Made by a program: the position numbers and the translations under genes
The notes under the pieces: generated by a model
What the model was told of the DNA's origin: nothing
The model's database searches: none
What the model saw: the letters and a program-made list of their open reading frames with translations, nothing else
Assembly (NCBI GenBank): GCA_026003195.1
Contig: BPGU01000001.1
Coordinates: forward strand, 1 to 64,000
Source of the DNA: Armatimonadota bacterium
Lineage (GTDB): Bacteria; Armatimonadota; HRBIN16
DNA length: 64,000 nt
Reading direction: 5' to 3'
In this document: in pieces, positions 1-64,000 of the stretch
Layout: every line of letters starts with the position of its first letter
How positions within the stretch are numbered: the stretch's first letter is position 1

Positions 1-981
1 TCTTCCTGCGGAAGTGGCTGGTTGGAGCCGTAGCGAAGGCATTGCGTTTTGAGCAGAACTTCACGCTGGTCCTCATCGGGCGGCAGGGAATCGGGAAGTC
101 CAGCCTCGCCAGATGGTTGTCTCCTGCTCCTGAACTGTTCACAGACTCGCCGCTTGACCCCGATGCAAGAGAGAGCGTGGTGCAGGCTGCCAGATGCCTG
201 GTCTGGGAGCTTAACGAGTTAGGATCCACCACCCGACGGCGGGACCCTCGACGCCCTGAAGCGATTCCTGAGCGCACCAGAGACGTCCATCAGGCTTCCG
301 TACGCACGAGAGATGACCTCCTTCCGGCACAGGGCATCCTTCGTCGCAACCGCAAACGACGCCGCCGACCTGCTACGGGATAGTACCGGTAACCGACGGT
401 TCGTGACGCTGCACCTGGAAGGCATAGATTGGTCGTACAGGGAACTGGACGTCCTTCAGCTCTGGTCACAAGCGGTGAGCCTGTACAAGAGTGGATTCGA
501 CCACACGCTGAGCCATGAAGAAGCTGCCTGGCGGGACACGGCGAACGCCCGTGTGGAGTCGGTGCGGAACTCGGTGGTAGCGGACGTGCTGTTGGAGGTG
601 ATGGAGGAGGTGATGTATACAATCGAGAAGGAGGGGCTGGTCGGGGGCGGATACAGCACACTCTACTATCCCACTAAGGAACAGGACTGGAGCCCATACC
701 CATCCGACAAACAGTCCAGCCAACTCGGACCTCTCAAAGCGGTGATACGAGACGGCATGATCCTCTGGCACGCACGACACCTCTACGACTACATAGCCGA
801 CTGTGTACGGGAGAAGCCGGAAGCGGTGGCATCGCAGGTGCGACGCCTCATCGGCCGGTTCGCCAGCCCGGACACTAAACCCCACAGGGCAGAAGGCGTC
901 CAATTCAAAGCATTCTCCCTGTCACTGGACCAGGTGAAAGAACTCGTCCAATACATCGCCGGCGGTTCACCAGAGTCTTGA
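1..981 (+). pseudogene. VapE-family (virulence-associated E) P-loop helicase/ATPase, 5' partial and frameshifted
   Basis: The reading frame is open to the left edge (FLRKWLVGAVAKALRF...). It carries the VapE Walker A region GRQGIGKSSLARW and then ARCLVWELNELGSTTRRRD. Around 240-255 the homology moves to the +1 frame, where DALKRFLSAPE...SFVATANDAADLL continues to the stop at 979-981. VapE proteins are the replicative helicase/primase-type ATPases of phages and satellite islands. The part seen covers the ATPase core and C-terminal region; the N-terminus lies outside the window. One extra base (or two missing) in the CGACGGCGGGACCCTCGACG stretch explains the shift. It may be a decayed gene or a sequencing indel. 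Together with the integrase at 12069-12977 it suggests a replicating integrated element. Confidence 0.85.
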
Positions 982-1072
982 TCCGCAAACTACGGGCGGG
1001 GCTTCTTGACGCCCTGCCCACAGCACCTTGACAGTAACAAACTCATACAGAATTGTAATCCAGCTACGCTGC

Positions 1073-1336
1073 GCTACCCGGAAACTGACAGGTAGCGTCA
1101 GGGTAGCGGACGGGTAGCGTACCGATTTTGCCCCCTTTGGGCTGATTTTGATGATTTTATCTCTGTATAATGACGATTTTATGGGACTTAGGTAGTACAT
1201 TAGTGGATTATTCAACGATTAAACAATCGGCTTAATTATCGAGCTACCGAGCTACCCGGAAATTCATAAAAACTTTGTCTGGAGAATTTCATAGGGTAGA
1301 ATATGGATTTTTAGGGTAGCGCCGGTAGCGGGTAGC
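1073..1336. repeat. Iteron-like GGTAGC/GCTACC field around an AT-rich core
   Basis: The 560-base gap after vapE has no convincing gene. It contains GGTAGC at 1091, 1102, 1113, 1315, 1324 and 1331, and the inverted GCTACC at 1073, 1243 and 1251. The first three direct copies are exactly 11 bases apart, about one helical turn, so a protein could bind one DNA face. Between the clusters (about 1137-1242) the DNA is clearly AT-rich. Iterons flanking an AT-rich stretch next to a helicase gene resemble a plasmid or satellite origin, but could also be an operator array. I see nothing else between 982 and 1545. Confidence 0.5.
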
Positions 1337-1545
1337 CTGTTCGCGGTGGCGGCTGTCCCAGCAGTTGAATGTAGCAATGGATGGCGCGCAGGATGGCTCC
1401 ATGCCTCCGAGCCGCCGTCGCGTCCTGCACTTACCTGATGCCTCTTGCCGTGTAAATGAGCACCAAGTGAGCCTAGTACCTCAAGCGGTTCAGGTTCGCC
1501 CGTCCCCCAAAGCAACACTACGTCCTGCGCTGACAGCGGATGCTA

Positions 1546-2343
1546 TTACTCCTGTTCTCCCTGCACGAACCGACGCGCTTCGGGATGCCTCTGCAGCAGT
1601 GCCTGCAACGCCTCCCGCTTGCCGAACTTCTGATAGTGTCGCACCAGTGCCTCCACAACACGCAGGAAACGAGGCGAAGGATGGAAGGGGAAATCCGCGT
1701 CAATGTCCGCTCTCATCTCCAGTATCGTCGCCCAGTCGGGGTGGTCCTCCTCCAGAATGAACCGAAAGGCTGTCTCCTCGGGAATAGCAAATACTATCTC
1801 GGCAATCGGCTTCTCCACTGGCTTCCACTTCTCGCGCGGGATGCGAGGGCTAATCGGCGTCTTGGGGTTGCGGGAAGCGACTTCCAGGAACCTCAGATGA
1901 GCCACAAAGAGGTGGGCAGCTGCCTTCGCCAACTGCTCCTCGCCTGCCTTCAGGGCGCAGTCTGCCAGTTCGCCGAGCGCAAGTTGCAAGGGATATGAGC
2001 CTGCGGAGAGATACTGCATATAGTCCCATGCTTTCAGCAAAGCCTGCTCGTAATCGCCGCGCCGCAGAGCGTCCCACATGAGCAGATGTAACGGTTCGTA
2101 CTCCTCCGATGGAAGGTGAGCAGGGGGTGAGTAGTTGGGGTCTGTAAACCGGCTTAACACAGCGTACCGGTCCTCCAAAATTTGTCGTTCCTGTTCGGTG
2201 AGACGTTCCGGCTCCGACAGATATCTCCGGCATAGTTCCAGAGCCTCGTGGTATCTGCCTTCCACCTCCAGAAGCATCACGTGCTCGCCTCTTTCTAACG
2301 GCATCAGTTCGGGTTGATCCTCTGCGCGTTTGTTTTCTTTCAT
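1546..2343 (-). CDS. Helical-repeat (TPR-like) cytoplasmic protein downstream of an RHS cassette; candidate cognate partner
   Basis: About 265 residues with no signal peptide or membrane segment. The ATG at 2343 is chosen because GAGGT lies 8 bases upstream; a longer upstream extension has no such site. Sequence such as RYHEALELCRRYL and GDYEQALLKAWDYMQYL has the alternating helix pattern of TPR-like repeats, followed by a mixed C-terminal half (EETAFRFILEEDHPDWATIL). I do not recognise a named family. The stop codon of the preceding RHS fragment (2354-2356) overlaps the ribosome-binding site, so the two are probably translationally coupled. Its place straight after an RHS tip is the usual place of an immunity gene, but that is positional inference only. 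Confidence 0.6.
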   Translation of the reverse strand: MKENKRAEDQPELMPLERGEHVMLLEVEGRYHEALELCRRYLSEPERLTEQERQILEDRYAVLSRFTDPNYSPPAHLPSEEYEPLHLLMWDALRRGDYEQALLKAWDYMQYLSAGSYPLQLALGELADCALKAGEEQLAKAAAHLFVAHLRFLEVASRNPKTPISPRIPREKWKPVEKPIAEIVFAIPEETAFRFILEEDHPDWATILEMRADIDADFPFHPSPRFLRVVEALVRHYQKFGKREALQALLQRHPEARRFVQGEQE

Positions 2344-2353
2344 GGGCGTTACC

Positions 2354-2972
2354 TCATTTCTGGTACAACGGGACTGGTGCAACGGGAGGGCATGCATCGG
2401 GCAGGATACCTTTGATAAGACAGTCCATCATGCATTGCTCAAAACAGCGCTTGTACGTCTCCCACTCAATATCTCTCCAATAAGCGCACTGATTTCTGCA
2501 ATACTTGGTACACAGATAACGATTGAGCACAGGGCGGTGCCCATCCCCATCAGGGCAATCGGGCTCAGGTTTCACAGGTTCGCGAGGATTGGGCAGAGGC
2601 ACAGGATGTGGATCTGGCTTCGGCCCTGGCAGGATTATGTGTACCCCCGCACCCAATGCATGCTCCTCCACACAGTATTTTAACCCATGTGGGCAGGTTT
2701 TGCCAGATGTTGCTCACACAGTTCATCCAGCAGGAGGCGTCCAGACCGCAGTCGTAGCAGGATAATGCAAACCCTGCCAGACACACCGCGCAAGCCGAGC
2801 AGACGACGGGGAAGAAACCTATCGTGCCGGAACGGTCATTGAGCATGACCACGCGGTTGCGGCAGTAGGCATACAGGTTGATACCTCCCTCAATCCCTAT
2901 CGGGTCCCTCGTCAAAAACCTGCCCGTCGTGGGGTCAAGGTAACGGTGTGTCAGTAAGAGTATGCCTGCCAT
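2354..2972 (-). pseudogene. Displaced RHS C-terminal cassette (orphan tip 3), frameshifted
   Basis: It begins abruptly inside the RHS core handle (MA-GILLLTHRYLDPTTGRF...INLYAYCRNRVV), with an in-frame TAA two codons before the ATG, so the rest of an RHS protein was never or is no longer attached. The first frame continues into a Cys-rich stretch (CSACAVCLAG, CYDCGLDASCWMNC) and stops at 2565. A second frame (2671-2354) carries the expected Pro-rich linker (PKPDPHPVPLPNP) and a Cys motif CTKYC...CFEQCMMDC resembling the other two tips. One frameshift between about 2600 and 2680 would join them. The second frame could alternatively start from the GTG at 2671. Confidence 0.7.
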
Positions 2973-3003
2973 GCGTTATGCACGTTGCGTACCGCCTCAC
3001 ACT

Positions 3004-4077
3004 TTATTCTCTCGCCCCATGCTCACGTAGTAACCCCGCACACTTCAAGTTTCCGCGACTCAACGCCACTTGCAGCGGCGACATCCCGCCCTCGTTTCGT
3101 GCGTCCCTGTCAGCGCCGTGCTGAAGCAGAATCTGCACTACCGGATAACCCGTGTCCTTACGAGCCTGGCAAGCGTAGTGCAACGCTGTGTTGCCTATCC
3201 TGTCTCTTGCCCGCACATCTGCCCCTTGCTGCAACAACACCTTTACTACATCCGTGTGCCCCATGCCTGAGCCATACATGAGAGCCGTCCTCCCAGCTTG
3301 GTCTACAGCGTTGACATCGGCGCCATGCTGGAGAAGCCATCTGATCGCCTGCGCCTTTCCTCCCAGAGCTGCAAAATGCAAAGGAGTGCGTCCAGAGTTA
3401 TCGCGCGTGTCCACTGATTTGTAGTAACCCTTCAGCACCTCCATCACGGGCAGGTGTCCGTTGCCTGCAGCAACATGTAGAGGGGTAGCACTCTGTGGGT
3501 TGTCTCGGGAAACGGGGTCTGCCCCTGCCTGTAATAGAACCTTCACGATGCCCACATTGCCCGCACTGACGGCACTGTGCAGCGCAGCACTGCCACTTGC
3601 GCCCCGCACGGAGGCACCATGTTGCAGCAGAAGGTGAACCATCTGCGGATTTGCCTGCCGAACAGCGAGCAGCAATGGGGTAATGATTTTACCTGTTGAG
3701 ACCCCGTCGACACGCTGTTCCACCGCAACATCCGCTTTGGCACCGTGGGTCAGCAAATATTGTGCGACGGCTGTCTGGTTCCTCCCCACTGCGTAGAACA
3801 ACGGGGTAGAACCCATATTATCTTTCGCGTTGGCGTCCGCTCCGTGCTTCAGAAGTATCTGTACTATCCGCAAATGACCGTAAGCCGCTGCAACATGTAA
3901 CGGGGTAAGACCTCTGGACCTCTCGCGAGAATGAACCAGGCGAGGATTGCGAGCGAGTAACTTTGTTACTGCAGCATCGTCTCCACGAATTGTCGCCTGG
4001 AAAATATCTTGCGCCCAAGTGGTAGCGCCATATCCCACTACCTGTACAAATACCAATACGGCAACCAGCTTGTGCAT
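3004..4077 (-). CDS. Exported ankyrin-repeat protein, candidate immunity/partner of the RHS tip before it
   Basis: 357 residues. The signal peptide MHKLVAVLVFVQVVGYG ends near AQ (about residue 23), followed by roughly nine ankyrin repeats with typical TPLHVAAAYGH and LLLQHGADVNA motifs up to the C-terminus. The ATG at 4077 is preceded by GGGAGGT at a good distance, which favours it over the start six codons upstream. The gene begins 23 bases after the stop of the RHS cassette at 4100-4756. Ankyrin proteins are known partners or immunity factors in polymorphic-toxin loci. The signal peptide places this one in the periplasm, where it could meet an exported RHS tip. Confidence 0.85.
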   Translation of the reverse strand: MHKLVAVLVFVQVVGYGATTWAQDIFQATIRGDDAAVTKLLARNPRLVHSRERSRGLTPLHVAAAYGHLRIVQILLKHGADANAKDNMGSTPLFYAVGRNQTAVAQYLLTHGAKADVAVEQRVDGVSTGKIITPLLLAVRQANPQMVHLLLQHGASVRGASGSAALHSAVSAGNVGIVKVLLQAGADPVSRDNPQSATPLHVAAGNGHLPVMEVLKGYYKSVDTRDNSGRTPLHFAALGGKAQAIRWLLQHGADVNAVDQAGRTALMYGSGMGHTDVVKVLLQQGADVRARDRIGNTALHYACQARKDTGYPVVQILLQHGADRDARNEGGMSPLQVALSRGNLKCAGLLREHGARE

Positions 4078-4099
4078 GGTCTTACCTCCCGCCAAAATG

Positions 4100-4756
4100 T
4101 TAATAGGCTACAGGGATAACAGGGAGCTGCTCCCATGTGTCTGGGAAATTTGAGTAATGTATACAATCAACCATGCAGTGGTTGATCTTCCAATTAGACC
4201 ACCCCAGCTCATCGCCTAGGTCCTCGCAGCACCGCTGGCAGAGATCCTCACCAAACTCGCCTAAGCCGGGCCATGTACACTTCGCGAGGCATCCCGCCTC
4301 CGAGCCTATACACCAGCCAACACCACAATACCAAGCGTAAGCTGTACCGGGCGGACAAGGATGTCGGGATATGCAAGTTTGTCCCGGAGGGCAGGGAGCG
4401 CCGGGATCTGGACGACACCACCCAGGAGGTGGGGAGGGTGCAGGCGATGGTTTTGGTTTGGGTTTAGGTTTTGGCTTCGCAGGTGGGCAGTCAGGGTCGC
4501 CATGGCAATCCCACCCATAGCACTGGTTCCCAATCTTGGTGCATAGTCCTGAAGGGTCTATCCGGTTCACCGCTCGGTTTCCTACGTATGCGTATAGGTT
4601 CACACTTGCCTCACACCCCGCAGGGTCCCTCGTCAGAAACCTGCCTGTCGCGGGGTCAAGGTAGCGATGCGTCAGTAACAGTATACCAGTTTCCACGTCG
4701 GTGTAATAGCCCCATTGCGCTTTGTAGCCGTAGGGCGTAGGGTTGTAACCGGACAT
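4100..4756 (-). CDS. Displaced RHS core handle plus Cys-rich tip (orphan tip 2)
   Basis: About 218 residues. The first 65 or so (SGYNPTPYGYKAQWGYY, GILLLTHRYLDP, GRFLTRDPAGCEA) are nearly identical, also at DNA level, to residues about 1088-1150 of the full RHS protein at 6582-10565. Similarity stops at DPSG, after which the sequence differs: a (KP)n/Pro-rich linker and a tip with about 17 cysteines ending DLCQRCCEDLG...NHCMVDC. The upstream boundary is just before the ATG. GGGAG six bases before ATG 4756 means it could be translated on its own, but it lacks a signal peptide. It looks like a silent, recombination-ready C-terminal cassette. Confidence 0.75.
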   Translation of the reverse strand: MSGYNPTPYGYKAQWGYYTDVETGILLLTHRYLDPATGRFLTRDPAGCEASVNLYAYVGNRAVNRIDPSGLCTKIGNQCYGWDCHGDPDCPPAKPKPKPKPKPSPAPSPPPGWCRPDPGAPCPPGQTCISRHPCPPGTAYAWYCGVGWCIGSEAGCLAKCTWPGLGEFGEDLCQRCCEDLGDELGWSNWKINHCMVDCIHYSNFPDTWEQLPVIPVAY

Positions 4757-4864
4757 CAACTACTCCCAGTATTCAGTGTAATTGCGTGTGCCAACGCACC
4801 ATCGGAAAGAACAGAGGCATCTGGGCAAACTATTACTTTGTCAAGCATGAATCTCCGCTTGCTG

Positions 4865-5141
4865 CTCTGGAGGGCGAACCTCCTGGTGAGCCGAAACAGG
4901 TAGCCCCACCCCGCCTCCCCTCAGGCGGGGAGGAGGTAGCCCCTCTCTGGCTCTCCCCGCACGCGGGGAGAGAAAGTGTCCCCCTGCCTGCGGGGGGACT
5001 ACAGGGGGGCTAACGGCTCTGCAGGAGCCTCGCCCTCCAGAAGGTTTAGCAGCCAGCGCAGGCTGGCTTTGTTTGTAAGGGAACGGCTTTAGCCGTGAAT
5101 GCCAACAACATCGGCTCGGCAGGAGCCTCGCCCTCCAGAAG
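4865..5141. repeat. Dispersed CGGCTC-GCAGGAGCCTCGCC repeat copies (two direct, one inverted)
   Basis: The 400-base gap 4757-5160 has no gene. Copies of a roughly 30-base unit (CGGCTCGGCAGGAGCCTCGC then CCTCCAGAAG) lie on the plus strand at 5014-5043 and 5112-5141. A diverged inverted copy is at 4865-4893, and a further copy lies at 23281-23304. The arrangement separates the main RHS gene and its lipoprotein from the orphan cassettes. It is likely a genome-wide small repeat. Confidence 0.6.
4909..4997. repeat. Three consecutive GC-rich hairpins
   Basis: Stems CCCCGCCT/AGGCGGGG (4909-4930), CTCTCCCCGC/GCGGGGAGAG (4951-4972, two-base loop) and CCCCC/GGGGG (4980-4997). No U-tract follows, so they are palindromic repeats rather than standard terminators. 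They could still stop or attenuate transcription between the RHS gene and the orphan cassettes. Confidence 0.55.
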
Positions 5142-5160
5142 ATTGAGCCTTGACAGAGTA

Positions 5161-6474
5161 CTATCTTCTATCCGTTCTTTTTGTTACAGTATATTCGTGG
5201 AGTATCTCTTTAACCATGTTCAAAAATGAGCCTTCGCTGCCAATGTAATCTAATGAGATGATTTGATGTCTCTGCGTATCATACCATGTAGCTATCCATG
5301 CAGGTCTATATGGCGCCAAGGGACTAATTATCCCCACTCTCTGCTTTCCCACTGCAATAAACCTGTCACTGTGTGCGAGAATGCTATCTGCTACTGCCTG
5401 GTATCCTGCAGGCAGCTGTTGTATTTCCAGACGAAACTCTCTTGCAGAACCCTTCCGATACGTGAGACGAACAACCTCCAGTGGAGGCACACCAGGCTGA
5501 TACGCTTCCCTGACGTAGATGATTTCATGAGGCTCGCCCCAGCGTGCAGGAAGGGGTGTTATGCGAATGCCCGTCTGGAGGAACAACTCGCGCAGAGATG
5601 CGAATCGGCGAGCGTTGGGATTTGCCGAGTACCAGTCAGTATAACCTCCGGCAAACTTGTCGGGTTCACCTGCACCCTCCTGCGCACCGTCGGGAACGGA
5701 GGGACGTAACAAAGTCACCTTCTCTCCCAAATCCAGCGGATTATCGACGATCTGAGCCTCTATCGAGTCGAAGCCAGGCAGGCGGCGCACATTCTCAGGA
5801 ACGTCACTTCGGGCGAGAATCGCATACGTGTATATCAGCCGCTTTCCATCAGGGTAAGTGACTTTGCACTGGAGGGGCAGCAGGCTATTCGCTTGCAGTT
5901 CTGCAGAGACCTGTGCAAAGCCGTTATCGTATTGCCAGGTATAGAGCACTTTGTCGCCTGCTAATTGCGTGTGCTCGTGCTCTCGGACAGCGTTCCACAC
6001 AGAGGTGCGCAAAGGGTCCCCGCATAAGGCTTGCACGCTCGTCAGGGATGCCTTCCGCCAAAGCGCAGAATAAGGGTGCAGCAGTAGCACAGGCGAGGAG
6101 ATGCCTGTTTGCTTCAAGGTCAGTCGCTGGGCTTGCCGTCGAGGAACATCTATGCTCCACACGGTAAGACCTTCTTTGAGCAGCAACCAGATGAGGGTAT
6201 CTTGTCCGTCACGTTCCTCCACCCGCAGCAGATCGGCATGCGTGTCCCACCATGCCTCTACCCGCCGAATCACCCGAACAGAACTTCCCTCCTCTGCAGC
6301 AACTACCATCCGATAGTGTCCCCTGTCAATCATATCCCAAACCTGCTTCAGACCTTCACTACTCATCCCAGTCTTTTGTAAGTTAGGAGTTCTTTCCCTG
6401 TCGACAGCACACGAGCTGAAAAGCAGGGTGCTCCAGAGTGCCATGGCGAGGAAGGTACCGACGGAACATCTCAT
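5161..6474 (-). CDS. Lipoprotein with LolA/RseB-like and DUF4367-like regions, downstream of the RHS gene
   Basis: About 437 residues. The ATG at 6474 gives a lipoprotein signal (MRCSVGTFLAMALW, lipobox LFSSC). A longer frame back to 6696 would overlap the RHS gene and has no signal. The first half (RMVVAAEEGSSVRVIRRVEAWW, LLRVEERDG, MVWS-like strands) has the pattern of the LolA/RseB lipoprotein-carrier fold. The C-terminal part (EIIYVREAYQPG, FRLEIQQLP, GIISPLAPYRPAWIATWY) resembles DUF4367-type modules. It follows the RHS stop by about 107 bases on the same strand. It may be the partner of the resident RHS tip or simply an envelope protein; family assignment is tentative. Confidence 0.65.
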   Translation of the reverse strand: MRCSVGTFLAMALWSTLLFSSCAVDRERTPNLQKTGMSSEGLKQVWDMIDRGHYRMVVAAEEGSSVRVIRRVEAWWDTHADLLRVEERDGQDTLIWLLLKEGLTVWSIDVPRRQAQRLTLKQTGISSPVLLLHPYSALWRKASLTSVQALCGDPLRTSVWNAVREHEHTQLAGDKVLYTWQYDNGFAQVSAELQANSLLPLQCKVTYPDGKRLIYTYAILARSDVPENVRRLPGFDSIEAQIVDNPLDLGEKVTLLRPSVPDGAQEGAGEPDKFAGGYTDWYSANPNARRFASLRELFLQTGIRITPLPARWGEPHEIIYVREAYQPGVPPLEVVRLTYRKGSAREFRLEIQQLPAGYQAVADSILAHSDRFIAVGKQRVGIISPLAPYRPAWIATWYDTQRHQIISLDYIGSEGSFLNMVKEILHEYTVTKRTDRR

Positions 6475-6581
6475 TACACCATGACGACGTTCGGACACCT
6501 TCCTTACGTAGCGGTGAATAACCCGCACTATCCCTGATAGCTGGTACAACTCAGGTTCTCCTGTGCTCAACGAGCAACTTC

Positions 6582-9500
6582 TCAAGGTGGTGCCAAGCAG
6601 GGCCAACTTGGCGCTCCGGCACCAGGTGGGGTTGGTATCGGCGCTCGTCCCGGAGGCGGAGCGCCGGGTAGTCGTATTCGGCATACTATTCCCCAAGTGT
6701 TCCAGTCGAACGGCCAGGGCGGGCTATAGCCGCACAAAGCCATGCATTCGCGATGCTGAGCATAAGCACACCAACAGGACAATAAACTAGGTGAGCCAAA
6801 GACGCTCAGTAAACAGCCTCGCACACAGTTGGCTCCGCCACCCCCGATAGGTGGCAGCAGTCCTCCACCACCAGGTCCTGGTCCAGCCCCCATACATACA
6901 TAATACATGTTGCACGCAACTATGAACCCCATGTTACAGGCATGTAGATAAGGAGCACATGTCCTGGGATTGCCTGGCAGAGGAAGGAAACCTCCCACAT
7001 GAGGGCGAGCACAAGGCTTTCTCGGGCTGCCAGGAGGCCAGGGACGTACAGGAGGCCTCCGGTGTGGGGGGGTCGGATTGATAAATTCTCCGGACGGATC
7101 GCTTGCATTGACTACAGAATTCTCCACGTAGAAATATAAATTCACACTCGCCTCACACCCCGCCGGGTCCCTCGTCAGAAACCTGCCCGTCGCGGGGTCA
7201 AGGTAACGGTGAGTCAGTAACAGTATACCAGTTTCTACATCCGTGTAGTAGCCCCACTGCGCTTTGTAACCGTAGGGCGTAGGGTTGGAGCCGGACATCA
7301 ATTGACCCCACGCATCATAGGCGAAGTGCGCCAGCACGTTACGACTGTTATCTATGATGTGAACGGCGTTGCCTTGAGGGTCAAACTGGTAGATGAAACT
7401 GCCATACGCTATCAACCCGTTTGCACCGAACACCACCGGAGCCACCGCATTGCCCGATGCGTCCAGTTCGCACACCAGCTCCTCCCCGTCATACAGGTAA
7501 TACCGCCTGCCAGACGCCGTCTGCTTCCACGCCCGCAAGCCGTCCCCGTTGTAGCCGGCGGTCAATATGCTGCCATACGCCGTCATCCGGTTCTCGGGGT
7601 CAAACGACAGGTTCACCCCCTTGTAGATGACCGGGTTGCCGTTGCCGTCATATGCAAAGCCGGTGCCGGTGAGCTGGTTGTTGGCGTTGTAGGTGCGCGA
7701 TTGCCCCTTGAAGGTGGTGGGGTTCTGCGCCGCGTCATAGCCAAAACTGAAACTGTATCCTCCCGCCCGCGTGGACTGCTCGGAGAGCAACTGGTTCTTG
7801 AGGTCGTAGGCGTAGTTGGTCGCACCCGCCAGACTGGGCTGGGCAGGGAAACTCACCGTCATCCCCACACGGTTGCCCACGCCGTCATACTGCAAGTTCT
7901 GGAAGTCCGACAGCACATTGCCACCCGCATCGCGGTTGGTCAAGCGGGTCAGGAAGCCCCGCACGTTGTATTCGTAACTCGTCGTTGCTCCGTTCACCGT
8001 CTGTGTCAGCAACCACCCGTTGGGCGCGTATGTCCAGCTGGCAATGAAGCCCACCGCGCTCAGTCCCACCAGCCTGCCTGCTGCGTCGTAGGTGTAACTG
8101 TATGTGCCAGCGGGAGTGCCCATGCTCGCCCGGCTGCCGTCGGGATAGTAACTGTAGGTAATGGTGCGCGTGGGCAAGCCCGTGTAGGTCACGCTCACGC
8201 TCAGCGGGTTGCCCATGTGGTCGTAACTGTAAGTGGTTACCCCCGTGCCGTCCGTCATGCTTGCCCGACGACCGTCCGAATCATACGTGAAACTCACCGT
8301 GCCGATGACCTGACCGTTCTGCACATACTGTATTTCCGTTAACAACCCCTCCGGGTCGTTGTAGGTGTAGTTGGTGATGATGTTGCGTCCGTCTATGCGA
8401 CGCAACAGCCTGCCCGCACTGTCATAGGCATCGAATTGCAAGGTATCGCCGCCCGGATAGGTAATCCGCGTCAGGTCACCGCGTGTGTTGTAAGTGAACG
8501 AGGTGAGGTTGCCGTTGCCGTCGCGCACTCCAACCACCCGATACGCCGCGTCGTAGATGTATTGCACTGCCTCCGTGCTGCCCGTGCGCGACAACAACTC
8601 TCCCTCCGCACCATACGCATACGTCACCCCACGTATCTGCGTGCCACTCTCGTCATACTCTACTACCTGGCTCAACGCTCCGCCCGGATACTGATACACG
8701 CTCACCGTACGCGCCCGCCCGCTTCCCTGCTGACCCGTTGCCGGATACTGCACCTCCACCAGCTGGTCGGCGATGTTGTAGGCAAAGTCCGTACGGTTGC
8801 CGTTGGCGTCTATCACCACCGTGCGATTACCCCGCGCATCATACCGATAGCGCGTCACGTTGCCCATGTTGTCCGTCACCGTCAAGGGCTGACCTACCTT
8901 CGCCGGCTGTGTATAACTGCCATCCTGAGTGTAGTTATACACTGTCACCATCTGCTGCGTGGCGTTGTTGCCCGGCGAGGTGACTGTCAGCACGTTGCCC
9001 AGACTGTCATACGTGTAGGTGGTGGTCACCGTCTCCCCGCTTAAGGAGCCCGGCTTGGGGGAGGTGACGCTCTGCACCAGCCCGGAAGGCTCATAGTAGG
9101 TATACGTGGTGGGCGGCTTGGTTCCCTCCTGCACGCTCACCAGCCTGCCCAGCGGGAAGATAGATTTATCGTAGGTGTAGGTGGTGGTGACACCTCTTGG
9201 ATTGGTCACCGTCAACACGTTGCCAAACTCATCGTAAGTGTAGGTGGTTGCCTTGCCGTCCCTGTCCACGATGCGCGTGGGACGGTACGGGTTCACCGGG
9301 TCGTTATACTCTATCATCACCTGGTTGCCCTGCGCGTCAATCGTGCCCGTGTTGGCGCGGGAATCGTTATACTTTTGCGTCCATGTGTATACCACATTGC
9401 CCTGTGGGTTCTTCACCGTCACCGTGGTCAGGTGATTTGCCACGTCGTAACTGTATTCGGTGCGGTTGCCGTTGGCGTCTATCCGCGCTACCACCCGTCC

Positions 9501-10565
9501 GTTGCTGTATTGCAGGGTAGAGGTGGCGACCCCTGAACCGGTGGGACTGGGCACGCTGATGCTGGAGAGCAACGGTTTGGTTGAGCCGAACGAGATGTAG
9601 TTATAAGCGTAGCGCATCGGCGGGTTGGGCGTGCCCGCTGGCACTATCTGCGATACCCACGTTAAACACAGCACCGACAGGTTGGCAGGTTGCGAGTAGC
9701 CGTAGGACACCTGACGCCCATACGCATCGGTCACCGAGGAGAGCAAACCGTTGGCACCGTACGCCAGACTCAGCAACACCAGACCGGTGCCCGTTTCGGT
9801 GATCTGCAACAGCCGCTGACCACTATCCCATGTCAAGCCAATGGAGCGACCTACCCGGTTGGTTATCCGACTGAGCACATACTTACTACCGTCAAAGGGC
9901 ACAAAAGTCCACTGTGTCTGGTCACGCCAGGTCACAGTTACCGACTGCCACACATACGGTGTGCCGGAGGGGACACCGCGCACAATATAGGGCGCACCGC
10001 TCGGCTGGCGGTCAGGCGACTTCAGCACCCCTGTCGGTCGTCCCTGAACATCTAATTCCGCTACCAACGGTTCCGATGCTCCGTAGGGATACCTCAACGT
10101 GACGTCCCACGTGTTGGCACCAACTCTCTGCAGGGTGACGTCGTACGAGTGTACCCACCCCATGGATAAGCCACCAGAGGATAGTTCCTGAATAGCCAAC
10201 CCCCCGTAGTAATGCCGTCGCCACACCACGCGCGGACCATACGGGTTATATACCACCAGGTCGTCTGCAGGGCGATACGCCTCCACGCCTGCGGCAAGGT
10301 TCACCGGATCGCCTGCACTCGCGGCATACAGCGGATACGCTCCCACCGGTCCGCACGAACCACCTCCGCCCGGTGGCTCGCCACCATCACCAGGATCAGG
10401 AACCGGACAACCCGACGGGTCGAAGGGACAAGTACCTGACCACGGAGGAGGCGGAGGATCCGTGCTGGGAGGCGGGTCGCCTGCCTTATTAGATTTGCTC
10501 CAGCCCACAGAGGCTGCCAGTAACACCAGTGCTGTGACAAAGAGTACCGATGTGAAACGGCGCAT
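6582..10565 (-). CDS. Full-length exported RHS/YD-repeat protein with Cys-rich C-terminal tip
   Basis: 1327 residues. Signal peptide MRRFTSVLFVTALVLLAAS, then a Pro/Gly/Cys linker to about 75, an N-terminal DUF6531-like segment (GDPVNLAAGVEAYRPADD), and many YD repeats (TYTYDEFGNVLTVTNPRG, YSYDHMGNPLSV) from about 230 to 1000. The RHS-associated core follows, with YLYDGEELVCELDASG, FDPQGNAV and GYKAQWGYYTDVETG, GILLLTHRYLDP up to DPSG near 1159. YD repeats build the hollow beta-cocoon that encloses a C-terminal effector. The 168-residue tip is Pro-rich with 13 cysteines (CVRGC, CWC, CMALC) and matches no toxin family I know. The upstream TPR gene ends 17 bases before this start. Confidence 0.93.
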   Translation of the reverse strand: MRRFTSVLFVTALVLLAASVGWSKSNKAGDPPPSTDPPPPPWSGTCPFDPSGCPVPDPGDGGEPPGGGGSCGPVGAYPLYAASAGDPVNLAAGVEAYRPADDLVVYNPYGPRVVWRRHYYGGLAIQELSSGGLSMGWVHSYDVTLQRVGANTWDVTLRYPYGASEPLVAELDVQGRPTGVLKSPDRQPSGAPYIVRGVPSGTPYVWQSVTVTWRDQTQWTFVPFDGSKYVLSRITNRVGRSIGLTWDSGQRLLQITETGTGLVLLSLAYGANGLLSSVTDAYGRQVSYGYSQPANLSVLCLTWVSQIVPAGTPNPPMRYAYNYISFGSTKPLLSSISVPSPTGSGVATSTLQYSNGRVVARIDANGNRTEYSYDVANHLTTVTVKNPQGNVVYTWTQKYNDSRANTGTIDAQGNQVMIEYNDPVNPYRPTRIVDRDGKATTYTYDEFGNVLTVTNPRGVTTTYTYDKSIFPLGRLVSVQEGTKPPTTYTYYEPSGLVQSVTSPKPGSLSGETVTTTYTYDSLGNVLTVTSPGNNATQQMVTVYNYTQDGSYTQPAKVGQPLTVTDNMGNVTRYRYDARGNRTVVIDANGNRTDFAYNIADQLVEVQYPATGQQGSGRARTVSVYQYPGGALSQVVEYDESGTQIRGVTYAYGAEGELLSRTGSTEAVQYIYDAAYRVVGVRDGNGNLTSFTYNTRGDLTRITYPGGDTLQFDAYDSAGRLLRRIDGRNIITNYTYNDPEGLLTEIQYVQNGQVIGTVSFTYDSDGRRASMTDGTGVTTYSYDHMGNPLSVSVTYTGLPTRTITYSYYPDGSRASMGTPAGTYSYTYDAAGRLVGLSAVGFIASWTYAPNGWLLTQTVNGATTSYEYNVRGFLTRLTNRDAGGNVLSDFQNLQYDGVGNRVGMTVSFPAQPSLAGATNYAYDLKNQLLSEQSTRAGGYSFSFGYDAAQNPTTFKGQSRTYNANNQLTGTGFAYDGNGNPVIYKGVNLSFDPENRMTAYGSILTAGYNGDGLRAWKQTASGRRYYLYDGEELVCELDASGNAVAPVVFGANGLIAYGSFIYQFDPQGNAVHIIDNSRNVLAHFAYDAWGQLMSGSNPTPYGYKAQWGYYTDVETGILLLTHRYLDPATGRFLTRDPAGCEASVNLYFYVENSVVNASDPSGEFINPTPPHRRPPVRPWPPGSPRKPCARPHVGGFLPLPGNPRTCAPYLHACNMGFIVACNMYYVCMGAGPGPGGGGLLPPIGGGGANCVRGCLLSVFGSPSLLSCWCAYAQHRECMALCGYSPPWPFDWNTWGIVCRIRLPGAPPPGRAPIPTPPGAGAPSWPCLAPP

Positions 10566-10581
10566 CCCTCTACACCCTCCT

Positions 10582-11643
10582 TCAATGACCTGTCTGAGAG
10601 ACCGGTAACACGGTGGACGATGTATTCTGCTCTAACTGCTGTGCTAATCGTTTCACTTCTGCCAGACGCTTCTCACGCTCTTTCTGCCTCTCTACCACCC
10701 GGCGCATCCCTTCCAGAGACTTCTGAGCTTGTGCCAGCAGGGCAGCGTTTTTTGCCCCTGCCAAACGCTCAGGACGGCGCAGCCCTTCCTCCAGCGCAGC
10801 CACCGAACGCTCCGCGTAGCCTAACTGCGCCCAGATGGCTGCCTGCCACAACCACGCCCGCTCCGGCAGGGCGTTGCCTAACGCCAGCGAACGCAATACG
10901 ATGCCTTCGCCCGCTTCGCCTATCTGCTTCACCGCATCGAATGCCTCCAGCGCCTCCGCATACCTGCGCTGCCGATACAGGCTCACCCCAAGACAATACC
11001 ATGCCTGAGCCAGAACTATCTCAGACACTCCTCCCTTCATCGCCAGTATCGCCCGATAGTGAGGTTCCGCCTGCTCAGCCATGCCCTGATACAGCCATGC
11101 CTCACCCACGCCTAACAACGCATAAGCCACAGCGGTGCGACCAATGTCGTCTCTGCGATTGGAGAGGCTTCTGGCTATCTGTGACAGGCGCGTCTTTGCC
11201 TGCTCCAGTAGTTTGTATCTCTGCTCGCCCGGCGCATCTCCCTCCGCCCAGTAGCGGGAGAGATACACGAACCCCGTCTGCAGCAACGCCTCCGCTGCGA
11301 TGTCGGGCTTGGCACGGGCATCGTCTGCCACCTGCTGAAACAGCCGCTGTGCCTCATCAAACTGCTTGTCATTAAGCAGGTAATAGGCGACCATCCAGCG
11401 CGCTTCCACTCCGGCGGAGGTATTGGGGTAATCTCGCATCAGTTTCTCAAAGAGGGTACGGGCTTCGTCGCGCTTGCCTTGCCCCTTGAGGTCGTATGCC
11501 TGTTTGAGCAGGCTGTCTGCGTCAAGAGAGGTATCTTGCTGAAGGACTACATGAACCAGCAGAGGAGGCGCTGTACCCCCCCCCGTGACGGGCGCATTGC
11601 CCACACACATCAGGAGCACTGTGCTGACCAGTAAGGCTCTCAT
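10582..11643 (-). CDS. Exported TPR protein upstream of the RHS gene
   Basis: About 353 residues with signal peptide MRALLVSTVLLMCVGNAP, then TPR motifs (KGQGKRDEARTLFEKLMRDY, NDKQFDEAQRLFQQV, YRQRRYAEALEAFDAV) and a basic coiled-coil C-terminus (RQKEREKRLAEVKRL). The ATG at 11643 is chosen over the one two codons earlier because GGAGG lies 7 bases before it but only one base before the other. It resembles the YbgF/BamD-like periplasmic TPR class. The 16-base gap to the RHS gene suggests one transcript. A scaffold role in RHS export is possible but unproven. Confidence 0.85.
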   Translation of the reverse strand: MRALLVSTVLLMCVGNAPVTGGGTAPPLLVHVVLQQDTSLDADSLLKQAYDLKGQGKRDEARTLFEKLMRDYPNTSAGVEARWMVAYYLLNDKQFDEAQRLFQQVADDARAKPDIAAEALLQTGFVYLSRYWAEGDAPGEQRYKLLEQAKTRLSQIARSLSNRRDDIGRTAVAYALLGVGEAWLYQGMAEQAEPHYRAILAMKGGVSEIVLAQAWYCLGVSLYRQRRYAEALEAFDAVKQIGEAGEGIVLRSLALGNALPERAWLWQAAIWAQLGYAERSVAALEEGLRRPERLAGAKNAALLAQAQKSLEGMRRVVERQKEREKRLAEVKRLAQQLEQNTSSTVLPVSQTGH

Positions 11644-11947
11644 CGCCATCCCTCCAGATAAAAGCCTGTACCATTATTATAATGCAGGAATTGTAACGTG
11701 TCAAGTGATTTTGTGGGCAACACTATTAAAATATCATAAAAAGGTTGGAAGTGTTGGGGTCACCTATCACTACTGGCGCAGTAACAACGCTCTCCTCTGC
11801 TGCGGTCCGGTAGAGTTATCCAGCAGCGAGGTATATGAAGCGTTGACCTCTCCTCCTGAGAGTAGACCGCCTCGCGGTACTGGTGTCTCTCCATATCGCA
11901 GAGGCAGGTGATGCAGGTTGGACCTCCAGTTAGCCATTACCATCAAG

Positions 11948-12034
11948 ATGGTTCTCTCCTTCATCGGCGGCTGGTTACTCGGCTTCGTTGCCGGATGGTT
12001 GTATGCGGCGTCCGGTGAAGGGAGTATAGAGTAA
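11948..12034 (+). CDS. Possible 28-residue membrane peptide
   Basis: A short frame in the 425-base gap 11644-12068. The peptide has a single hydrophobic helix (FIGGWLLGFVAGWLYAA) with a small acidic tail, and a hairpin follows immediately. There is no clear ribosome-binding site. It could be a small island membrane protein or chance. I see nothing else convincing in this gap. Confidence 0.25.
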   Translation: MVLSFIGGWLLGFVAGWLYAASGEGSIE

Positions 12035-12041
12035 GTGTCTG

Positions 12042-12061
12042 GGGCTGGTGTAAACCAGCCC
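12042..12061. terminator. Hairpin between convergent units
   Basis: Perfect 8-base-pair stem GGGCTGGT/ACCAGCCC with loop GTAA, seven bases beyond the integrase stop. The U-tract is weak in either direction. It is suitably placed to end integrase transcription. Confidence 0.5.
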
Positions 12062-12068
12062 ATTCTGT

Positions 12069-12977
12069 TTATCTCCTGCGCTTCCTTCTGAGGCGTTGCA
12101 GTGGTGAATATCGTTCGTGTTGTTCGGCGATATCCTCCTCTGAGAGTCGGATATACTTCTGCAGGATACTGTATCCGCTATGTCCAAGTGTCACGCGCAC
12201 CACTTCCAGAGATGCTCCTGCCCGCAGCATAGAGGTAGCGCAGGTACGTCTCAATGCATGAGGTGTCACTTCCACGCCTGCGCGTTCCCCTGCTGCACGT
12301 ACCACCTGATACAGTCCGTACAGTGTGAGTGGTCCCTTTGTGCCCTGCCACAGTTTATCCCCGTCCTCCAGTGGGAACGGCACGCTTTTGAGGTATCGGA
12401 GGATCTCCAGTTGTGCATCACGGGATAGCACCACCATTCTCTGTCGTGCGCCTTTACCGGTCACAATGAATCTGCCGTTCTTACCGTCCGCTACCGTCAT
12501 AGTGAGGAACTCCGAGGCGCGCAGTCCTGTGTCTACCAGGGTAGCGATGATTGCGCGGTCTCGTCTGGACAACCAGTCTTTACCGTCACATGCATCCAGC
12601 AGTTTGTGCAGTTGCTCATCGTTGAGTGCCGTTTTAGCCACGTCCACACGTTTAGGCAGCTCCACTTTGCGCATGATGTCCTGGTTGACCAGTTCCATCT
12701 TATGCAACCATCTCCACCAGATGCGCACGTCTTTGCAGTAATCAAAGACCGATTCCGATGACCATCCCAGTTCACGCAGGTATTGCATGTATACCACGAT
12801 ATGCGCTGGTTTGATGTCCTCTGCGCTTTGCAGGTTGAACCCGTCCATGTACTTTATGAACCAGGACACCCGTTTGTCGTAGGCTTCAATGGAGCGGGGC
12901 GAGAGGTTCTGGCTGCGTTTGTAGTCCAGCCAGATGTCCTTGAGGCGTTGTAATTCCTGTGCGCAGTTGCTGTTCAT
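12069..12977 (-). CDS. Tyrosine recombinase (XerC/D-like integrase of the island)
   Basis: 302 residues from the ATG at 12977, which has AGGAGG ten bases upstream; a longer frame lacks support. There is an N-terminal SAM-like core-binding domain (SPRSIEAYDKRVSWFIKYM) and a C-terminal catalytic domain with Arg in DTGLRASEFL, Lys in TGKGARQR, HALRR, the second His in LGHSGY, and a Tyr in ILQKYIRL. It lies at the island edge, 109 bases from a truncated tRNA-Arg gene, and is transcribed away from it. That is the standard place for the integrase of a tRNA-targeting element. Housekeeping Xer recombination is better assigned to the gene at 62195-63082. Confidence 0.92.
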   Translation of the reverse strand: MNSNCAQELQRLKDIWLDYKRSQNLSPRSIEAYDKRVSWFIKYMDGFNLQSAEDIKPAHIVVYMQYLRELGWSSESVFDYCKDVRIWWRWLHKMELVNQDIMRKVELPKRVDVAKTALNDEQLHKLLDACDGKDWLSRRDRAIIATLVDTGLRASEFLTMTVADGKNGRFIVTGKGARQRMVVLSRDAQLEILRYLKSVPFPLEDGDKLWQGTKGPLTLYGLYQVVRAAGERAGVEVTPHALRRTCATSMLRAGASLEVVRVTLGHSGYSILQKYIRLSEEDIAEQHERYSPLQRLRRKRRR

Positions 12978-13003
12978 GGTAAGCCATCCTCCTGTCAAAC
13001 ACA

Positions 13004-13064
13004 ATATCTGGTGCAGACGGAGGACAAAAGGGCGTGTCCATACCATATCTGGTGCAGACACGCC
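13004..13064. repeat. Direct repeats and inverted repeat beside the integrase: candidate att arm sites
   Basis: ATATCTGGTGCAGAC occurs perfectly at 13004-13018 and 13045-13059 (41 bases apart). The second copy lies in the loop side of a perfect inverted repeat GGCGTGTC (13031-13038)/GACACGCC (13057-13064). Integrases bind arm-type repeats flanking the core. This set lies between the integrase start and the tRNA junction. The inverted repeat could also act as a terminator for tRNA-promoter transcripts. Confidence 0.55.
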
Positions 13065-13085
13065 TTTACTGTCACTTTGGAGTGA

Positions 13086-13124
13086 TTAGAAGGCAGTTGC
13101 TCTATCCTGCTGAGCTACGGGGGC
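13086..13124 (-). pseudogene. 5' half of tRNA-Arg(UCU), cut in the anticodon loop (island junction)
   Basis: Read on the minus strand the sequence starts GCCCCCGTAGCTCAGCAGGA and runs through D-arm and anticodon stem ACTGC to loop CTTCTAA, giving anticodon TCT (Arg). It then stops being tRNA: bases 39-43 should pair as GCAGT but read TCACT, and no T-arm or acceptor 3' strand follows. The break falls right after loop position 38. The integrase and its repeats start at the break, so this is most simply one end of an integrated element. The missing 3' half is not in this window. Confidence 0.75.
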
Positions 13125-13148
13125 AGGGTAGGCTCTTCCTGCACAGCC

Positions 13149-13177
13149 ATTATACCGCAAATTGCCCCCGTGCGCAA
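13149..13177 (-). promoter_or_regulatory. Promoter of the split tRNA-Arg gene, now facing the integrase
   Basis: On the minus strand TTGCGC (13172-13177) and TATAAT (13149-13154) are 17 bases apart and lie 25 bases before the tRNA 5' end. It is a good housekeeping promoter. After integration it reads through the tRNA fragment toward the integrase. Confidence 0.65.
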
Positions 13178-13180
13178 GGT

Positions 13181-14011
13181 CTAACCGCCGTTGTTGTGGC
13201 GCTCCGCAATCTTGTGTGCGTGCGACACGATCTCGGCAAAGGCACTGGCATTCAGGCTAGCTCCACCCACCAGCGCGCCGTCGATGTGCGGTTGCGCGAG
13301 CAATTCCTGCGCATTATCCGGCTTGACAGAACCACCGTACAACACGCGCAGACTCTGCGCTGCCTCTTCTCCACATACCTCTGTGGCGATTCGGCGAATC
13401 ATGGCGCACACACGGTTTGCCTCTGACGCATCGCACACCTCACCCGTGCCAATCGCCCATACGGGTTCGTAGGCAAAGACCAGGCAGCCGACCTCTGCGG
13501 GGTCCAGCCCCTCGATGTCGCGCGTTACCTGTGCGGTAATCACCGCATCGGTCTGCCCCGCCTGGCGCTCGGCGAGGGTCTCGCCGACACACACGATAGG
13601 CGTCAGCCCGTGCAGCAGCGCTGCTTTCACCTTCAGATTCACGGTGGCGTCACTCTCACCGAAGTGGCGCAGGATTTCCTCCGTGAAGTCGGGTTCTGGC
13701 ACGCCGAAGCGTCCGCGCGTCTCGGAGTGACCGATAATCACGTAGCTCACACCCAGCTCCGTCAGCATCGGCGGCGCAATCTGGCTGGTGTAGGCGCCCT
13801 GGTCCTTCCAGAACACGTCCTGCGCCCCGAGCTTAATCTCGGTGCCGCGCAGCGCCTGGTGCACGGCGTACAATGCGGTAAAGGGTGGACAGATGCATAC
13901 CTCCGCGTTCAGCGCGTCGAGGTTGCGGTGCTTGAGCTCTTCCACCAGCGCGAGCGACCACGCCACCGTGCCATGCATCTTCCAGTTACCGGCTATCAGT
14001 TGGTCAGGCAT
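13181..14011 (-). CDS. tpiA: Triosephosphate isomerase
   Basis: About 276 residues, slightly longer than usual. It interconverts dihydroxyacetone phosphate and glyceraldehyde-3-phosphate in glycolysis. Visible catalytic elements are GNWKMH (Asn and Lys near residues 9-11), the electrophile His in IIGHSETR, the base Glu in FAYEPVWAIGTG (loop 6 follows), and the phosphate-binding LYGGSV. The ATG at 14011 has AGGAG seven bases upstream. It stands alone rather than in the usual gap-pgk-tpi cluster. It marks host chromosome just outside the tRNA-Arg junction. Confidence 0.97.
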   Translation of the reverse strand: MPDQLIAGNWKMHGTVAWSLALVEELKHRNLDALNAEVCICPPFTALYAVHQALRGTEIKLGAQDVFWKDQGAYTSQIAPPMLTELGVSYVIIGHSETRGRFGVPEPDFTEEILRHFGESDATVNLKVKAALLHGLTPIVCVGETLAERQAGQTDAVITAQVTRDIEGLDPAEVGCLVFAYEPVWAIGTGEVCDASEANRVCAMIRRIATEVCGEEAAQSLRVLYGGSVKPDNAQELLAQPHIDGALVGGASLNASAFAEIVSHAHKIAERHNNGG

Positions 14012-14081
14012 CACCCTTCTCCTGTCTGAACGTATTGGTTGTTTGCGGGTTAATATTCCCCTTGAGACGGGTGCTATCCTG

Positions 14082-17000
14082 TTAACGACCGACCACGTAC
14101 CGATGCTTCAGCACAAGGCTCTCACCCGGCGCCAGTGTCTTCGCATGCGAGAAAAGCTCCAGATTGCTGAACTCGGCGGAGGTGTACAGGTAGCACTGGC
14201 GCACCTGCGAGAGGTCAAATTCGTTCAGGATAGCGATACCCCGCGCTCGATCGGCGAGAGCCCATGCGCCTGCAGGCAGGTTGGAACCGCTCAGGAAAGT
14301 CTCCGACCGCGCGGGCATCTCTGCCCAGCTGCCGTTCGCCTGTTTCACCAGCAGCCGCAGCCCCTCGCTGTTGCCCGATAGCCGAAACTGCGGGTGTGTG
14401 CGCAACACGACGTCGGAAACCGCCTGCGCCGAGCGATTGGTCAGACGCGACTCGATCTCTATCGCTGCCTCATCGGGCGCGAGGGTCACCACGCGTGTTA
14501 GCTGTAAGCCGTTGGGCAAGGTGGTGGATAGCGTAGCGCTACGTCTATCCGGTGATACGGTGCACTCGTACCTTTCCGACCAGCCGGGCGAGGCGAACCG
14601 CTCGCCAGCATATTCCTCGTATCCGCCAAAGTTGGAGTAGTAATCTGCCCTGTATCCGCTTTGTAGCAAGCGCCACTCCAGTGTGCCCCGCCAGAAAAGG
14701 TCTTCCTTCAGCTCTTTGGAGTACAATCGCCAGATTCGTCCGCCGAGCAAGGGCACGATGTCTGCTATCAGATGAGGGCTTTCCAGCCGGACGATACGCT
14801 GTGCTACTTCCTCATCGCTGAAAGCGCGCAGCTCATCCTCATAAGCACGCTGTGGTTCTTGCATCAGCTTTTGCACCTGCGGGCACTCCCACCAGGGCGT
14901 ACGTGTCGGCTCGAAGCCGATGATGGCGGACAGGGTGTAGCGAAGGCGTGGTTCCACTGTCCAGCTTTGCCCCAGAGCACGGGTGAGGCGTAGCAACTCG
15001 GCGATACGGTGGTATGCCTCTCGCGAGGGTATCTGTCGAGTATAGCCGCGCTCGCTGGAGTCGGGCACAATGTCCCTGCTTCGTTGCACGTTCAAAAACA
15101 GGTCAGTAAACAGCACCCCCCACTTCTCGCGCCAGATGCGTCGTTTGATAAGCTCGTTCTCCGCCAGCCGCTCAGCACGATCAAACAGGGGGTATATCTG
15201 CCTGTCCAGCCATTCGCGGGTGAACAGCTCGCGGAAGAAACGCTGCCCGGGACCGGCGTGGCAGTCCATCACTCCCTCGCTGGAGGATTCGAATGCGCTC
15301 TGATGCAACCGATGGACGTAGTCGCGCATGGGTTGCCATGCCTTGCCATACCACGCCTTGCAGAACTCGTCTATCAGCCCGCGCAGGTCGGCGTCTGGGT
15401 TCCACATCAGGCGTGGCATCACATAGGAATACAGGTGTACCAGATGCCCGTCGGTTAATCCGCAGATGTACACGCCGCGAATGCCCAGCCGTTTGTAGTA
15501 CTTCAGGTTCTCTGCGAAGGCGTACAGGGCAGGATAGGGATAGCCCACGTAGTGGTAGGTAGTGGGATACTCAAAGGTGATGATTCCCTGTGCACCCAGT
15601 GGATGAATGGCAATCCACTGTTCCAGGTCGGACACCACGTTTCGCTTCAGGTTTACCGGATGCGACCAGGGACGCGCCTGACACTCCGCAATCGCGCAGA
15701 AGATAATCAGGTGATTGGGGAGGGGACGCTCTTTTACCGGTGGTTTGCGCGTTGCCCAGTACGCCAGCGTGGTGATGAACTTAACCGGAAAACGCTTCGC
15801 CACCTCCTGCGCTATCTGGTTGTTGAACCATATCACCGCGTCGGTGAGGCTGCCGTGTTCTGTGTACCATGCCTTGCACCGTTCGCACTGGCAGAACTGA
15901 CCGGTGTCACCGTAGTGCACCGGGTAGTACACGGGGTCGGGGGTGCTCTCTATCCACCGAAGCACCGCTTCGGTCATCGCTTTCTGCAGGTCGGGATTGG
16001 AGAGGCAGTACTGCTGCACCGCCGGCTCGGTGACGCGCCTCTCTCCGTTGATTTCGGCAAGGTACTCTTTGGGCACACTGCTGGCGGGCAGTAAGAAGCC
16101 CATGGTATGATGCCAGAAGCCGCGCGGGGGGATGCCCATCATCTTGGGCAGGTCTACGTCGCCCACTTTTGCCTCCCACTCGCCAGGCGACAACCCTGCG
16201 GTCATGGGATAAATCCTGCCCCACATCGCCCGCCACTCAAAAGCGGGTTTATCTACCATATTCAGCGGAGAGCGTATCTCCAGCGTGGCTTTGCGGGGGA
16301 TTACCTCCAGTTCGGTGGAGTAGAACCGACAGCCCAGCCGCTCCAGCAGACGGTATACAGCGTACACCGTGCCCCGATACCCACCTCCTGCCGCCAGCAG
16401 GTTGCCCCCTTTCAGGCGCAGGATGAAGCCGTCCGCACCCAGTGAATCGAACTCCGCATGGTCGTACAGGGCATGCGCTCGGGCGGAGTCGCTCCTGCCG
16501 ATGTATATCACACCCTGCGCAGGTAGACCGTTGCCGTCACCTTCCGTAACGGGTGTCTCTCTGCCACTCATTTCGCGCAGCAGGCGTGCCAGCTCACGAG
16601 CGGCTGCTTTCTCCACCGGATGTGCCTGCTGGTGCACGAAAATATGCCGTACTTCCATCCGCCTGCCTCCTTCTACCAGCGATACCTTGCCAGCCTTGCT
16701 CGTTCGGTCAACAGGTTGTGCTACGGGGCGCGCCCGTAACCTCACGCCACAGGTGGTTTCCCCTCCGGTCGCCGTCCACTGGTACAGCAGCCAGTACACC
16801 CGTTCCGGCTGGGGAAAATCACGCGAACGCATGTCGTAGAAGCTGGGCGCTACCTCGCCGAGGTTCTCTAAAGCGATTTCTACCCTGTGCCCGGCAAGCG
16901 TCAGCCCGCGCACACCGCCGGCAATCAGCTGCGTGCCCGGTGCTGAGGTCTGAGGCTTTTCGATGGGTAGAGGCTGTGGACGCGCCTGACCGAACAGTCT

Positions 17001-17429
17001 ATCGAGACGATAGCTGCCTCCTGCGAACTCCTCGGGCGGGAACATTAACAGGGCAAGCTCCACCGGGCTGGGTTCTATCTGCCTGCGCACGCGCAGGGTA
17101 AACCATACCTGAACGCCTTCCCTATCCACCACGGTCTGGTGGGTAAACTGTGCGTCTATCTCTGCAATGCGCCCGGTGACGGTGATGCGGTCGCCTTCCA
17201 CCTGGGTGGTCAGAGTGGTGAAATCTGCCTGCGAGAAGTAAGCGCCGGTATATCCCGGCTTGAAAAGCGTAAACCGGCTACCGTTGACCACGAGCACGCC
17301 TTTGTAGCGCACCTTTATCCCATTTGCGCCGAGCCTCGCCTCGTAGTCACCTCGACGCACTGCCACTTCGCCTGCCACCTGACTGAGCGGCAAAACCAGT
17401 AACCACAGGGCAAACAGCCACCGATGCAT
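14082..17429 (-). CDS. Large exported DUF4838 (GH20-associated) glycan-active protein
   Basis: 1115 residues. Signal peptide MHRWLFALWLLVLPLSQVAG is followed by a beta-rich N-terminal region, an alpha/beta segment like the GH20 N-terminal domain (KAAARELARLLREMSGRE, IYIGRSDSA, YAVYRLLERLGCRFYS), the DUF4838 barrel-like region (WRAMWGRIYP, PVHYGDTGQFCQCERC, VIWFNNQIAQEVAKRFP, GAQGIITFEYPTTYH), and a C-terminal beta-sandwich. The start at 17429 has GGGAGG six bases upstream. The family is common in polysaccharide-degrading bacteria. The exact substrate is unknown. Confidence 0.8.
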   Translation of the reverse strand: MHRWLFALWLLVLPLSQVAGEVAVRRGDYEARLGANGIKVRYKGVLVVNGSRFTLFKPGYTGAYFSQADFTTLTTQVEGDRITVTGRIAEIDAQFTHQTVVDREGVQVWFTLRVRRQIEPSPVELALLMFPPEEFAGGSYRLDRLFGQARPQPLPIEKPQTSAPGTQLIAGGVRGLTLAGHRVEIALENLGEVAPSFYDMRSRDFPQPERVYWLLYQWTATGGETTCGVRLRARPVAQPVDRTSKAGKVSLVEGGRRMEVRHIFVHQQAHPVEKAAARELARLLREMSGRETPVTEGDGNGLPAQGVIYIGRSDSARAHALYDHAEFDSLGADGFILRLKGGNLLAAGGGYRGTVYAVYRLLERLGCRFYSTELEVIPRKATLEIRSPLNMVDKPAFEWRAMWGRIYPMTAGLSPGEWEAKVGDVDLPKMMGIPPRGFWHHTMGFLLPASSVPKEYLAEINGERRVTEPAVQQYCLSNPDLQKAMTEAVLRWIESTPDPVYYPVHYGDTGQFCQCERCKAWYTEHGSLTDAVIWFNNQIAQEVAKRFPVKFITTLAYWATRKPPVKERPLPNHLIIFCAIAECQARPWSHPVNLKRNVVSDLEQWIAIHPLGAQGIITFEYPTTYHYVGYPYPALYAFAENLKYYKRLGIRGVYICGLTDGHLVHLYSYVMPRLMWNPDADLRGLIDEFCKAWYGKAWQPMRDYVHRLHQSAFESSSEGVMDCHAGPGQRFFRELFTREWLDRQIYPLFDRAERLAENELIKRRIWREKWGVLFTDLFLNVQRSRDIVPDSSERGYTRQIPSREAYHRIAELLRLTRALGQSWTVEPRLRYTLSAIIGFEPTRTPWWECPQVQKLMQEPQRAYEDELRAFSDEEVAQRIVRLESPHLIADIVPLLGGRIWRLYSKELKEDLFWRGTLEWRLLQSGYRADYYSNFGGYEEYAGERFASPGWSERYECTVSPDRRSATLSTTLPNGLQLTRVVTLAPDEAAIEIESRLTNRSAQAVSDVVLRTHPQFRLSGNSEGLRLLVKQANGSWAEMPARSETFLSGSNLPAGAWALADRARGIAILNEFDLSQVRQCYLYTSAEFSNLELFSHAKTLAPGESLVLKHRYVVGR

Positions 17430-17567
17430 TCACGCCCTCCCATTGTCCGCTATTCGGCACCTGATTCGGTAGGAGAAGGGGGTTCACCTGCCTGATGCCG
17501 TTGTGCTGTTTGGTGAAGGGTGACGCTCTCGCCAGGCTATTGACATGAAGCGCGTTTGCCGTGCGTG

Positions 17568-17576
17568 TGGTATAAT
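17568..17576 (+). promoter_or_regulatory. Extended -10 promoter element
   Basis: TGGTATAAT fits the TGn-TATAAT extended -10 element, 19 bases before the ATG at 17595. A TTGACA at 17540 is 25 bases away, too far to be its -35. The same TGn-TATAAT form recurs before 28600 and 47825. Confidence 0.5.
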
Positions 17577-17594
17577 GCACACGGTGAGCCACAC

Positions 17595-18992
17595 ATGCCC
17601 TTTACCATCAGCGATTTTGAGGACCTGGTGCGTCTACTCCGCGAACATCCGGAGTGGTGCGAGCGGTTGCGCTCGGTGATTCTACCGGAAGGCGTCTTCG
17701 CTCCGGCACAGCTGGTGCAGGAGCATGACGAAGCCATCCGTCGCATCGAACAGGCAGTGGCGGAGCTGGCAGAGCTCCAGCGCCGTGCGGACGAGCGCTT
17801 CGAAGCCTTCCGAGAGGAGATGCGAGAGGGCTTGCGCGAACTGCGGGAATCCGTCCAGCGGTTGACCGAGGCCCAGAAACGCACCGACGAGCAGATGGCT
17901 GAATTCCGAGAGGCACAGAAACGGATAGACGAGCGTTTTCTGGAGTTGCGCGAGGCACAGCAGCGCACCGATGAGCGTTTGTCCGCGTTGAGCGAGTCGA
18001 CGGAGCGGCGGTTTGCGGAGTTGCGCGAGGCGCAGCAGCGCACCGATGAGCGTTTGGCCGCTTTGAGTGAGTCGACGGAGCGGCGGTTTGCGGAGTTGCG
18101 GGAAGCACAGCAGCATACCGACGAGCAGTTGGCGTCGTTGCGTGCGGAGTTTTACGATTTTCGCGCCTCTACCGAACAGCGTTTTCTGGAGTTGCGCGAG
18201 GCACAGCAGCGCACCGATGAGCGTTTGTCCGCTTTGAGTGAGTCGACGGAGCGGCGGTTTGCGGAGTTGCGCGAGGCACAGCAGCGCACCGATGAGCAGT
18301 TGGCGTCGTTGCGTGCGGAGTTTTACGATTTTCGCGCCTCTACCGAACAGCGTTTTCTGGAGTTGCGCGAGGCGCAGCAGCGCACCGATGAGCGTTTGGC
18401 CGCATTGAGCGAGTCGACGGAGCGGCGGTTTGCGGAGTTGCGGGAAGCACAGCAGCATACCGACGAGCAGTTGGCGTCGTTGCGTGCGGAGTTTTACGAT
18501 TTTCGCGCCTCTACCGAACAGCGTTTTGACCGTCTGGAGAGCAGGGTAGATAACCTTTACTCCGAAGTAGGACGGCTGACCAACATCATCGGTGCCTCAC
18601 TGGAAGAAGAGGCACAGGCTTCCGTTGCCGCTTTGATGCGACAGAAAGGTTTCAAAGCGCCTGCAGAGGGCTATCCTGTGCGGCTGGATGGAGCCGGTGA
18701 AATCGACGTGGTTTTGCCGGTGGAGACACCCGATGGCGAGAAGCTCACTGTGGTTGCAGAAAGCAAAGCGCGTCTGAGCCGCCGGGCAGTGCTCGACTGG
18801 GCGAACCGAATGCACTCGTCGGACTTCCGCCGTCGTCTCAAGGAAGCGGGGGTACCTGGACCGTATTTGGTGTACACCTACGCGATCCGCGTAGACCCTG
18901 CAGCTCTGGACGCAGCCAGAGAAGCGGGTATCGGCGTGATGTCGGGGCGTGGTGTGCTGGTAGAGCCCAGGGAACCCTTGCCTGAAGCCTAG
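17595..18992 (+). CDS. Long coiled-coil protein with C-terminal PD-(D/E)XK nuclease-like domain (DUF3782-like)
   Basis: 465 residues from ATG 17595. After a short N-terminal domain (ISDFEDLVRLLREHPEWC) comes a 300-residue coiled coil built of RFxELREAQQRTDERL-type heptad units. The C-terminal 140 residues contain GEIDVVLPVETPDG...LTVVAESKARLS, the D-(x)n-ExK pattern of the PD-(D/E)XK fold. The family is known from archaea and thermophiles as a coiled-coil protein of unknown function. The coiled coil is encoded by near-identical 171-base DNA repeats, so its length can change by recombination. It stands alone; flanking genes give no functional hint. Confidence 0.8.
   Translation: MPFTISDFEDLVRLLREHPEWCERLRSVILPEGVFAPAQLVQEHDEAIRRIEQAVAELAELQRRADERFEAFREEMREGLRELRESVQRLTEAQKRTDEQMAEFREAQKRIDERFLELREAQQRTDERLSALSESTERRFAELREAQQRTDERLAALSESTERRFAELREAQQHTDEQLASLRAEFYDFRASTEQRFLELREAQQRTDERLSALSESTERRFAELREAQQRTDEQLASLRAEFYDFRASTEQRFLELREAQQRTDERLAALSESTERRFAELREAQQHTDEQLASLRAEFYDFRASTEQRFDRLESRVDNLYSEVGRLTNIIGASLEEEAQASVAALMRQKGFKAPAEGYPVRLDGAGEIDVVLPVETPDGEKLTVVAESKARLSRRAVLDWANRMHSSDFRRRLKEAGVPGPYLVYTYAIRVDPAALDAAREAGIGVMSGRGVLVEPREPLPEA
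18126..18530 (+). repeat. 171-base intragenic tandem repeats
   Basis: The CAGTTGGCGTCGTTGCG landmark recurs at 18126, 18297 and 18468, exactly 171 bases (57 codons) apart. The blocks are nearly identical in DNA, not only in protein. Shorter 13-codon subunits (GCACAGCAGCGCACCGATGA) repeat within each block. Confidence 0.85.
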
Positions 18993-19066
18993 CTTTCCCC
19001 CTAGGGGCAGGATAATCCCTTACCTCACACGAAGCTGTACACACATCCTTGTGTGGAGGTTTTCTC

Positions 19067-20377
19067 ATGCATCCCAAGCCGACGCCACAGCAGCTCGCCT
19101 GGCAAGAGGCGGAGCTGAGCATGTTCCTGCATTTCGGCATGAACACCTTTACCGACCGCGAATGGGGCGAGGGCAACGAAGACCCGCAGTGGTTCAACCC
19201 CTCCCAGCTGGACGCCGAGCAGTGGGTGCAGGTCGCCAAAGAGTGTGGGTTCAAGTATCTCATCCTTACCGCCAAACATCATGACGGCTTCTGCTTATGG
19301 CAGACACGCTATACCGAACATTCGGTGAGGAACAGTCCCTGGCGCATGGGCAGGGGCGATGTGGTGCGCGAATTCGCCCGTGCCTGCCAGCAGGCGGGGC
19401 TGAAGATGGGCATCTACCTCTCCCCCTGGGACAGGCACGAGCCCACCTACGGCGACTCGCCCGCCTATAACCGCTACTTCATCCACCAGCTCACCGAACT
19501 GCTGACCCAGTATGGCGAGGTGGCAGAGGTGTGGTTCGACGGTGCGTGCGGCGAAGGACCCAACGGACGCCGACAAGAGTACGACTGGCAGGGCTACTAC
19601 GCGGTCATACGCAAACTCCAGCCCAACGCGCTGGTTGCCATCTGCGGTCCAGACATCCGCTGGGTGGGCAACGAGGACGGCTACGCGCAAGAAACCGAAT
19701 GGAGCGTGCAGGAACCCGTGCCCGCTTTTCACGGTAACGTGACCGGTAAGGTGTGGTGGCCCGCCGAATGTGGCGTATCCATCCGCCCCGGCTGGTTCTA
19801 CCATGCGCACGAAGACACGCAAGTCAAGTCGCTGGAGCACTTGCTGGATATTTACTTCAAGTCAGTGGGGCGCAACAGCGTGCTGCTCTTGAACGTGCCT
19901 CCTGACAGGCGCGGACTGCTCCCGGACCCTGACGTGCAACGCCTGCGCGAGTGGCGAAAGGCTCTGGACAGCATATTTGCCAAGGACCTGGCTGTACGGA
20001 AGCCCGTTCGTGCCAGCAGTGCACAACGCGGGCACGGAGCCGCATACGCCGTCGATGGGAAGCGCGAGACCTACTGGATGTCGAAGGAACTGCCCGCTTC
20101 GCTGGAAATAGACCTGCGTCAGCCGACATCGTTCAACATCGTCCTGCTGCAGGAGTACATCGCGGAAGGACAGCATGTGGAAGAGTACTCGGTGGAAGCG
20201 TTGACCTCCGCAGGTTGGCAAGAGATAAAGCGCGGAACCACTATCGGACATAAGAAGCTGGACAGGATTGCGCCTGCTACCGCCACACGCTTGCGGGTAA
20301 ACATTCTCCGGTCACGCGACCTGCCGATGATACGCACCGTCAGCCTTTATCACGCCCCGGAGGTAAAGAGCGCATGA
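19067..20377 (+). CDS. Alpha-L-fucosidase, GH29, with C-terminal F5/8C-like domain
   Basis: 436 residues; ATG 19067 has GGAGGT six bases upstream. It hydrolyses terminal alpha-L-fucose. GH29 hallmarks are LSMFLHFGMNTFT, LILTAKHHDGFCLW, GIYLSPWD, and the nucleophile Asp in AEVWFDGACGEG. A discoidin-like domain (KPVRASSAQRGHGAAYAVDG, YWMSKELPASLEIDL) occupies the last 110 residues and probably binds glycan. No signal peptide is visible, so the enzyme may act inside the cell. Its stop overlaps the start of the next gene by four bases (ATGA), coupling the two fucosidases. Confidence 0.93.
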   Translation: MHPKPTPQQLAWQEAELSMFLHFGMNTFTDREWGEGNEDPQWFNPSQLDAEQWVQVAKECGFKYLILTAKHHDGFCLWQTRYTEHSVRNSPWRMGRGDVVREFARACQQAGLKMGIYLSPWDRHEPTYGDSPAYNRYFIHQLTELLTQYGEVAEVWFDGACGEGPNGRRQEYDWQGYYAVIRKLQPNALVAICGPDIRWVGNEDGYAQETEWSVQEPVPAFHGNVTGKVWWPAECGVSIRPGWFYHAHEDTQVKSLEHLLDIYFKSVGRNSVLLLNVPPDRRGLLPDPDVQRLREWRKALDSIFAKDLAVRKPVRASSAQRGHGAAYAVDGKRETYWMSKELPASLEIDLRQPTSFNIVLLQEYIAEGQHVEEYSVEALTSAGWQEIKRGTTIGHKKLDRIAPATATRLRVNILRSRDLPMIRTVSLYHAPEVKSA

Positions 20378-22737
20378 GAGACACCGCCCAGCAGAATCTC
20401 TGGAAAATCTGGTATCGCGAGCCGGCGCCTGTAGAGCCACCCACCACCAACGCCTGGCAGAACTCGCCAGGCTGGGTGCGTGCACTGCCCATTGGTAACG
20501 GCAAACTGGGCGCGATGATTTATGGGGGTATCGAGGAAGAACGCATCCAGCTGAATGAAGATAGCGTCTGGTCTGGGCAGCCGCAGGAGGCGGACAACCC
20601 CGACGCGCCGCGCTACCTGCCCGAAATCCGCCGTTTGCTGTTTGAGGGCAGATACGCTGAGGCACAACAGCTGGCAGCGGAAAAGTTCGTGTGTCTGGGG
20701 GCGGGGTCCGGTCATGGCAACGGTGCCAATGTGCCCTTTGGGTGCTACCAGATGCTGGGCGACCTGCGCCTGCGTTTCGAGGGGCACACAAAAGCCACGA
20801 ACTACCACCGGGAGCTCGACTTGACCACCGGTATCGTGCGGGTGCAATACCAGGTGGATAATGTGACATATACCCGCGAGCACTTCGCCAGCCTGAGTGA
20901 AGAGGTTATCGTTATCCGGCTGACCAGCAGTCAGCCGGGCAAGCTAAGCTTCGAAGCCACACTCAGCCGCCCAGAACGGGCAGAGACCATCGCTAAACGG
21001 GACTATATAGTGCTTTCGGGCGAGCTGAACGGTGGGCTGCGCTTTGCCGCAAGGCTGCTTGTGCTGCCTTACGGTGGCACGGTGCAGGCGGTGGGGGATA
21101 CCCTGCGTGTGCGGCGGGCAACGGAAGCCATCCTGCTTCTCAGCGCGGCAACCACTTACCGGACGAAGAAACCGGTTGCTGCGACGGCAAATCTGCTCAG
21201 CCGGGTGCGTCAGTGGGACTATAACCGGTTGCGTGAGGCGCATATCCTTGCATACCGCAATCTGTTTGATAGAGTGCACCTGAATCTCGGTGGGGAGGAA
21301 GCAGCTACCCTGCCCACCGATGAACGCCTAGAACGAGTGAAGCGTGGTGAACCAGACCCGCATCTGTGCGCGCTCTACTTCCAGTTTGCCCGCTACCTGA
21401 TGATTGGCAGCAGTCAGCCCGGCAGCCTTCCCGCGAACCTGCAGGGCATCTGGGCAGACGGTATCCAGACGCCATGGAACTGTGACTACCATACCGACAT
21501 CAACGTGCAGATGAACTACTGGATAGCGGAAACGGGCGCGCTGTCTGAATGCGTGGAGCCTCTCATAGATTTCATCGAACGCTTGCGTGAGCCGGGACGC
21601 AAGACGGCGAGAGTGCATTACGGTTTGAGCGGCTGGGTGGTGCATACGGTGACCAACCTCTGGGGCTTTACGTCGCCGGGCGAACGCCCCGAATGGGGGC
21701 AGTTTCCCGCAGCGTCGGGCTGGTTGTGCCAGCACCTGTGGGAGCGTTACGCTTTCTCACTGGATAAGAACATCCTGAAGCGTGTTTACCCCATCCTGAA
21801 AGAGGCGGCGGAGTTCTACCTGCAGTTTCTGGTGCCTGAGCCGAAGCATGGTTGGCTGGTAACTGCGCCCTCTATCTCGCCGGAAAACTCCTTCCGCACC
21901 GCTGATGGGCAGGTCGTCAGCTTGTGCTACGCGCCCACGATGGATATGCAAATCCTGCACGAGCTGTTTACCCACTGCATCGAGGCAAGCCGCCTTCTGG
22001 GCGTGGACGAGCCGTTCCGCAAGCAGCTGGAGGACGCCCGCAGTCGCCTTGCACCCATGCAAATCGGCAAGTATGGGCAACTGCAGGAGTGGATAGAGGA
22101 TTTTGAGGAGAATGAACCCGGGCACCGTCACATGTCGCACCTGTACGGCTTGCACCCGGGCAACCAGATTACACCGCGAGGCACGCCGGATCTGGCGAAG
22201 GCAGCGCGCATCTCGCTGGAGAGGCGTCTGGCGCACGGTGGCGGACATACCGGCTGGAGCCGGGCGTGGGTGGTGAACTTCTGGGCACGACTGGGGGACG
22301 GCGAGAGGGCGTACGAGAACCTGATGGCGCTGCTGAAGCACTCCACCCTGCCCAACCTGTTCGACAGCCATCCGCCTTTCCAGATTGACGGCAACTTCGG
22401 CGGAGCAGCGGGCATTGCCGAGATGCTGGTGCAAAGCCATGCCGGAGAGATTCACTTGCTGCCCGCCCTGCCGAAGGCATGGCGCGATGGGTATGTGAAG
22501 GGCTTGTGCGTGCGCGGAAGGGCGCAGGTAGACATCTTCTGGCAGGAGTGCAAACTCACCCGAGCCGTTCTCTTCTCGGCAACAGCGCACACCTTCCGCA
22601 TCCGTCCTCCCGACGGGCAGCGGATAGTGCTGGTTACCCAGAACGGCAAACGTACGCCGTTTGAAGCCCACGATGATGGCACCATTACACTGAAAACAGC
22701 GAAGGGGTGGAATGTGTACAACCTGATAGTGCGGTAG
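20374..22737 (+). CDS. Alpha-L-fucosidase, GH95
   Basis: 787 residues, the normal GH95 length. Family features are ALPIGNGKLGAMIYGG with IQLNEDSVWSG (N-terminal beta domain), NLQGIWADG, WNCDYHTDINVQMNYW, the acid-region ISPENSF, GHRHMSHLYGLHPG, HTGWSRAW and FQIDGNFGGAAGIAEML in the (alpha/alpha)6 barrel. GH95 enzymes cleave alpha-1,2-fucosyl linkages by inversion, complementing the retaining GH29 enzyme. Translationally coupled to it by a four-base overlap. No export signal is apparent. Confidence 0.95.
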   Translation: MRDTAQQNLWKIWYREPAPVEPPTTNAWQNSPGWVRALPIGNGKLGAMIYGGIEEERIQLNEDSVWSGQPQEADNPDAPRYLPEIRRLLFEGRYAEAQQLAAEKFVCLGAGSGHGNGANVPFGCYQMLGDLRLRFEGHTKATNYHRELDLTTGIVRVQYQVDNVTYTREHFASLSEEVIVIRLTSSQPGKLSFEATLSRPERAETIAKRDYIVLSGELNGGLRFAARLLVLPYGGTVQAVGDTLRVRRATEAILLLSAATTYRTKKPVAATANLLSRVRQWDYNRLREAHILAYRNLFDRVHLNLGGEEAATLPTDERLERVKRGEPDPHLCALYFQFARYLMIGSSQPGSLPANLQGIWADGIQTPWNCDYHTDINVQMNYWIAETGALSECVEPLIDFIERLREPGRKTARVHYGLSGWVVHTVTNLWGFTSPGERPEWGQFPAASGWLCQHLWERYAFSLDKNILKRVYPILKEAAEFYLQFLVPEPKHGWLVTAPSISPENSFRTADGQVVSLCYAPTMDMQILHELFTHCIEASRLLGVDEPFRKQLEDARSRLAPMQIGKYGQLQEWIEDFEENEPGHRHMSHLYGLHPGNQITPRGTPDLAKAARISLERRLAHGGGHTGWSRAWVVNFWARLGDGERAYENLMALLKHSTLPNLFDSHPPFQIDGNFGGAAGIAEMLVQSHAGEIHLLPALPKAWRDGYVKGLCVRGRAQVDIFWQECKLTRAVLFSATAHTFRIRPPDGQRIVLVTQNGKRTPFEAHDDGTITLKTAKGWNVYNLIVR

Positions 22738-22813
22738 GGCGAGGCAGGGGCAAACTGCTGGCTTTTCTGCGGAGGGTTCGTGGTAACATAAAGACGGAGG
22801 AAGTGATTTCCTC

Positions 22814-23017
22814 ATGCGTGTGGAAGTGGTGCTGGAAGCCAGCGAGGATGGGGGATACACAGTCTATGTTCCCTCACTTCCGGGTTGCATCAGCGAGGGC
22901 GAAACGATAGAAGAGGCTCTTCAGAACATTCAGGAGGCGATTGCGCTATACCTGGAACCGGTGGAAGACGACCTGGTGGCTACGGGCAATGCGCTGGTGC
23001 GGGAGATTGAACTGTGA
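22814..23017 (+). CDS. hicB: HicB-type antitoxin (short, UPF0150-like)
   Basis: 67 residues with the partial RNase-H-like HicB fold: VEVVLEASEDGGYTVYVPSL, PGCISEGETIEEALQNIQEA. It has the short form without a DNA-binding C-terminus. The usual order is reversed here (antitoxin first). Its stop overlaps the GTG of hicA by three bases. The antitoxin looks intact while the toxin does not, so it is effectively orphaned. Confidence 0.88.
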   Translation: MRVEVVLEASEDGGYTVYVPSLPGCISEGETIEEALQNIQEAIALYLEPVEDDLVATGNALVREIEL

Positions 23018-23241
23018 GCAAAGTGCCGAGCCTGCCCTACTGTGAGATTATTTGCGCTCTGCAGAAGGATGGGTGGACCGTTGTGCGCTAGCGGGGTAGT
23101 CACATCCGCATCCAGAAGCGCCTCGTCGATGAAGTGCTCAAGGTAACTATACCCGCACATAACCCCGTCAAACGCTCTACCCTTTCGCATATTTTGAGGC
23201 AAGTGGGGCTGAGTGTGGAAGAGTTTCTTGACCTGCTGTGA
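23014..23241 (+). pseudogene. hicA: hicA toxin with internal amber stop
   Basis: GTG 23014 begins VSKVPSLPYCEIICALQKDG, then WTVVR, then TAG at 23089-23091, then RGSHIRIQKRLVDE...TIPAHNPVKRSTLSHILRQVG to TGA at 23239. HicA is a small double-stranded-RNA-binding-fold mRNA interferase whose catalytic His lies in the GSHxxxQK motif. The stop falls just before that motif and probably replaces a Gln codon (CAG to TAG). Everything else is in frame, so the lesion looks like a single recent substitution. Confidence 0.9.
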
Positions 23242-23280
23242 AGGGAAAATCGGAGGATCTTACAGTCGTAAACGCCGTAA

Positions 23281-23304
23281 TCGGCTCGGCAGGAGCCTCG
23301 CCTC
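23281..23304 (+). repeat. Fourth copy of the dispersed CGGCTCGGCAGGAGCC repeat
   Basis: TCGGCTCGGCAGGAGCCTCG matches the two plus-strand copies near 5014 and 5112. It lies in the gap between hicA and the GH32 gene. Its presence outside the island shows the repeat belongs to the host genome. Confidence 0.6.
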
Positions 23305-23377
23305 AGACAGGAATCGTTGCCAGTGATCGGGAACCCCGATATATCCTGCGTTAACGCTTTCCGTTCAGGGGGATACC

Positions 23378-24772
23378 ATGCTGCAACCACACAATAGACC
23401 CTACGTGGAGCACCGCCCCGCGTACCACTTTCTGCCGCCGATGGGCTGGATGAACGACCCCAATGGGTTGATTCACTTCAAGGGCGATTACCATCTGTTC
23501 TACCAGCACAACCCCGAAGCGGCCGTGCCGCGAAACATCGTGTGGGGGCACGCGGTGAGCAAAGACCTCGTGCGCTGGAAGCACCTGCCCGTTGCCCTGC
23601 GACCCGACAAGCCATACGACAAGGATGGCGTGTGGACGGGGTGCATGGTGGATGATAGCGGTGTTCCCACCGCCGTCTACACGGGCGTACACCCCGAAGT
23701 GCAGTGCATCGCCACCAGCAGGGATATGCTCACGTGGGAGAAGGTGCCAGAAAACCCCGTTATCGCCGCGCCCCCACCCGGTTTGCAGGTGACCGGTTTT
23801 CGTGACCCTTATGTGTGGCGCAGTCGCGACTGGTGGTATACGGTGGTGGGTTCGGGTATTCGGGACGTAGGTGGAACGATTTTGCTGTATCGTTCCAGAG
23901 ACCTGCGCCGCTGGGAGTATCTGGAGCCTGCGCTGGTGGGCGAGAGGACAACAACGGGCGAGATGTGGGAATGCCCCAACTTTTTCCAGCTCGGCAGGAA
24001 GTGGGTGCTGTGGACGTCGCCTGTGCCGTTGGGACGAGTGATATACTTCGTGGGCACGTTTCGCAATCACCGATTCAGCCCGGAATATCAGGGTGAGATG
24101 GACCTGGGCGGATGCTTCTACGCACCGCAGGGCTTCCGCGACGCGCGCGGCAGGCGCATCCTGTTCGGCTGGCTGTGGGAGACACGCCCTGAGAAGATGA
24201 GCGTGGAAGCAGGCTGGGCAGGGGTGCAGTCGCTGCCGCGCCAGGTATCGCTATCGCCAGAAGGTCGTTTGCTCTTTGAGCCGGTCGCTGAAGTGCGCCA
24301 GCTGCGCCGTGAGAGGATCAGCATGCCTGCCCAGACGCTGAAATCGGGTGAAGAGGTGGAGGTCAAGGGCTTAGCGGGTGACCGCTGGGAGCTGCTGGCG
24401 GAGATACAGCCTCAAGAAGCCGCCCGATGCGGTATCCGGTTGGTGCATACCGCCGATGAAGGGCAGGTGACCACCATCGTCTTCTCGCAGGCGGAGGGCA
24501 CGCTGTCTGTGGACCGCACGCGCTCCAGCCGTTACGAGGAGGTTGTCCGGGATGTACGCTCTGCGCCCTTCTCGTTGAAGGAGGGCGAATCGTTGCGCCT
24601 GCGTGTGTTTGTGGACCGCTCGGTGCTGGAGGTGTACGCCAACGGACATACCTGCCTGACAAGCCGAGTCTACCCGCAGGGCGTGGGCGGCTATCAGCCG
24701 CTGCTGTTTGCGGAAGAGGGAAGCGCGAGGCTGGTGCGAATAGAGGGGTGGACGTTAGACGCTATCTGGTGA
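23378..24772 (+). CDS. GH32 beta-fructosidase (invertase/levanase type)
   Basis: 464 residues. It hydrolyses fructosyl linkages of sucrose, inulin or levan. The nucleophile motif WMNDPNG (about 24-30), the stabiliser FRDPYVW and the acid WECPNFF are all present, followed by the C-terminal beta-sandwich (VDRSVLEVYANG, TSRVYP). No signal peptide is visible. Its stop overlaps the ribosome-binding site of the following membrane protein gene, so they form an operon. Confidence 0.95.
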   Translation: MLQPHNRPYVEHRPAYHFLPPMGWMNDPNGLIHFKGDYHLFYQHNPEAAVPRNIVWGHAVSKDLVRWKHLPVALRPDKPYDKDGVWTGCMVDDSGVPTAVYTGVHPEVQCIATSRDMLTWEKVPENPVIAAPPPGLQVTGFRDPYVWRSRDWWYTVVGSGIRDVGGTILLYRSRDLRRWEYLEPALVGERTTTGEMWECPNFFQLGRKWVLWTSPVPLGRVIYFVGTFRNHRFSPEYQGEMDLGGCFYAPQGFRDARGRRILFGWLWETRPEKMSVEAGWAGVQSLPRQVSLSPEGRLLFEPVAEVRQLRRERISMPAQTLKSGEEVEVKGLAGDRWELLAEIQPQEAARCGIRLVHTADEGQVTTIVFSQAEGTLSVDRTRSSRYEEVVRDVRSAPFSLKEGESLRLRVFVDRSVLEVYANGHTCLTSRVYPQGVGGYQPLLFAEEGSARLVRIEGWTLDAIW

Positions 24773-24781
24773 GGAGACGAT

Positions 24782-26716
24782 GTGAAAGCGAGCATCCCCT
24801 GGCGAGCCATCCTGATTGGGCTACTGTTGCTGCCGATAAACGCCTTCTGGCTTGTACAGATGGAGATGTCGTCAGGGGGACCCGCACTGAATACATGGGC
24901 GCTCGGACCCTATCCCACCACCTTCTCGCTGTTCGCCAACGTCATCTGCTTCACGGTACTGCTGATTCTGTTCAACCTGCTGGTCAGGCGGTGGCGTCCG
25001 CGCTGGATGCTGTCGCAGGCAGAAGTGCTCATCATCTATTCCATGCTGGCTATCGGCACCAGCCTCACCAGTGTGGACTTTCTGGATGTGTTGATTCCCA
25101 TGCTGGGGCATCCCACCCGTCACGCGACGCCCTACAACCGCTGGGAGACCCTCTTTATGCAATATCTGCCCGACTGGTTCCTCGTGCGCGATAAGGAGGC
25201 ACTGACCGGCTGGTATACGGGCATGACCCATCCCTACACCTGGTGGCGATTGCGTGCCTGGCTGATTCCCCTTGCGGCGTGGGGCGTTTTCATTCTGGTT
25301 CTGCTATGGGTGATGCTGTGCTTGAACGTGCTGGTGCGCAAACAATGGACGCAGCACGAACGGCTCAGCTATCCCATCATCCTGCTGCCACTGGAGATGA
25401 CGGACGATCCCGTTCGCTTCTTTCGCCAGCCTTTGTTGTGGGCAGGCTTCGCCCTTTCGGGGGGAATCTGTATCCTGAACGGGTTGCATGTGCTGTATCC
25501 CTACTTGCCCTACATTCCTGTCAAAATGCGGGACATCAGTCCGATGTTCACCTCGCCCCCATGGAATGCCATCGGCTGGACGCCAATCTCCTTCTACCCT
25601 TTTGCGATTGGCTTGGGCTTCTTGATGCCCGCTGACCTGCTCTTTTCCAGCTGGTTCTTCTATTTCTTTTTCAAGGCACAGCGCGTCCTCAGCGCAGCCT
25701 TTGGCTGGTCATACGATCGCCCGAACTTTCCCTACATCAATGAGCAATGCTTCGGCGGCTACATGGGCGTGGCGATTCTGGCAATCTGGGCTACTCGCAG
25801 GCACCTGGCGCAGTTCCTTCGTGCCGTGTGGCGTGCTGATCCCGCCGAGTGGGGAGATGAGCCGTTTAGCCCGCGCGTCGCTGTAATAGGACTGGTGCTG
25901 GGGTTCCTGTTTCTGGTTGCCTTCTTCTGGCTGTCGGGGTTAACGCTGTGGGTGAGTGTGGTCGCCTTCTGCATCTACTTCGCCATTGCCATTGCCTGCA
26001 CGCGCATGAGGGCGGAACTCGGTCCACCCGCACACGACCTGCACAATGGTGGTCCCGACTACATCCTCACTGCGGCACTGGGCACGCGCTTCTTCTCCGA
26101 CCGCGACCTGACCATCCTGACCTACTTCTACGGTTTCAACCGTGCCTACCGCAGTCTGGCAATGCCGGTGCAGCTGGAAGCGTTCAAAATGGGCGAACGC
26201 AAGGCGATCTCCGCACGCAGCATCGCCTTCGCGCTGGTGGTGGCATCGGTGGGAGGATTGCTATCAGGCTACTGGGCGCTATACCATTTCGGTTACACGC
26301 GCGGCGTGGAAGAGCGCATGGCGCTGCACCTCAGCTACTTCGGCTGGGAGGCGTTCAACCGCCTGGGCAACTGGCTGCAGAACCCTCGTGATACCGACAT
26401 CCCCGCATTGACCGCTATCGGTGTGGGGTGGGGCACAGTGCTCGGGTTGCAGGCATTGCGGATGCGTTTTGCGTGGTGGCCGTTGCACCCCATCGGTTTG
26501 CCTATCTCCGGCAGCTGGACGATGAACACCATATGGCTGCCGATGATGATCAGTTGGGCGGTAAAGGTAGTAGTGTTGCGGTATGGAGGGTTGCGTCTCT
26601 ACCGTCGCGCGCTCGCCTTTTTCTTCGGGCTGATTTTAGGCGACTTCCTGATAGGCTGCCTGTGGCCGATTATCGGCTGGTGGCTGAAGGTGAACACGTA
26701 CAGCTTCAGCCAGTAA
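24782..26716 (+). CDS. Polytopic membrane protein, DUF6785/DUF6784-like
   Basis: 644 residues starting at GTG 24782 (GAGGAG five bases upstream; the neighbouring ATG runs straight into a stop). About 12 or more hydrophobic helices (AILIGLLLLPINAFWLV, WGVFILVLLWVMLCLNVLV, VIGLVLGFLFLVAFFWLSG). Conserved-looking loops include MRAELGPPAHDLHNGGPDY and FYGFNRAYRSLAMPVQLEAF. The family occurs in Planctomycetes and Armatimonadota beside glycoside hydrolases and has no proven function. Coupling to the GH32 gene suggests a part in sugar uptake or export, which is inference. Confidence 0.7.
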   Translation: MKASIPWRAILIGLLLLPINAFWLVQMEMSSGGPALNTWALGPYPTTFSLFANVICFTVLLILFNLLVRRWRPRWMLSQAEVLIIYSMLAIGTSLTSVDFLDVLIPMLGHPTRHATPYNRWETLFMQYLPDWFLVRDKEALTGWYTGMTHPYTWWRLRAWLIPLAAWGVFILVLLWVMLCLNVLVRKQWTQHERLSYPIILLPLEMTDDPVRFFRQPLLWAGFALSGGICILNGLHVLYPYLPYIPVKMRDISPMFTSPPWNAIGWTPISFYPFAIGLGFLMPADLLFSSWFFYFFFKAQRVLSAAFGWSYDRPNFPYINEQCFGGYMGVAILAIWATRRHLAQFLRAVWRADPAEWGDEPFSPRVAVIGLVLGFLFLVAFFWLSGLTLWVSVVAFCIYFAIAIACTRMRAELGPPAHDLHNGGPDYILTAALGTRFFSDRDLTILTYFYGFNRAYRSLAMPVQLEAFKMGERKAISARSIAFALVVASVGGLLSGYWALYHFGYTRGVEERMALHLSYFGWEAFNRLGNWLQNPRDTDIPALTAIGVGWGTVLGLQALRMRFAWWPLHPIGLPISGSWTMNTIWLPMMISWAVKVVVLRYGGLRLYRRALAFFFGLILGDFLIGCLWPIIGWWLKVNTYSFSQ

Positions 26717-26728
26717 GAGGGAGACATC

Positions 26729-26757
26729 TTGAAGAGTAGTCTGCTTTGTGCTATGCT
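26729..26757 (+). promoter_or_regulatory. Promoter of the HTH antitoxin gene
   Basis: TTGAAG (26729-26734), 17-base spacer, TATGCT (26752-26757) with an upstream TGC. Its position makes the downstream GTG 26816 the start, since longer frames would begin inside the promoter. Confidence 0.55.
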
Positions 26758-26815
26758 CTATTTGAGGATCATTAGGAGATGTGTATTCTCAGACGGAGCA
26801 AGGGAGGAGTACAAA

Positions 26816-27340
26816 GTGCCCCAGGCTAACGTAGGTGGCTTCCGATCTGAGCGTTCAACAGCCGAGCGTATCCAAGCGTTAATCAAGGGGGTCAGAGACG
26901 CTGGGAACCAACCTCCTAAGCGATTGGCAGAAAAGCTATGGGTTTCTGAGCGTACGGTATATCGCTACTTGAGGCTATTAGAAAGCACCAACTTGCTGCC
27001 AGCGTCCTATATCCGAAGGCAGCGTCTACACCCCTCCTTTGAGCAACAAGAATTAATAAAAGCGATTACACGGGTTGCCGAAACGATGCCCCCGATACGA
27101 GTGCGGCAACTCTATGAGTTCGCTCTCTTTCTCCAAACGCATCCTCTGCCGACGGAGGAAACGCTGGCGGATATTGAAGCAGACGAAGCGTTGTGGGAGG
27201 CTCAGTTCGCTGCGACGGATACGGACAAGCTGGCGCGCTTGGTTGCCTCGGTAGAGAAGGAGATAGCCGAAAGCGGTACGTTGCCCATGTTTGACGAGCG
27301 CGGCGAGTTTGTAGAGCACAAATGCACTCAGAAACGGTAG
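26816..27340 (+). CDS. HTH-containing antitoxin of a RelE/ParE-type module
   Basis: 174 residues from GTG 26816, which has GGGAGGAG upstream. The N-terminal half has a helix-turn-helix (RLAEKLWVSERTVYRYLRLLE) that would bind the operon operator. The C-terminal half (LPTEETLADIEADEALWEAQ, FAATDTDKLARLVASVEKEI, SGTLPMFDERG) resembles the toxin-binding tails found next to RelE-like toxins. It overlaps the toxin frame by 19 bases. The DNA-binding N-terminus is an unusual addition for this tail type, which is often free-standing. Confidence 0.7.
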   Translation: MPQANVGGFRSERSTAERIQALIKGVRDAGNQPPKRLAEKLWVSERTVYRYLRLLESTNLLPASYIRRQRLHPSFEQQELIKAITRVAETMPPIRVRQLYEFALFLQTHPLPTEETLADIEADEALWEAQFAATDTDKLARLVASVEKEIAESGTLPMFDERGEFVEHKCTQKR

Positions 27341-27580
27341 AGCAGTTTGGGAAGCGCTACTGGACGCTGCCTCCCGAAATCCGCCGACGTGCTCGTCAGG
27401 CATATCAGTTGTGGCGTGCTGACCCGTCTCACCCTGGGCTATTTTTTAAGCGTGTTCGAGATGACCTGCCGCTGTACTCGGGTTCATCATACCGTGCGCT
27501 GGGAGTACAAAGGTGATACAGTTGTCTGGTTCTGGATTGGCAATCATGAGGACTATGAGCGGCTTATCCGAAGTTTGTAA
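27322..27580 (+). pseudogene. RelE/ParE-like toxin, frameshifted
   Basis: Starts ATG 27322 (ETVEQFGKRYWTLPPEIRRR, ARQAYQLWRADPSHPGLFFK). Near 27478-27500 the homology passes to the +1 frame, which supplies the expected C-terminus GDTVVWFWIGNHEDYERLIR ending at TAA 27578. The unshifted frame ends early at 27516. In this toxin family the lost C-terminal strand and helix complete the RNase fold, so the product is probably inactive. One extra base near the shift explains it. Confidence 0.8.
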
Positions 27581-27589
27581 ACCCAAACC

Positions 27590-27655
27590 TTGATTACTCT
27601 TTGCAGAGAGCACAGAGAGCGAACCTTTGTGTTCTCGGTGTCCTCTGTGGTTAGG
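27590..27655. repeat. Degenerate CAGAGAGCACAGAG-type dispersed repeat
   Basis: A low-complexity stretch (CTTTGCAGAGAGCACAGAGA and TCTCGGTGTCCTCTGTGG) just before prmC. A related block lies at about 51937-51970 (ACCGCAGAGACCGCGATAGC). Such tracts are common interspersed remnants in these genomes. Confidence 0.4.
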
Positions 27656-27669
27656 GTAGATTCGTCGCC

Positions 27670-28515
27670 ATGTTTACTGTAACGACCATCAACCATTTGA
27701 TAGCACAGGGAACGCAGAGCCTTCAACAGGCGGGCGTGGATACCCCTCGCCTGGATGCGGAGCTGTTGCTGGCGGACTTGTTGGGTGTGGGACGAGCCTA
27801 TCTCTATGCGCATCCTGAAGAGGAGGTTCCTGTAGACATCCTGCACCAATGGCAAAGTCGTCTGGAACGCCGAGTGCGTCGTGAGCCTTTGGCGTACATT
27901 CTGGGTAAAGCGGGATTCTACGGACTGGAGTTTACCATCACCCCCGATGTGCTGGTACCTCGTCCAGAGACAGAGGTGCTGGTGGAAGCGGTTCTTGCCA
28001 GACAGCCGACCACCATGGCGGACATTGGCACGGGGAGCGGATGCATCGCGGTGGCAGTAGCGGTGCACCTGCCACAGACGCAGGTCTGGGCGACCGACAT
28101 CAGCGAAGCCGCTCTTCGCGTGGCTCGCGAGAACGCCGAACGTCATGGCGTGGCAGAGCGTATACACTTTGTGCAAGGTGACCTGCTCCAGCCGCTGGCT
28201 GGGATGCGGTTTGACGTGATTGCCTCCAACCCTCCGTATGTGGCGGCAAGTGAGCGGCTATCGCTGCAACCCGAAGTGCGCGAGTGGGAGCCCGCGCAAG
28301 CGCTGTTTGTTCAGGGCGACCCCTTGCACTTTCACCGTCGCCTGGCAGCGGAAGCGCACTTCTACCTGCACGAGGGCGGATGGTTGATGATGGAGGTGGG
28401 TATGGGGCAGGCGGAATCGGTGGCGACCCTGTTAGAGGAGGCGGGGTATCGGCGGGTATGTATCCTGAACGACCTCGCGGGCATCGGGCGCGTGGTGGAG
28501 GGGAGTTACAGGTAA
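27670..28515 (+). CDS. prmC: Peptide chain release factor N5-glutamine methyltransferase
   Basis: 281 residues. It methylates the Gln of the GGQ loop in release factors RF1/RF2 using S-adenosylmethionine. The N-terminal helical domain (DTPRLDAELLLADLLGVGRA) is followed by the Rossmann methyltransferase with SAM motif MADIGTGSGCIAVAVA and the catalytic substrate motif SNPPYVA. It normally sits with prfA; here it lies between two broken toxin-antitoxin modules. Start ATG 27670. Confidence 0.96.
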   Translation: MFTVTTINHLIAQGTQSLQQAGVDTPRLDAELLLADLLGVGRAYLYAHPEEEVPVDILHQWQSRLERRVRREPLAYILGKAGFYGLEFTITPDVLVPRPETEVLVEAVLARQPTTMADIGTGSGCIAVAVAVHLPQTQVWATDISEAALRVARENAERHGVAERIHFVQGDLLQPLAGMRFDVIASNPPYVAASERLSLQPEVREWEPAQALFVQGDPLHFHRRLAAEAHFYLHEGGWLMMEVGMGQAESVATLLEEAGYRRVCILNDLAGIGRVVEGSYR

Positions 28516-28533
28516 CCAGAGGGAAGAGATTTC

Positions 28534-28542
28534 TGCTATAAT
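28534..28542 (+). promoter_or_regulatory. Extended -10 element before the MazEF-like module
   Basis: TGCTATAAT, 58 bases upstream of the antitoxin ATG 28600. No clear -35 is seen, as expected for a TGn-TATAAT promoter. Confidence 0.45.
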
Positions 28543-28599
28543 GAGGTATGCACAATGGATATCAGGTGAATCTGCCCAACGACAAGGGGATAAGCAGCA

Positions 28600-28830
28600 A
28601 TGGCAACACAGCAAGTTTCTATAACCAAGATCGTGGAGCGATTACGCCAATTACCCTCTGACAAACTGGACGTTGTCTATGACTTCGTGTCTTACCTTCT
28701 GGAAAAGCAGCAGGGAGCTCTCAGGAGGACGAAGAGCAGGAGCGATGGAGACGATGATCGCCTCTGAAACGGTGCTAAAGCGCGATTGGGATACTCCTGA
28801 AGAGGATGCGGCATGGGGGCAGATTTGTAA
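28600..28830 (+). pseudogene. MazE/DUF2281-like antitoxin with multiple frameshifts
   Basis: ATG 28600 (AAGGGGA upstream) gives MATQQVSITKIVERLRQLPS and YDFVSYLLEKQQ. Homology then moves to a second frame (SSQEDEEQERWRR, about 28712-28750) and a third (MIASETVLKRDWDTPEEDAA, about 28745-28815). A five-G run at 28814-28818 replaces the three G that would give AAWADL and the TAA at 28828. So the antitoxin needs at least three indels repaired. It is clearly decayed rather than a single read error. Confidence 0.75.
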
Positions 28831-29108
28831 AAGGGGATGTCGTTGTGGTGCCTTTCCCTTTCTTAGCAAGCTTAGCAGGAGATGATGTTATACTCTGTCA
28901 GATAACAAGCAGTTCGTGGTCAGATGAGTGTGCTGTGCCTGTAGCAAACACGGATTTTGCCGAAGGTGGTTTGCGTGTCGAAAGTTACGTGCGTCCCAAT
29001 CGCTTGTTTACAGCGGACTCAAATCTAATCCTGTATCGTGCAGGTTCGCTGTCCGCAGAGAAGATTCAGGAGGTTGTTCGTAGAGTGGTCGAGATACTTA
29101 CAGCTTAG
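28806..29108 (+). CDS. MazF/PemK-like toxin lacking its catalytic-arginine segment
   Basis: The frame reads VKGDVVVVPFPF, then directly LASLAGDDVILCQITSS...GGLRVESYVRPNRLFTADSN. In PemK/MazF endoribonucleases PFPF is followed by a loop of the type DLSxxKxRPAxV whose Arg is catalytic. About 13 codons are missing here, in frame. The Thr of the CxIT motif and the C-terminal core remain. The product could be folded but inactive. The start is uncertain because the antitoxin overlap region is damaged. Confidence 0.7.
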   Translation: MRHGGRFVKGDVVVVPFPFLASLAGDDVILCQITSSSWSDECAVPVANTDFAEGGLRVESYVRPNRLFTADSNLILYRAGSLSAEKIQEVVRRVVEILTA

Positions 29109-29123
29109 GAGCATTAAGGACCG

Positions 29124-29777
29124 ATGGCTGTGGGACAGGTTATACAAGTAAACAGTGGCTCTCCCGATTCGCTGCAGGACGCCGTGCGGCAGGCATCTGA
29201 CGTTCTCCGCCGCGGTGGACTGGTCATTTTCCCCACAGAGACGGTGTATGGTCTGGCAGCGGATGCGCTCTCAGAGGAAGCGGTGCGTCGGGTGTGGGAG
29301 GTCAAAGGGCGGCCCTCCGACAAACCTCTGCCGGTGCAGGTAGCGGATACGGAAGGTTTACGGCTACTCTGGCGCGAGGTGCCCGAGGCGTTGTTGCCTG
29401 TCATCCGTGCCTTCATGCCCGGGCCGCTGACCCTTGTCTACTGGCGCAGTGCGCTCGTGCCCGATGTCGTCACCGCCGGAGCGGATACCGTGGGAGTGCG
29501 GATACCCAATCATCCTGTCGCGCTTGCTCTACTGCGGGCGTTTGGCAGACCGATTGTGGCTCCCAGCGCGAACTTGTCGGGCGAAGAGCCGCCTTCTCGG
29601 GTAGAGGATATATCGCCTCGGCTACTGGAAAAGGTCGACCTGGTGATGGACGCAGGAAGCACCGGGGGCGGAGTGCCTTCTACCGTGCTGGATGTGACGA
29701 CACTTCCGGCGCGAATCCTGCGTGCTGGCGCGCTTTCCGCGCACGAACTGCGAAAGTATCTGGATGTCAGCGGCTAA
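29124..29777 (+). CDS. tsaC: L-threonylcarbamoyladenylate synthase (Sua5/YrdC/TsaC family)
   Basis: 217 residues, the short form without the Sua5 C-terminal domain. It makes threonylcarbamoyl-AMP from Thr, bicarbonate and ATP for the t6A37 modification of ANN-reading tRNAs. Motifs are GGLVIFPTETVYGLAADA, the KxR motif in VKGRPSDKPLPVQV, TVGVRIPNHPVA and APSANLSGEEPP. The C-terminal SSTVLD-type segment reads PSTVLDVTTLPARILRAGAL. Start ATG 29124. Confidence 0.95.
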   Translation: MAVGQVIQVNSGSPDSLQDAVRQASDVLRRGGLVIFPTETVYGLAADALSEEAVRRVWEVKGRPSDKPLPVQVADTEGLRLLWREVPEALLPVIRAFMPGPLTLVYWRSALVPDVVTAGADTVGVRIPNHPVALALLRAFGRPIVAPSANLSGEEPPSRVEDISPRLLEKVDLVMDAGSTGGGVPSTVLDVTTLPARILRAGALSAHELRKYLDVSG

Positions 29778-29834
29778 ACACAGCTTCCTCTCTCCGCCCT
29801 CACGCGGTATAATCAGGGCAGAGGTAGATAAAGG

Positions 29835-30746
29835 ATGCCAACGCTGATAGACCTGATAGTGTTCCTGCTGCTGATGGCTTACGCGGCGACCCAGCTGGGC
29901 GTACTCGTCGTGTGGGGGGTACACACCTACTACGTGCGTCGGGGGATGCCCGGGCTCCTCGCCGAACGGTGGAGCTTTTTGGACCTCTGGGTTGGCTTTC
30001 ATCTCGCCCTGTTTTTGACCTTTGCCTCGCTCGTATCGATGGCAGCCTGGATGGGCTTTTTGCTGGTGCTTTTCTCACCCCAGAGTATCTCCATGCTCCA
30101 GCGTGCACTCTACACTGTAGACCGGAACACTCCGCTGTTCTGGACGGGATTACTGTTTCTTCTGCTGGTGCAGAACGCTGCTCTGGTGTCGGTAGCGATA
30201 GGGTACACGCTGGGCAAATATGGGATAGATACAGGCAAGCTGGGTCTGGTATGGGACCGGCAGGCGGCGCGTAAGGGGGTGTTGTGGGGCGGTCTGGCGT
30301 TTCTGATTACCCCGCTGGTGGAGCTGCTCAGCATGGGGGTGCTGCGACTGGTTCTGGGAGCTTCCGCGTTCGAGCGTTTGATGGACTGGGAAAAGCAGAC
30401 GGTGGCTCTTGATTCCCTGCTGGAATCGCTTCAACCCGGAGTGATCGCATTGGGGTTTGTGCTGGTGGTTGCAGTGGCTGCGCCTGTTGGAGAGGAGCTG
30501 TTCTTCCGCGGCTTCGTGTTTAATGTGCTGCGCCATCGGCTCCCTTTCACGTCGGCGGTATGGCTGTCTGCCGCGCTGTTTGCGTTGCTTCACGTTTCCG
30601 TCAAGAACTTTCTGCCCATTCTGGTGATCGGTGTATTGCTGGCGTGGCTCTATGCGCGGACAGGTTCCCTGTGGAGCAGCGTGATGATGCACGGCACCTT
30701 CAACTTTCTCTCGGCGATGGCAGCAATCTTGCTGGGAGGTCGGTAA
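29835..30746 (+). CDS. CPBP-family intramembrane (Abi/Rce1-like) protease
   Basis: 303 residues with about eight membrane helices. The three family motifs are in order: EELFFRGFVFNVLRHR (EExxxR), FALLHVSV (FxxxH) and MMHGTFNF (HxxxN). These Glu/His residues form the glutamic intramembrane protease site. Bacterial members act in peptide maturation, immunity or stress; this member's substrate is unknown. A TATAAT lies about 25 bases upstream of the ATG. The next gene begins immediately after the stop. Confidence 0.92.
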   Translation: MPTLIDLIVFLLLMAYAATQLGVLVVWGVHTYYVRRGMPGLLAERWSFLDLWVGFHLALFLTFASLVSMAAWMGFLLVLFSPQSISMLQRALYTVDRNTPLFWTGLLFLLLVQNAALVSVAIGYTLGKYGIDTGKLGLVWDRQAARKGVLWGGLAFLITPLVELLSMGVLRLVLGASAFERLMDWEKQTVALDSLLESLQPGVIALGFVLVVAVAAPVGEELFFRGFVFNVLRHRLPFTSAVWLSAALFALLHVSVKNFLPILVIGVLLAWLYARTGSLWSSVMMHGTFNFLSAMAAILLGGR

Positions 30747-31556
30747 ATGCGCTGGATACGACATGCAGGCGTGGTGGGCATCGTACTGCTGCTGTTGACA
30801 GGCTGTCAAAGAGCAGGCATGGTGCCGGGCTCTCTCCCCGCCCCGTTGCAACAGGCAGAGCGTCACTTACGCAACGGGGATATTGACGCTGCGAGGCAGG
30901 AGGTGGATTCCTACCTGCAGAAATCGCCTGCCTTTTCGTCCTATCTGCAGGTGCTGGCGCTGTGGAGCAATCACGAGCAGTATGAGCTGAGCGCGGAGTA
31001 TGCCCAGCGCGCGCTGAAGGACACGCGACTCCGGCTGAACTCGCTGGAAGAGGCGCAGCTGTGGCAGATACGAGCGGACTCGCTGGGATACCTCAAACGC
31101 TACGAAGAAGCCATGCAGTGTTACGAAGAGGTGCTGAAACGTACCCCCAGTAACCCGGTCACCCTGAACAACTACGCCTATCTGCTGGCGGAGGCAAACA
31201 CCCGTCTGGACGAAGCGGAAGGGATGGCAAAACGCGCCCTCGCCTCCGAACCGAACAACCCCGTGTATCTGGATACGCTGGGCTGGATATACTACCGACA
31301 GGGACGCTACCCGCAGGCGGTGCAGCTGCTGGAACGGGCGGTACAGGACGCTCCTCAGGAGCCTGAACTGCGTTACCATCTGGGCATGGCGTACTGGAGG
31401 CGAGGGCGACTGCCAGAGGCGCGCGTGGAACTGCGCAAGGCAGCCAACCTGTGGCGCATCCAGAAAGGCAAGCCATACGAAGAGGCTCTGAAGGCGCTGG
31501 AGCAGGTGGAGAAAGGTGTCAAGGCGCAACCTGAGCGGGAGCGCATCGATTTATAA
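30747..31556 (+). CDS. TPR lipoprotein
   Basis: 269 residues. Lipoprotein signal with lipobox LLTGC (Cys near residue 19), then TPR units (LRNGDIDAARQEVDSYLQ, GYLKRYEEAMQCYEEVLKR, YRQGRYPQAVQLLERAV, WRRGRLPEARVELRKA). Starts on the base after the CPBP stop, so it is cotranscribed. It is likely anchored in the envelope as a scaffold; no specific partner can be named. Confidence 0.88.
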   Translation: MRWIRHAGVVGIVLLLLTGCQRAGMVPGSLPAPLQQAERHLRNGDIDAARQEVDSYLQKSPAFSSYLQVLALWSNHEQYELSAEYAQRALKDTRLRLNSLEEAQLWQIRADSLGYLKRYEEAMQCYEEVLKRTPSNPVTLNNYAYLLAEANTRLDEAEGMAKRALASEPNNPVYLDTLGWIYYRQGRYPQAVQLLERAVQDAPQEPELRYHLGMAYWRRGRLPEARVELRKAANLWRIQKGKPYEEALKALEQVEKGVKAQPERERIDL

Positions 31557-31732
31557 GGTCGGAGGATGCCAGGGTGGCGCCATGCCGCGAGAACAGGATT
31601 GCTCTGATGAGAACACTCCCTCAAGGAAGGCTGGAGTGAGAGCGAACACGCTGCTCGGACCCTCTCCCAAAGGAATACCTCTCTCCTCTCGCGAAAGCAG
31701 AAGTACATCCCGTGAAAAAGGAGGTTTCCCTG

Positions 31733-32899
31733 ATGGATGCCTATACCCCTCGCAAAGAGCATAAGTTCACCTTCGGACTGTGGACGGTAGGCAATCGCGG
31801 GCGCGACCCGTTCGGCGATGTGGTGCGCGATGTGGTCACCCCCATCCGCGCGGTGCAGAAGCTGTCCGAACTGGGCGCATACGGTGTGAACCTGCATGAT
31901 AACGACCTGGTGCCCATCGATGCTACCCCTGCCGAGCGTGACCGTATCGTGAAGGAGTTCAAGAAAGCACTGGACGACTACGGCATGAAACTGGTGATGG
32001 GCACCACCAACCTGTTCTACCATCCCGTTTTCAAGGACGGCGCGTTTACATCCAACGACCCGAAAGTGCGCGCCTACGCCCTGCAGAAATCCATGCAGGC
32101 GATAGACCTGGCGGTGGAGCTGGGAGCGGAGATTTACGTCTTCTGGGGCGGGCGCGAAGGCACCGAGTGCGACGTCGCCAAAGACCCCACCGACGCCATC
32201 AAACGCTATCGCGAGTGTATCAACTTCCTCATCCACTACGTGAAGGACCAGAAGTACCGCCTGCGTTTCGCGATGGAACCCAAGCCCAACGAGCCGCGCG
32301 GCGACATCTTTCTGCCCAACGTGGGGGCGATGCTGGCGTTTATCCAGACGCTGGATGACCCCGACATGGTGGGCGTGAACCCCGAGGTGGCACATGAGCA
32401 CATGGCGGGGCTGAACTTCACGCACGCGGTGGGACAGGCACTGGAAGCGGGCAAACTGTTCCATATTGACCTCAACGCGCAGAAGCTGAACCGCTACGAC
32501 CAGGATTTGCGCTTCGGCTCGGAGGACATCAAGGGCGCGTTCTTCCTGGTAAAGCTACTGGAGGACCATGGCTACGACGGTCCCCGACACTTTGATGCCC
32601 ACGCCTACCGCACCGAAGACGAGGATGGCGTGTGGGAGTTCGCCAGAGGCTGTATGCGCACCTACCTTATCCTGAAGGAGAAGGCGAAGCAGTTCAACGA
32701 GCATCCCGCCATTCAGGAGCTGCTGGCGCAGATACAGCCTCGCGATGCCGAGCTGGAGAGCCTGATGCGCAGCTACTCCCCGCAGAATGCGCAGGCTCTG
32801 CGCCAGAAGCAGTTCGACATCGAGGCGCTGGGCAAGAAGGGACTGGGCTACGAGAAACTGGACCAGCTGGTCATCGACCTGTTACTCGGGGTCGCATAG
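31733..32899 (+). CDS. xylA: Xylose isomerase
   Basis: 388 residues from ATG 31733, preferred over a GTG seven codons upstream because AAGGAGG lies eight bases before it. It converts xylose to xylulose (and glucose to fructose) with two divalent metals. Seen are the catalytic His/Asp in [19 protein letters not shown], metal ligands in [34 protein letters not shown] and RHFDAHAYR. The length and motifs are those of class I (Streptomyces-type) enzymes. No xylulokinase lies nearby. Confidence 0.96.
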
Positions 32900-32909
32900 A
32901 CAAAGAAAA

Positions 32910-32983
32910 TGGCTGCGGGGGATGGATTCGAACCACCGTTACCTGGTCCAGAGCCAGGCGTCCTGCCGCTGAACGACCCCGCA
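32910..32983 (-). tRNA. tRNA-Gln(CUG)
   Basis: Minus strand. Acceptor TGCGGGG/CCCCGCA with the weak U1-A72 pair typical of tRNA-Gln, discriminator G73 and an encoded CCA. Anticodon stem CCTGG/CCAGG encloses loop CTCTGGA, anticodon CTG. T-arm with GGTTCGAATCC. It faces xylA and lies 38 bases from the rarA stop. Confidence 0.95.
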
Positions 32984-33021
32984 GCATCCGCTATATATTA
33001 TGCCCAAGAACCTGCGGTTTG

Positions 33022-34392
33022 TCAAGGGGTGTCGGAGGGTTCTTCCGCCTCCTGTTGGGGCACAGAGTAACCCATCCGCTGGCGCAGCAGATTCAATCGC
33101 TCCTTGATTTTGCGCTCCACGCCGTTATCGGAAGGCTCGTAGTAGGGCAGGTTCCAGTTGCCTTCGGGCAGGTAGCGTTGGGGAACCCAATGCCCCGGAT
33201 AGTTGTGGGGATAGATGTACTCCTTGCCATGCCCCAGTTTCTGTGCGCCCGGGTAGCTGGCATCGCGCAGGTGCAACGGTACGGGAGCCAGAGGCTGCGT
33301 TTCGAGATCGTGCATGGCTTTATTCAGTGCCATGTAGCTGGCGTTGCTCTTGGGTGCACAGGCGAGGTAGGTGGTGGCTTGCGCCAGCGTGATTTGCGCT
33401 TCGGGCAACCCGATAAACTGCACCGCCTCCATCGCCGCCACTGCGACTAGCAGCGCATGGGGGTCGGCATTGCCGATGTCCTCGCTGGCGAGGATAACCA
33501 GCCGGCGGGCGATGAAGCGGGGGTCTTCGCCAGCACGAATCATACGGGCGAGATAGTGCAGCGCCGCGTCGGGGTCGGAACCGCGCACCGATTTGATGAA
33601 CGCGGAGATGGTATCGTAGTGCTCGTCGCCCTCGCGGTCGTAGCGGGCAGCGCGCTGCTGCACCACCTGTTCCAGCATCTCTATCGTGATGGTGCGCTCG
33701 CCCTGCGAGTCAGGCTCGGCGAGGGCAGTGGCAGCTTCCAGCACATTCAACGCGACTCGTGCATCCCCGTTGGCGATGCGCAATAGATAGTCCATACACT
33801 CTGGGGGAAGATGCACCCGCAGTTTGCCCAATCCGCGCTCCTCGTCCGCAAGGGCGCGTTGCACGATGATGCGCAGGTGCTCTTCGCTCAACGGTTCCAA
33901 TCGCAGCACCCGTGAGCGACTGAGCAGCGGCGCGTTGATGGCGAAGTAGGGGTTCTCGGTGGTCGCGCCCATCAGGATGATCGTGCCGTCTTCCACGTGG
34001 GGCAGAAAAGCATCTTGCTGGGCGCGGTTGAAGCGGTGTATCTCGTCTACGAACAAGATGGTGCGTTGACCGTGCAGCTGGCGACGGCTGCGTGCCTCTT
34101 CGATGGCTCTGCGCACCTCCGCCACGCCGCTGGTCACCGCGCTGTACTCCACGAAATGGCACTTCGTGTGAGAGGCGATGATTCGCGCCAGCGTGGACTT
34201 GCCACAGCCGGGCGGTCCCCAGAAGATGACCGAACCCAGCTGGTCGTTCTCAATGGCTTTGCGGATGGCGGTTCCCTCACCGACCAGATGCTCTTGCCCG
34301 ACGAACTCCTCCAGTGTGCGCGGGCGCATCCGAGCCGCCAGCGGCGCCTCCGATTCTGCCTCGTACAGGTTTTTCTGCTCAAACAGGCTCAT
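33022..34392 (-). CDS. rarA: Replication-associated recombination protein A (MgsA/WRNIP1 family AAA+ ATPase)
   Basis: 456 residues from ATG 34392 (AGGAG upstream). RarA acts at stalled forks and binds SSB and DNA ends. Seen: [16 protein letters not shown], Walker [15 protein letters not shown], Walker [21 protein letters not shown], sensor 1 [20 protein letters not shown], and the MgsA C-terminal tetramerisation region ([36 protein letters not shown]). Divergent from the Uma2 gene across a short promoter region. Confidence 0.97.
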
Positions 34393-34452
34393 GGCTGCTC
34401 CTGTACTGATTGTAGCAGATGGTGAGGGCGATTGCAAAGCGTCGTCGGCTGC

Positions 34453-34482
34453 TTGCGTGTCGCTTGTCCGTTGTGGTATGCT
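34453..34482 (+). promoter_or_regulatory. Promoter of the Uma2 gene
   Basis: TTGCGT (34453-34458), 18-base spacer, TATGCT (34477-34482), 33 bases before ATG 34516. It supports the shorter start. Confidence 0.45.
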
Positions 34483-34515
34483 GAATACATCCCTGTGGCT
34501 GGGAGCGTGGTGAGT

Positions 34516-35145
34516 ATGTCAACGGCTGTGCAGACAAAACAACAGGTGTTTTACCCCGATTCGGATGGGAAGCCGATGGCAGATAATACGACGCAGTTCG
34601 AGTGCATTGTCACCATCAAAGGGAACCTGGAGCTCTTGTTCGCGAACGACCCGAATGTGTTTGTGGCGGGTGAACTGCTGTGGTATCCCGAGGAAGGACA
34701 TCCTGAAATCCGCCAGGCGCCCGACGTGATGGTGGTGTTCGGTCGCCCCAGGGGGCACAGGGGTTCCTATAAGCAGTGGGAAGAGGGCAATATCCCCCCG
34801 CAGGTGGTTTTTGAGGTGTGGTCACCGGGCAATCGGGTGTCGCAGATGCTGGAAAAGATAGACTTCTACCGCCGATACGGTGTGGAGGAGTACTACATCT
34901 ACTATCCCGACAACGGCGAGTGGGATGGCTGGTTGCGCGAGGGCGAGCAGCTGGTGCCCGTCAAGGGAATGGACGGCTGGCAGAGTCCGCGTTTGGGCAT
35001 CCGCTTCGAGAAAGGCAACGGCGCGGATGTGCAGCTTTTCACCCCCGATGGGCGCAAGTTCCTGAGCTTTGTGGAGCTGGGTCAACGGGCAGACCGCCTC
35101 GCCGCAAAGCTGCGCGAGCTGGGCATTGACCCCGACCAGATATAG
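34516..35145 (+). CDS. Uma2-family PD-(D/E)XK endonuclease-fold protein
   Basis: 209 residues from ATG 34516. The Uma2 (DUF820) domain shows VFVAGELLWYPEEG, the metal-binding Asp in APDVMVVFG, EVWSPGNRVSQMLEKIDFYR (Glu and Lys of the fold) and YGVEEYYIYYPDNGEWDGWL. A C-terminal helix (ELGQRADRLAAKLRELG) follows. These proteins are expanded in Cyanobacteria, Chloroflexi and Armatimonadota. Some have been linked to transposons, but their function is unproven. It converges on the comM-like gene four bases away. Confidence 0.9.
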   Translation: MSTAVQTKQQVFYPDSDGKPMADNTTQFECIVTIKGNLELLFANDPNVFVAGELLWYPEEGHPEIRQAPDVMVVFGRPRGHRGSYKQWEEGNIPPQVVFEVWSPGNRVSQMLEKIDFYRRYGVEEYYIYYPDNGEWDGWLREGEQLVPVKGMDGWQSPRLGIRFEKGNGADVQLFTPDGRKFLSFVELGQRADRLAAKLRELGIDPDQI

Positions 35146-35148
35146 TGT

Positions 35149-36684
35149 CTACAGCCAGATACGTCTATCCAGACTGCGGTACTGGATGGCTTCCGCTACG
35201 TGCGCCAGACCGATATGTTCCTCACCGGCGAGGTCAGCGATGGTTCGTGCCAGCTTCACGATGCGGTCAAAGGCTCGCGCGCTGATGCCCATTTGCTGGC
35301 TCACCTGCCTTAGCATTGCTTTCACGTCTTCCGAGAGCGGGCAGAACTGGCGCAACAGGCGCGTAGTCATCTGCGCGTTGCATCGAACGTTGGTGCCCTC
35401 AAAGCGCTTCTGTTGAATCTGGCGGGCGCGCACCACCCGCTCACGAATGGCTTCCGACGGCTCGCCCGGCTGCGTGCGCAGCAGGTCGTCGGGAGTAAGG
35501 CGCGGCACCTCGATGTGGATGTCGATGCGGTCCAGCAGTGGTCCCGACACCCTCTGCTGGTATTTGCGGATTTGCGTGGGCGAGCAGGTGCATCCATGCT
35601 GCGGGTCGCCGAAGTAGCCGCACGGGCAGGGGTTCATGGCGGCAATCAGCATGAACCGGGCAGGGTAGGCGATGCTGGCTTGCACCCGTGCGATGGTGAC
35701 AATACCATCCTCCAGTGGCTGACGCAGTACCTCCAGCACCTCGCGACGAAACTCCGGCAGCTCGTCGAGGAAAAGCACTCCGTTGTGCGCCAGGCTGACC
35801 TCACCCGGGCGAGGCACGCTACCACCTCCCACCAGTGCGGCATTACTGCTGGTATGGTGAGGCGAGCGGAAAGGACGGGTGGTCAACAACCCGGTGTTCG
35901 GAGGCAACAGCCCGGCGACGCTGTACAGTTTTGTCATCTCGATGGCTTCATCCACCGTCATCGGTGGCAGGATGGTGGGCACGCGGCGCGCCAGCATCGT
36001 TTTGCCGGAACCGGGCGGACCAATCATCACCACGTTATGCCCTCCCGCCGCAGCAACTTCCAACGCTCTTTTGACATGATGTTGTCCCTTCACATCGGCG
36101 AAGTCCACATCGTATCGGGGCGGTTGCTGGAGCAGCTGTTCGGGGTCATTGCTGAGGGGGGTAATGCCATCGCGGGTGTTCAGCAAATCCACTGCCTCCG
36201 CGAGGCTGGCGACCGGATACACCTGAATGTTGCCTACTATTGCCGCTTCGGGTGCGTTGGGCGCAGGCACGATCATGCGCTGGATGCCCTGCTGACGAGC
36301 GTGGATGGCGGTGGGCAAGACGCCGGTGACCGGGCGTACCGTGCCGTCCAGCGATAACTCGCCCAGCACGAAAGTTTCGTCCAGCCATTCGCCGTCCACC
36401 TGTCCCGCTGCCGCCAAAATGCCGATAGCGATAGGCAGGTCCAGAGCGGGGCCCTCTTTGCGCAGGTCGGCAGGAGCCAGGTTGACGGTGATACGGCGCA
36501 TGGGCCAGTGAAGTCCTGAGTTGCGGATTGCCAGACGCACGCGGTCAACCGCTTCCTGCACGGCACGGTCGGGTAAACCGACGAGGGTAAACCCGGGCAC
36601 TCCGCCCGGCTGCATGTCTACTTCCACTTCGATAGTATGTGGTTCCATCCCGTGTACAGTGCCGGAGAGTACACGAACCAGCAA
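35149..36684 (-). CDS. comM: YifB/ComM-type Mg-chelatase-like AAA+ ATPase
   Basis: 511 residues starting at TTG 36684, which has AAGGAGG six bases upstream and gives the expected LVRVLSGTVHGMEPHTIEVE start. N-terminal ChlI-like domain (GVPGFTLVGLPDRAVQEAVD, LAPADLRKEGPALDLPIAIG). The AAA+ core has GPPGSGKTMLARR, PFRSPHHTSS, GVLFLDELPEF, and the Zn-like insert NPCPCGYFG...CTCS. ComM is a hexameric helicase promoting branch migration in natural transformation, so DNA uptake is possible in this organism. The DprA neighbour often found is absent here. Confidence 0.95.
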   Translation of the reverse strand: MLVRVLSGTVHGMEPHTIEVEVDMQPGGVPGFTLVGLPDRAVQEAVDRVRLAIRNSGLHWPMRRITVNLAPADLRKEGPALDLPIAIGILAAAGQVDGEWLDETFVLGELSLDGTVRPVTGVLPTAIHARQQGIQRMIVPAPNAPEAAIVGNIQVYPVASLAEAVDLLNTRDGITPLSNDPEQLLQQPPRYDVDFADVKGQHHVKRALEVAAAGGHNVVMIGPPGSGKTMLARRVPTILPPMTVDEAIEMTKLYSVAGLLPPNTGLLTTRPFRSPHHTSSNAALVGGGSVPRPGEVSLAHNGVLFLDELPEFRREVLEVLRQPLEDGIVTIARVQASIAYPARFMLIAAMNPCPCGYFGDPQHGCTCSPTQIRKYQQRVSGPLLDRIDIHIEVPRLTPDDLLRTQPGEPSEAIRERVVRARQIQQKRFEGTNVRCNAQMTTRLLRQFCPLSEDVKAMLRQVSQQMGISARAFDRIVKLARTIADLAGEEHIGLAHVAEAIQYRSLDRRIWL

Positions 36685-36710
36685 TGCGTGCCTCCTTGTA
36701 ATGAGCAGAT

Positions 36711-37721
36711 TCACACTCGCTTCAGAGTTCTTTCCAGCCACTCCTCCAGCGCGCGGCGCATGGCAGGGGCAATCTGGGTGAACTGGAGCCCCACTCGATA
36801 GACGGCAGGAATCCGGTCTGCCACCATTCCTCCTACCCGCACCACCCGTGCCTGCCCGATGATGGTCAGGTTCGCCTCGGAGAGCGTTATCTGGAAGGAG
36901 GCTTCCTCTCCAACCGGAGGAGCCTGTGACAGCAACACCGAGAAACCTCCGCTACTCAGGTCATACAGGTCGCCGCTAAGCGTTTGCGGAGTAACTTCAC
37001 GCTCACGCCAGAACGGAAACGCCAGGCTCACCTGTCCCTGCTCGACGACGCGCTGGTATTTACGGCGCTGCAGGCGACGGATGGATACCGGCTTGCGCAG
37101 ATACAGGGATTGCCTGGGCGTCGGCGCTTTTTGAATGCGTGAACGAAACTGGTAGACGCCATCACCGCGCGTAAACTGAACGATAGCCACACCCTGTGAC
37201 AATACCTCCTGGTCTATCAGGATAGGTGATTCGATCTCCAGGGTGCGATCATCCTGCGAGAGCACCCTCGGGGTATAAGTGTAGGATACGTCGCCTCCAT
37301 AGATGTCCACCAGTACCTTCTCGCCGTTCTGTAAGAGCATTTGTGCTCCTGACACGGGGCTGCTGATCTCCCGCCAGACGAGATCAGTGAAAGCATCCAG
37401 GTCAAAGGGCTTTTGCAGCACGGCATTCGCTCCCAATCGCACCGCTTCTTCGTGCAGAGTGGGGTCGTCGAAGGCGGTAATGAGAATGCACGGTAGGCGT
37501 GGATAGTCCCGACGCATCTCCCTCAGCACCTCTACGCCTGTTTTGCGCGGGAGGCGGACGTCCAGAACCGCTACATCGATGGGTTGCGAGCGGATAATCT
37601 CCAGCGCCTGCACGCCATCCGAGGCGATAACACATTCTAAATTGGTTCTTTGCAGCCTTGCAGCCAGTACCTTGCACAGGTTGGCTTCGTTGTCCGCTAT
37701 CAGTATCTTGGGTGTAGGCAC
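36711..37721 (-). CDS. Response regulator with C-terminal YcgR-like and PilZ domains
   Basis: 336 residues from GTG 37721. N-terminal REC domain: IADNEANLCKVLAARL, phospho-acceptor Asp in DVAVLDVRLPRKTG, ILITAFDDPT and Lys in LQKPFDLDAF. The second half has a YcgR-N-like barrel (GEKVLVDIYGGDVSYTY) and a PilZ domain with RRKYQR and DLSSGGFSVLL, the RxxxR and D/NxSxxG c-di-GMP-binding motifs. It should couple phosphorylation to c-di-GMP-dependent output such as motility or polysaccharide secretion. It lies downstream of the two-component genes, separated by a terminator. Confidence 0.92.
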   Translation of the reverse strand: MPTPKILIADNEANLCKVLAARLQRTNLECVIASDGVQALEIIRSQPIDVAVLDVRLPRKTGVEVLREMRRDYPRLPCILITAFDDPTLHEEAVRLGANAVLQKPFDLDAFTDLVWREISSPVSGAQMLLQNGEKVLVDIYGGDVSYTYTPRVLSQDDRTLEIESPILIDQEVLSQGVAIVQFTRGDGVYQFRSRIQKAPTPRQSLYLRKPVSIRRLQRRKYQRVVEQGQVSLAFPFWREREVTPQTLSGDLYDLSSGGFSVLLSQAPPVGEEASFQITLSEANLTIIGQARVVRVGGMVADRIPAVYRVGLQFTQIAPAMRRALEEWLERTLKRV

Positions 37722-37862
37722 TCTGGCTACCCCTTTCCGGTACTTATCCTCGCGTTTTGACGCGATTTTTATAATAAAATACCATTCAAGTACATTGAAC
37801 AAGTTTTCCTGCAGGATTCACACCACCCTGATATAGCTGCAAGTTCCGTGCCACTCGGCGCG

Positions 37863-37885
37863 TTTTTGCCCCTTTGGGGCAAAAA
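37863..37885 (-). terminator. Intrinsic terminator of the sigma-54 regulator gene
   Basis: Perfect ten-base stem TTTTTGCCCC/GGGGCAAAAA with loop TTT, adjacent to the TAA of the regulator. The A/T runs on both sides let it work in both directions. Confidence 0.85.
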
Positions 37886-37886
37886 A

Positions 37887-39107
37887 TTACGCAATTTTTA
37901 CGGAGGCAGTGATAGACGCCGGCAAGAGTTCAGGGGTAACCAGCTCGGCGTCGCTATCCGCCAGCACGACAGCTCGCTCAATGGCGTTCTCGAGCTCACG
38001 CACATTGCCGGGCCAGTGGTAACTCATCAGGATTTCCATTGCCTCCGGGGTGCACGCTTTCAGATGTTTGTCATTCTCCTGGTTGTAGCGGTTCAGGAAA
38101 TGTTCCACCAGAAGCGGGATATCTTCCTTGCGCTCGCGCAAAGGTGGCAGGTAAATCTCCACGACGTGCAGGCGAAAGTACAGGTCCTCGCGGAAGGTGC
38201 CTGCCTTCACCATTTGCTCCAGGTCCTTGTTGGTCGCGGCGATAAGGCGTACATCCACCTTAATGGTCTTGGTGCCGCCAAGCCGTTCGAACTCCCGTTC
38301 CTGCAAGACACGCAGCAATTTCACCTGAACACTGGGAGGTACTTCGGCGATTTCGTCGAGGAACAGGGTGCCTTTGTGCGCCAGTTCGAATCGCCCCGGT
38401 TTTTGCGATGCCGCGCCGGTGAAGGCGTTCTTCTCGTGACCGAACAGCTCGCTTTCCAGCAGCGTTTCGGGCAAAGCGGCACAGGACACCGCAATGAACG
38501 GCCCATTTGCCCGATTACTGCTGTAGTGAATGGCTTTTGCTACCAGCTCTTTACCGGTTCCGCTCTCTCCGCGAATCAGCACGGTAGCACGGCTTTGAGA
38601 CACCTTCTCAATCGTCTGGTATACTTCCTGCATCACTCCGCTTCTGCCCACGATGTGGCGGAAATCGAAGGTGCTACGTAGTTGTTGACGCAGCCGCCGA
38701 TTTTCCTCTCTGAGCCGATACTCCTCCGCCGCTTTGTCTATTTTCGCTCTCAGCTCATCCAGGTCGAAGGGTTTGGTGATATAGTCCACCGCGCCGTCTT
38801 TCATTGCCTGCACAGCTGTCTGGATGGTTGGGAAAGCAGTCACCATAATCGCCCTGCTATCCGGGTGAATCTCTCGGATACGGCGCAACACGTCCAGTCC
38901 GTCTGTTCCACCCGGCAGAATCAGGTCAATGAGTAACAGATGCACTGGCTGCTGCGAGGCGATTTCCAGCGCTTTGGGACCATGCTCAGCGGTTAACACG
39001 TTATAATATTTGGAGAGGTGCGCCTCCAGGGCTCGACGGTGCCCTGGCTCATCTTCCACAATCAACAGCGTCAAAGGTATCTGTGCTTCGGATTCGGTTC
39101 TTTTCAT
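37887..39107 (-). CDS. NtrC-family sigma-54-dependent response regulator lacking the Fis-type HTH
   Basis: 406 residues. REC domain (LLIVEDEPGHRRAL, acceptor Asp in LLLIDLILPGGTDG, MVTAFPTI, ITKPFDLDEL), then an AAA+ sigma-54 activator with Walker A IRGESGTGKELVAKA, the loop ELFGHEKNAFTGA, Walker B GTLFLDEIAEVPP, sensor FREDLYFRLHVV and WPGNVRELENAIERAV. It ends soon after (LLPASITASVKIA) with no helix-turn-helix, so it must work from solution or via a partner. It is 27 bases downstream of its histidine kinase. Confidence 0.95.
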   Translation of the reverse strand: MKRTESEAQIPLTLLIVEDEPGHRRALEAHLSKYYNVLTAEHGPKALEIASQQPVHLLLIDLILPGGTDGLDVLRRIREIHPDSRAIMVTAFPTIQTAVQAMKDGAVDYITKPFDLDELRAKIDKAAEEYRLREENRRLRQQLRSTFDFRHIVGRSGVMQEVYQTIEKVSQSRATVLIRGESGTGKELVAKAIHYSSNRANGPFIAVSCAALPETLLESELFGHEKNAFTGAASQKPGRFELAHKGTLFLDEIAEVPPSVQVKLLRVLQEREFERLGGTKTIKVDVRLIAATNKDLEQMVKAGTFREDLYFRLHVVEIYLPPLRERKEDIPLLVEHFLNRYNQENDKHLKACTPEAMEILMSYHWPGNVRELENAIERAVVLADSDAELVTPELLPASITASVKIA

Positions 39108-39134
39108 CGTTCCTATTCCTCCTGTTGTGGTGCT

Positions 39135-41786
39135 TTAGAGATCCGGAATGCTCGTGCGAAGATTGTCCGATTCCCCCCAATCGATGCGCAGGGGGCGTTG
39201 TTCCGGATGTACAGGTAGCGTGATCCGCACTGCGGTTCCCACGCCCACTTCACTCTGCACCTCGATGCGGCCACTGTGGCTTTCTATGATTTTCTGCACG
39301 ATCGCCAGTCCCAAGCCTGTACCTTTGGCTTTAGTGGTGTAGAAGGGTGTGAAGATACGTTCCAAGTGCTCCGGGGGGATACCTTCGCCCGTGTCTTTGA
39401 CCGTGATACAGACGGTATCGTCGGGGGCGGGGAACGCGCTGAGATGCAGGGTGCCACCTTCTGGCATTGCCTGCACTGCATTGATAATCAGGTTGCGCAA
39501 AGCCTCCTTCAGCTGGTTAGGGTCTGCCTGGATGAGAAGCGGGGCAGGAACATCCGTCTCTATGTGGATGTGCTGTTCTCCCATATAAGGTTTCATAAAA
39601 CTTGCCGTGCTGTGAATCAACTCGTGCAGGTCCACTTCTTCGAAAACGGGCTCCACCGGGCGGGCGAAGCGCAGAAACTCCGACGTCTTCGTGTTCATTA
39701 CGTCCACTTCTGAGATGATGATATCGAGAAACTCGCACAGGTTGGGATCGCTGGCATATTCGCTGCGCAGATGTTGCGCAGAAGCACGGATAGAGCTGAG
39801 TGGATTGCGTAGTTCGTGGGCGATGGTAGCGGCGAGTCGCCCGACCGCCGCCAGCTGCCCAACACGCTGCATCTCCCTCTCCATCCGCACCTGGTAGGTG
39901 ACGTCTTCGAACACGAAAACCACCCCCTGTACGGAGCCATCAGGAGCGCGCAGGGGCGAGCTTTCGTAGTTGAAGTACATGTCTTCATGTTGGCGAGGAT
40001 GCAGCGCACACTTGAAACGCGAATGCCGTGTGCCGGTGCGGAAAGGCTGGCGAACCATCTCTGCCAGCTCGCTCCGTTCCTCTTCCGGGAGCTGGAAGTG
40101 AGCTAACAGCTCCTCCAGCTTATATCCCAGCGCTTTCTCGTGGGGCACGTTCGTAATGCGTTCGGCGGCATCGTTCCAGGTGAGCACTATCTCGTCTCTA
40201 TCAATGCTCACTACTCCCACGCCGATGCTGCTGAGCAGATTGCGCGTATACTCCCACAGGTTATGCAGCTCATTGTAGCGTCTGTCCAGGTCATGATACA
40301 AGCGAGCGTTTTCAATCGCCATGCCAGCCTGGTTGATGAACGTGGTGAGCAGCTGGATATTCGCCCGCTCGATAGGGCGCCCTGTGGGCTTGTTGTCGGC
40401 AATCACCACGCCGATCACGCGGTTGCGTGCCAGCACAGGGGCAACAAGGAATGCATTGGTGCCCAGCATTCTTCCAAAACCTCGCGCCGGCTGACCGGAC
40501 CGCTGGGCGTTTTCGATAAGCACCAGCTCTTTGCTACGCACGGCGATGCCGATGACGCCGTCTGCAACATGCACCGGTTTGTCGCCCAGCGTTTTGGGAT
40601 GGTAACCACGCAGTGCCCGAGGTATCGCCAGCTTACCCGACTCATCCAGCAAGAAGATGGCGCAACGGTCAAAACGCACGGTTTCCACGATGCCATCTGC
40701 GGTTTGCTGCAGAATCTTCTCCAATTCCAGAGTGGAGTTGACCGCTGCGCTCAGTTCGGAGAGCACCGAGAGTTCGTTCACCCGGTGTTTCAGGTCGCTG
40801 TAAAGCTGCGCGTTTTTGATGGCGGATGCCGCCTGCATGGCGAAAACGCTGAAAAGACGCATATCCTGCTCGGTGAAAAGGGGGGCTGGCTTGCGCCGAT
40901 GGATATTCAGTACGCCCATGACCTGCCCGTGTCCATCGCGCAGAGGCACGCATAATGACGCCGCGATATCCTCGCGATAAGGCACATCCTCGCCCGCGAG
41001 GCGAGGGTCGGTGCGAGGGTCGAGAATCAGCATGGGCTCGCCACTGGCGGCTACTCGTCCTGCAATGCCCTGTCCCCAGGGCACACGTGCCTGCTCGATG
41101 ACCGTCTCCGGTAAGCCGTAGCTGGAGCGAATAGCCAGCACCTGCTCATCCTCATCGAGAAGCATCAGCGAACAGGCTTGTGCCTCCATCACCTCAGCCG
41201 CTTTGCGCGTAATCAGGTCCAGCAGCGTCTGCAGATTGCTTCCCTCCATAGCTCGTCCGATCTCGTAAAGCGCAGTGACCTCTCGCAGACGCTGGTGGTG
41301 ATAGTTCTGAGCCTGTTGCAGGTGTGTTCGCGCATGCAAGCGTTCGACGCACACGCGCAGAAGAGCAGACCAGGTGCACAGCAGCTCCTGGGCACCTTCA
41401 GGCAGGGGTGTTTCCGTGAGTAGGCTAAGCACGTAGGTGTTCGGATGAGACTGCAAGGCAAAGGGGTACAACCAGGCGGAATAATCACCCAGTTCGGTCC
41501 AAGAAGGCTCGTTGGTCTGCACGGCAAGCATTATCGCTTCGGTAAGCGTATCGGTGGGAAGGTTGTCATCGGGGGGGCACCAGGGCGCCGCGTTCAAAAG
41601 CACGGTCTGGCGGGTGTAGGCATCGACTGTCCACAGTGCTGTCTGCACCGCCGTGAAGTATTGCTGTGCTTCTTGCAGCAACGTCTCTATCGCGGTGTCC
41701 GGCGCATGTAACGCAACCTGCTGGGCAATGTGCCGGGTGAAAGCATAGTGCGTCTCGACAGAATATGGATTTGCGCTCTTTCTCAT
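39135..41786 (-). CDS. Sensor histidine kinase: GAF-GAF-PAS-HisKA-HATPase
   Basis: 883 residues from ATG 41786 (AGGAG 11 bases upstream). No membrane helix, so cytoplasmic. After a variable N-terminus come two GAF domains (about 195-340 and 365-510: VMEAQACSLMLLDEDEQVLA, VRFDRCAIFLLDESGKLAIP), a PAS domain (LLSSIGVGVVSIDRDEIVLT), the HisKA H-box IAHELRNPLSSIRASAQHL with the phospho-His, and HATPase boxes (LRNLIINAVQAMP, VKDTGEGIPPEHLERIFTPF, GTGLGLAIVQKI). Paired with the sigma-54 regulator directly downstream. The GAF ligands are unknown. Confidence 0.95.
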   Translation of the reverse strand: MRKSANPYSVETHYAFTRHIAQQVALHAPDTAIETLLQEAQQYFTAVQTALWTVDAYTRQTVLLNAAPWCPPDDNLPTDTLTEAIMLAVQTNEPSWTELGDYSAWLYPFALQSHPNTYVLSLLTETPLPEGAQELLCTWSALLRVCVERLHARTHLQQAQNYHHQRLREVTALYEIGRAMEGSNLQTLLDLITRKAAEVMEAQACSLMLLDEDEQVLAIRSSYGLPETVIEQARVPWGQGIAGRVAASGEPMLILDPRTDPRLAGEDVPYREDIAASLCVPLRDGHGQVMGVLNIHRRKPAPLFTEQDMRLFSVFAMQAASAIKNAQLYSDLKHRVNELSVLSELSAAVNSTLELEKILQQTADGIVETVRFDRCAIFLLDESGKLAIPRALRGYHPKTLGDKPVHVADGVIGIAVRSKELVLIENAQRSGQPARGFGRMLGTNAFLVAPVLARNRVIGVVIADNKPTGRPIERANIQLLTTFINQAGMAIENARLYHDLDRRYNELHNLWEYTRNLLSSIGVGVVSIDRDEIVLTWNDAAERITNVPHEKALGYKLEELLAHFQLPEEERSELAEMVRQPFRTGTRHSRFKCALHPRQHEDMYFNYESSPLRAPDGSVQGVVFVFEDVTYQVRMEREMQRVGQLAAVGRLAATIAHELRNPLSSIRASAQHLRSEYASDPNLCEFLDIIISEVDVMNTKTSEFLRFARPVEPVFEEVDLHELIHSTASFMKPYMGEQHIHIETDVPAPLLIQADPNQLKEALRNLIINAVQAMPEGGTLHLSAFPAPDDTVCITVKDTGEGIPPEHLERIFTPFYTTKAKGTGLGLAIVQKIIESHSGRIEVQSEVGVGTAVRITLPVHPEQRPLRIDWGESDNLRTSIPDL

Positions 41787-41854
41787 CGACCTGCTTGCTC
41801 CTGAACGGTGTCCCACAGTGGTGAACGATCTGAGCGACGCGAACACGGATATAT

Positions 41855-42613
41855 TTATAACGCTCGTTTTTCTATTTCCGCTGTGAACTCCAGATACTGC
41901 CGAACCACCTCTTCGGTATCACCATCAGCCATCACGCGCCCCTGGTGTAACCACACTGTTCGGGTTGCTACCTGCCGTACCTGATTCATGTCATGTGATA
42001 CTAATAGAATAGTTCTGCCTTCCTGCTGGAACTCCTGTATTTTTCGCAGGCATTTATGCTGGAACGCTTCATCGCCCACTGCCAGTACCTCGTCCATCAG
42101 GATAATCTCGGGGTCGGTGTGTACCGCCACTGCAAAACCCAGACGGAGCACCATCCCCGACGAGTAAGCACGTACCGGCGTATCGATAAACTCCTCCAGC
42201 TCCGCAAACCGGATAATAGACGGTAGACGCTCCGCAATCTGCTGGCGGGTCAACCCCAGAATAATACCGTTGAAGTACACGTTCTCCAGCCCGGTCAGGT
42301 CGGGATGAAAACCGACGCCCAGTTGTAGCAGAGGCGCGACTCGCCCATTCACCTGAACCCTGCCCGCACTAGGAAGAATGACGCGCGCGACAATCGCCAG
42401 CAGGGTGGACTTCCCGCTGCCGTTGACGCCGATGAGCCCTACCGTCTCGCCGTGCCGGATGGTCAAACTGACATCCTTTAACGCCTGATGCACCTCGATC
42501 CGCCTGCGGTACCGGAACATCGACAACAGAATGCCCTTCAGCGAGGAGTAGGGCTGATGAGATAGACGATAGCTTTTGGAGACATGTTCCAGTAAGATAG
42601 CGATGTCTTTCAT
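41855..42613 (-). CDS. Polysaccharide ABC exporter, ATP-binding subunit (Wzt/TagH type)
   Basis: 252 residues from ATG 42613, which overlaps the permease stop (ATGA). Walker A IGVNGSGKSTLLAIV, H1-type ENVYFNGIILGLTRQQI, signature YSSGMVLRLGFAVA, Walker B EIILMDEVLAVGDEAF, switch His in LLVSHDMNQV. The pattern is of the O-antigen/teichoic-acid exporter subfamily. It lacks the C-terminal carbohydrate-binding extension of some Wzt proteins, so export need not depend on a terminal sugar cap. Confidence 0.95.
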   Translation of the reverse strand: MKDIAILLEHVSKSYRLSHQPYSSLKGILLSMFRYRRRIEVHQALKDVSLTIRHGETVGLIGVNGSGKSTLLAIVARVILPSAGRVQVNGRVAPLLQLGVGFHPDLTGLENVYFNGIILGLTRQQIAERLPSIIRFAELEEFIDTPVRAYSSGMVLRLGFAVAVHTDPEIILMDEVLAVGDEAFQHKCLRKIQEFQQEGRTILLVSHDMNQVRQVATRTVWLHQGRVMADGDTEEVVRQYLEFTAEIEKRAL

Positions 42614-43467
42614 GGCTGCTCTGCGAAGTCCCACTTGCGTTGATTGAAGAAAGCATAGCCCAACACAAAGATAAGCACCGATACCACACACGCTACCGCC
42701 AGCAATCCCCAGTCCATCGGCAGGGAGACGAATGTTTGCTTCTGTACCACTCCTATCTGCTGAACAGTGATGGGCGGGAGCAGAATCTTGCGGTAAGCGG
42801 TCAGCAGCATGGCAACAGGATTCAGGTGATACACCAGATAGATCCAGCGTTGTAAATCGGGGGAAGCCAGCTGGGCGTGGTACACCTGCTCCGAAAAGTA
42901 AATCACAGGCACCAGATAGAACATCAGTTGCAAGCCGATGCTGACGATGTACTTGGTGTCCTCGTAAAACACATTCAGGCAGGAGATGATGAGGCTCAGC
43001 CCTGCAATCAATAGCGTTTGGAAAAACACCAGCACAGGCAGCAGTGCCACGCTAGGCAGCAAAGGCGCGCCCACATAGCCCAGCAGGTACACAAAGAACA
43101 CCAGCAGCGCGAGCGCGAAGTGTATCAGGTTCGCCAGCACCGCTGCGAGCGGCAGCACTTCGCGCGGGAAGTACACCTTCTTTACCAGCTGTATCTGCGC
43201 CAGCACTGACTGCGACGAGTCCAGCAGAGCTGTCTGGAAGTACATCCAGGGTAAGAAAGCCGCCAGCACGTACGCCGAGTAGTTGGGAATCACCATGCCC
43301 ATGACGCGCTTGAAAACAATGGTGAGCACCGCGACTGTCACCAGCGGTACAATCAGTGACCAGAAAAAGCCCAGGTACGAGTTCTTGTAGCGCACGCGCA
43401 GTTCGCGCAGCACCAGTGTCCAGAGCAGCTCCCGATAGCGGTACAGCTCACGCAGCTCCTCAAGCAT
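42610..43467 (-). CDS. Polysaccharide ABC exporter, ABC-2 permease subunit (Wzm/TagG type)
   Basis: 285 residues with six membrane helices. An amphipathic N-terminus (YRYRELLWTLVLRELRVRYK) and NSYLGFFWSLIVPL are typical of Wzm/TagG. AAFLPWMYFQTALLDSSQSV and YLVYHLNPVAMLLTAYRKIL lie in the usual places. It forms the channel with the ATPase encoded by the overlapping next gene, exporting a lipid-linked polysaccharide. The GT4 gene further upstream may belong to the same pathway. Confidence 0.94.
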   Translation of the reverse strand: MLEELRELYRYRELLWTLVLRELRVRYKNSYLGFFWSLIVPLVTVAVLTIVFKRVMGMVIPNYSAYVLAAFLPWMYFQTALLDSSQSVLAQIQLVKKVYFPREVLPLAAVLANLIHFALALLVFFVYLLGYVGAPLLPSVALLPVLVFFQTLLIAGLSLIISCLNVFYEDTKYIVSIGLQLMFYLVPVIYFSEQVYHAQLASPDLQRWIYLVYHLNPVAMLLTAYRKILLPPITVQQIGVVQKQTFVSLPMDWGLLAVACVVSVLIFVLGYAFFNQRKWDFAEQP

Positions 43468-43482
43468 GGCTACCCCGAAAGA

Positions 43483-44094
43483 TTAAACCAGCCCCAGCTT
43501 GTGCAAAGCTTCTACCAGTGGAGGCGGATTCCAAAGCCACCCCACAGGCAGCGCCAGCCCATCTATTGCCGAGCTGTAGTAAATACCTTCTGCATCTTCC
43601 TGTTGCCGTTCGTACCATCCCCTCTCACCCAGCACGAAGAAATCCGCACGCTTGTCCTCGGGGGCGATAACCCAGTACTCGGGAACGCCCTCCATCTCGT
43701 ACTCGGCGTATTTTTCTCCTCTGTCCTGCAGCACACTCTCCGTAGAAGTGATTTCCACCACCAGGTCAGCCGGTCCATCCAGATAGGCATCTCTCAGGCG
43801 AGAGAGGTGTTCCTGTTTGACAAACAAAATATCCGGCTCGCGTGCCCGGTTCACTTTAGGCAGGCGCATCACAAACGGCGCGATGAGAACACGCCCCAAG
43901 CCTTTCTGCTCCACGTATGCTCGCAACAGCAGATACAGAAAACCTCCTAGACCTTCGTGCAGCGTGCTTACCGGACTCAAAGTGACGACCTCTCCATCTA
44001 CCCACTCCGCGCAGGTATCTTCATCCAGTGCCTGCACGAACTGCTCAAAAGTCATTTGGCTACGTCCGGGGCCCATCGCCTGTGGCAATGCCAT
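43483..44094 (-). CDS. Second Uma2-family PD-(D/E)XK protein
   Basis: About 203 residues. Starts at 44100 and 44094 are both possible; GAGGG lies eight bases before 44094. Uma2 signatures: MTFEQFVQALDEDTCAEWVD-GEVV, REPDILFVKQEH, the DLVVEITSTES strand, and EYEMEGVPEYWVIAPEDKRA. Only distantly related to the copy at 34516-35145. It lies 16 bases upstream of the exporter permease in the same direction. Confidence 0.9.
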   Translation of the reverse strand: MALPQAMGPGRSQMTFEQFVQALDEDTCAEWVDGEVVTLSPVSTLHEGLGGFLYLLLRAYVEQKGLGRVLIAPFVMRLPKVNRAREPDILFVKQEHLSRLRDAYLDGPADLVVEITSTESVLQDRGEKYAEYEMEGVPEYWVIAPEDKRADFFVLGERGWYERQQEDAEGIYYSSAIDGLALPVGWLWNPPPLVEALHKLGLV

Positions 44095-44160
44095 ACTCAT
44101 CACCCTCTGCTCATTATAACAAGGGAGAGCCTGACCGTCAATTTGCCATCCGACCTGTCT

Positions 44161-44280
44161 CTATGGCTCGCACTCTACCGGCTCGGGTCTCAGGTGATGC
44201 CACAACCAGAAGGCGAAACCAGCTACCAGGGCGATGCCGATCACCAGGTCTGCCTCATGGAAGTAGCTGCGAATGCTCTG
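44161..44280 (-). other. Possible short membrane segment or gene remnant
   Basis: Between the GT4 and Uma2 genes a 39-codon open stretch on the minus strand reads SIRSYFHEADLVIGIALVAG then FAFWLWHHLRPEP. It resembles the last helix of DedA-type membrane proteins. There is no ATG, and a stop lies directly upstream. It may be a remnant or a GTG-started peptide of 27 residues. Confidence 0.3.
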
Positions 44281-44299
44281 CTAGTCCTCTCCTGGCACC

Positions 44300-45511
44300 T
44301 TATCCCCGTACGTCATCGGTTTGAGAATGCTGTCTACCAGTCTGACCTCCTGCTTGCTGATTTGCGGGCGAAAGCCGCAGCACCCGCTGGTATACTTCCA
44401 GCATCCTTTCCGCCATCTCGCCAGGCGTTAACCGTTGTGCATTCAGGGCGTTCTGACTCATCCGATGGCGAGTATCGTGGTCTTTCAGCAGGCGGACCAC
44501 TGCCTGTGCGAACGCTTTCGCGTCGTTCGGTACCAGCAAGCCGTCCACGCCGTCGCGCACCGATTCGGGTGCACCTCCCGCGTTCACCACCACACAAGGC
44601 AAGCCGTGCGCCTGCGCTTCCCATAGCACCAGTCCCTGTGTCTCAGTGACCGACGGGAACACGAACAGGTCCGCTGCGGCGTACACCGCGCTGATAGACT
44701 CGTGTGCAACCCTGCCCTGCAGGCGTACCACCGTAGACAACCCCATGCGTTGAGCCTGTTTGTGGAGAGCCTCTTGCGCGTTGCCGCTGCCCACCAGCCA
44801 CAGCAGCACGTTCGGTACGTCGCGCTGTACCAGCGGGAGCATCTCCAGAAGCAAGCTCAGATTCTTCTCACGAGCCATCCTGCCCACATATACCAGTATC
44901 GGACGTTCTGGAGGCAAACCGTAGCGTGCCCGTGCCTCATCCCGTTGCACTGTGAGCGGATGAAACTCTACGCCTGTCGGTATCACCTCCACCATGCGAG
45001 ATGGAACCCCATGTTGCTGCAGATATCGGCAGGCGAAATGGGAAGGGACCACCGTCGCCTGTGCACCTCGGTAGAACCGTCGGAGATGCCACCAGAGCAA
45101 TGTTCGCAGCATGCCCTGGGGCAGGACAGGGGCGTAATGCAGGTAGCAGTCATACAGCGTATGATAATGTGCCACTACGGGTATCCCATGCCGCCTGCCC
45201 ATGCGCAAGCCAATAACCCCCAGCAAGAACGGAATCTGCACATGAATGACATCCACATGGTTCTCCCGGAAAAAGCGATGCAGGGCAGGCAAAGGGCGGG
45301 GCTGGGGCAGGGGGTAGTCTGGAGCGAAGAGCCAGGTAAACGAGGGAAACCGAATCACATCTTCTTCCTGAGCAGGAGCCTGAGGGTGGCGCACGGTAAT
45401 CACCGTCACACGGTGCCCTCTCTGCAGCAGCTCGCGACGCAGGGTGCCGACGGACACTGCTACCCCGTTGGTCACAGGCGGATACGATTCAGAAAAGATA
45501 GCAATATGCAC
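44300..45511 (-). CDS. GT4 glycosyltransferase (glycolipid synthase-like)
   Basis: 403 residues, GT-B fold. N-terminal Rossmann domain MHIAIFSESYPPVTNGVAVS with VHVQ-like IHVQIPFLLGVIGLRMGRRH and HYHTLYDCYLHYAP; C-terminal domain ILVYVGRMAREKNLSLLLEM, VGSGNAQEAL, and the EX7E motif in SVTETQGLVLWEAQAHGLP. The pattern is like the MgtA/PimB/diacylglycerol glucosyltransferase branch. Seven bases separate it from the HTH gene upstream. It may supply glycolipids or the polysaccharide exported by the ABC system. Confidence 0.93.
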   Translation of the reverse strand: MHIAIFSESYPPVTNGVAVSVGTLRRELLQRGHRVTVITVRHPQAPAQEEDVIRFPSFTWLFAPDYPLPQPRPLPALHRFFRENHVDVIHVQIPFLLGVIGLRMGRRHGIPVVAHYHTLYDCYLHYAPVLPQGMLRTLLWWHLRRFYRGAQATVVPSHFACRYLQQHGVPSRMVEVIPTGVEFHPLTVQRDEARARYGLPPERPILVYVGRMAREKNLSLLLEMLPLVQRDVPNVLLWLVGSGNAQEALHKQAQRMGLSTVVRLQGRVAHESISAVYAAADLFVFPSVTETQGLVLWEAQAHGLPCVVVNAGGAPESVRDGVDGLLVPNDAKAFAQAVVRLLKDHDTRHRMSQNALNAQRLTPGEMAERMLEVYQRVLRLSPANQQAGGQTGRQHSQTDDVRG

Positions 45512-45517
45512 CGCGCT

Positions 45518-46429
45518 TTACCGCTTTCGTCGTCGGGCTTCCTGCGCTTGCTGACGCGCCTCCAGAAAGGCGATCACGTCGGACAAACGGAACCGCCTCT
45601 GGTTGCCCGGTGTCCGGTAGTGGTTCAGCAACCCACGCTCGGTGTATCGCCGTACCGTCGTAGGGCACACTCCCAGCAGGCGGGCGGTATCTTCCAGCGT
45701 CAGCGATGGGTTGAGCAGGCGTTCCACCAGCTCCTGTCGGCTCTCCTTGAATCGCCGGTCATAGTACTTCTGTGTCACCTCGTCATCACCCAGCTCCACC
45801 AGCAGACGCACGTGCTTCGGCACGCGCTTCCAGAGTTCCTCGATCGATTGGGGTGGCGGAACCGGGCGCACGCTGCGGGTGTACGGAGCGCGTTTCACTG
45901 GCTTCGCACTGCGCGGACGCTCCTCCTGCGGGACGGCGGCTTCGGGCTGCACCTCTTCGGCAGGTGGTTCGGCAATCTCTGCAACAGCTGTCTCCGCGAC
46001 CGCCTCTTTCTGTTCCTGCACCGTTGGAGCGGCAGATGGCGCAGCGGGCTGTTTTGTCTCCAGCTTCTCTGCCTCAGATTCCGCCGGTGGAGATGCCTCT
46101 TCGGCGGTCGCGACCTCGGTGACGGGAGCAGATGTTTCGGTCGCAGGGCGACGGAGGGTGAAAATATAGTCCGCAGGATCGGGGACCGATACCTCTGTCA
46201 CCTGCACCTGCTCCAGCATGGGAGGCGTGGCAGAGGGACGTTCCTGAGGAGTTTGCTCACGCTGAGGCTCCCGAACAGGAGGTGTTGCCACTCGGCTGGC
46301 TACCGGCTCTGGCTGTGCAGGTTCCTGTCTGGGTGGCGCAGGTTCCGGTGATGGCTTGGATTCCTTCTGCTCTTTCTCGTCCACATACTGCTGTTCCAGA
46401 TATTTGAACCAGTCCTCTAACGTTCTCAC
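45518..46429 (-). CDS. Protein with long Pro/Glu/Ala-rich region and C-terminal MerR/excisionase-type HTH
   Basis: 303 residues. A short N-terminal segment (MRTLEDWFKYLEQQYVDEKE) is followed by about 180 low-complexity residues (PEPAPPRQEPAQPEP, EEASPPAESEAEKLE), then SIEELWKRVPKHVRLLVELG and a C-terminal winged HTH (LEDTARLLGVCPTTVRRYTE, RGLLNHYRTPGNQRRFRLSD). The DNA-binding part is thus at the end of a long flexible arm, the reverse of typical MerR regulators. It lies between queA and the GT4 gene, same strand. Target unknown. Confidence 0.85.
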   Translation of the reverse strand: MRTLEDWFKYLEQQYVDEKEQKESKPSPEPAPPRQEPAQPEPVASRVATPPVREPQREQTPQERPSATPPMLEQVQVTEVSVPDPADYIFTLRRPATETSAPVTEVATAEEASPPAESEAEKLETKQPAAPSAAPTVQEQKEAVAETAVAEIAEPPAEEVQPEAAVPQEERPRSAKPVKRAPYTRSVRPVPPPQSIEELWKRVPKHVRLLVELGDDEVTQKYYDRRFKESRQELVERLLNPSLTLEDTARLLGVCPTTVRRYTERGLLNHYRTPGNQRRFRLSDVIAFLEARQQAQEARRRKR

Positions 46430-46441
46430 GGTGCAGTCCCC

Positions 46442-47477
46442 CTAGAGTATCAACATGGCGTCTCCAAAGCTCAGGAAGCGGTACCCCCATCGCAATCGCT
46501 TCGCGATAGGCTTCGAAAACCCTCTCCTTGCCCGCGAAAGCGCAGGTCAGCAAGAGCGGGGTGGAGGCAGGCTGGTGAAAGTTCGTCACTAGCGCTTCCA
46601 CAATCTGGAACCGGAACCCCGGCATAATGAATAGTTCGGTGCTGCCAGAACGTGCCTGTAGCTGTCGTGGAGCGACTGCTGCGCTCTCCAGCGCACGCAC
46701 GCAGGTTGTGCCCACTGCCACGATACGCCCGGGCGTGCTGTTGATGGCTTCAGCAGCTTCTTCGGAGATGGTGTACCACTCCGGGTGCAGACGTCCCTGA
46801 GCCAGCTGCTCCGGTTCCGGATGGCGGAAGGTGGCAATGCCTACATGCAGGGTGATATACACGATACGCACGCCCATTTCACGAATGCGCTGGAGCAGTT
46901 CTGGGGTGAAGTGCAATCCGGCGGTGGGTGCTGCTGCAGAGCCGTTGACCGCTGCGTACACCGTTTGATACCGCTCCTCGTTTTGCAGCTTACGCCGGAT
47001 ATATGGCGGCAAAGGTATTTCGCCCAGAGGTTGATGGTGCACCGCCTGCGGGTCTTCGAAGCGTAACAAGCGCATCCCCTGCGGCAGGCAGGCTATCACC
47101 TCTGCCTTCAAATGCCCCTCCAGAATCACCTGACTACCCACCAGCAACCGTCTGCCTGGACGTACGAGAGCCTCCCACACACCTGATTGCACTTCGCGCA
47201 GCAGCAACGCCTCTACTTGAGCACCGGTCGTTTTGAAACCGCGCAGGCGACGTGCGCTCACGCGGGTGTTGTTCAGCACCAGTGTGTCGCCTGCCCGAAG
47301 GTAATCCACAACGTCGCGGAAGATACGATGCTCGCGGTTGCCAGTATCGCGGTGGAGCACCAGAAGGCGCGAGCTGTCGCGCGGTTCCACAGGCTGTTGC
47401 GCGATACGCTCTTCCGGCAGGTCGTAGTGATACTCTTGCAGCAATCGTGTCGCCTCTTCTATCGTCTGGTCAGCCAT
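46442..47477 (-). CDS. queA: tRNA preQ1(34) S-adenosylmethionine ribosyltransferase-isomerase, 3' frameshift
   Basis: Converts preQ1-tRNA to epoxyqueuosine-tRNA. Start ATG 47477. QueA motifs: YHYDLPEERIAQQPVEPRDS, LVLNNTRVSARRL, GEIPLPPYIRR, QTVYAAVNGSAAAPTAGLHF, HVGIATFRHPE, RIVAVGTTCVRALES, TNFHQPASTPLLLTCAF. At 46484-46488 a five-G run (minus strand) breaks the frame. With four G the end would be the canonical MGYRFLSFGDAMLIL and TAG at 46442. As written the frame runs on to 46257 into the next gene with unrelated residues. This is either a sequencing indel or a real lesion. Confidence 0.85.
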
Positions 47478-47695
47478 CCGATCACCCACAGAATGACTGT
47501 CAGCAGGATGCTAAGGGCGATGCTGGTTCCCAAAAAGATGCCCACCGTGAAGTTACCCTTCCGCCACACGAGGTCTCCGGGCAGTAGACCGCCGCCGCGA
47601 GCACCGGCGAATCGCTCCACTGCCCACATCAGTGCGCCGAACAGGATAAGCATCACGCCGAGCACAATCAATGTCTTACCGAATGAGCCCAGCAT
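47459..47695 (-). CDS. DUF2905 small membrane protein
   Basis: 78 residues with two membrane helices (TLIVLGVMLILFGALMWAV and FLGTSIALSILLTVILWVIG) around a glycine-rich loop GGGLLPGDLVWRKGNF, the hallmark of DUF2905. Function unknown; the family often sits beside ruvB/queA genes, as here. Its stop lies inside queA (19-base overlap), so the two are cotranslated. Confidence 0.9.
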   Translation of the reverse strand: MLGSFGKTLIVLGVMLILFGALMWAVERFAGARGGGLLPGDLVWRKGNFTVGIFLGTSIALSILLTVILWVIGWLTRR

Positions 47696-47783
47696 CTGTC
47701 CTCTTCCTCCGTATGCAAATTGTACAGGTTCGGGCAGGGAATTGTCAACAGAAATTCTCTGCTCTTTCCGGGAGAGATTGTGC

Positions 47784-47808
47784 TATAATCATAATGATAA
47801 TCATTACT
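47784..47808 (+). promoter_or_regulatory. Extended -10 promoter overlapped by a Fur box
   Basis: TGC-TATAAT (TATAAT at 47784-47789) is followed directly by CATAATGATAATCATTACT at 47790-47808. That matches the 19-base Fur consensus at 16 of 19 positions, with a perfect ATGAT-A-ATCAT centre. A bound metalloregulator would cover the transcription start. The ATG at 47825 follows a TAGGAG site. Confidence 0.8.
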
Positions 47809-47824
47809 GATAGGAGCATCTACT

Positions 47825-48973
47825 ATGAGTGCCGACCGACGATTGATTGCATCTATTCAAGAGGTGATTCAGGGTGAGCTGTCCAGTGCGCAGACCTACC
47901 GTCTGCTGGCGAAGCGAGAGAAGGATCCGCGCAGGAAGGAGATACTGGAGCAGCTTGCGCAGGTAGAGGACCGACACGCGGAGGAGTGGAGCCGACGACT
48001 GGTCGAACTGGGAGGTGAACCGCCGCAGGTTCGCAAAGTGAAGCCGCTGTTCGGCTGGCAGGCGTATCTGGCAAGTCCCGAGCTGATACTGCGACGGATG
48101 GAGGAGCACGAGGACGAGGCGGTAGCACGTTACCTTCAGATGCAACACTGGGGCGATGAGCGCATCGCCGAGATCGCGCAACAGGTCATGCAGGATGAAG
48201 AGGAGCATGCACACATCACGCATGCACTGTATTCCGCTTCGAGTACTGAACATCCAGTGGAGCGCATCCTGAAGCGGGAACACTGGCACGTGCGCGGCGG
48301 CTCGTGGATAGGCGATGCCATTTACGGCATCAATGACGGGCTTGGTGCGGTGTTTGGTATCGTGTCGGGTATGGCAGGCTATAGTGCAGGCAGCGAAGCA
48401 GGGCATCAGACGGTGTTGATCGCCGGGCTGGTGGGTACGTTAGCCAGTGCGCTGTCGATGGGGTCGGGGGCGTTTCTGGCGGCGAAGTCCGAGCGCGAGG
48501 TGTATGAGGCGGAGCTGGCGCGCGAACGCAAAGAGCTGCACGAGAACCCGGAAGAAGAGATTGAAGAGATGAGCCTGTTCTACCAGCTCAAGGGCTTTTC
48601 CAGAGAGGAGTCAGAGGCGATGGCGCGCCGTCTGGCGGAGAAGCCCGACCAGATGCTGCGCTTGATGGCACACGAAGAACTGGGGCTGTCCGAAGCCAGC
48701 TTCCCCAATCCCTGGATATCTCTGCTCTCCTCGATGGTGTCCACGGCGATTGGTGGTATCATACCGGTGCTGCCTTTCTTCTTCGCGCGAGGATGGGCAG
48801 CGGTTTTCTGGTCAGCGTTTGTCAGTGTGCTGGCGCACTTCGCGGTGGGCGCAGCCAAGAGCCTGGTGACCACCCGCAAGTGGTGGGTGAGCGGGCTGGA
48901 GATGACCGCTATCGCCTTCGTCGTAGGCGTGTTGACCTATCTGATCGGTGTGCTGTTCAACGTGCACGTCTAA
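47825..48973 (+). CDS. mbfA: MbfA-type ferritin-like/VIT1 (CCC1) fusion, iron exporter or store
   Basis: 382 residues. The N-terminal erythrin/ferritin-like four-helix domain (1-150) has di-iron ligands in SAQTYRLLAKREKDPRRKE, EDRHAEEW, MEEHEDEAVARY and QDEEEHAHI. The C-terminal VIT1/CCC1 transporter (about 155-382, five helices) has GSWIGDAIYGINDGLGAVFG, SMGSGAFLAAKSEREVYEAE and HEELGL. MbfA proteins of alpha-proteobacteria export iron and protect against peroxide, under Irr/Fur control. The Fur-like box upstream fits derepression or activation by iron. A terminator hairpin follows. Confidence 0.93.
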   Translation: MSADRRLIASIQEVIQGELSSAQTYRLLAKREKDPRRKEILEQLAQVEDRHAEEWSRRLVELGGEPPQVRKVKPLFGWQAYLASPELILRRMEEHEDEAVARYLQMQHWGDERIAEIAQQVMQDEEEHAHITHALYSASSTEHPVERILKREHWHVRGGSWIGDAIYGINDGLGAVFGIVSGMAGYSAGSEAGHQTVLIAGLVGTLASALSMGSGAFLAAKSEREVYEAELARERKELHENPEEEIEEMSLFYQLKGFSREESEAMARRLAEKPDQMLRLMAHEELGLSEASFPNPWISLLSSMVSTAIGGIIPVLPFFFARGWAAVFWSAFVSVLAHFAVGAAKSLVTTRKWWVSGLEMTAIAFVVGVLTYLIGVLFNVHV

Positions 48974-48983
48974 GAAGGAAAAA

Positions 48984-49007
48984 CCGCCGGATGAAAACAT
49001 CCGGCGG
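48984..49007 (+). terminator. Hairpin terminator after mbfA
   Basis: Perfect ten-base stem CCGCCGGATG/CATCCGGCGG with loop AAAA, 10 bases after the stop, followed by a short T-rich stretch. Confidence 0.75.
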
Positions 49008-49027
49008 CATTTCCTATGCACCGTTAG

Positions 49028-49173
49028 GCGAAAGGGTGATGTTTCACCCTTTCGCAGCCCGACGCGAAGCGCGTCCAGGCGCACCGGCGCGAAGATATCT
49101 CTCGCGCCCTGCCGGCACTGCTTGCTGGGATGGCTACCAGCAGTGTGCCTGACCCCACCCCGTCATACGGGGT
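49028..49173. repeat. Cluster of consecutive perfect hairpins between convergent genes
   Basis: Stems: GCGAAAGGGTGA/TCACCCTTTCGC (49028-49055, loop TGTT), GACGCG/CGCGTC (49061-49075), GGCGCGA/TCGCGCC (49086-49108, loop containing palindrome AGATATCT), a GCTGG/CCAGC hairpin inside about 49116-49150, and ACCCCG/CGGGGT (49157-49173). The 49008-49253 gap holds no gene. It could be a terminator array, a structured RNA, or a palindromic repeat element. Confidence 0.7.
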
Positions 49174-49253
49174 TCTATTCCGTATATATAGCAAGAATCG
49201 TGCCACAGAAGGGGTTTTCGCGGATTTGTCGCGAAAAATTTGCTGTTTTTTTG

Positions 49254-51893
49254 CTACTGCCCCACCATTTGCTCTATCAGGTGGGGTAACTGCTGCAGCG
49301 CCTGCGGGATTTTGGTGGCATCTCGTCCGCCAGCCTGGGCGAACTCGGGGCGCCCGCCGCCACCTCCTCCACTCATCTTCGCCAGCTCGCGCACCAGATT
49401 GCCTGCGTGTACACCCTTCGCCACTGCCGATGGTTTCGCCTTCGCCACGAACAGTGCCTTGCCGTCGGTTGCCGCAGCGAGTACCACCAGGTCTACGGAC
49501 GCCTTCTGAGCCGCCTGGTCCGCGAGCGCAGCCAGCGTTTGAGCATCCACACCGTCGGCGCGTCCGGTAACTACCTGCAAGCCCGCCATCTCGGTGGGTT
49601 CAAACTGCATCGAGCGTGCCGCCGCACCCGTGCGCAACTGCTGTATCTGCTTCTCCAGCTCCTGACGCTGTGCTTGCAATCGGTCAATCGCGGAGGGGAT
49701 TTCGGTAACGGCACACTTCAGACGCGCTGCTGCCTCTTCCAGTATCTGTTGCTGCTGGCGCATATACTGGTATACTCCCCAGCCCGTGACTGCCTCGATA
49801 CGGCGCACGCCCGCAGCCACGCTTCCCTCCGAGACTATCTTGAACAGCCCGATTTGGGAAGTGCGTTCCAGATGGGTTCCCCCGCACAGCTCCAGGCTCA
49901 CGCCGGGCACCTCGATCATGCGCACCGTGTCGCCGTATTTTTCGCCAAACAACGCCATCGCGCCGCGTGCTCGCGCTTCCTCTAACGGCACATCCCAGTG
50001 CGCCGCTACCGGCTTGTCTTCCAGGATACGCTCATTGACCAGACGCTCTACCTCGACGATTTCCTCTTCGGTCATCGCGCTGGTGTGGGTGAAGTCAAAA
50101 CGCAGCCGGTCGGGAGCCACCAGTGAACCTGCCTGATGCACATGCGAGCCCAGTACCTGACGCAACGCCGCATGTAGCAGATGCGTGGCAGTGTGGTTGC
50201 GCATGATGTGCCAGCGACGCTGCGAGTCGATTCGAGCGGTAACGACGGAGTCCACCTCCGCCCGTCCGCGCACCACGACACCGAGATGCAGGTACAGGTC
50301 GCCTACCTTCTGCGTGTCTTTCACCTCAAACTGGAAGTTCTCGCCCTGTATCCAGCCAGTATCGCCCACCTGTCCACCAGCCTCGGCGTAGAAGGGGGTC
50401 TGGTCCAGCACCAGTTCCGCCTCCTCGCCCTCGCTGGCGAAAGTGGCGAGTTCGCCCTGTCGGATAATAGCCAGCACCTTCGCTTCCGCTTCATGCTGCC
50501 AGTAGCCGAGGAACTGCGTGGGCGGAAGGGTTTTCTGCAACTCGGTGGCGGCGTCGCCCGCGATAGCAAACAGCTGCGTAGCGATCCCGCTGGCTTCTCG
50601 GGCGCGCTGCCGTTGCTCCTCCATCGCCTGACGGAAGCCCTGCACGTCTACCTCGATGCCCGACTCGGCGGCGACCTCCTGGGTGATCTCCAGCGGGAAG
50701 CCGTAGGTGTCGTAGAGCATGAACGCCTGTTCGCCCGACAGCACCTTGCTCTGCTGCACTTCGGGCGATTCGAGCATCTCCGCCAACCGTTGGGTGCCAA
50801 CCTGAATCGTCTGGCGAAAGCGCTCTTCCTCACTGCGGATGGTGCGCAATACGTAGTCGCGTCGCTCGCGCACTTCGGGATACACATCACCGAGTGTGTC
50901 GATGACCGCCGTCGCCACGTCCGCGAGGAAGGGACGGTCAAAGCCCAGCACGTTCTGCCCGCGCAGCATCGCACGTCGCAGGATGCGCCGTATCACATAG
51001 CCACGCCCTTCGTTAGAAGGGAGCACTCCATCGGCGATGGACATCGTGGTGGCGCGGATATGGTCGGCGATCAGGCGAAAAGCCACATCCTCGGCGGCGT
51101 CACCGCCACCGTATGCACGCCCGCTCAGCTCGGCGATGCGGGCAATAATAGGTTGAAACACATCGGTGTCGAACACGCTCGCTTTGCCTGCGAGGATGGC
51201 GGCGGTGCGCTCTAAGCCCATGCCCGTGTCGATATTCTTGCGGGGCAGGGGGGTGAGTTTGCCCCCGTCGTGCCGTTCGTACTGCATGAACACCAGATTC
51301 CAGATTTCCAGCCAGCGCACGTCGTCCCATACGCCGTCGGGGGTAGGAGGCAGGTCGGGGCGGGTATCATAAAAGATTTCCGAACAGGGACCGCACGGGC
51401 CGTTAGGACCTTCCGAGATGGCGTTGGCGGGCCAGTAGTTGCTCTTTTCGCCAAAGCGGAAGATTTTGCGGTCGGGTACTCCTACCTCGCGGTGCCATAC
51501 CTCGTACGCTTCGTCGTCGTCCAGATAGATGGTGATGCGCAGGCGGTCGGGCGAGATGTGCAACCATTCGGTGAGGAACTCCCACGCCCACAGGATGGCT
51601 TCGCGCTTGAAGTAGTCGCCGAAGCTGAAGTTGCCTAACATCTCGAAGAAGGTGAGATGCGAATGGTCGCCCACCGATTCGATGTCGGTGGTGCGCAGGC
51701 ACTTCTGTACGGTGGTCACGCGCGTGTGGGGCGGGGTAGCCAGACCGAGGAAGTAGGGCTTGAACTGCACCATGCCCGCACTGGTGAACAACAGCGACGG
51801 GTCGTTGGGCACCAGGCTATCCGAGGGCAGTCGCTTGTGTCCCTTGCTCTCAAAGAACTGCAGGTATTTCTCGCGTAACTCCTGGGCTAACAT
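49254..51893 (-). CDS. alaS: Alanyl-tRNA synthetase
   Basis: 879 residues from ATG 51893; the in-frame extension upstream to 52676 is not family sequence. Class II core: FFESKGHKRLPSDSLVP, TSAGMVQFKPYFLG, HLTFFEMLGNFSFGDYFK, WNLVFMQYERHDGG, TGMGLERTAAIL. Editing domain zinc motif NHTATHLLHAALRQVLGSHV and CGGTHLERTSQIG, then the DHHA1 C-Ala domain ending KMSGGGGGGRPEFAQAGG. Full length and intact. No T-box leader is evident upstream. Confidence 0.98.
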   Translation of the reverse strand: MLAQELREKYLQFFESKGHKRLPSDSLVPNDPSLLFTSAGMVQFKPYFLGLATPPHTRVTTVQKCLRTTDIESVGDHSHLTFFEMLGNFSFGDYFKREAILWAWEFLTEWLHISPDRLRITIYLDDDEAYEVWHREVGVPDRKIFRFGEKSNYWPANAISEGPNGPCGPCSEIFYDTRPDLPPTPDGVWDDVRWLEIWNLVFMQYERHDGGKLTPLPRKNIDTGMGLERTAAILAGKASVFDTDVFQPIIARIAELSGRAYGGGDAAEDVAFRLIADHIRATTMSIADGVLPSNEGRGYVIRRILRRAMLRGQNVLGFDRPFLADVATAVIDTLGDVYPEVRERRDYVLRTIRSEEERFRQTIQVGTQRLAEMLESPEVQQSKVLSGEQAFMLYDTYGFPLEITQEVAAESGIEVDVQGFRQAMEEQRQRAREASGIATQLFAIAGDAATELQKTLPPTQFLGYWQHEAEAKVLAIIRQGELATFASEGEEAELVLDQTPFYAEAGGQVGDTGWIQGENFQFEVKDTQKVGDLYLHLGVVVRGRAEVDSVVTARIDSQRRWHIMRNHTATHLLHAALRQVLGSHVHQAGSLVAPDRLRFDFTHTSAMTEEEIVEVERLVNERILEDKPVAAHWDVPLEEARARGAMALFGEKYGDTVRMIEVPGVSLELCGGTHLERTSQIGLFKIVSEGSVAAGVRRIEAVTGWGVYQYMRQQQQILEEAAARLKCAVTEIPSAIDRLQAQRQELEKQIQQLRTGAAARSMQFEPTEMAGLQVVTGRADGVDAQTLAALADQAAQKASVDLVVLAAATDGKALFVAKAKPSAVAKGVHAGNLVRELAKMSGGGGGGRPEFAQAGGRDATKIPQALQQLPHLIEQMVGQ

Positions 51894-51936
51894 GGCTTCT
51901 CTCTTTCGATGTTCTCTCTTGGCTGCAAAAGGCGTT

Positions 51937-51975
51937 TCACCGCAGAGACCGCGATAGCGCAAAGGAGAGATAGGA
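51937..51975. repeat. CACCGCAGAGACC-type dispersed repeat in the alaS upstream gap
   Basis: Within the 255-base gap 51894-52148 the stretch TTCACCGCAGAGACCGCGAT resembles the CAGAGAGCACAGAG tract before prmC. Apart from this I see only weak promoter-like AT sequence near 52040-52050. Confidence 0.35.
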
Positions 51976-52148
51976 ATCTCCGCACCCACTACGTGCTCGG
52001 CGGTCGTTTCTGCGGCGCGTTCACCAACCGAATCCGATTTAAGATGATAACACATCCTCTGCCACCGAAGCAAGCAAAAGGGAGACAGGTAAACGGTTCG
52101 TCCCTGCCGAAGTAATATCACAAAGTATTCCATCTCAGGAGTTCTTCT

Positions 52149-53453
52149 GTGTCCAGAAAGTGTGCATGGTGTTGTCTTCTTTGGCTGGCGGTCACCCTCG
52201 TCAGGGCGGATAGCCTGCCTGCTGAATCCATCCGGCTGAAAACCCTTCCCAACGGCTTGCGCGTGCTGGTGCGCGAGGCACACGAGGCGCCGCTGGTGAC
52301 GATAGACCTGTGGATCCGCGCGGGATCCTCCCGTGAGACCGCCGAGACCAACGGCGTGGCGCACTTCATGGAGCACCTGCTGTTTCGCGGCACGGCGAAG
52401 CGCGGTAGAGGCGAGGTAGACCGCGATATCGAGGAGTTGGGCGCCACCCTCAACGCCACCACCTCGCGCGACTGGATGCACCTGTACACCACTGTCGCCA
52501 GCCGATACTGGCAAAACGCGCTGGAGGTCATCGCCGATGCGGTGCAGAACAGTGCGTTGCGTCCCGAAGACGTGGAGCGCGAGCAGATGATTATTCTGGA
52601 CGAGCTGGCGCGCGCCGCCGATGACCCTGTACGCGATGCCAACCAGCGTTTGGCGGAGCTGCTGTTTCAGAAGCATCCATATCGCCTGCCCGTCGCTGCC
52701 ACGCGCGACTCCATCATCCGCATCCAGCGCGAACAGGTGGTGGAGTTCTATCGCAAGTACTACGTGCCGAACAACGCCTCGCTGGTCATCGTAGGGGATG
52801 TGACCGAGGCGGAGGCGTTTGCGGCGGCGGAGAAGCTGTTCGGGAAGTGGCAGAAACGCGACATCACCGACCCCGACCCTGAGCCCGAATCACCCCCCGA
52901 TTCGCCTCGCCACGCCCAGTTCAAAGTGCGCCGGGGTTTCCCGGTGGTGGGCATCGGCTTCATGGCGCCGTCGGTGAAAGAGGTGAAAGAAGTGTGCGCA
53001 TGCGACCTGCTGCTCGCCCTGTTGGGACGGCGCGACGGTTTACTGACCCGCTTGCTGGTCGGTCAGGGTGTTGCCACGCGCGTCACGACCGAGTTCCTCA
53101 CCCAGCGTGACCCCGGACTGTTCAGCATCGTGGTGGAACTACCTGAGGGAGGCAACCCCCAGCAGGTGGAGGCGATGGTGGTGGGCGCACTGCAGCAGCT
53201 GGCGAAGACGCCGGTGACAGAGGCGGAGCTGGCACGTGCCAAACGGGAGATTTTGGGCGAGTATCTGTTCGGGATGGAGACCACCGAAGGACAGGCAAGC
53301 ACACTGGGCTTCTACGAGATGGTAGATACCTACCTCTTCGCCACCGAATACGAGAAAAACGTGCTGGCAGTAACCGCCGAAGACGTACGCCGCGTGGTGG
53401 AGAAGTATTTGAACCCTGAGCGCAGGGTAGTGGTGACGCTGGTGAAGGAGTAG
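52149..53453 (+). CDS. Exported M16B zinc peptidase (catalytic)
   Basis: 434 residues from GTG 52149 (AGGAG seven bases upstream), signal peptide ending about LVRA. The inverted zinc site HFMEH is in NGVAHFMEHLLFRGTAKRG, with the downstream Glu in REQMIILDELARAADDP. The HPYRLP...NNASLVIVGDV signature of the second subdomain follows. M16B enzymes degrade peptides, often paired with a non-catalytic partner. The likely partner is at 59084-60424. Confidence 0.94.
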   Translation: MSRKCAWCCLLWLAVTLVRADSLPAESIRLKTLPNGLRVLVREAHEAPLVTIDLWIRAGSSRETAETNGVAHFMEHLLFRGTAKRGRGEVDRDIEELGATLNATTSRDWMHLYTTVASRYWQNALEVIADAVQNSALRPEDVEREQMIILDELARAADDPVRDANQRLAELLFQKHPYRLPVAATRDSIIRIQREQVVEFYRKYYVPNNASLVIVGDVTEAEAFAAAEKLFGKWQKRDITDPDPEPESPPDSPRHAQFKVRRGFPVVGIGFMAPSVKEVKEVCACDLLLALLGRRDGLLTRLLVGQGVATRVTTEFLTQRDPGLFSIVVELPEGGNPQQVEAMVVGALQQLAKTPVTEAELARAKREILGEYLFGMETTEGQASTLGFYEMVDTYLFATEYEKNVLAVTAEDVRRVVEKYLNPERRVVVTLVKE

Positions 53454-53500
53454 GTGGGCACGAAGAGTAACCCCGCTGCTCCGGTATACGTCCAAAAGGC
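53454..53500 (+). pseudogene. Relic of the LGDWGG-domain exoprotein
   Basis: GTGGGCACGAAGAGTAACCC and the following 25 bases match 54842-54891 with few changes and read VGTKSNPAAPVYVQ. Unlike that copy it has no TAA in the GTA-TAC junction. It then joins sequence like GGCACCGCATGT, found in the FN3 region near 55260. It is a small duplicated and deleted piece of the downstream gene. Confidence 0.6.
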
Positions 53501-53533
53501 GGCACCGCATGTTACTACAAAGCACCGATTGTA

Positions 53534-53884
53534 TCAACGCAGGGGCAGGTAACGTATCTGCCCTTCCCACTCCCCTTCCACACTACATTCGGCTATCAGC
53601 AGGATATCCTCGATAGCCACCCCGATGGGAACGTGACGGCTCACCTCAAAAACGCCCGGCATCCGCATCCCCGCTTCTACCCGTTCATAGGCGTAGCGTG
53701 TGAGGGTGGAAACATCGTGTGTCAGAAGCACTCGCCCTTCCTCAGCCGCCCATTCCAGCACTGCGCGGTCGTCGGCTCCCGAAAGACCGACATCCTGCAC
53801 ACGCACAATGTCCAGATCAGGCTTTCGACGCAACAGACCGCGCAGGATGTCGGCGTTAAAGTTCTCGTCGGCTGCAAAGCGAAG
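53534..53884 (-). CDS. DUF5615 PIN-like nuclease, toxin of a DUF433/DUF5615 pair
   Basis: 116 residues from TTG 53884 with GGAGGG upstream. It shows the DUF5615/Mut7-C-like PIN pattern: RFAADENFNADILRGLLRRK, DIVRVQDVGLSGADDRAVLE, WAAEEGRVLLTHDVSTL. The conserved acidic residues (DEN, D-D, THD) would bind metal. It follows the DUF433 stop by five bases. Intact, unlike the other toxins in this window. Confidence 0.85.
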   Translation of the reverse strand, partial: LRFAADENFNADILRGLLRRKPDLDIVRVQDVGLSGADDRAVLEWAAEEGRVLLTHDVSTLTRYAYERVEAGMRMPGVFEVSRHVPIGVAIEDILLIAECSVEGEWEGQIRYLPLR

Positions 53885-53888
53885 CAAC

Positions 53889-54221
53889 TCACCCTCCCTC
53901 ACCAGACCGTCTGGATAGCAAGCGGTCACGAATGCCCGCAGGGTCGAACCGAGCCTCGTTCTGTTGGCGCACTTGCTCCGCGTGCTCTCGGCGACGCTGC
54001 AGGTAGGCATCCACCTCATCCCGTTGCTTCAAATAATAGCCAATCACGGAGTACACGTCCGCCAGTTGGAGAGAGGGATACTGCTGGACGATCTCCTCTG
54101 CGGTCGCGCCGTCCAGAAAGGCAGAGATGACCGTATCCAGCGTGACCCGAGTAGACCCTATCCGTATTGCACCATCTTCATCTGCCGAGAGTGGAACTAT
54201 CTGGGGAACAGTCGTCTTCAT
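53889..54221 (-). CDS. DUF433 antitoxin
   Basis: 110 residues from ATG 54221 (GGGAGG upstream). DUF433 signature: AIRIGSTRVTLDTVISAFLD, GATAEEIVQQYPSLQLADVY, SVIGYYLKQRDEVDAYL. The winged-helix DUF433 probably binds the operator, and the C-terminal charged helix neutralises the partner nuclease. Convention in this pair is antitoxin first, as here. Confidence 0.88.
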   Translation of the reverse strand: MKTTVPQIVPLSADEDGAIRIGSTRVTLDTVISAFLDGATAEEIVQQYPSLQLADVYSVIGYYLKQRDEVDAYLQRRREHAEQVRQQNEARFDPAGIRDRLLSRRSGEGG

Positions 54222-54330
54222 CACGTTGCCTGCGCCTCCCCTGTGCCGAACTATCTGCTGCGGCGAGATCTTTCGCCGCAATCATATTCTACCATACCCC
54301 CTCAATGAACACACTGATCTCCTAAACCCC

Positions 54331-54360
54331 TTGACAACCCCCGGCTATCTCTGCTACACT
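54331..54360 (+). promoter_or_regulatory. Promoter of the dockerin/FN3 exoprotein gene
   Basis: TTGACA (54331-54336), 18-base spacer, TACACT (54355-54360) preceded by TGC. It is followed at 54403-54410 by a perfect AAGGAGGT six bases before ATG 54417. Promoter and ribosome-binding site are intact although the gene is broken. Confidence 0.6.
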
Positions 54361-54416
54361 GTAAGCAGAATAATGCAACAGACATTTTGAACACTTGACA
54401 CCAAGGAGGTCTCAAA

Positions 54417-57198
54417 ATGTTCAAGCGCACAACCGGTTTCGCTACCCCCCCCCCCTCATCAGTGTAATTCTTGCTACACTTCTTGTGCTGTGGGCGACGC
54501 TGGCTGACGCCCAGCAACCACCGACCATCACCCTCATCAACGGCGACATCGATGGAGACAACGAAGTGACCCTCTTGGACTACGGCATCCTGGTTGCCAA
54601 CCTCGGCTTGAGCGAGCAAGACCCCGGCTTCAACCCCGAAGCGGACCTGGACGGGGACATGGAGGTCACCCTGTTCGACTTCGGCATCCTCGTCAACCAC
54701 TTCGGCGAGATTGGGTTGGACGCGCTCGTGGGTGTAGAACAGCCGATGGAAGAGGGTTTGAGCGTGCCTCTGCGCTTGCAGCTGGGCGACTGGGGCGGTC
54801 ATCCGAGCCGAAGCATACAGGTAGAGTTTCGTGCGAAGGCTGTGGGCACGGAGAGTAACCCCGATGCTCCAGTATAATACGTCCAAACGGTGAGTATCGT
54901 TGCTACATCGGCAGAGGTGGAGGTGGAGTTGACCCTGCCAGCGGGGGCGTATACCGTTCAGGCGAAGGCAGGCCACTGGCTGAGGGGGGAAGGTATGGCT
55001 TTGACCTCCGTGCCATGGGTATTCGCCGCGCCGACGGGGGCGGACAAGGTGACGGTGTATTGGGATGAGGTGCCGGGAGCGACAGGTTATCGGGTGCGTT
55101 GGGGCACGGCAAGCGGGGTGTACCCGAATGCGTCGGGCGTGCTGCCTGCGGATGCGTGTCGGTTTACGGTAGAGGGGTTGGTTTCGGATCAGGAGTACTA
55201 CTTTGTGGTAGAGGCGGAGTACAATGGGGTATGGAGTGCTCCATCGGAAGAGGACAGCGCGACACCGCATGTGGGGGCAATCCCGTGGGATAGCGGGGAT
55301 GCTGCCAGCATCCTGCAGGCGGTTCGGGCTGTTATAGGGAATGTGCCGCAGGGGCAGCTGGATGTCCTGGCTCCTGATGGGCGATATTACACAGAGGACT
55401 CGTTCGGCAACCCTGTAGTGACGGCACCCCCGGGGATTTACCACAGTGAAACAAGCAGCATTAACTACCAGGGTTTAGAGATTCCTCTGACTCGCACGAG
55501 AACAGAAGCTCTGGAGAACACGCGAACCGGACCATACCGACGGGTGCGCACAGACAACGACACCCGTTGTGTTGGAGCAGTAGCCCGCTTTTATCTACCT
55601 CCCCGGATAGACCCGATTCGTGGTGTCTCTCATATTTACGTCAATGACGCGTACCGTGCACCTAACCGCGAGCTTACCGTAGATACTCCTTGTATCTACT
55701 TCGGTCTCGCATTCCCAAAAGGCGATGTTGAGGGAGGAGTAATGTTTCATCCCGCAGGTCGAGGAGGCAACCCACCCGTCTCTTACGCACGCTGGCAGCC
55801 ATATTTGGCTCTATTTGCAGGAATACGCAAGACACTACCTGTAGCAGGAGGTGACCCATACAACCCAAAGCACCACATTCCCGATGATGGGTGGAATGGG
55901 CTATTCGGTTACTACCTCGACCTCATACTAATGCCTGTAGGATTTCCCTTTGGTAAGCTGACGCTACTTGGCATAAGTGCTTACGATGTGTTCTTTGAGG
56001 ACGTGTTCTTTACCCATATATACATCGGTTTCGCCCCAGCTGTACCTGCAGAGGGTGAGGGCGTACGAGTGCGCCGTGTACACTCCATTGCCCAAATGCA
56101 GGAGGCAGTTGGCAACATCGGCGGGTATGCACGTAGTGGGTCATTCATCAAAAATGTAGGGGTCGACTATGAACCCCTCTTCTACGGCGTGCCGTTAGAC
56201 CTGCCTGCGCACGTGCTACGCTACCAGAATGGAAGATACTCTTGGCAGCAATGGACACGGTCAGGGCTGTCTGAACAGTCTGGTAGTGCAGGGGTGTTTC
56301 CCCTCTTGCGGCAGCGCCCTATATTCTCTACGGTTACCATCGCGATGTTCAGATTCCGCCCGACAGGCGGTATCTGTACTACCTTTCTGAACAGACATGG
56401 GTTGGTGAACTAAAGCCAGGAGGTAGATTGAAACCTCTGTCACCTTATCTTTATCTGTGCGTTTTCGCACCAAACGGGCGTTATCTGCTTGGCCAGGCAT
56501 TAGGTGTGCCCCTCGGCTTTGTGGGCGAGCTTGTCTTGTTCGACCTGTACAATAATGCTCAAAAGGTAGTCGCAAAAACAAACGCCTGGGAGTTCGGTTG
56601 GTATCCGGACAGCCGTCACATCTGGTATGAAAAAGACCAGCCTGACATAGCACAGAGCGGTCGGAACAAGCAGCCTCGCCTTTTCTATCAGATAGACACC
56701 TATACAGGTAAGCAAAGGAACCTCTCTGCCAACGAGGTAAGGCGCCTGAATACCGATTGGGAACTGCTGAACAGACGGTTCCATGTGGGCGGCGTAGGCA
56801 GTACAAGAGGATATGCCTACTCCCGAAACGGTCAGGTGCGTCTGGTTGTCTCCGACAAAGAGGTTTACGACACAAGCAAAAGGAAGGAACGGCAGCAGGT
56901 AGTGGTGCAGTGGCGTGACGGGCGCAAACGGGTAGCCCTTTCCGCCAGGCAGCATCAGTGGGATGACATCTTCGGTCTGGATGTTTCCAATGACGGGCGG
57001 TGGGCACTGTTATCGTGTAGAAACGAGTATCGCTCTCCCGATGGCTTTATACGCTACATCGACAAAGTGGTTGTCGTAGAGACTGCTACCGGACGCCAGT
57101 TCACCGCGTTCGAGCTGGATGGGCATCGGGTGGGGGATTTCTACGTGATGGACACTAGGGGGAGAGGTTTTCTGTTTGGCGTATGCCAGTTTGCGTAG
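54417..57198 (+). pseudogene. Exported dockerin-FN3-propeller protein with three lesions
   Basis: Read across the breaks it is one gene of about 925 codons: signal peptide (ISVILATLLVLWATLADAQ), dockerin-type repeats NGDIDGDNEVTLLDYG and EADLDGDMEVTLFDFG, an LQLGDWGG domain, an FN3 domain (TVYWDEVPGATGYRVRWGTA), a long unique region, and a C-terminal repeat region like a WD/TolB propeller (APNGRYLLGQALG, YPDSRHIWYEKDQ). Lesions: C11 tract at 54445-54455 shifts the ATG frame to a stop at 54465; TAA at 54875-54877; frameshift at about 56290-56300, beyond which PYILYGYHRDVQIPPD continues in the next frame to 57198. Confidence 0.75.
54445..54455 (+). repeat. C11 homopolymer in the signal-peptide coding region
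   Basis: Eleven C after GCTA. With 12 (or 9) C the ATG 54417 frame reads through PPPLISVILATLL into the mature protein; with 11 it ends at GTG-TAA (54465-54467). The position, length and effect match slipped-strand phase-variation tracts. Confidence 0.7.
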
Positions 57199-57345
57199 CG
57201 GCGTCCAGGCGTCGCGGGCAGCCGACGACCGATGTGCACCGCCTCTATGGTCAGTCTGTGATATGGAGGCTGTTTGAAGAGGTAACCTTTCTGTAGATGG
57301 AAAACGTCCAATAACTGGAGAACATGAGGAAAGGAGGTTTCAACC

Positions 57346-58245
57346 ATGAAACGACACCTCTGGCTTCTCGTGCTCGCGCTGGCGATACCCACCCTCGCCG
57401 CGCCACCCAACTGGGACATTTCCAACACCACCTGGACGGCGCAAATCCGCGATGTCTTCTACGGCTGGGTGTTCGACGGCAACATCCGCTTCTTCACCCA
57501 AAACACCACCACCGGCGAGTTTACTGGAAGGGTGCAATACCTGCCACCCAACAACAACCCGCTGGGGCAATACACCATCTCCGGCAGGGTGGATGGGGAT
57601 ACCATCTCCTTCTCCGGCGTCGCCAACATCCCCGGCGTGGGCAACACCGACGTGGTGTGGCAAGGAACGGTCACCCAGAACGGCGCGAAGATGCAGGGTC
57701 AGATGGCATACTGGGACTGGATTTGGGAAGTGTGGGTGGTGTTTGACTGGTGGACGACCTCTGGGGGACCTGCACGTCCCATTGTGCGTACCTACACCAT
57801 CAGCGGCAAGGTGCAGCTGGGCGACTGGGGCGGTGACATCACCACCGTGCCGATCGTGGTGCAGTTACGCCCTGCGGGCAGCACGAACCCTATTCGCACG
57901 GTGACGCTGAATCTGGACAGTGCAGGCAACTATGCCTTGCCGGATGTGCCCAACGGCAACTACGATCTGGCGTTCCAGGCAAGCCACTGGCTGCGCAAGG
58001 TAGTGCGCAACGTTCAGGTCAGTGGAGCGAACGTGAGTGGGGTGAATGCCTCGCTGGTGAACGGCGACATCGACGGCGATAACGAGGTGACGCTGTTTGA
58101 CTTCGGTGGGCTGGTGGTGGCGTTTGGCAGTGTGCCGGGCGACAGCCACTGGAACCCCGAAGCGGATTTGGACGGCGATGCGGAGGTGACGCTGTTTGAC
58201 TTTGGCGCGCTGGTGCGCAACTTTGGATTAACCGGCGATGATTAA
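57346..58245 (+). CDS. Exported protein with LGDWGG domain and C-terminal dockerin-like repeats
   Basis: 299 residues, AAAGGAGG eight bases upstream. Signal peptide MKRHLWLLVLALAIPTLAAP; a beta-rich domain (WTAQIRDVFYGWVFDGNIRF); a carboxypeptidase-regulatory-like domain (VQLGDWGGDITTVPIVVQLR, ASHWLRKVVRNVQV); then two EF-hand-like dockerin repeats, NGDIDGDNEVTLFDFG and EADLDGDAEVTLFDFG. Shares two domains with the broken upstream gene but in the opposite order. No cohesin gene is in view, so the repeats may only bind calcium. It overlaps rluB by eight bases. Confidence 0.88.
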   Translation: MKRHLWLLVLALAIPTLAAPPNWDISNTTWTAQIRDVFYGWVFDGNIRFFTQNTTTGEFTGRVQYLPPNNNPLGQYTISGRVDGDTISFSGVANIPGVGNTDVVWQGTVTQNGAKMQGQMAYWDWIWEVWVVFDWWTTSGGPARPIVRTYTISGKVQLGDWGGDITTVPIVVQLRPAGSTNPIRTVTLNLDSAGNYALPDVPNGNYDLAFQASHWLRKVVRNVQVSGANVSGVNASLVNGDIDGDNEVTLFDFGGLVVAFGSVPGDSHWNPEADLDGDAEVTLFDFGALVRNFGLTGDD

Positions 58246-59032
58246 TCGCCCACAACGGTTGCAGAAAACCCTGGCGCAGGCAGGCTACGGCTCGCGCAGG
58301 GCGTGCGAGCAGATCATCTTGCAGGGGCGCGTGCGGGTGAACGGGCAGGTGGTCACCCAGCTGGGCGCGCAGGTTGATCCGCACACCGACATCATAGAGG
58401 TAGATGGCAAGCGGGTGCAGCTGCCAGAACAGCACACCTACATCTTGCTACACAAGCCAGCGGGCGTAGTCACCACCCGCCGCGACGCGCATGCTGCGCG
58501 CACAGTGATGGATTTGCTACAGGGCGTCACCGCTGCTGTGTTCCCTGTCGGTCGCCTGGACGCTGATACCACAGGCGCGCTGTTGCTGACCGATGACGGC
58601 GAGCTGGCGTATCGCCTCACCCATCCGCGCTACGGCGTGCCGAAAACCTATCTGGTGGAGGTGCGTGGTGAGGTCGGTGAAGAAGCCCTCCGTCGCTTGC
58701 GGGAAGGAGTACCGCTGGAAGACGGTATGACCGCTCCTGCGCAGGTGCAGAAGGTACGGTATCTTGCCGAGCGCAAAACCACCCTCCTCCGCCTGACCAT
58801 CCACGAAGGACGCAAGCGACAGGTCAAGCGGATGTGTCAGGCAATCGGGCATCCCGTCGTACGCCTGCACCGCGAGCGGTTCGGTGTGCTCACTTTGCGC
58901 AACTTGCCCGTCGGGGCATGGAGGCACCTCACCGAAGAGGAGGTTGCCGCCCTCCGTCGCGTTGTGGGGTTCAAGACCGAGGCGACGCAGGCTCATAGCA
59001 GGGATTACTCCGACAGCGGGCGAATTCCCTAA
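58238..59032 (+). CDS. rluB: 23S rRNA pseudouridine synthase (RluB/RsuA family)
   Basis: 264 residues. N-terminal S4 RNA-binding domain (RLQKTLAQAGYGSRRACEQI, GRVRVNG). The catalytic domain has the active-site Asp in VGRLDADTTGALLLTDDGEL, the YLLHKPAGVVTT-like strand, KTYLVEVRG and EGRKRQVKRMCQAIGHPVV. It isomerises U2605-type positions in 23S rRNA in relatives. Overlapping the preceding stop suggests readthrough transcription from the exoprotein gene. Confidence 0.95.
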   Translation: MINRPQRLQKTLAQAGYGSRRACEQIILQGRVRVNGQVVTQLGAQVDPHTDIIEVDGKRVQLPEQHTYILLHKPAGVVTTRRDAHAARTVMDLLQGVTAAVFPVGRLDADTTGALLLTDDGELAYRLTHPRYGVPKTYLVEVRGEVGEEALRRLREGVPLEDGMTAPAQVQKVRYLAERKTTLLRLTIHEGRKRQVKRMCQAIGHPVVRLHRERFGVLTLRNLPVGAWRHLTEEEVAALRRVVGFKTEATQAHSRDYSDSGRIP

Positions 59033-59083
59033 AAAAGGCACAAGCCTGCTGCAAGCAAGGATGAGAAACAAAGGATACGGCGT

Positions 59084-60424
59084 GTGAGAAAGAACCTGAA
59101 GAATCTGCTGTTACAGATAACCTGCGTTGTCGTGCTCGTTCACGTCAGCCAGCCCTCCCCTGCCGAGCCGGTGAAGCGTATCCTGAGCAACGGCATGGTG
59201 ATAGTGGTTTCGCACGAGCCGTCCGCGCGGGTGGTGGCGCTGGAGGCGTTCCTCAAGGTAGGCGTGTGGGCGGAACCAGAGGATAAACGCGGCATCGGCT
59301 TGCTGGTGTCGCGCGCGCTGTTCGGCAGCACCACCAACGAGACGATGCAGACCCTCGCACAGGAGATCGAGCGCGTGGGCGGAGAGATACGCTCCTTCTG
59401 GCAGCCCGACTACACGCAGATTTCCATCACCACTGTCGCCGAAGCGTTTGACGACGCCGCGTGGTTGCTGGCGGAGGGCATCAAGAACGCGCAGTTCGAG
59501 CCGGAGGTGGTGGAGAGGGCAAGGCAGGAGGCGTTGGCGGAAGCGCAGGCAGAGCGCACCGTCAAGTTCCGCAGCACGTTGATGGCGTTGCGAACGCTGT
59601 TGTATCCGCCTCAGCACCCCTACGCCTACCCATTCACCGGTGACCCCTCGTATATCCAGCGAGCCACCGCTCAAGATTTGCAGGAGTTCCATCGCCGGTT
59701 CTACACGCCGGACAATCTGGTGATTGTGGTGGTGGGCAACGTGCCTGCGGAGCGGGTGGTGGAAAAGTTCACCACGCTGTTCGGCAGCTGGGAGGCACGC
59801 AGCGCCACACGTCGTCCGAATCTTCCGTTCACGCCTCTCCAGGAGTCATCCAGCAAAGTGCGTGAGCAGGCAGGCAACACCGCGTACATCATGGCGGGCT
59901 ATCCTGCACCGGGTATCACCTCTACCGAGTATCCCGCGCTGGTGGTGCTGGACGCTATTCTGGGCAGGGGCAAGAGCTCGCGCATCTTCACCAACCTGCG
60001 CGACGCTTCGGGTATCGGCTACGAGATTGGCTCCTTTTATCCACCTCTGGTGGGGGGAAGTTGTCTGCTCGGTTTCGTGGAGATTGCGCCCTATCGCATC
60101 AGCGCGGCAGGGATACCGGTATTGATTGTAGACGATGTGCAAAAAGCGCTCGTGCAGCAGATGCAGTCGGTACGCACGGAGCCACCTTCCGAACAGGAGG
60201 TGGAGCGCGCGAAGAAGCTGGTGATCGGCTCGTATGCGCTACGTCATCAGCGCGTGCGCGACCGCGCCTACTTCCTCGGCTGGTACGAATGTATCGGATT
60301 GGGCTACCAGTTTGACCGTCAGTTCGCGGACAGAGTCGAAGCGGTGAAGCGGGAAGACGTGTTGCGCGTCGCGGAGAAGTATCTGAAGAACGTGGCGATT
60401 GCTGTCACGATGCCGAGGGATTGA
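59084..60424 (+). CDS. M16B peptidase homologue without the zinc site
   Basis: 446 residues from GTG 59084, with an N-terminal signal segment (LLLQITCVVVLVHVSQPS). The fold is conserved (RILSNGMVIVVSHEPSARVV, HPYAYPFTGDPS, DNLVIVVVGNV, GRGKSSRIFTNLRDASGIGY) but the HxxEH site is replaced by GIGLLVSRALFGST, so it cannot bind zinc. Such members pair with an active M16B subunit. The active one lies at 52149-53453, an unusual 5.6 kb away with toxin-antitoxin and exoprotein genes between. Confidence 0.93.
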   Translation: MRKNLKNLLLQITCVVVLVHVSQPSPAEPVKRILSNGMVIVVSHEPSARVVALEAFLKVGVWAEPEDKRGIGLLVSRALFGSTTNETMQTLAQEIERVGGEIRSFWQPDYTQISITTVAEAFDDAAWLLAEGIKNAQFEPEVVERARQEALAEAQAERTVKFRSTLMALRTLLYPPQHPYAYPFTGDPSYIQRATAQDLQEFHRRFYTPDNLVIVVVGNVPAERVVEKFTTLFGSWEARSATRRPNLPFTPLQESSSKVREQAGNTAYIMAGYPAPGITSTEYPALVVLDAILGRGKSSRIFTNLRDASGIGYEIGSFYPPLVGGSCLLGFVEIAPYRISAAGIPVLIVDDVQKALVQQMQSVRTEPPSEQEVERAKKLVIGSYALRHQRVRDRAYFLGWYECIGLGYQFDRQFADRVEAVKREDVLRVAEKYLKNVAIAVTMPRD

Positions 60425-60445
60425 ACTCTCCTCTGCTGCGCGAAA

Positions 60446-60479
60446 AGTGGTCGTTCCTTCATGCGAAGGAACGACCACT
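60446..60479. terminator. Strong bidirectional hairpin
   Basis: Perfect 15-base stem AGTGGTCGTTCCTTC/GAAGGAACGACCACT with loop ATGC, exactly between two convergent stops (60424 and 60485). Confidence 0.85.
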
Positions 60480-60484
60480 GTGGG

Positions 60485-61210
60485 TTACTTCTTCCGTCGA
60501 CGCAAAGCCAGTGCCGCGATGCCCGTACCCACCGCGAGGAGCGTTGCTGGCTCGGGAACGGGCTGAGCCCAGAGCGTGAAGGCGATGTTGTCAGCGGTGC
60601 GTGGATCGCCGAATGTCCGTGCATCCGACGCCTCGATGATGCCGTTGTTGTTAGCGTCACGGTACCACAGGTCCGCTACCCCCTCGCTGCCCGGGTTGGG
60701 CAAGCGGTTCACCACACCCAGCGTCAGATTGTTGTCCAGAACGCCGTTGTGCTTGAGGGTAACCACAACGCCTTTGTTGGGATTAGTGTCCAGCACGACT
60801 CCCGTCGGCACAGTCAGCTGTATCAGATAGGCAGTGGCTCCTGTGGGGGTTGCATCGCCCAGCGTTGCGGTAAAAACAGTCGCGAGGTTGCTGAACACCG
60901 AACCGCTGGCGGCGCCGGGGTCCCAGGCGTTATACACCTCGATGTCCGCCGTGATGTTGGTGTAGGTGCCCGCTGTGGCAAGAATGAGCACCAAATCCAG
61001 CCGAGTCAGGTAGTGGGGTACGGCGAGGCTTACCCCCACACCATCCGCCATTCGGTAGCGCGGAGAGGAAGCGGTGAATACCAGACCGGTGAGATCAGTG
61101 GTGCTACCGTCCGCGGAGTAGATGGTGTCATAGATGCGAACCTGCGCGGAGGCTTCCACTAGGAGCAGCAACGTGAGTGCCGCCACCAGCATTCCTGCAA
61201 TCCTTTTCAC
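60485..61210 (-). CDS. PEP-CTERM exported protein
   Basis: 241 residues. Signal peptide MKRIAGMLVAALTLLLLVEA, a beta-rich Ser/Thr/Asn domain (VRIYDTIYSADGSTTDLTGL, ATAGTYTNITADIEVYNAWD), and a PEP-CTERM tail PVPEPATLLAVGTGIAALAL then RRRKK. The tail is cut and the protein relocated by an exosortase (EpsH/XrtA type), which must be elsewhere. PEP-CTERM proteins are associated with exopolysaccharide and surface matrix. The mature function is unknown. Confidence 0.92.
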   Translation of the reverse strand: MKRIAGMLVAALTLLLLVEASAQVRIYDTIYSADGSTTDLTGLVFTASSPRYRMADGVGVSLAVPHYLTRLDLVLILATAGTYTNITADIEVYNAWDPGAASGSVFSNLATVFTATLGDATPTGATAYLIQLTVPTGVVLDTNPNKGVVVTLKHNGVLDNNLTLGVVNRLPNPGSEGVADLWYRDANNNGIIEASDARTFGDPRTADNIAFTLWAQPVPEPATLLAVGTGIAALALRRRKK

Positions 61211-61382
61211 AGATGTGTCCTCCTTTCCGAAATGGTTTCAGAGATTTGCCCGATTCTATCCCATCCTGTAACAGTATGCAACTGGTACTTTTACGGGGAT
61301 CGAGAGGGTATCGCTTTGCAGGACTTCTACCCGCGTGTGCCCAAAAGCGTACAGAGGCATATCGTTCACAAGGAGGCAGAAT

Positions 61383-62198
61383 ATGAACGGAACGTGGTGG
61401 CTACTGTTGCTTTGTGGCGCCGTGGTGCTTGTCGGTGCGTCTGCGGAGGCGCAACGATCGGGCGCGGCTGCCCGCGCCAAAAAACGCCTGCTGGTGGTAT
61501 CGCACACCGCCGGCTTTCGCCACGAGGGGGCTATCCGAAGCTTCGACAAGGTCATCGCCGAGCTGGCAGACAAGTCAGGGCAGTTTACCGTAGAGTACTG
61601 CCGCACCGCCGAGGACGTCAAGCGGATGATGTCGCCGGAGGGGCTGAAGCAGTACGATGGTGTGATTTTCTCCAATACCACAGGCAACATCGGCATCCCG
61701 GACCTGCAGGCGTTTCTGGACTGGGTGAAGTCGGGGAAGGCGGTTATTGGTCTGCATGCGGCGGCGGACACTTACCACGATGAGCCCCGCTTCATCGAGA
61801 TGATAGGTGGTGAGTTCCTGACGCATGGCGCACAGTGCGAAGTGGAGGTCATCGTAGAAGACGCCAAGCACCCCGCGATGGTGCATCTCGCTCCGCGCTT
61901 CAAGGTGTTCGACGAAATCTACGAGTTCAAAAACAACGACCGCGCCAAACTGCATGTGCTCGGATCGATGGATAAACATCCGAATGATGGTCACCCACAG
62001 GCTGGACAGCCGGGCGACTACCTGCTGATTTGGTGCAAACCCTACGGCAAGGGACGTGTATTCTACACCGGCCTGGGACACCGCGAGGATGTCATTGAGA
62101 GCGAATGGTATAAGCAGCACATGCTCGGAGGCATCCGCTGGGCGCTGGGCATTATCAGGAACCCTCAGCCCCGCGTGGGGTCGCCCAAACCTCGATGA
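61383..62198 (+). CDS. Exported ThuA-domain protein
   Basis: 271 residues from ATG 61383 (AAGGAGG seven bases upstream). Signal peptide MNGTWWLLLLCGAVVLVGAS; then the glutamine-amidotransferase-like ThuA fold: KKRLLVVSHTAGFRHEGAIR, DGVIFSNTTGNIGIPDLQAF, GKAVIGLHAAADTYHDEPRF, and GRVFYTGLGHREDVIES. ThuA proteins occur in trehalose or glycan utilisation and lack the amidotransferase Cys. Its stop overlaps xerD by four bases. Confidence 0.93.
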   Translation: MNGTWWLLLLCGAVVLVGASAEAQRSGAAARAKKRLLVVSHTAGFRHEGAIRSFDKVIAELADKSGQFTVEYCRTAEDVKRMMSPEGLKQYDGVIFSNTTGNIGIPDLQAFLDWVKSGKAVIGLHAAADTYHDEPRFIEMIGGEFLTHGAQCEVEVIVEDAKHPAMVHLAPRFKVFDEIYEFKNNDRAKLHVLGSMDKHPNDGHPQAGQPGDYLLIWCKPYGKGRVFYTGLGHREDVIESEWYKQHMLGGIRWALGIIRNPQPRVGSPKPR

Positions 62199-63082
62199 AC
62201 GAATACGTTACCCGGTTTCTGCACTACCTGCGTGTGGAGCGAGGAGCTTCTGCCCACACGCAGGACGCTTACTCGCGTGATCTGCGCCAGCTCGCTGAGT
62301 TCGCCCGTCAGCGTGGCTACTCTTTGCACGACGCTCTGGGGGAAAATGGCTTGCTGAGTTTCGCCCAGCACCTGCGTCAACGGGGGTTGGCGGAGGTGAG
62401 CATCGAACGCAAGCTGTGCGCGGCGCGCGCGCTTGCCCGCTTTTTGCGGCAGGAGGGTATGCTCCCTGAGGAAACGGTTCCCTCCGTCGCCACTTTCCGT
62501 CTTCCCCGCAAGCTACCCAGCGCCCTTTCCCTCCAGGAGGTGGAAAGCCTTCTCGCACAACCCGATACCCGAACACCCCTCGGGCTGCGCGACAGGGCGA
62601 TGCTGGAGCTGGCATATGCAGCGGGGTTGCGTGTGTCCGAGGTCGTGGGCTTGCGCCTGCAGGACATCGATCTGCACGAGGGCTTTGTGCGCGTGTTCGG
62701 CAAGCGGGCGAAAGAGCGATGGGTGCCCTTTGGGGATGGAGCCCTATCCGCGTTGCAGGACTATCTGCGCCTCGCCCGTCCCAAACTGCTGGGCAAGCGT
62801 AGCGAGGACTACCTTTTCCTCAGCGAGCGCGGCACTCCGCTCTCTCGCACGCAGTTCTGGCTGCGCCTGAAGCAGTATGCGCAGAAGGCAGGTATCTCCC
62901 GACCCGTGAGCCCGCACACCCTGCGCCACTCGTTTGCGGTGCATCTGTTGCAGGGTGGGGCAGACCTGCGTGCGGTGCAGGAGATGCTGGGACATGCCAG
63001 CATCAACACCACTCAAATCTACACGCGGGTGAGCATCGACCACCTGCGCGAAGTGTACAGGAAGCACCACCCGAGGGCGTAG
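62195..63082 (+). CDS. xerD: Site-specific tyrosine recombinase (XerC/XerD)
   Basis: 295 residues, standard Xer length. SAM-like domain (LHYLRVERGASAHTQDAYSR); catalytic residues Arg in AAGLRVSEVVGLRL, Lys in FGKRAKERWVP, HTLRHSFAVHLLQGGADLR, second His in LGHASINTTQIYT with the Tyr nucleophile. It resolves chromosome dimers at dif with FtsK. Gene order and length fit a housekeeping Xer, unlike the island integrase. Confidence 0.93.
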   Translation: MNEYVTRFLHYLRVERGASAHTQDAYSRDLRQLAEFARQRGYSLHDALGENGLLSFAQHLRQRGLAEVSIERKLCAARALARFLRQEGMLPEETVPSVATFRLPRKLPSALSLQEVESLLAQPDTRTPLGLRDRAMLELAYAAGLRVSEVVGLRLQDIDLHEGFVRVFGKRAKERWVPFGDGALSALQDYLRLARPKLLGKRSEDYLFLSERGTPLSRTQFWLRLKQYAQKAGISRPVSPHTLRHSFAVHLLQGGADLRAVQEMLGHASINTTQIYTRVSIDHLREVYRKHHPRA

Positions 63083-63143
63083 TGGAACTGGCGTCCGCGG
63101 TAGTGGTTCCACTCGCCCCACGAGCGAGCGCACCTTCCTGCTT

Positions 63144-64000
63144 TTATCGCCTGCTCTGCTTCAGCGTGATAATTGCCCCCTCCAGATACTCTTGTACCAG
63201 CGGCGACCTCTCCACCATCCGCTGATACTCCAGTATCGGCACCAGCCACCGCATCCCCGATGACTCCAGAGCACGCACTGCATGGGTGCGGGTGGCTTCG
63301 TCAGGATGCTCACGAAGCACCTTCAATAAAGGAGGTATCGCCTCAGGGTGTTTCATCTCACCCAGTGCCATGATCGCCTCCGCTCGAGACGACAGGTCCT
63401 CCTCCCCCAATAGCACGACAAGGTCGGGTATGGCGCAAGGGTCTCCGATTTTGCCCAGAGCCCAGGCACACGCCATTCTGACGGCACGGGAAGGGGCTTC
63501 ACGAAGCAACTGGCGCAGCGGCTCTACCGCCTCTGCGGCGCGCAGGTTGCCCAACACTTCGATGACTTCGGATTGCGCGATGTCCACATCGGGTCCCGGA
63601 GGCTGAACCATCGCCTTGAGCAGATAGGGCACGACCGGTCTTCCCATGAGGGTCAGTATCTCCACCACACCCTGACGCGCGTCGTTGCCCGCCAGCGCGT
63701 TGACCATCGTGTTCACTGTCTGCTCCAGGTTCATCCCTTTCGTACGCATCTGCCAGTATGCCCACGCAGGGTCGACCTGCCCGGGCTCCAAGGGCAGGAG
63801 GTCTAGTGCTCTTGCAGGGTCCAGAGTGCGCAGCCCTCTGCCGATAACCTCCAGCGCACGCTTGTCGCCGATTTCCGCCAGAGCCTGATGTGCTCCCCAC
63901 CATACCTCCGCCTTCTCACACAGTTCCAGCAACGTGGGAACCGCCTCACGCGCTTTGAGCATGCCTAACACGCGCACAGCCATATCTTTGCGGTAGGGTG
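63144..64000 (-). CDS. HEAT-repeat protein, N-terminus outside window
   Basis: The frame is open through the right edge (RKDMAVRVLGMLKAREAVPT), so at least 285 residues are present and the true start lies beyond. HEAT/PBS-lyase-type units repeat every 31 or so residues: SEVIEVLGNLRAAEAVEPLR, MACAWALGKIGDPCAIPDLV, AEAIMALGEMKHPEAIPPLL, THAVRALESSGMRWLVPILE. It would be a helical solenoid scaffold. No enzymatic residues are seen. It converges on xerD. Confidence 0.88.
   Translation of the reverse strand, partial: PYRKDMAVRVLGMLKAREAVPTLLELCEKAEVWWGAHQALAEIGDKRALEVIGRGLRTLDPARALDLLPLEPGQVDPAWAYWQMRTKGMNLEQTVNTMVNALAGNDARQGVVEILTLMGRPVVPYLLKAMVQPPGPDVDIAQSEVIEVLGNLRAAEAVEPLRQLLREAPSRAVRMACAWALGKIGDPCAIPDLVVLLGEEDLSSRAEAIMALGEMKHPEAIPPLLKVLREHPDEATRTHAVRALESSGMRWLVPILEYQRMVERSPLVQEYLEGAIITLKQSRR

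Follow-up and report, generated by a model that had tools for sequence, protein, structure and literature searches.

A predicted Fur-family-type operator on the mbfA promoter of an Armatimonadota bacterium and its probable PerR-like reader

Our analysis indicates that the palindrome lying directly after the -10 element of an mbfA-type gene in an Armatimonadota bacterium is, as predicted from sequence, a true Fur-family-type operator. We consider it probable that this palindrome belongs to a regulon of about five operons read by a PerR-like protein, the sole Fur-family member of the genome, and that mbfA is released by peroxide. The predicted regulon would comprise mbfA, perR with a peroxiredoxin gene (prx) and tlpA, katG or a Mn-catalase gene, dtxR/feoA-feoB and an operon for a cytochrome-bd-like oxidase. 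The host genome measures 4.58 Mb, and relatives of the organism include Bacterium HR16 and the metagenome-assembled genome Chthonomonadia bacterium Ch118. The gene lies in the 64-kb stretch of DNA analysed here (the window), and comparisons were made across ten genomes of the genus; mbfA is present in nine, and the tenth (G007), in which it was not found, is 77% complete.

The promoter carries an extended -10 element, TGCTATAAT, read from the sequence at 47781-47789 on the plus strand, followed with no gap by the 19-bp core CATAATGATAATCATTACT (47790-47808, plus strand). This core matches the Fur consensus GATAATGATAATCATTATC at 16 of 19 positions; no other match with three mismatches occurs in the 64 kb window, and none as good was returned by 100 dinucleotide-preserving shuffles of it. 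Matrix scanning delimits a longer, 26-bp operator, AATCATAATGATAATCATTACTGATA (47787-47812, plus strand), that reaches three bases into the -10. Two 7-1-7 dimer sites are predicted within it on the plus strand, TCATAATGATAATCA at 47789-47803 with two mismatches to TGATAATNATTATCA, and TGATAATCATTACTG at 47795-47809 with three; the sites overlap at an offset of 6 bp, and the register of the second, approximately TGNGAAYNATTATYA in the genus alignment, is the one kept across the genus. A consensus -35 was not found at 16-18 bp from the -10, which is consistent with a promoter of the extended -10 type, and a Shine-Dalgarno sequence, AGGAG, can be read at 47812-47816 on the plus strand. On the minus strand, a strong sigma-70 promoter (TTGACA-18-TACAAT, 47719-47748) diverges from mbfA and points towards a short open reading frame and queA.

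The gene itself (47825-48973, plus strand) encodes 382 amino acids, with Pfam assigning residues 9-136 to Ferritin/Rubrerythrin and the membrane C-terminus, residues 163-375, to VIT1 (PF01988, 208.7 bits); the best solved relative of this C-terminal part is VIT1 (6iu3). Eight aligned members of the family share E18, E48-xx-H51, E93/E96 and E125-xx-H128 without exception, a pattern that would fit a di-iron carboxylate site. A 10-bp hairpin at 48984-49007, called on both strands and listed on the plus strand, is a probable terminator. The first-pass annotation had described a 16-of-19 match to the Fur consensus immediately after an extended -10, beside a gene of the MbfA ferritin/VIT1 type; the match and its placement hold, and the domain assignments bear out the protein type, with iron export as its predicted activity.

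Conservation of the operator was seen throughout the genus. It is present on all nine congeneric mbfA promoters, at a constant distance after the extended -10, and AATAGTAACGAGAACTATTATC and AATAGTAATGAGAATCATTCTT exemplify the boxes found. The motif TGNTATAAT recurs in every one of these promoters, with a pairwise column identity of 0.92 in the -10, and the 19-bp box reaches 0.74 over the nine genomes as against 0.28-0.39 immediately upstream. Among mbfA homologues outside the genus (in Verrucomicrobiota, other Armatimonadota and Alicyclobacillus) no box stood clearly above shuffle level, and we therefore claim no conservation beyond the genus.

Palindromic A+T-rich words do occur near promoters, and at three mismatches the genome holds 90 loose 7-1-7 matches, so that a chance palindrome beside the -10, with no regulatory role, has to be weighed; we find it scarcely credible. 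The matches inspected lay largely within open reading frames, and one word present in five copies among them, TGATAGCGATTATCG, is a possible coding sequence for the prepilin-type motif VIAIIAI; for both reasons the raw genome-wide count was discarded. The chance reading is already contradicted by a cross-validated scan, in which the matrix drew on the perR, katG, feo and cyd sites found in other genomes and included neither an mbfA site nor any site from the window's genome. Among 127,950 window positions this matrix placed 47787-47812 first with 30.2 bits; no site outside it scored above 12.3. It is this first rank, obtained with a matrix trained on other promoters of other genomes, that leads us to regard the mbfA site as an operator of the Fur-family type; conservation in nine species and the coherence of the promoter set likewise speak against chance. 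When each class of site was left out in turn, nearly all held-out sites scored so high that a handful of window positions at most did as well, and these were mostly the mbfA box itself. The exception was the cyd site of the window's own genome, at 4.6 bits with 24 positions as good; the element there seems displaced by some 6 bp.

The same box recurs at other genes of iron and peroxide metabolism, and it was found at the perR-prx, katG, Mn-catalase, feo and cyd-like promoters. Two sequence-only models were used, R1 built solely from the mbfA and perR operators and R2 from these together with the katG, feo and Mn-catalase sites; the 26-bp window site is matched by both, being itself part of both training sets. 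Across the ten genomes R1 picked out six further places, five of which are promoters of katG (three), Mn-catalase (one) and dtxR-feoA/feoB (one). In the window's own genome the R2 matches at E<=10 are confined to mbfA, katG, feo and perR; in six other genomes the model also recovered the cytochrome-bd-like operon, on which it had not been trained. A further R2 match, G005:C7:87532 (E 0.9), adjoins a CRISPR-like repeat and was taken as chance. In G003 a perfect TGATAATGATTATCA precedes the gene of a secreted protein with no Pfam match (L232, C62:7105-7127).

These promoters differ in how the element is placed. At perR a related element, AATAGGAACGAATACTATTCT, follows the -10 in all nine genomes, the operator itself being a weak 7-1-7 match. 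The feo promoters of nine genomes have the cleanest boxes of the set, TGAGAATNATTCTCA or nearly so, directly after the -10. The katG box lies in the region of the -35/-10 spacer, not after the -10, and one katG-like gene of G001 has no box. In G009, where no katG was found, a Mn-catalase gene (L186) carries the same operator at C5:1637-1659, which suggests that the type of catalase has been exchanged under one regulator. A box-like element is readable at the cyd-like promoter in all nine genomes examined. The cytochrome-bd subunit I-like gene of the genus (L241-L249; e.g. G000:C1:1118533-1119282), with a GATAACGAT-type box after its -10, is a distant member of its family, and its Pfam match is weak (44.9 bits).

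A search of the 4.58 Mb genome for fur or perR yielded a single Fur-family gene (L001), above the cut-off for PF01475 and encoding about 125 amino acids. The nearest solved structure of its product is Bacillus subtilis PerR (2fe3, E=1.4e-24), followed by PerR 4i7h. Aligned to 2fe3, the protein has all the PerR ligands (His37, Asp85, His91, His93 and Asp104), which are kept in nine genus sequences, and the four structural Zn cysteines align as two CxxC motifs, CERC and CPEC. Whether Asp, as in PerR, or Glu, as in Fur, occupies the 104 position is reported to decide peroxide sensitivity (PMC4866751). The best NCBIfam model is PerR at 112 bits, below that model's lineage-specific cut-off of 200. 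The gene is followed by one for a peroxiredoxin and then by one for a thioredoxin-like protein (tlpA), and neither a separate fur gene nor a canonical Fur with Glu at the Asp104 position was found in the genome. Since the sole Fur-family gene is PerR-like and heads a peroxiredoxin operon, the regulator is probably PerR-like and not a classical Fur. The proposal of the first-pass annotation that Fur controls mbfA thus stands as far as a metalloregulator of the Fur superfamily and a repression-type layout are concerned; a Fur in the strict sense is not supported, the only Fur-family gene being PerR-like. Of the two findings that the annotation named as refuting it, a genome lacking any Fur-family gene and a palindrome not conserved upstream of orthologues, neither was obtained within the genus. 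In another family of the phylum (G057:C175, L110:1018-1470) the last 4 bp of a PerR-like gene are shared with the start of an mbfA homologue (ATGA), the two genes forming a putative single operon, and a box-like AGAGAGTAATTCTTA follows a putative -10, TACAAT, of the PerR-like gene.

From these features we infer the protein that reads the box, repression, the peroxide signal and the export activity of MbfA. Once its regulatory site is loaded with Fe2+ (or Mn2+), a PerR-like dimer would sit over the -10/start region of mbfA, a box position that is typical of repression; two such dimers, overlapping at an offset of 6 bp, would probably be bound, blocking RNA polymerase. Peroxide would oxidise the Fe-loaded regulator, which would then leave the DNA and allow MbfA to be made. 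We propose release by peroxide because genes for peroxide removal occur in the same set and because the ligands of the regulator are of the PerR type. The ferritin-like domain of MbfA would capture and oxidise Fe2+ and the VIT domain would export Fe2+, so that Fenton-active iron would be lowered while catalase and peroxiredoxin remove peroxide.

Several observations count against a PerR-like reader. The operator of perR itself matches the 7-1-7 pattern weakly, a katG-like gene of G001 has no box, and mbfA homologues of other Armatimonadota and of Verrucomicrobiota show none clearly above shuffle level. The cleanest boxes are those of feoAB, and induction of iron import by peroxide seems counterproductive; moreover, a DtxR-FeoA protein encoded by one of the boxed operons could read at least the box of that operon. 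The first gene of the feo operon (G000:C1:821583-822611; L251, L204; L203), which precedes feoB, encodes a 343-amino-acid protein with a hydrophobic N-terminus, a DtxR/MntR-type region, an iron-dependent repressor dimerisation domain and a FeoA domain; it looks like a membrane-anchored DtxR-FeoA fusion and is present in nine genus genomes. The main rival to the PerR-like reader is that this fusion reads the mbfA and feo boxes according to iron and autoregulates feo, the perR and katG boxes being merely similar. Autoregulation predicts what is seen on its own promoter, namely the cleanest palindrome, TGAGAATNATTCTCA, in nine genomes, and some mbfA boxes are almost identical to the feo box, such as TGAGAATCATTCTTA in G008. 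We nevertheless hold this to be unlikely: the GATAAT-like hexamers of the box are Fur-type and not DtxR/IdeR-like, the same element stands on the perR-prx, katG, Mn-catalase and cyd promoters, and DtxR-FeoA relatives of other families (G010, G019) have no box. The DtxR/IdeR-type pattern TTAGGTTAGGCTAACCTAA has no match in the window. The second DtxR/MntR gene of the genus also argues against such a reader, since in three genomes the sequence upstream of it differs from the box; this gene (L212-L214) has a conserved promoter sequence of its own, GGCATAATTTAGAT, unlike the Fur-type box and a possible second metal operator of the genus.

A box on feoAB would also be expected if the sole Fur-family protein responded mainly to iron, as a Fur that shuts off feoAB under iron-replete conditions and whose peroxide response is minor, in which case mbfA would follow iron/manganese status; there being one Fur-family gene, both roles would fall to its product. 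This reading we regard as distinctly improbable, given the PerR-type Asp at the discriminating position, the adjacent peroxiredoxin and the catalase targets, and repressing an iron exporter in response to iron alone would be control of the wrong sign. As for the PerR-like reader, it is conceivable, though we put it forward tentatively, that in this deep, uncultured lineage one PerR-type protein, with no Fur, uses a single class of operator to govern peroxide defence, iron import by feoAB, iron export by MbfA and a terminal oxidase, import and export being co-repressed and released together by peroxide; it would then be a merged Fur/PerR regulator.

Experimental descriptions of MbfA exporters are confined to alphaproteobacteria, where the protein is under Irr (PMC7762939). 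In our literature search no paper joined a PerR regulon with mbfA, and the papers inspected did not connect MbfA with control by PerR, an absence that is not proof. The presence in Armatimonadota of the same fusion protein, probably governed by a PerR-like regulator, indicates that lineages have wired it to peroxide and iron sensing separately, each time with a member of the Fur superfamily. For this uncultured genus of a little-studied group, the analysis predicts a peroxide/iron regulon whose operator is concrete and testable, and a single Fur-family protein of the genome may cover the tasks of Fur and PerR alike.

In Bradyrhizobium, mbfA is repressed by Irr and derepressed at high iron or high H2O2 (PMC4902296), and the known MbfA proteins of Bradyrhizobium japonicum and Agrobacterium are under Irr control, with heme-dependent degradation and an ICE box (PMC4902296, PMC7762939). 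The system described here shares with them the fusion of ferritin-like and VIT1-like parts, a Fur-superfamily repressor and the link to iron and peroxide, but it has a box of the Fur/PerR type and a PerR-like regulator, and the ICE-like pattern TTTAGAANNNTTCTAAA has no match near the gene and one, at chance level, at 38595. The suggestion that control here departs from the alphaproteobacterial Irr mode is supported. In B. subtilis, the PerR regulon includes katA, ahpCF, mrgA, fur and pfeT, and the Fe2+ exporter PfeT, under PerR/Fur control, is repressed by PerR and released by peroxide (PMC9993123). As in that regulon, a PerR-type regulator would hold a catalase/peroxidase, a peroxiredoxin and an iron-removal gene under one class of box, the iron-removal protein being the ferritin-VIT1 fusion MbfA here and the PfeT exporter or the MrgA mini-ferritin in B. 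subtilis. The regulons differ in that feoAB and a bd-like oxidase are boxed here, there is no separate Fur and the operators depart from TTATAATNATTATAA. The pair of overlapping TGATAATNATTATCA-type sites, offset by 6 bp, is shared with classical Fur operators, although, unlike classical Fur systems, this genome has no canonical Fur with Glu at the Asp104 position. Taken together, the precedents of Irr in Bradyrhizobium and PfeT in B. subtilis point to the same physiological aim here, served by another sensor.
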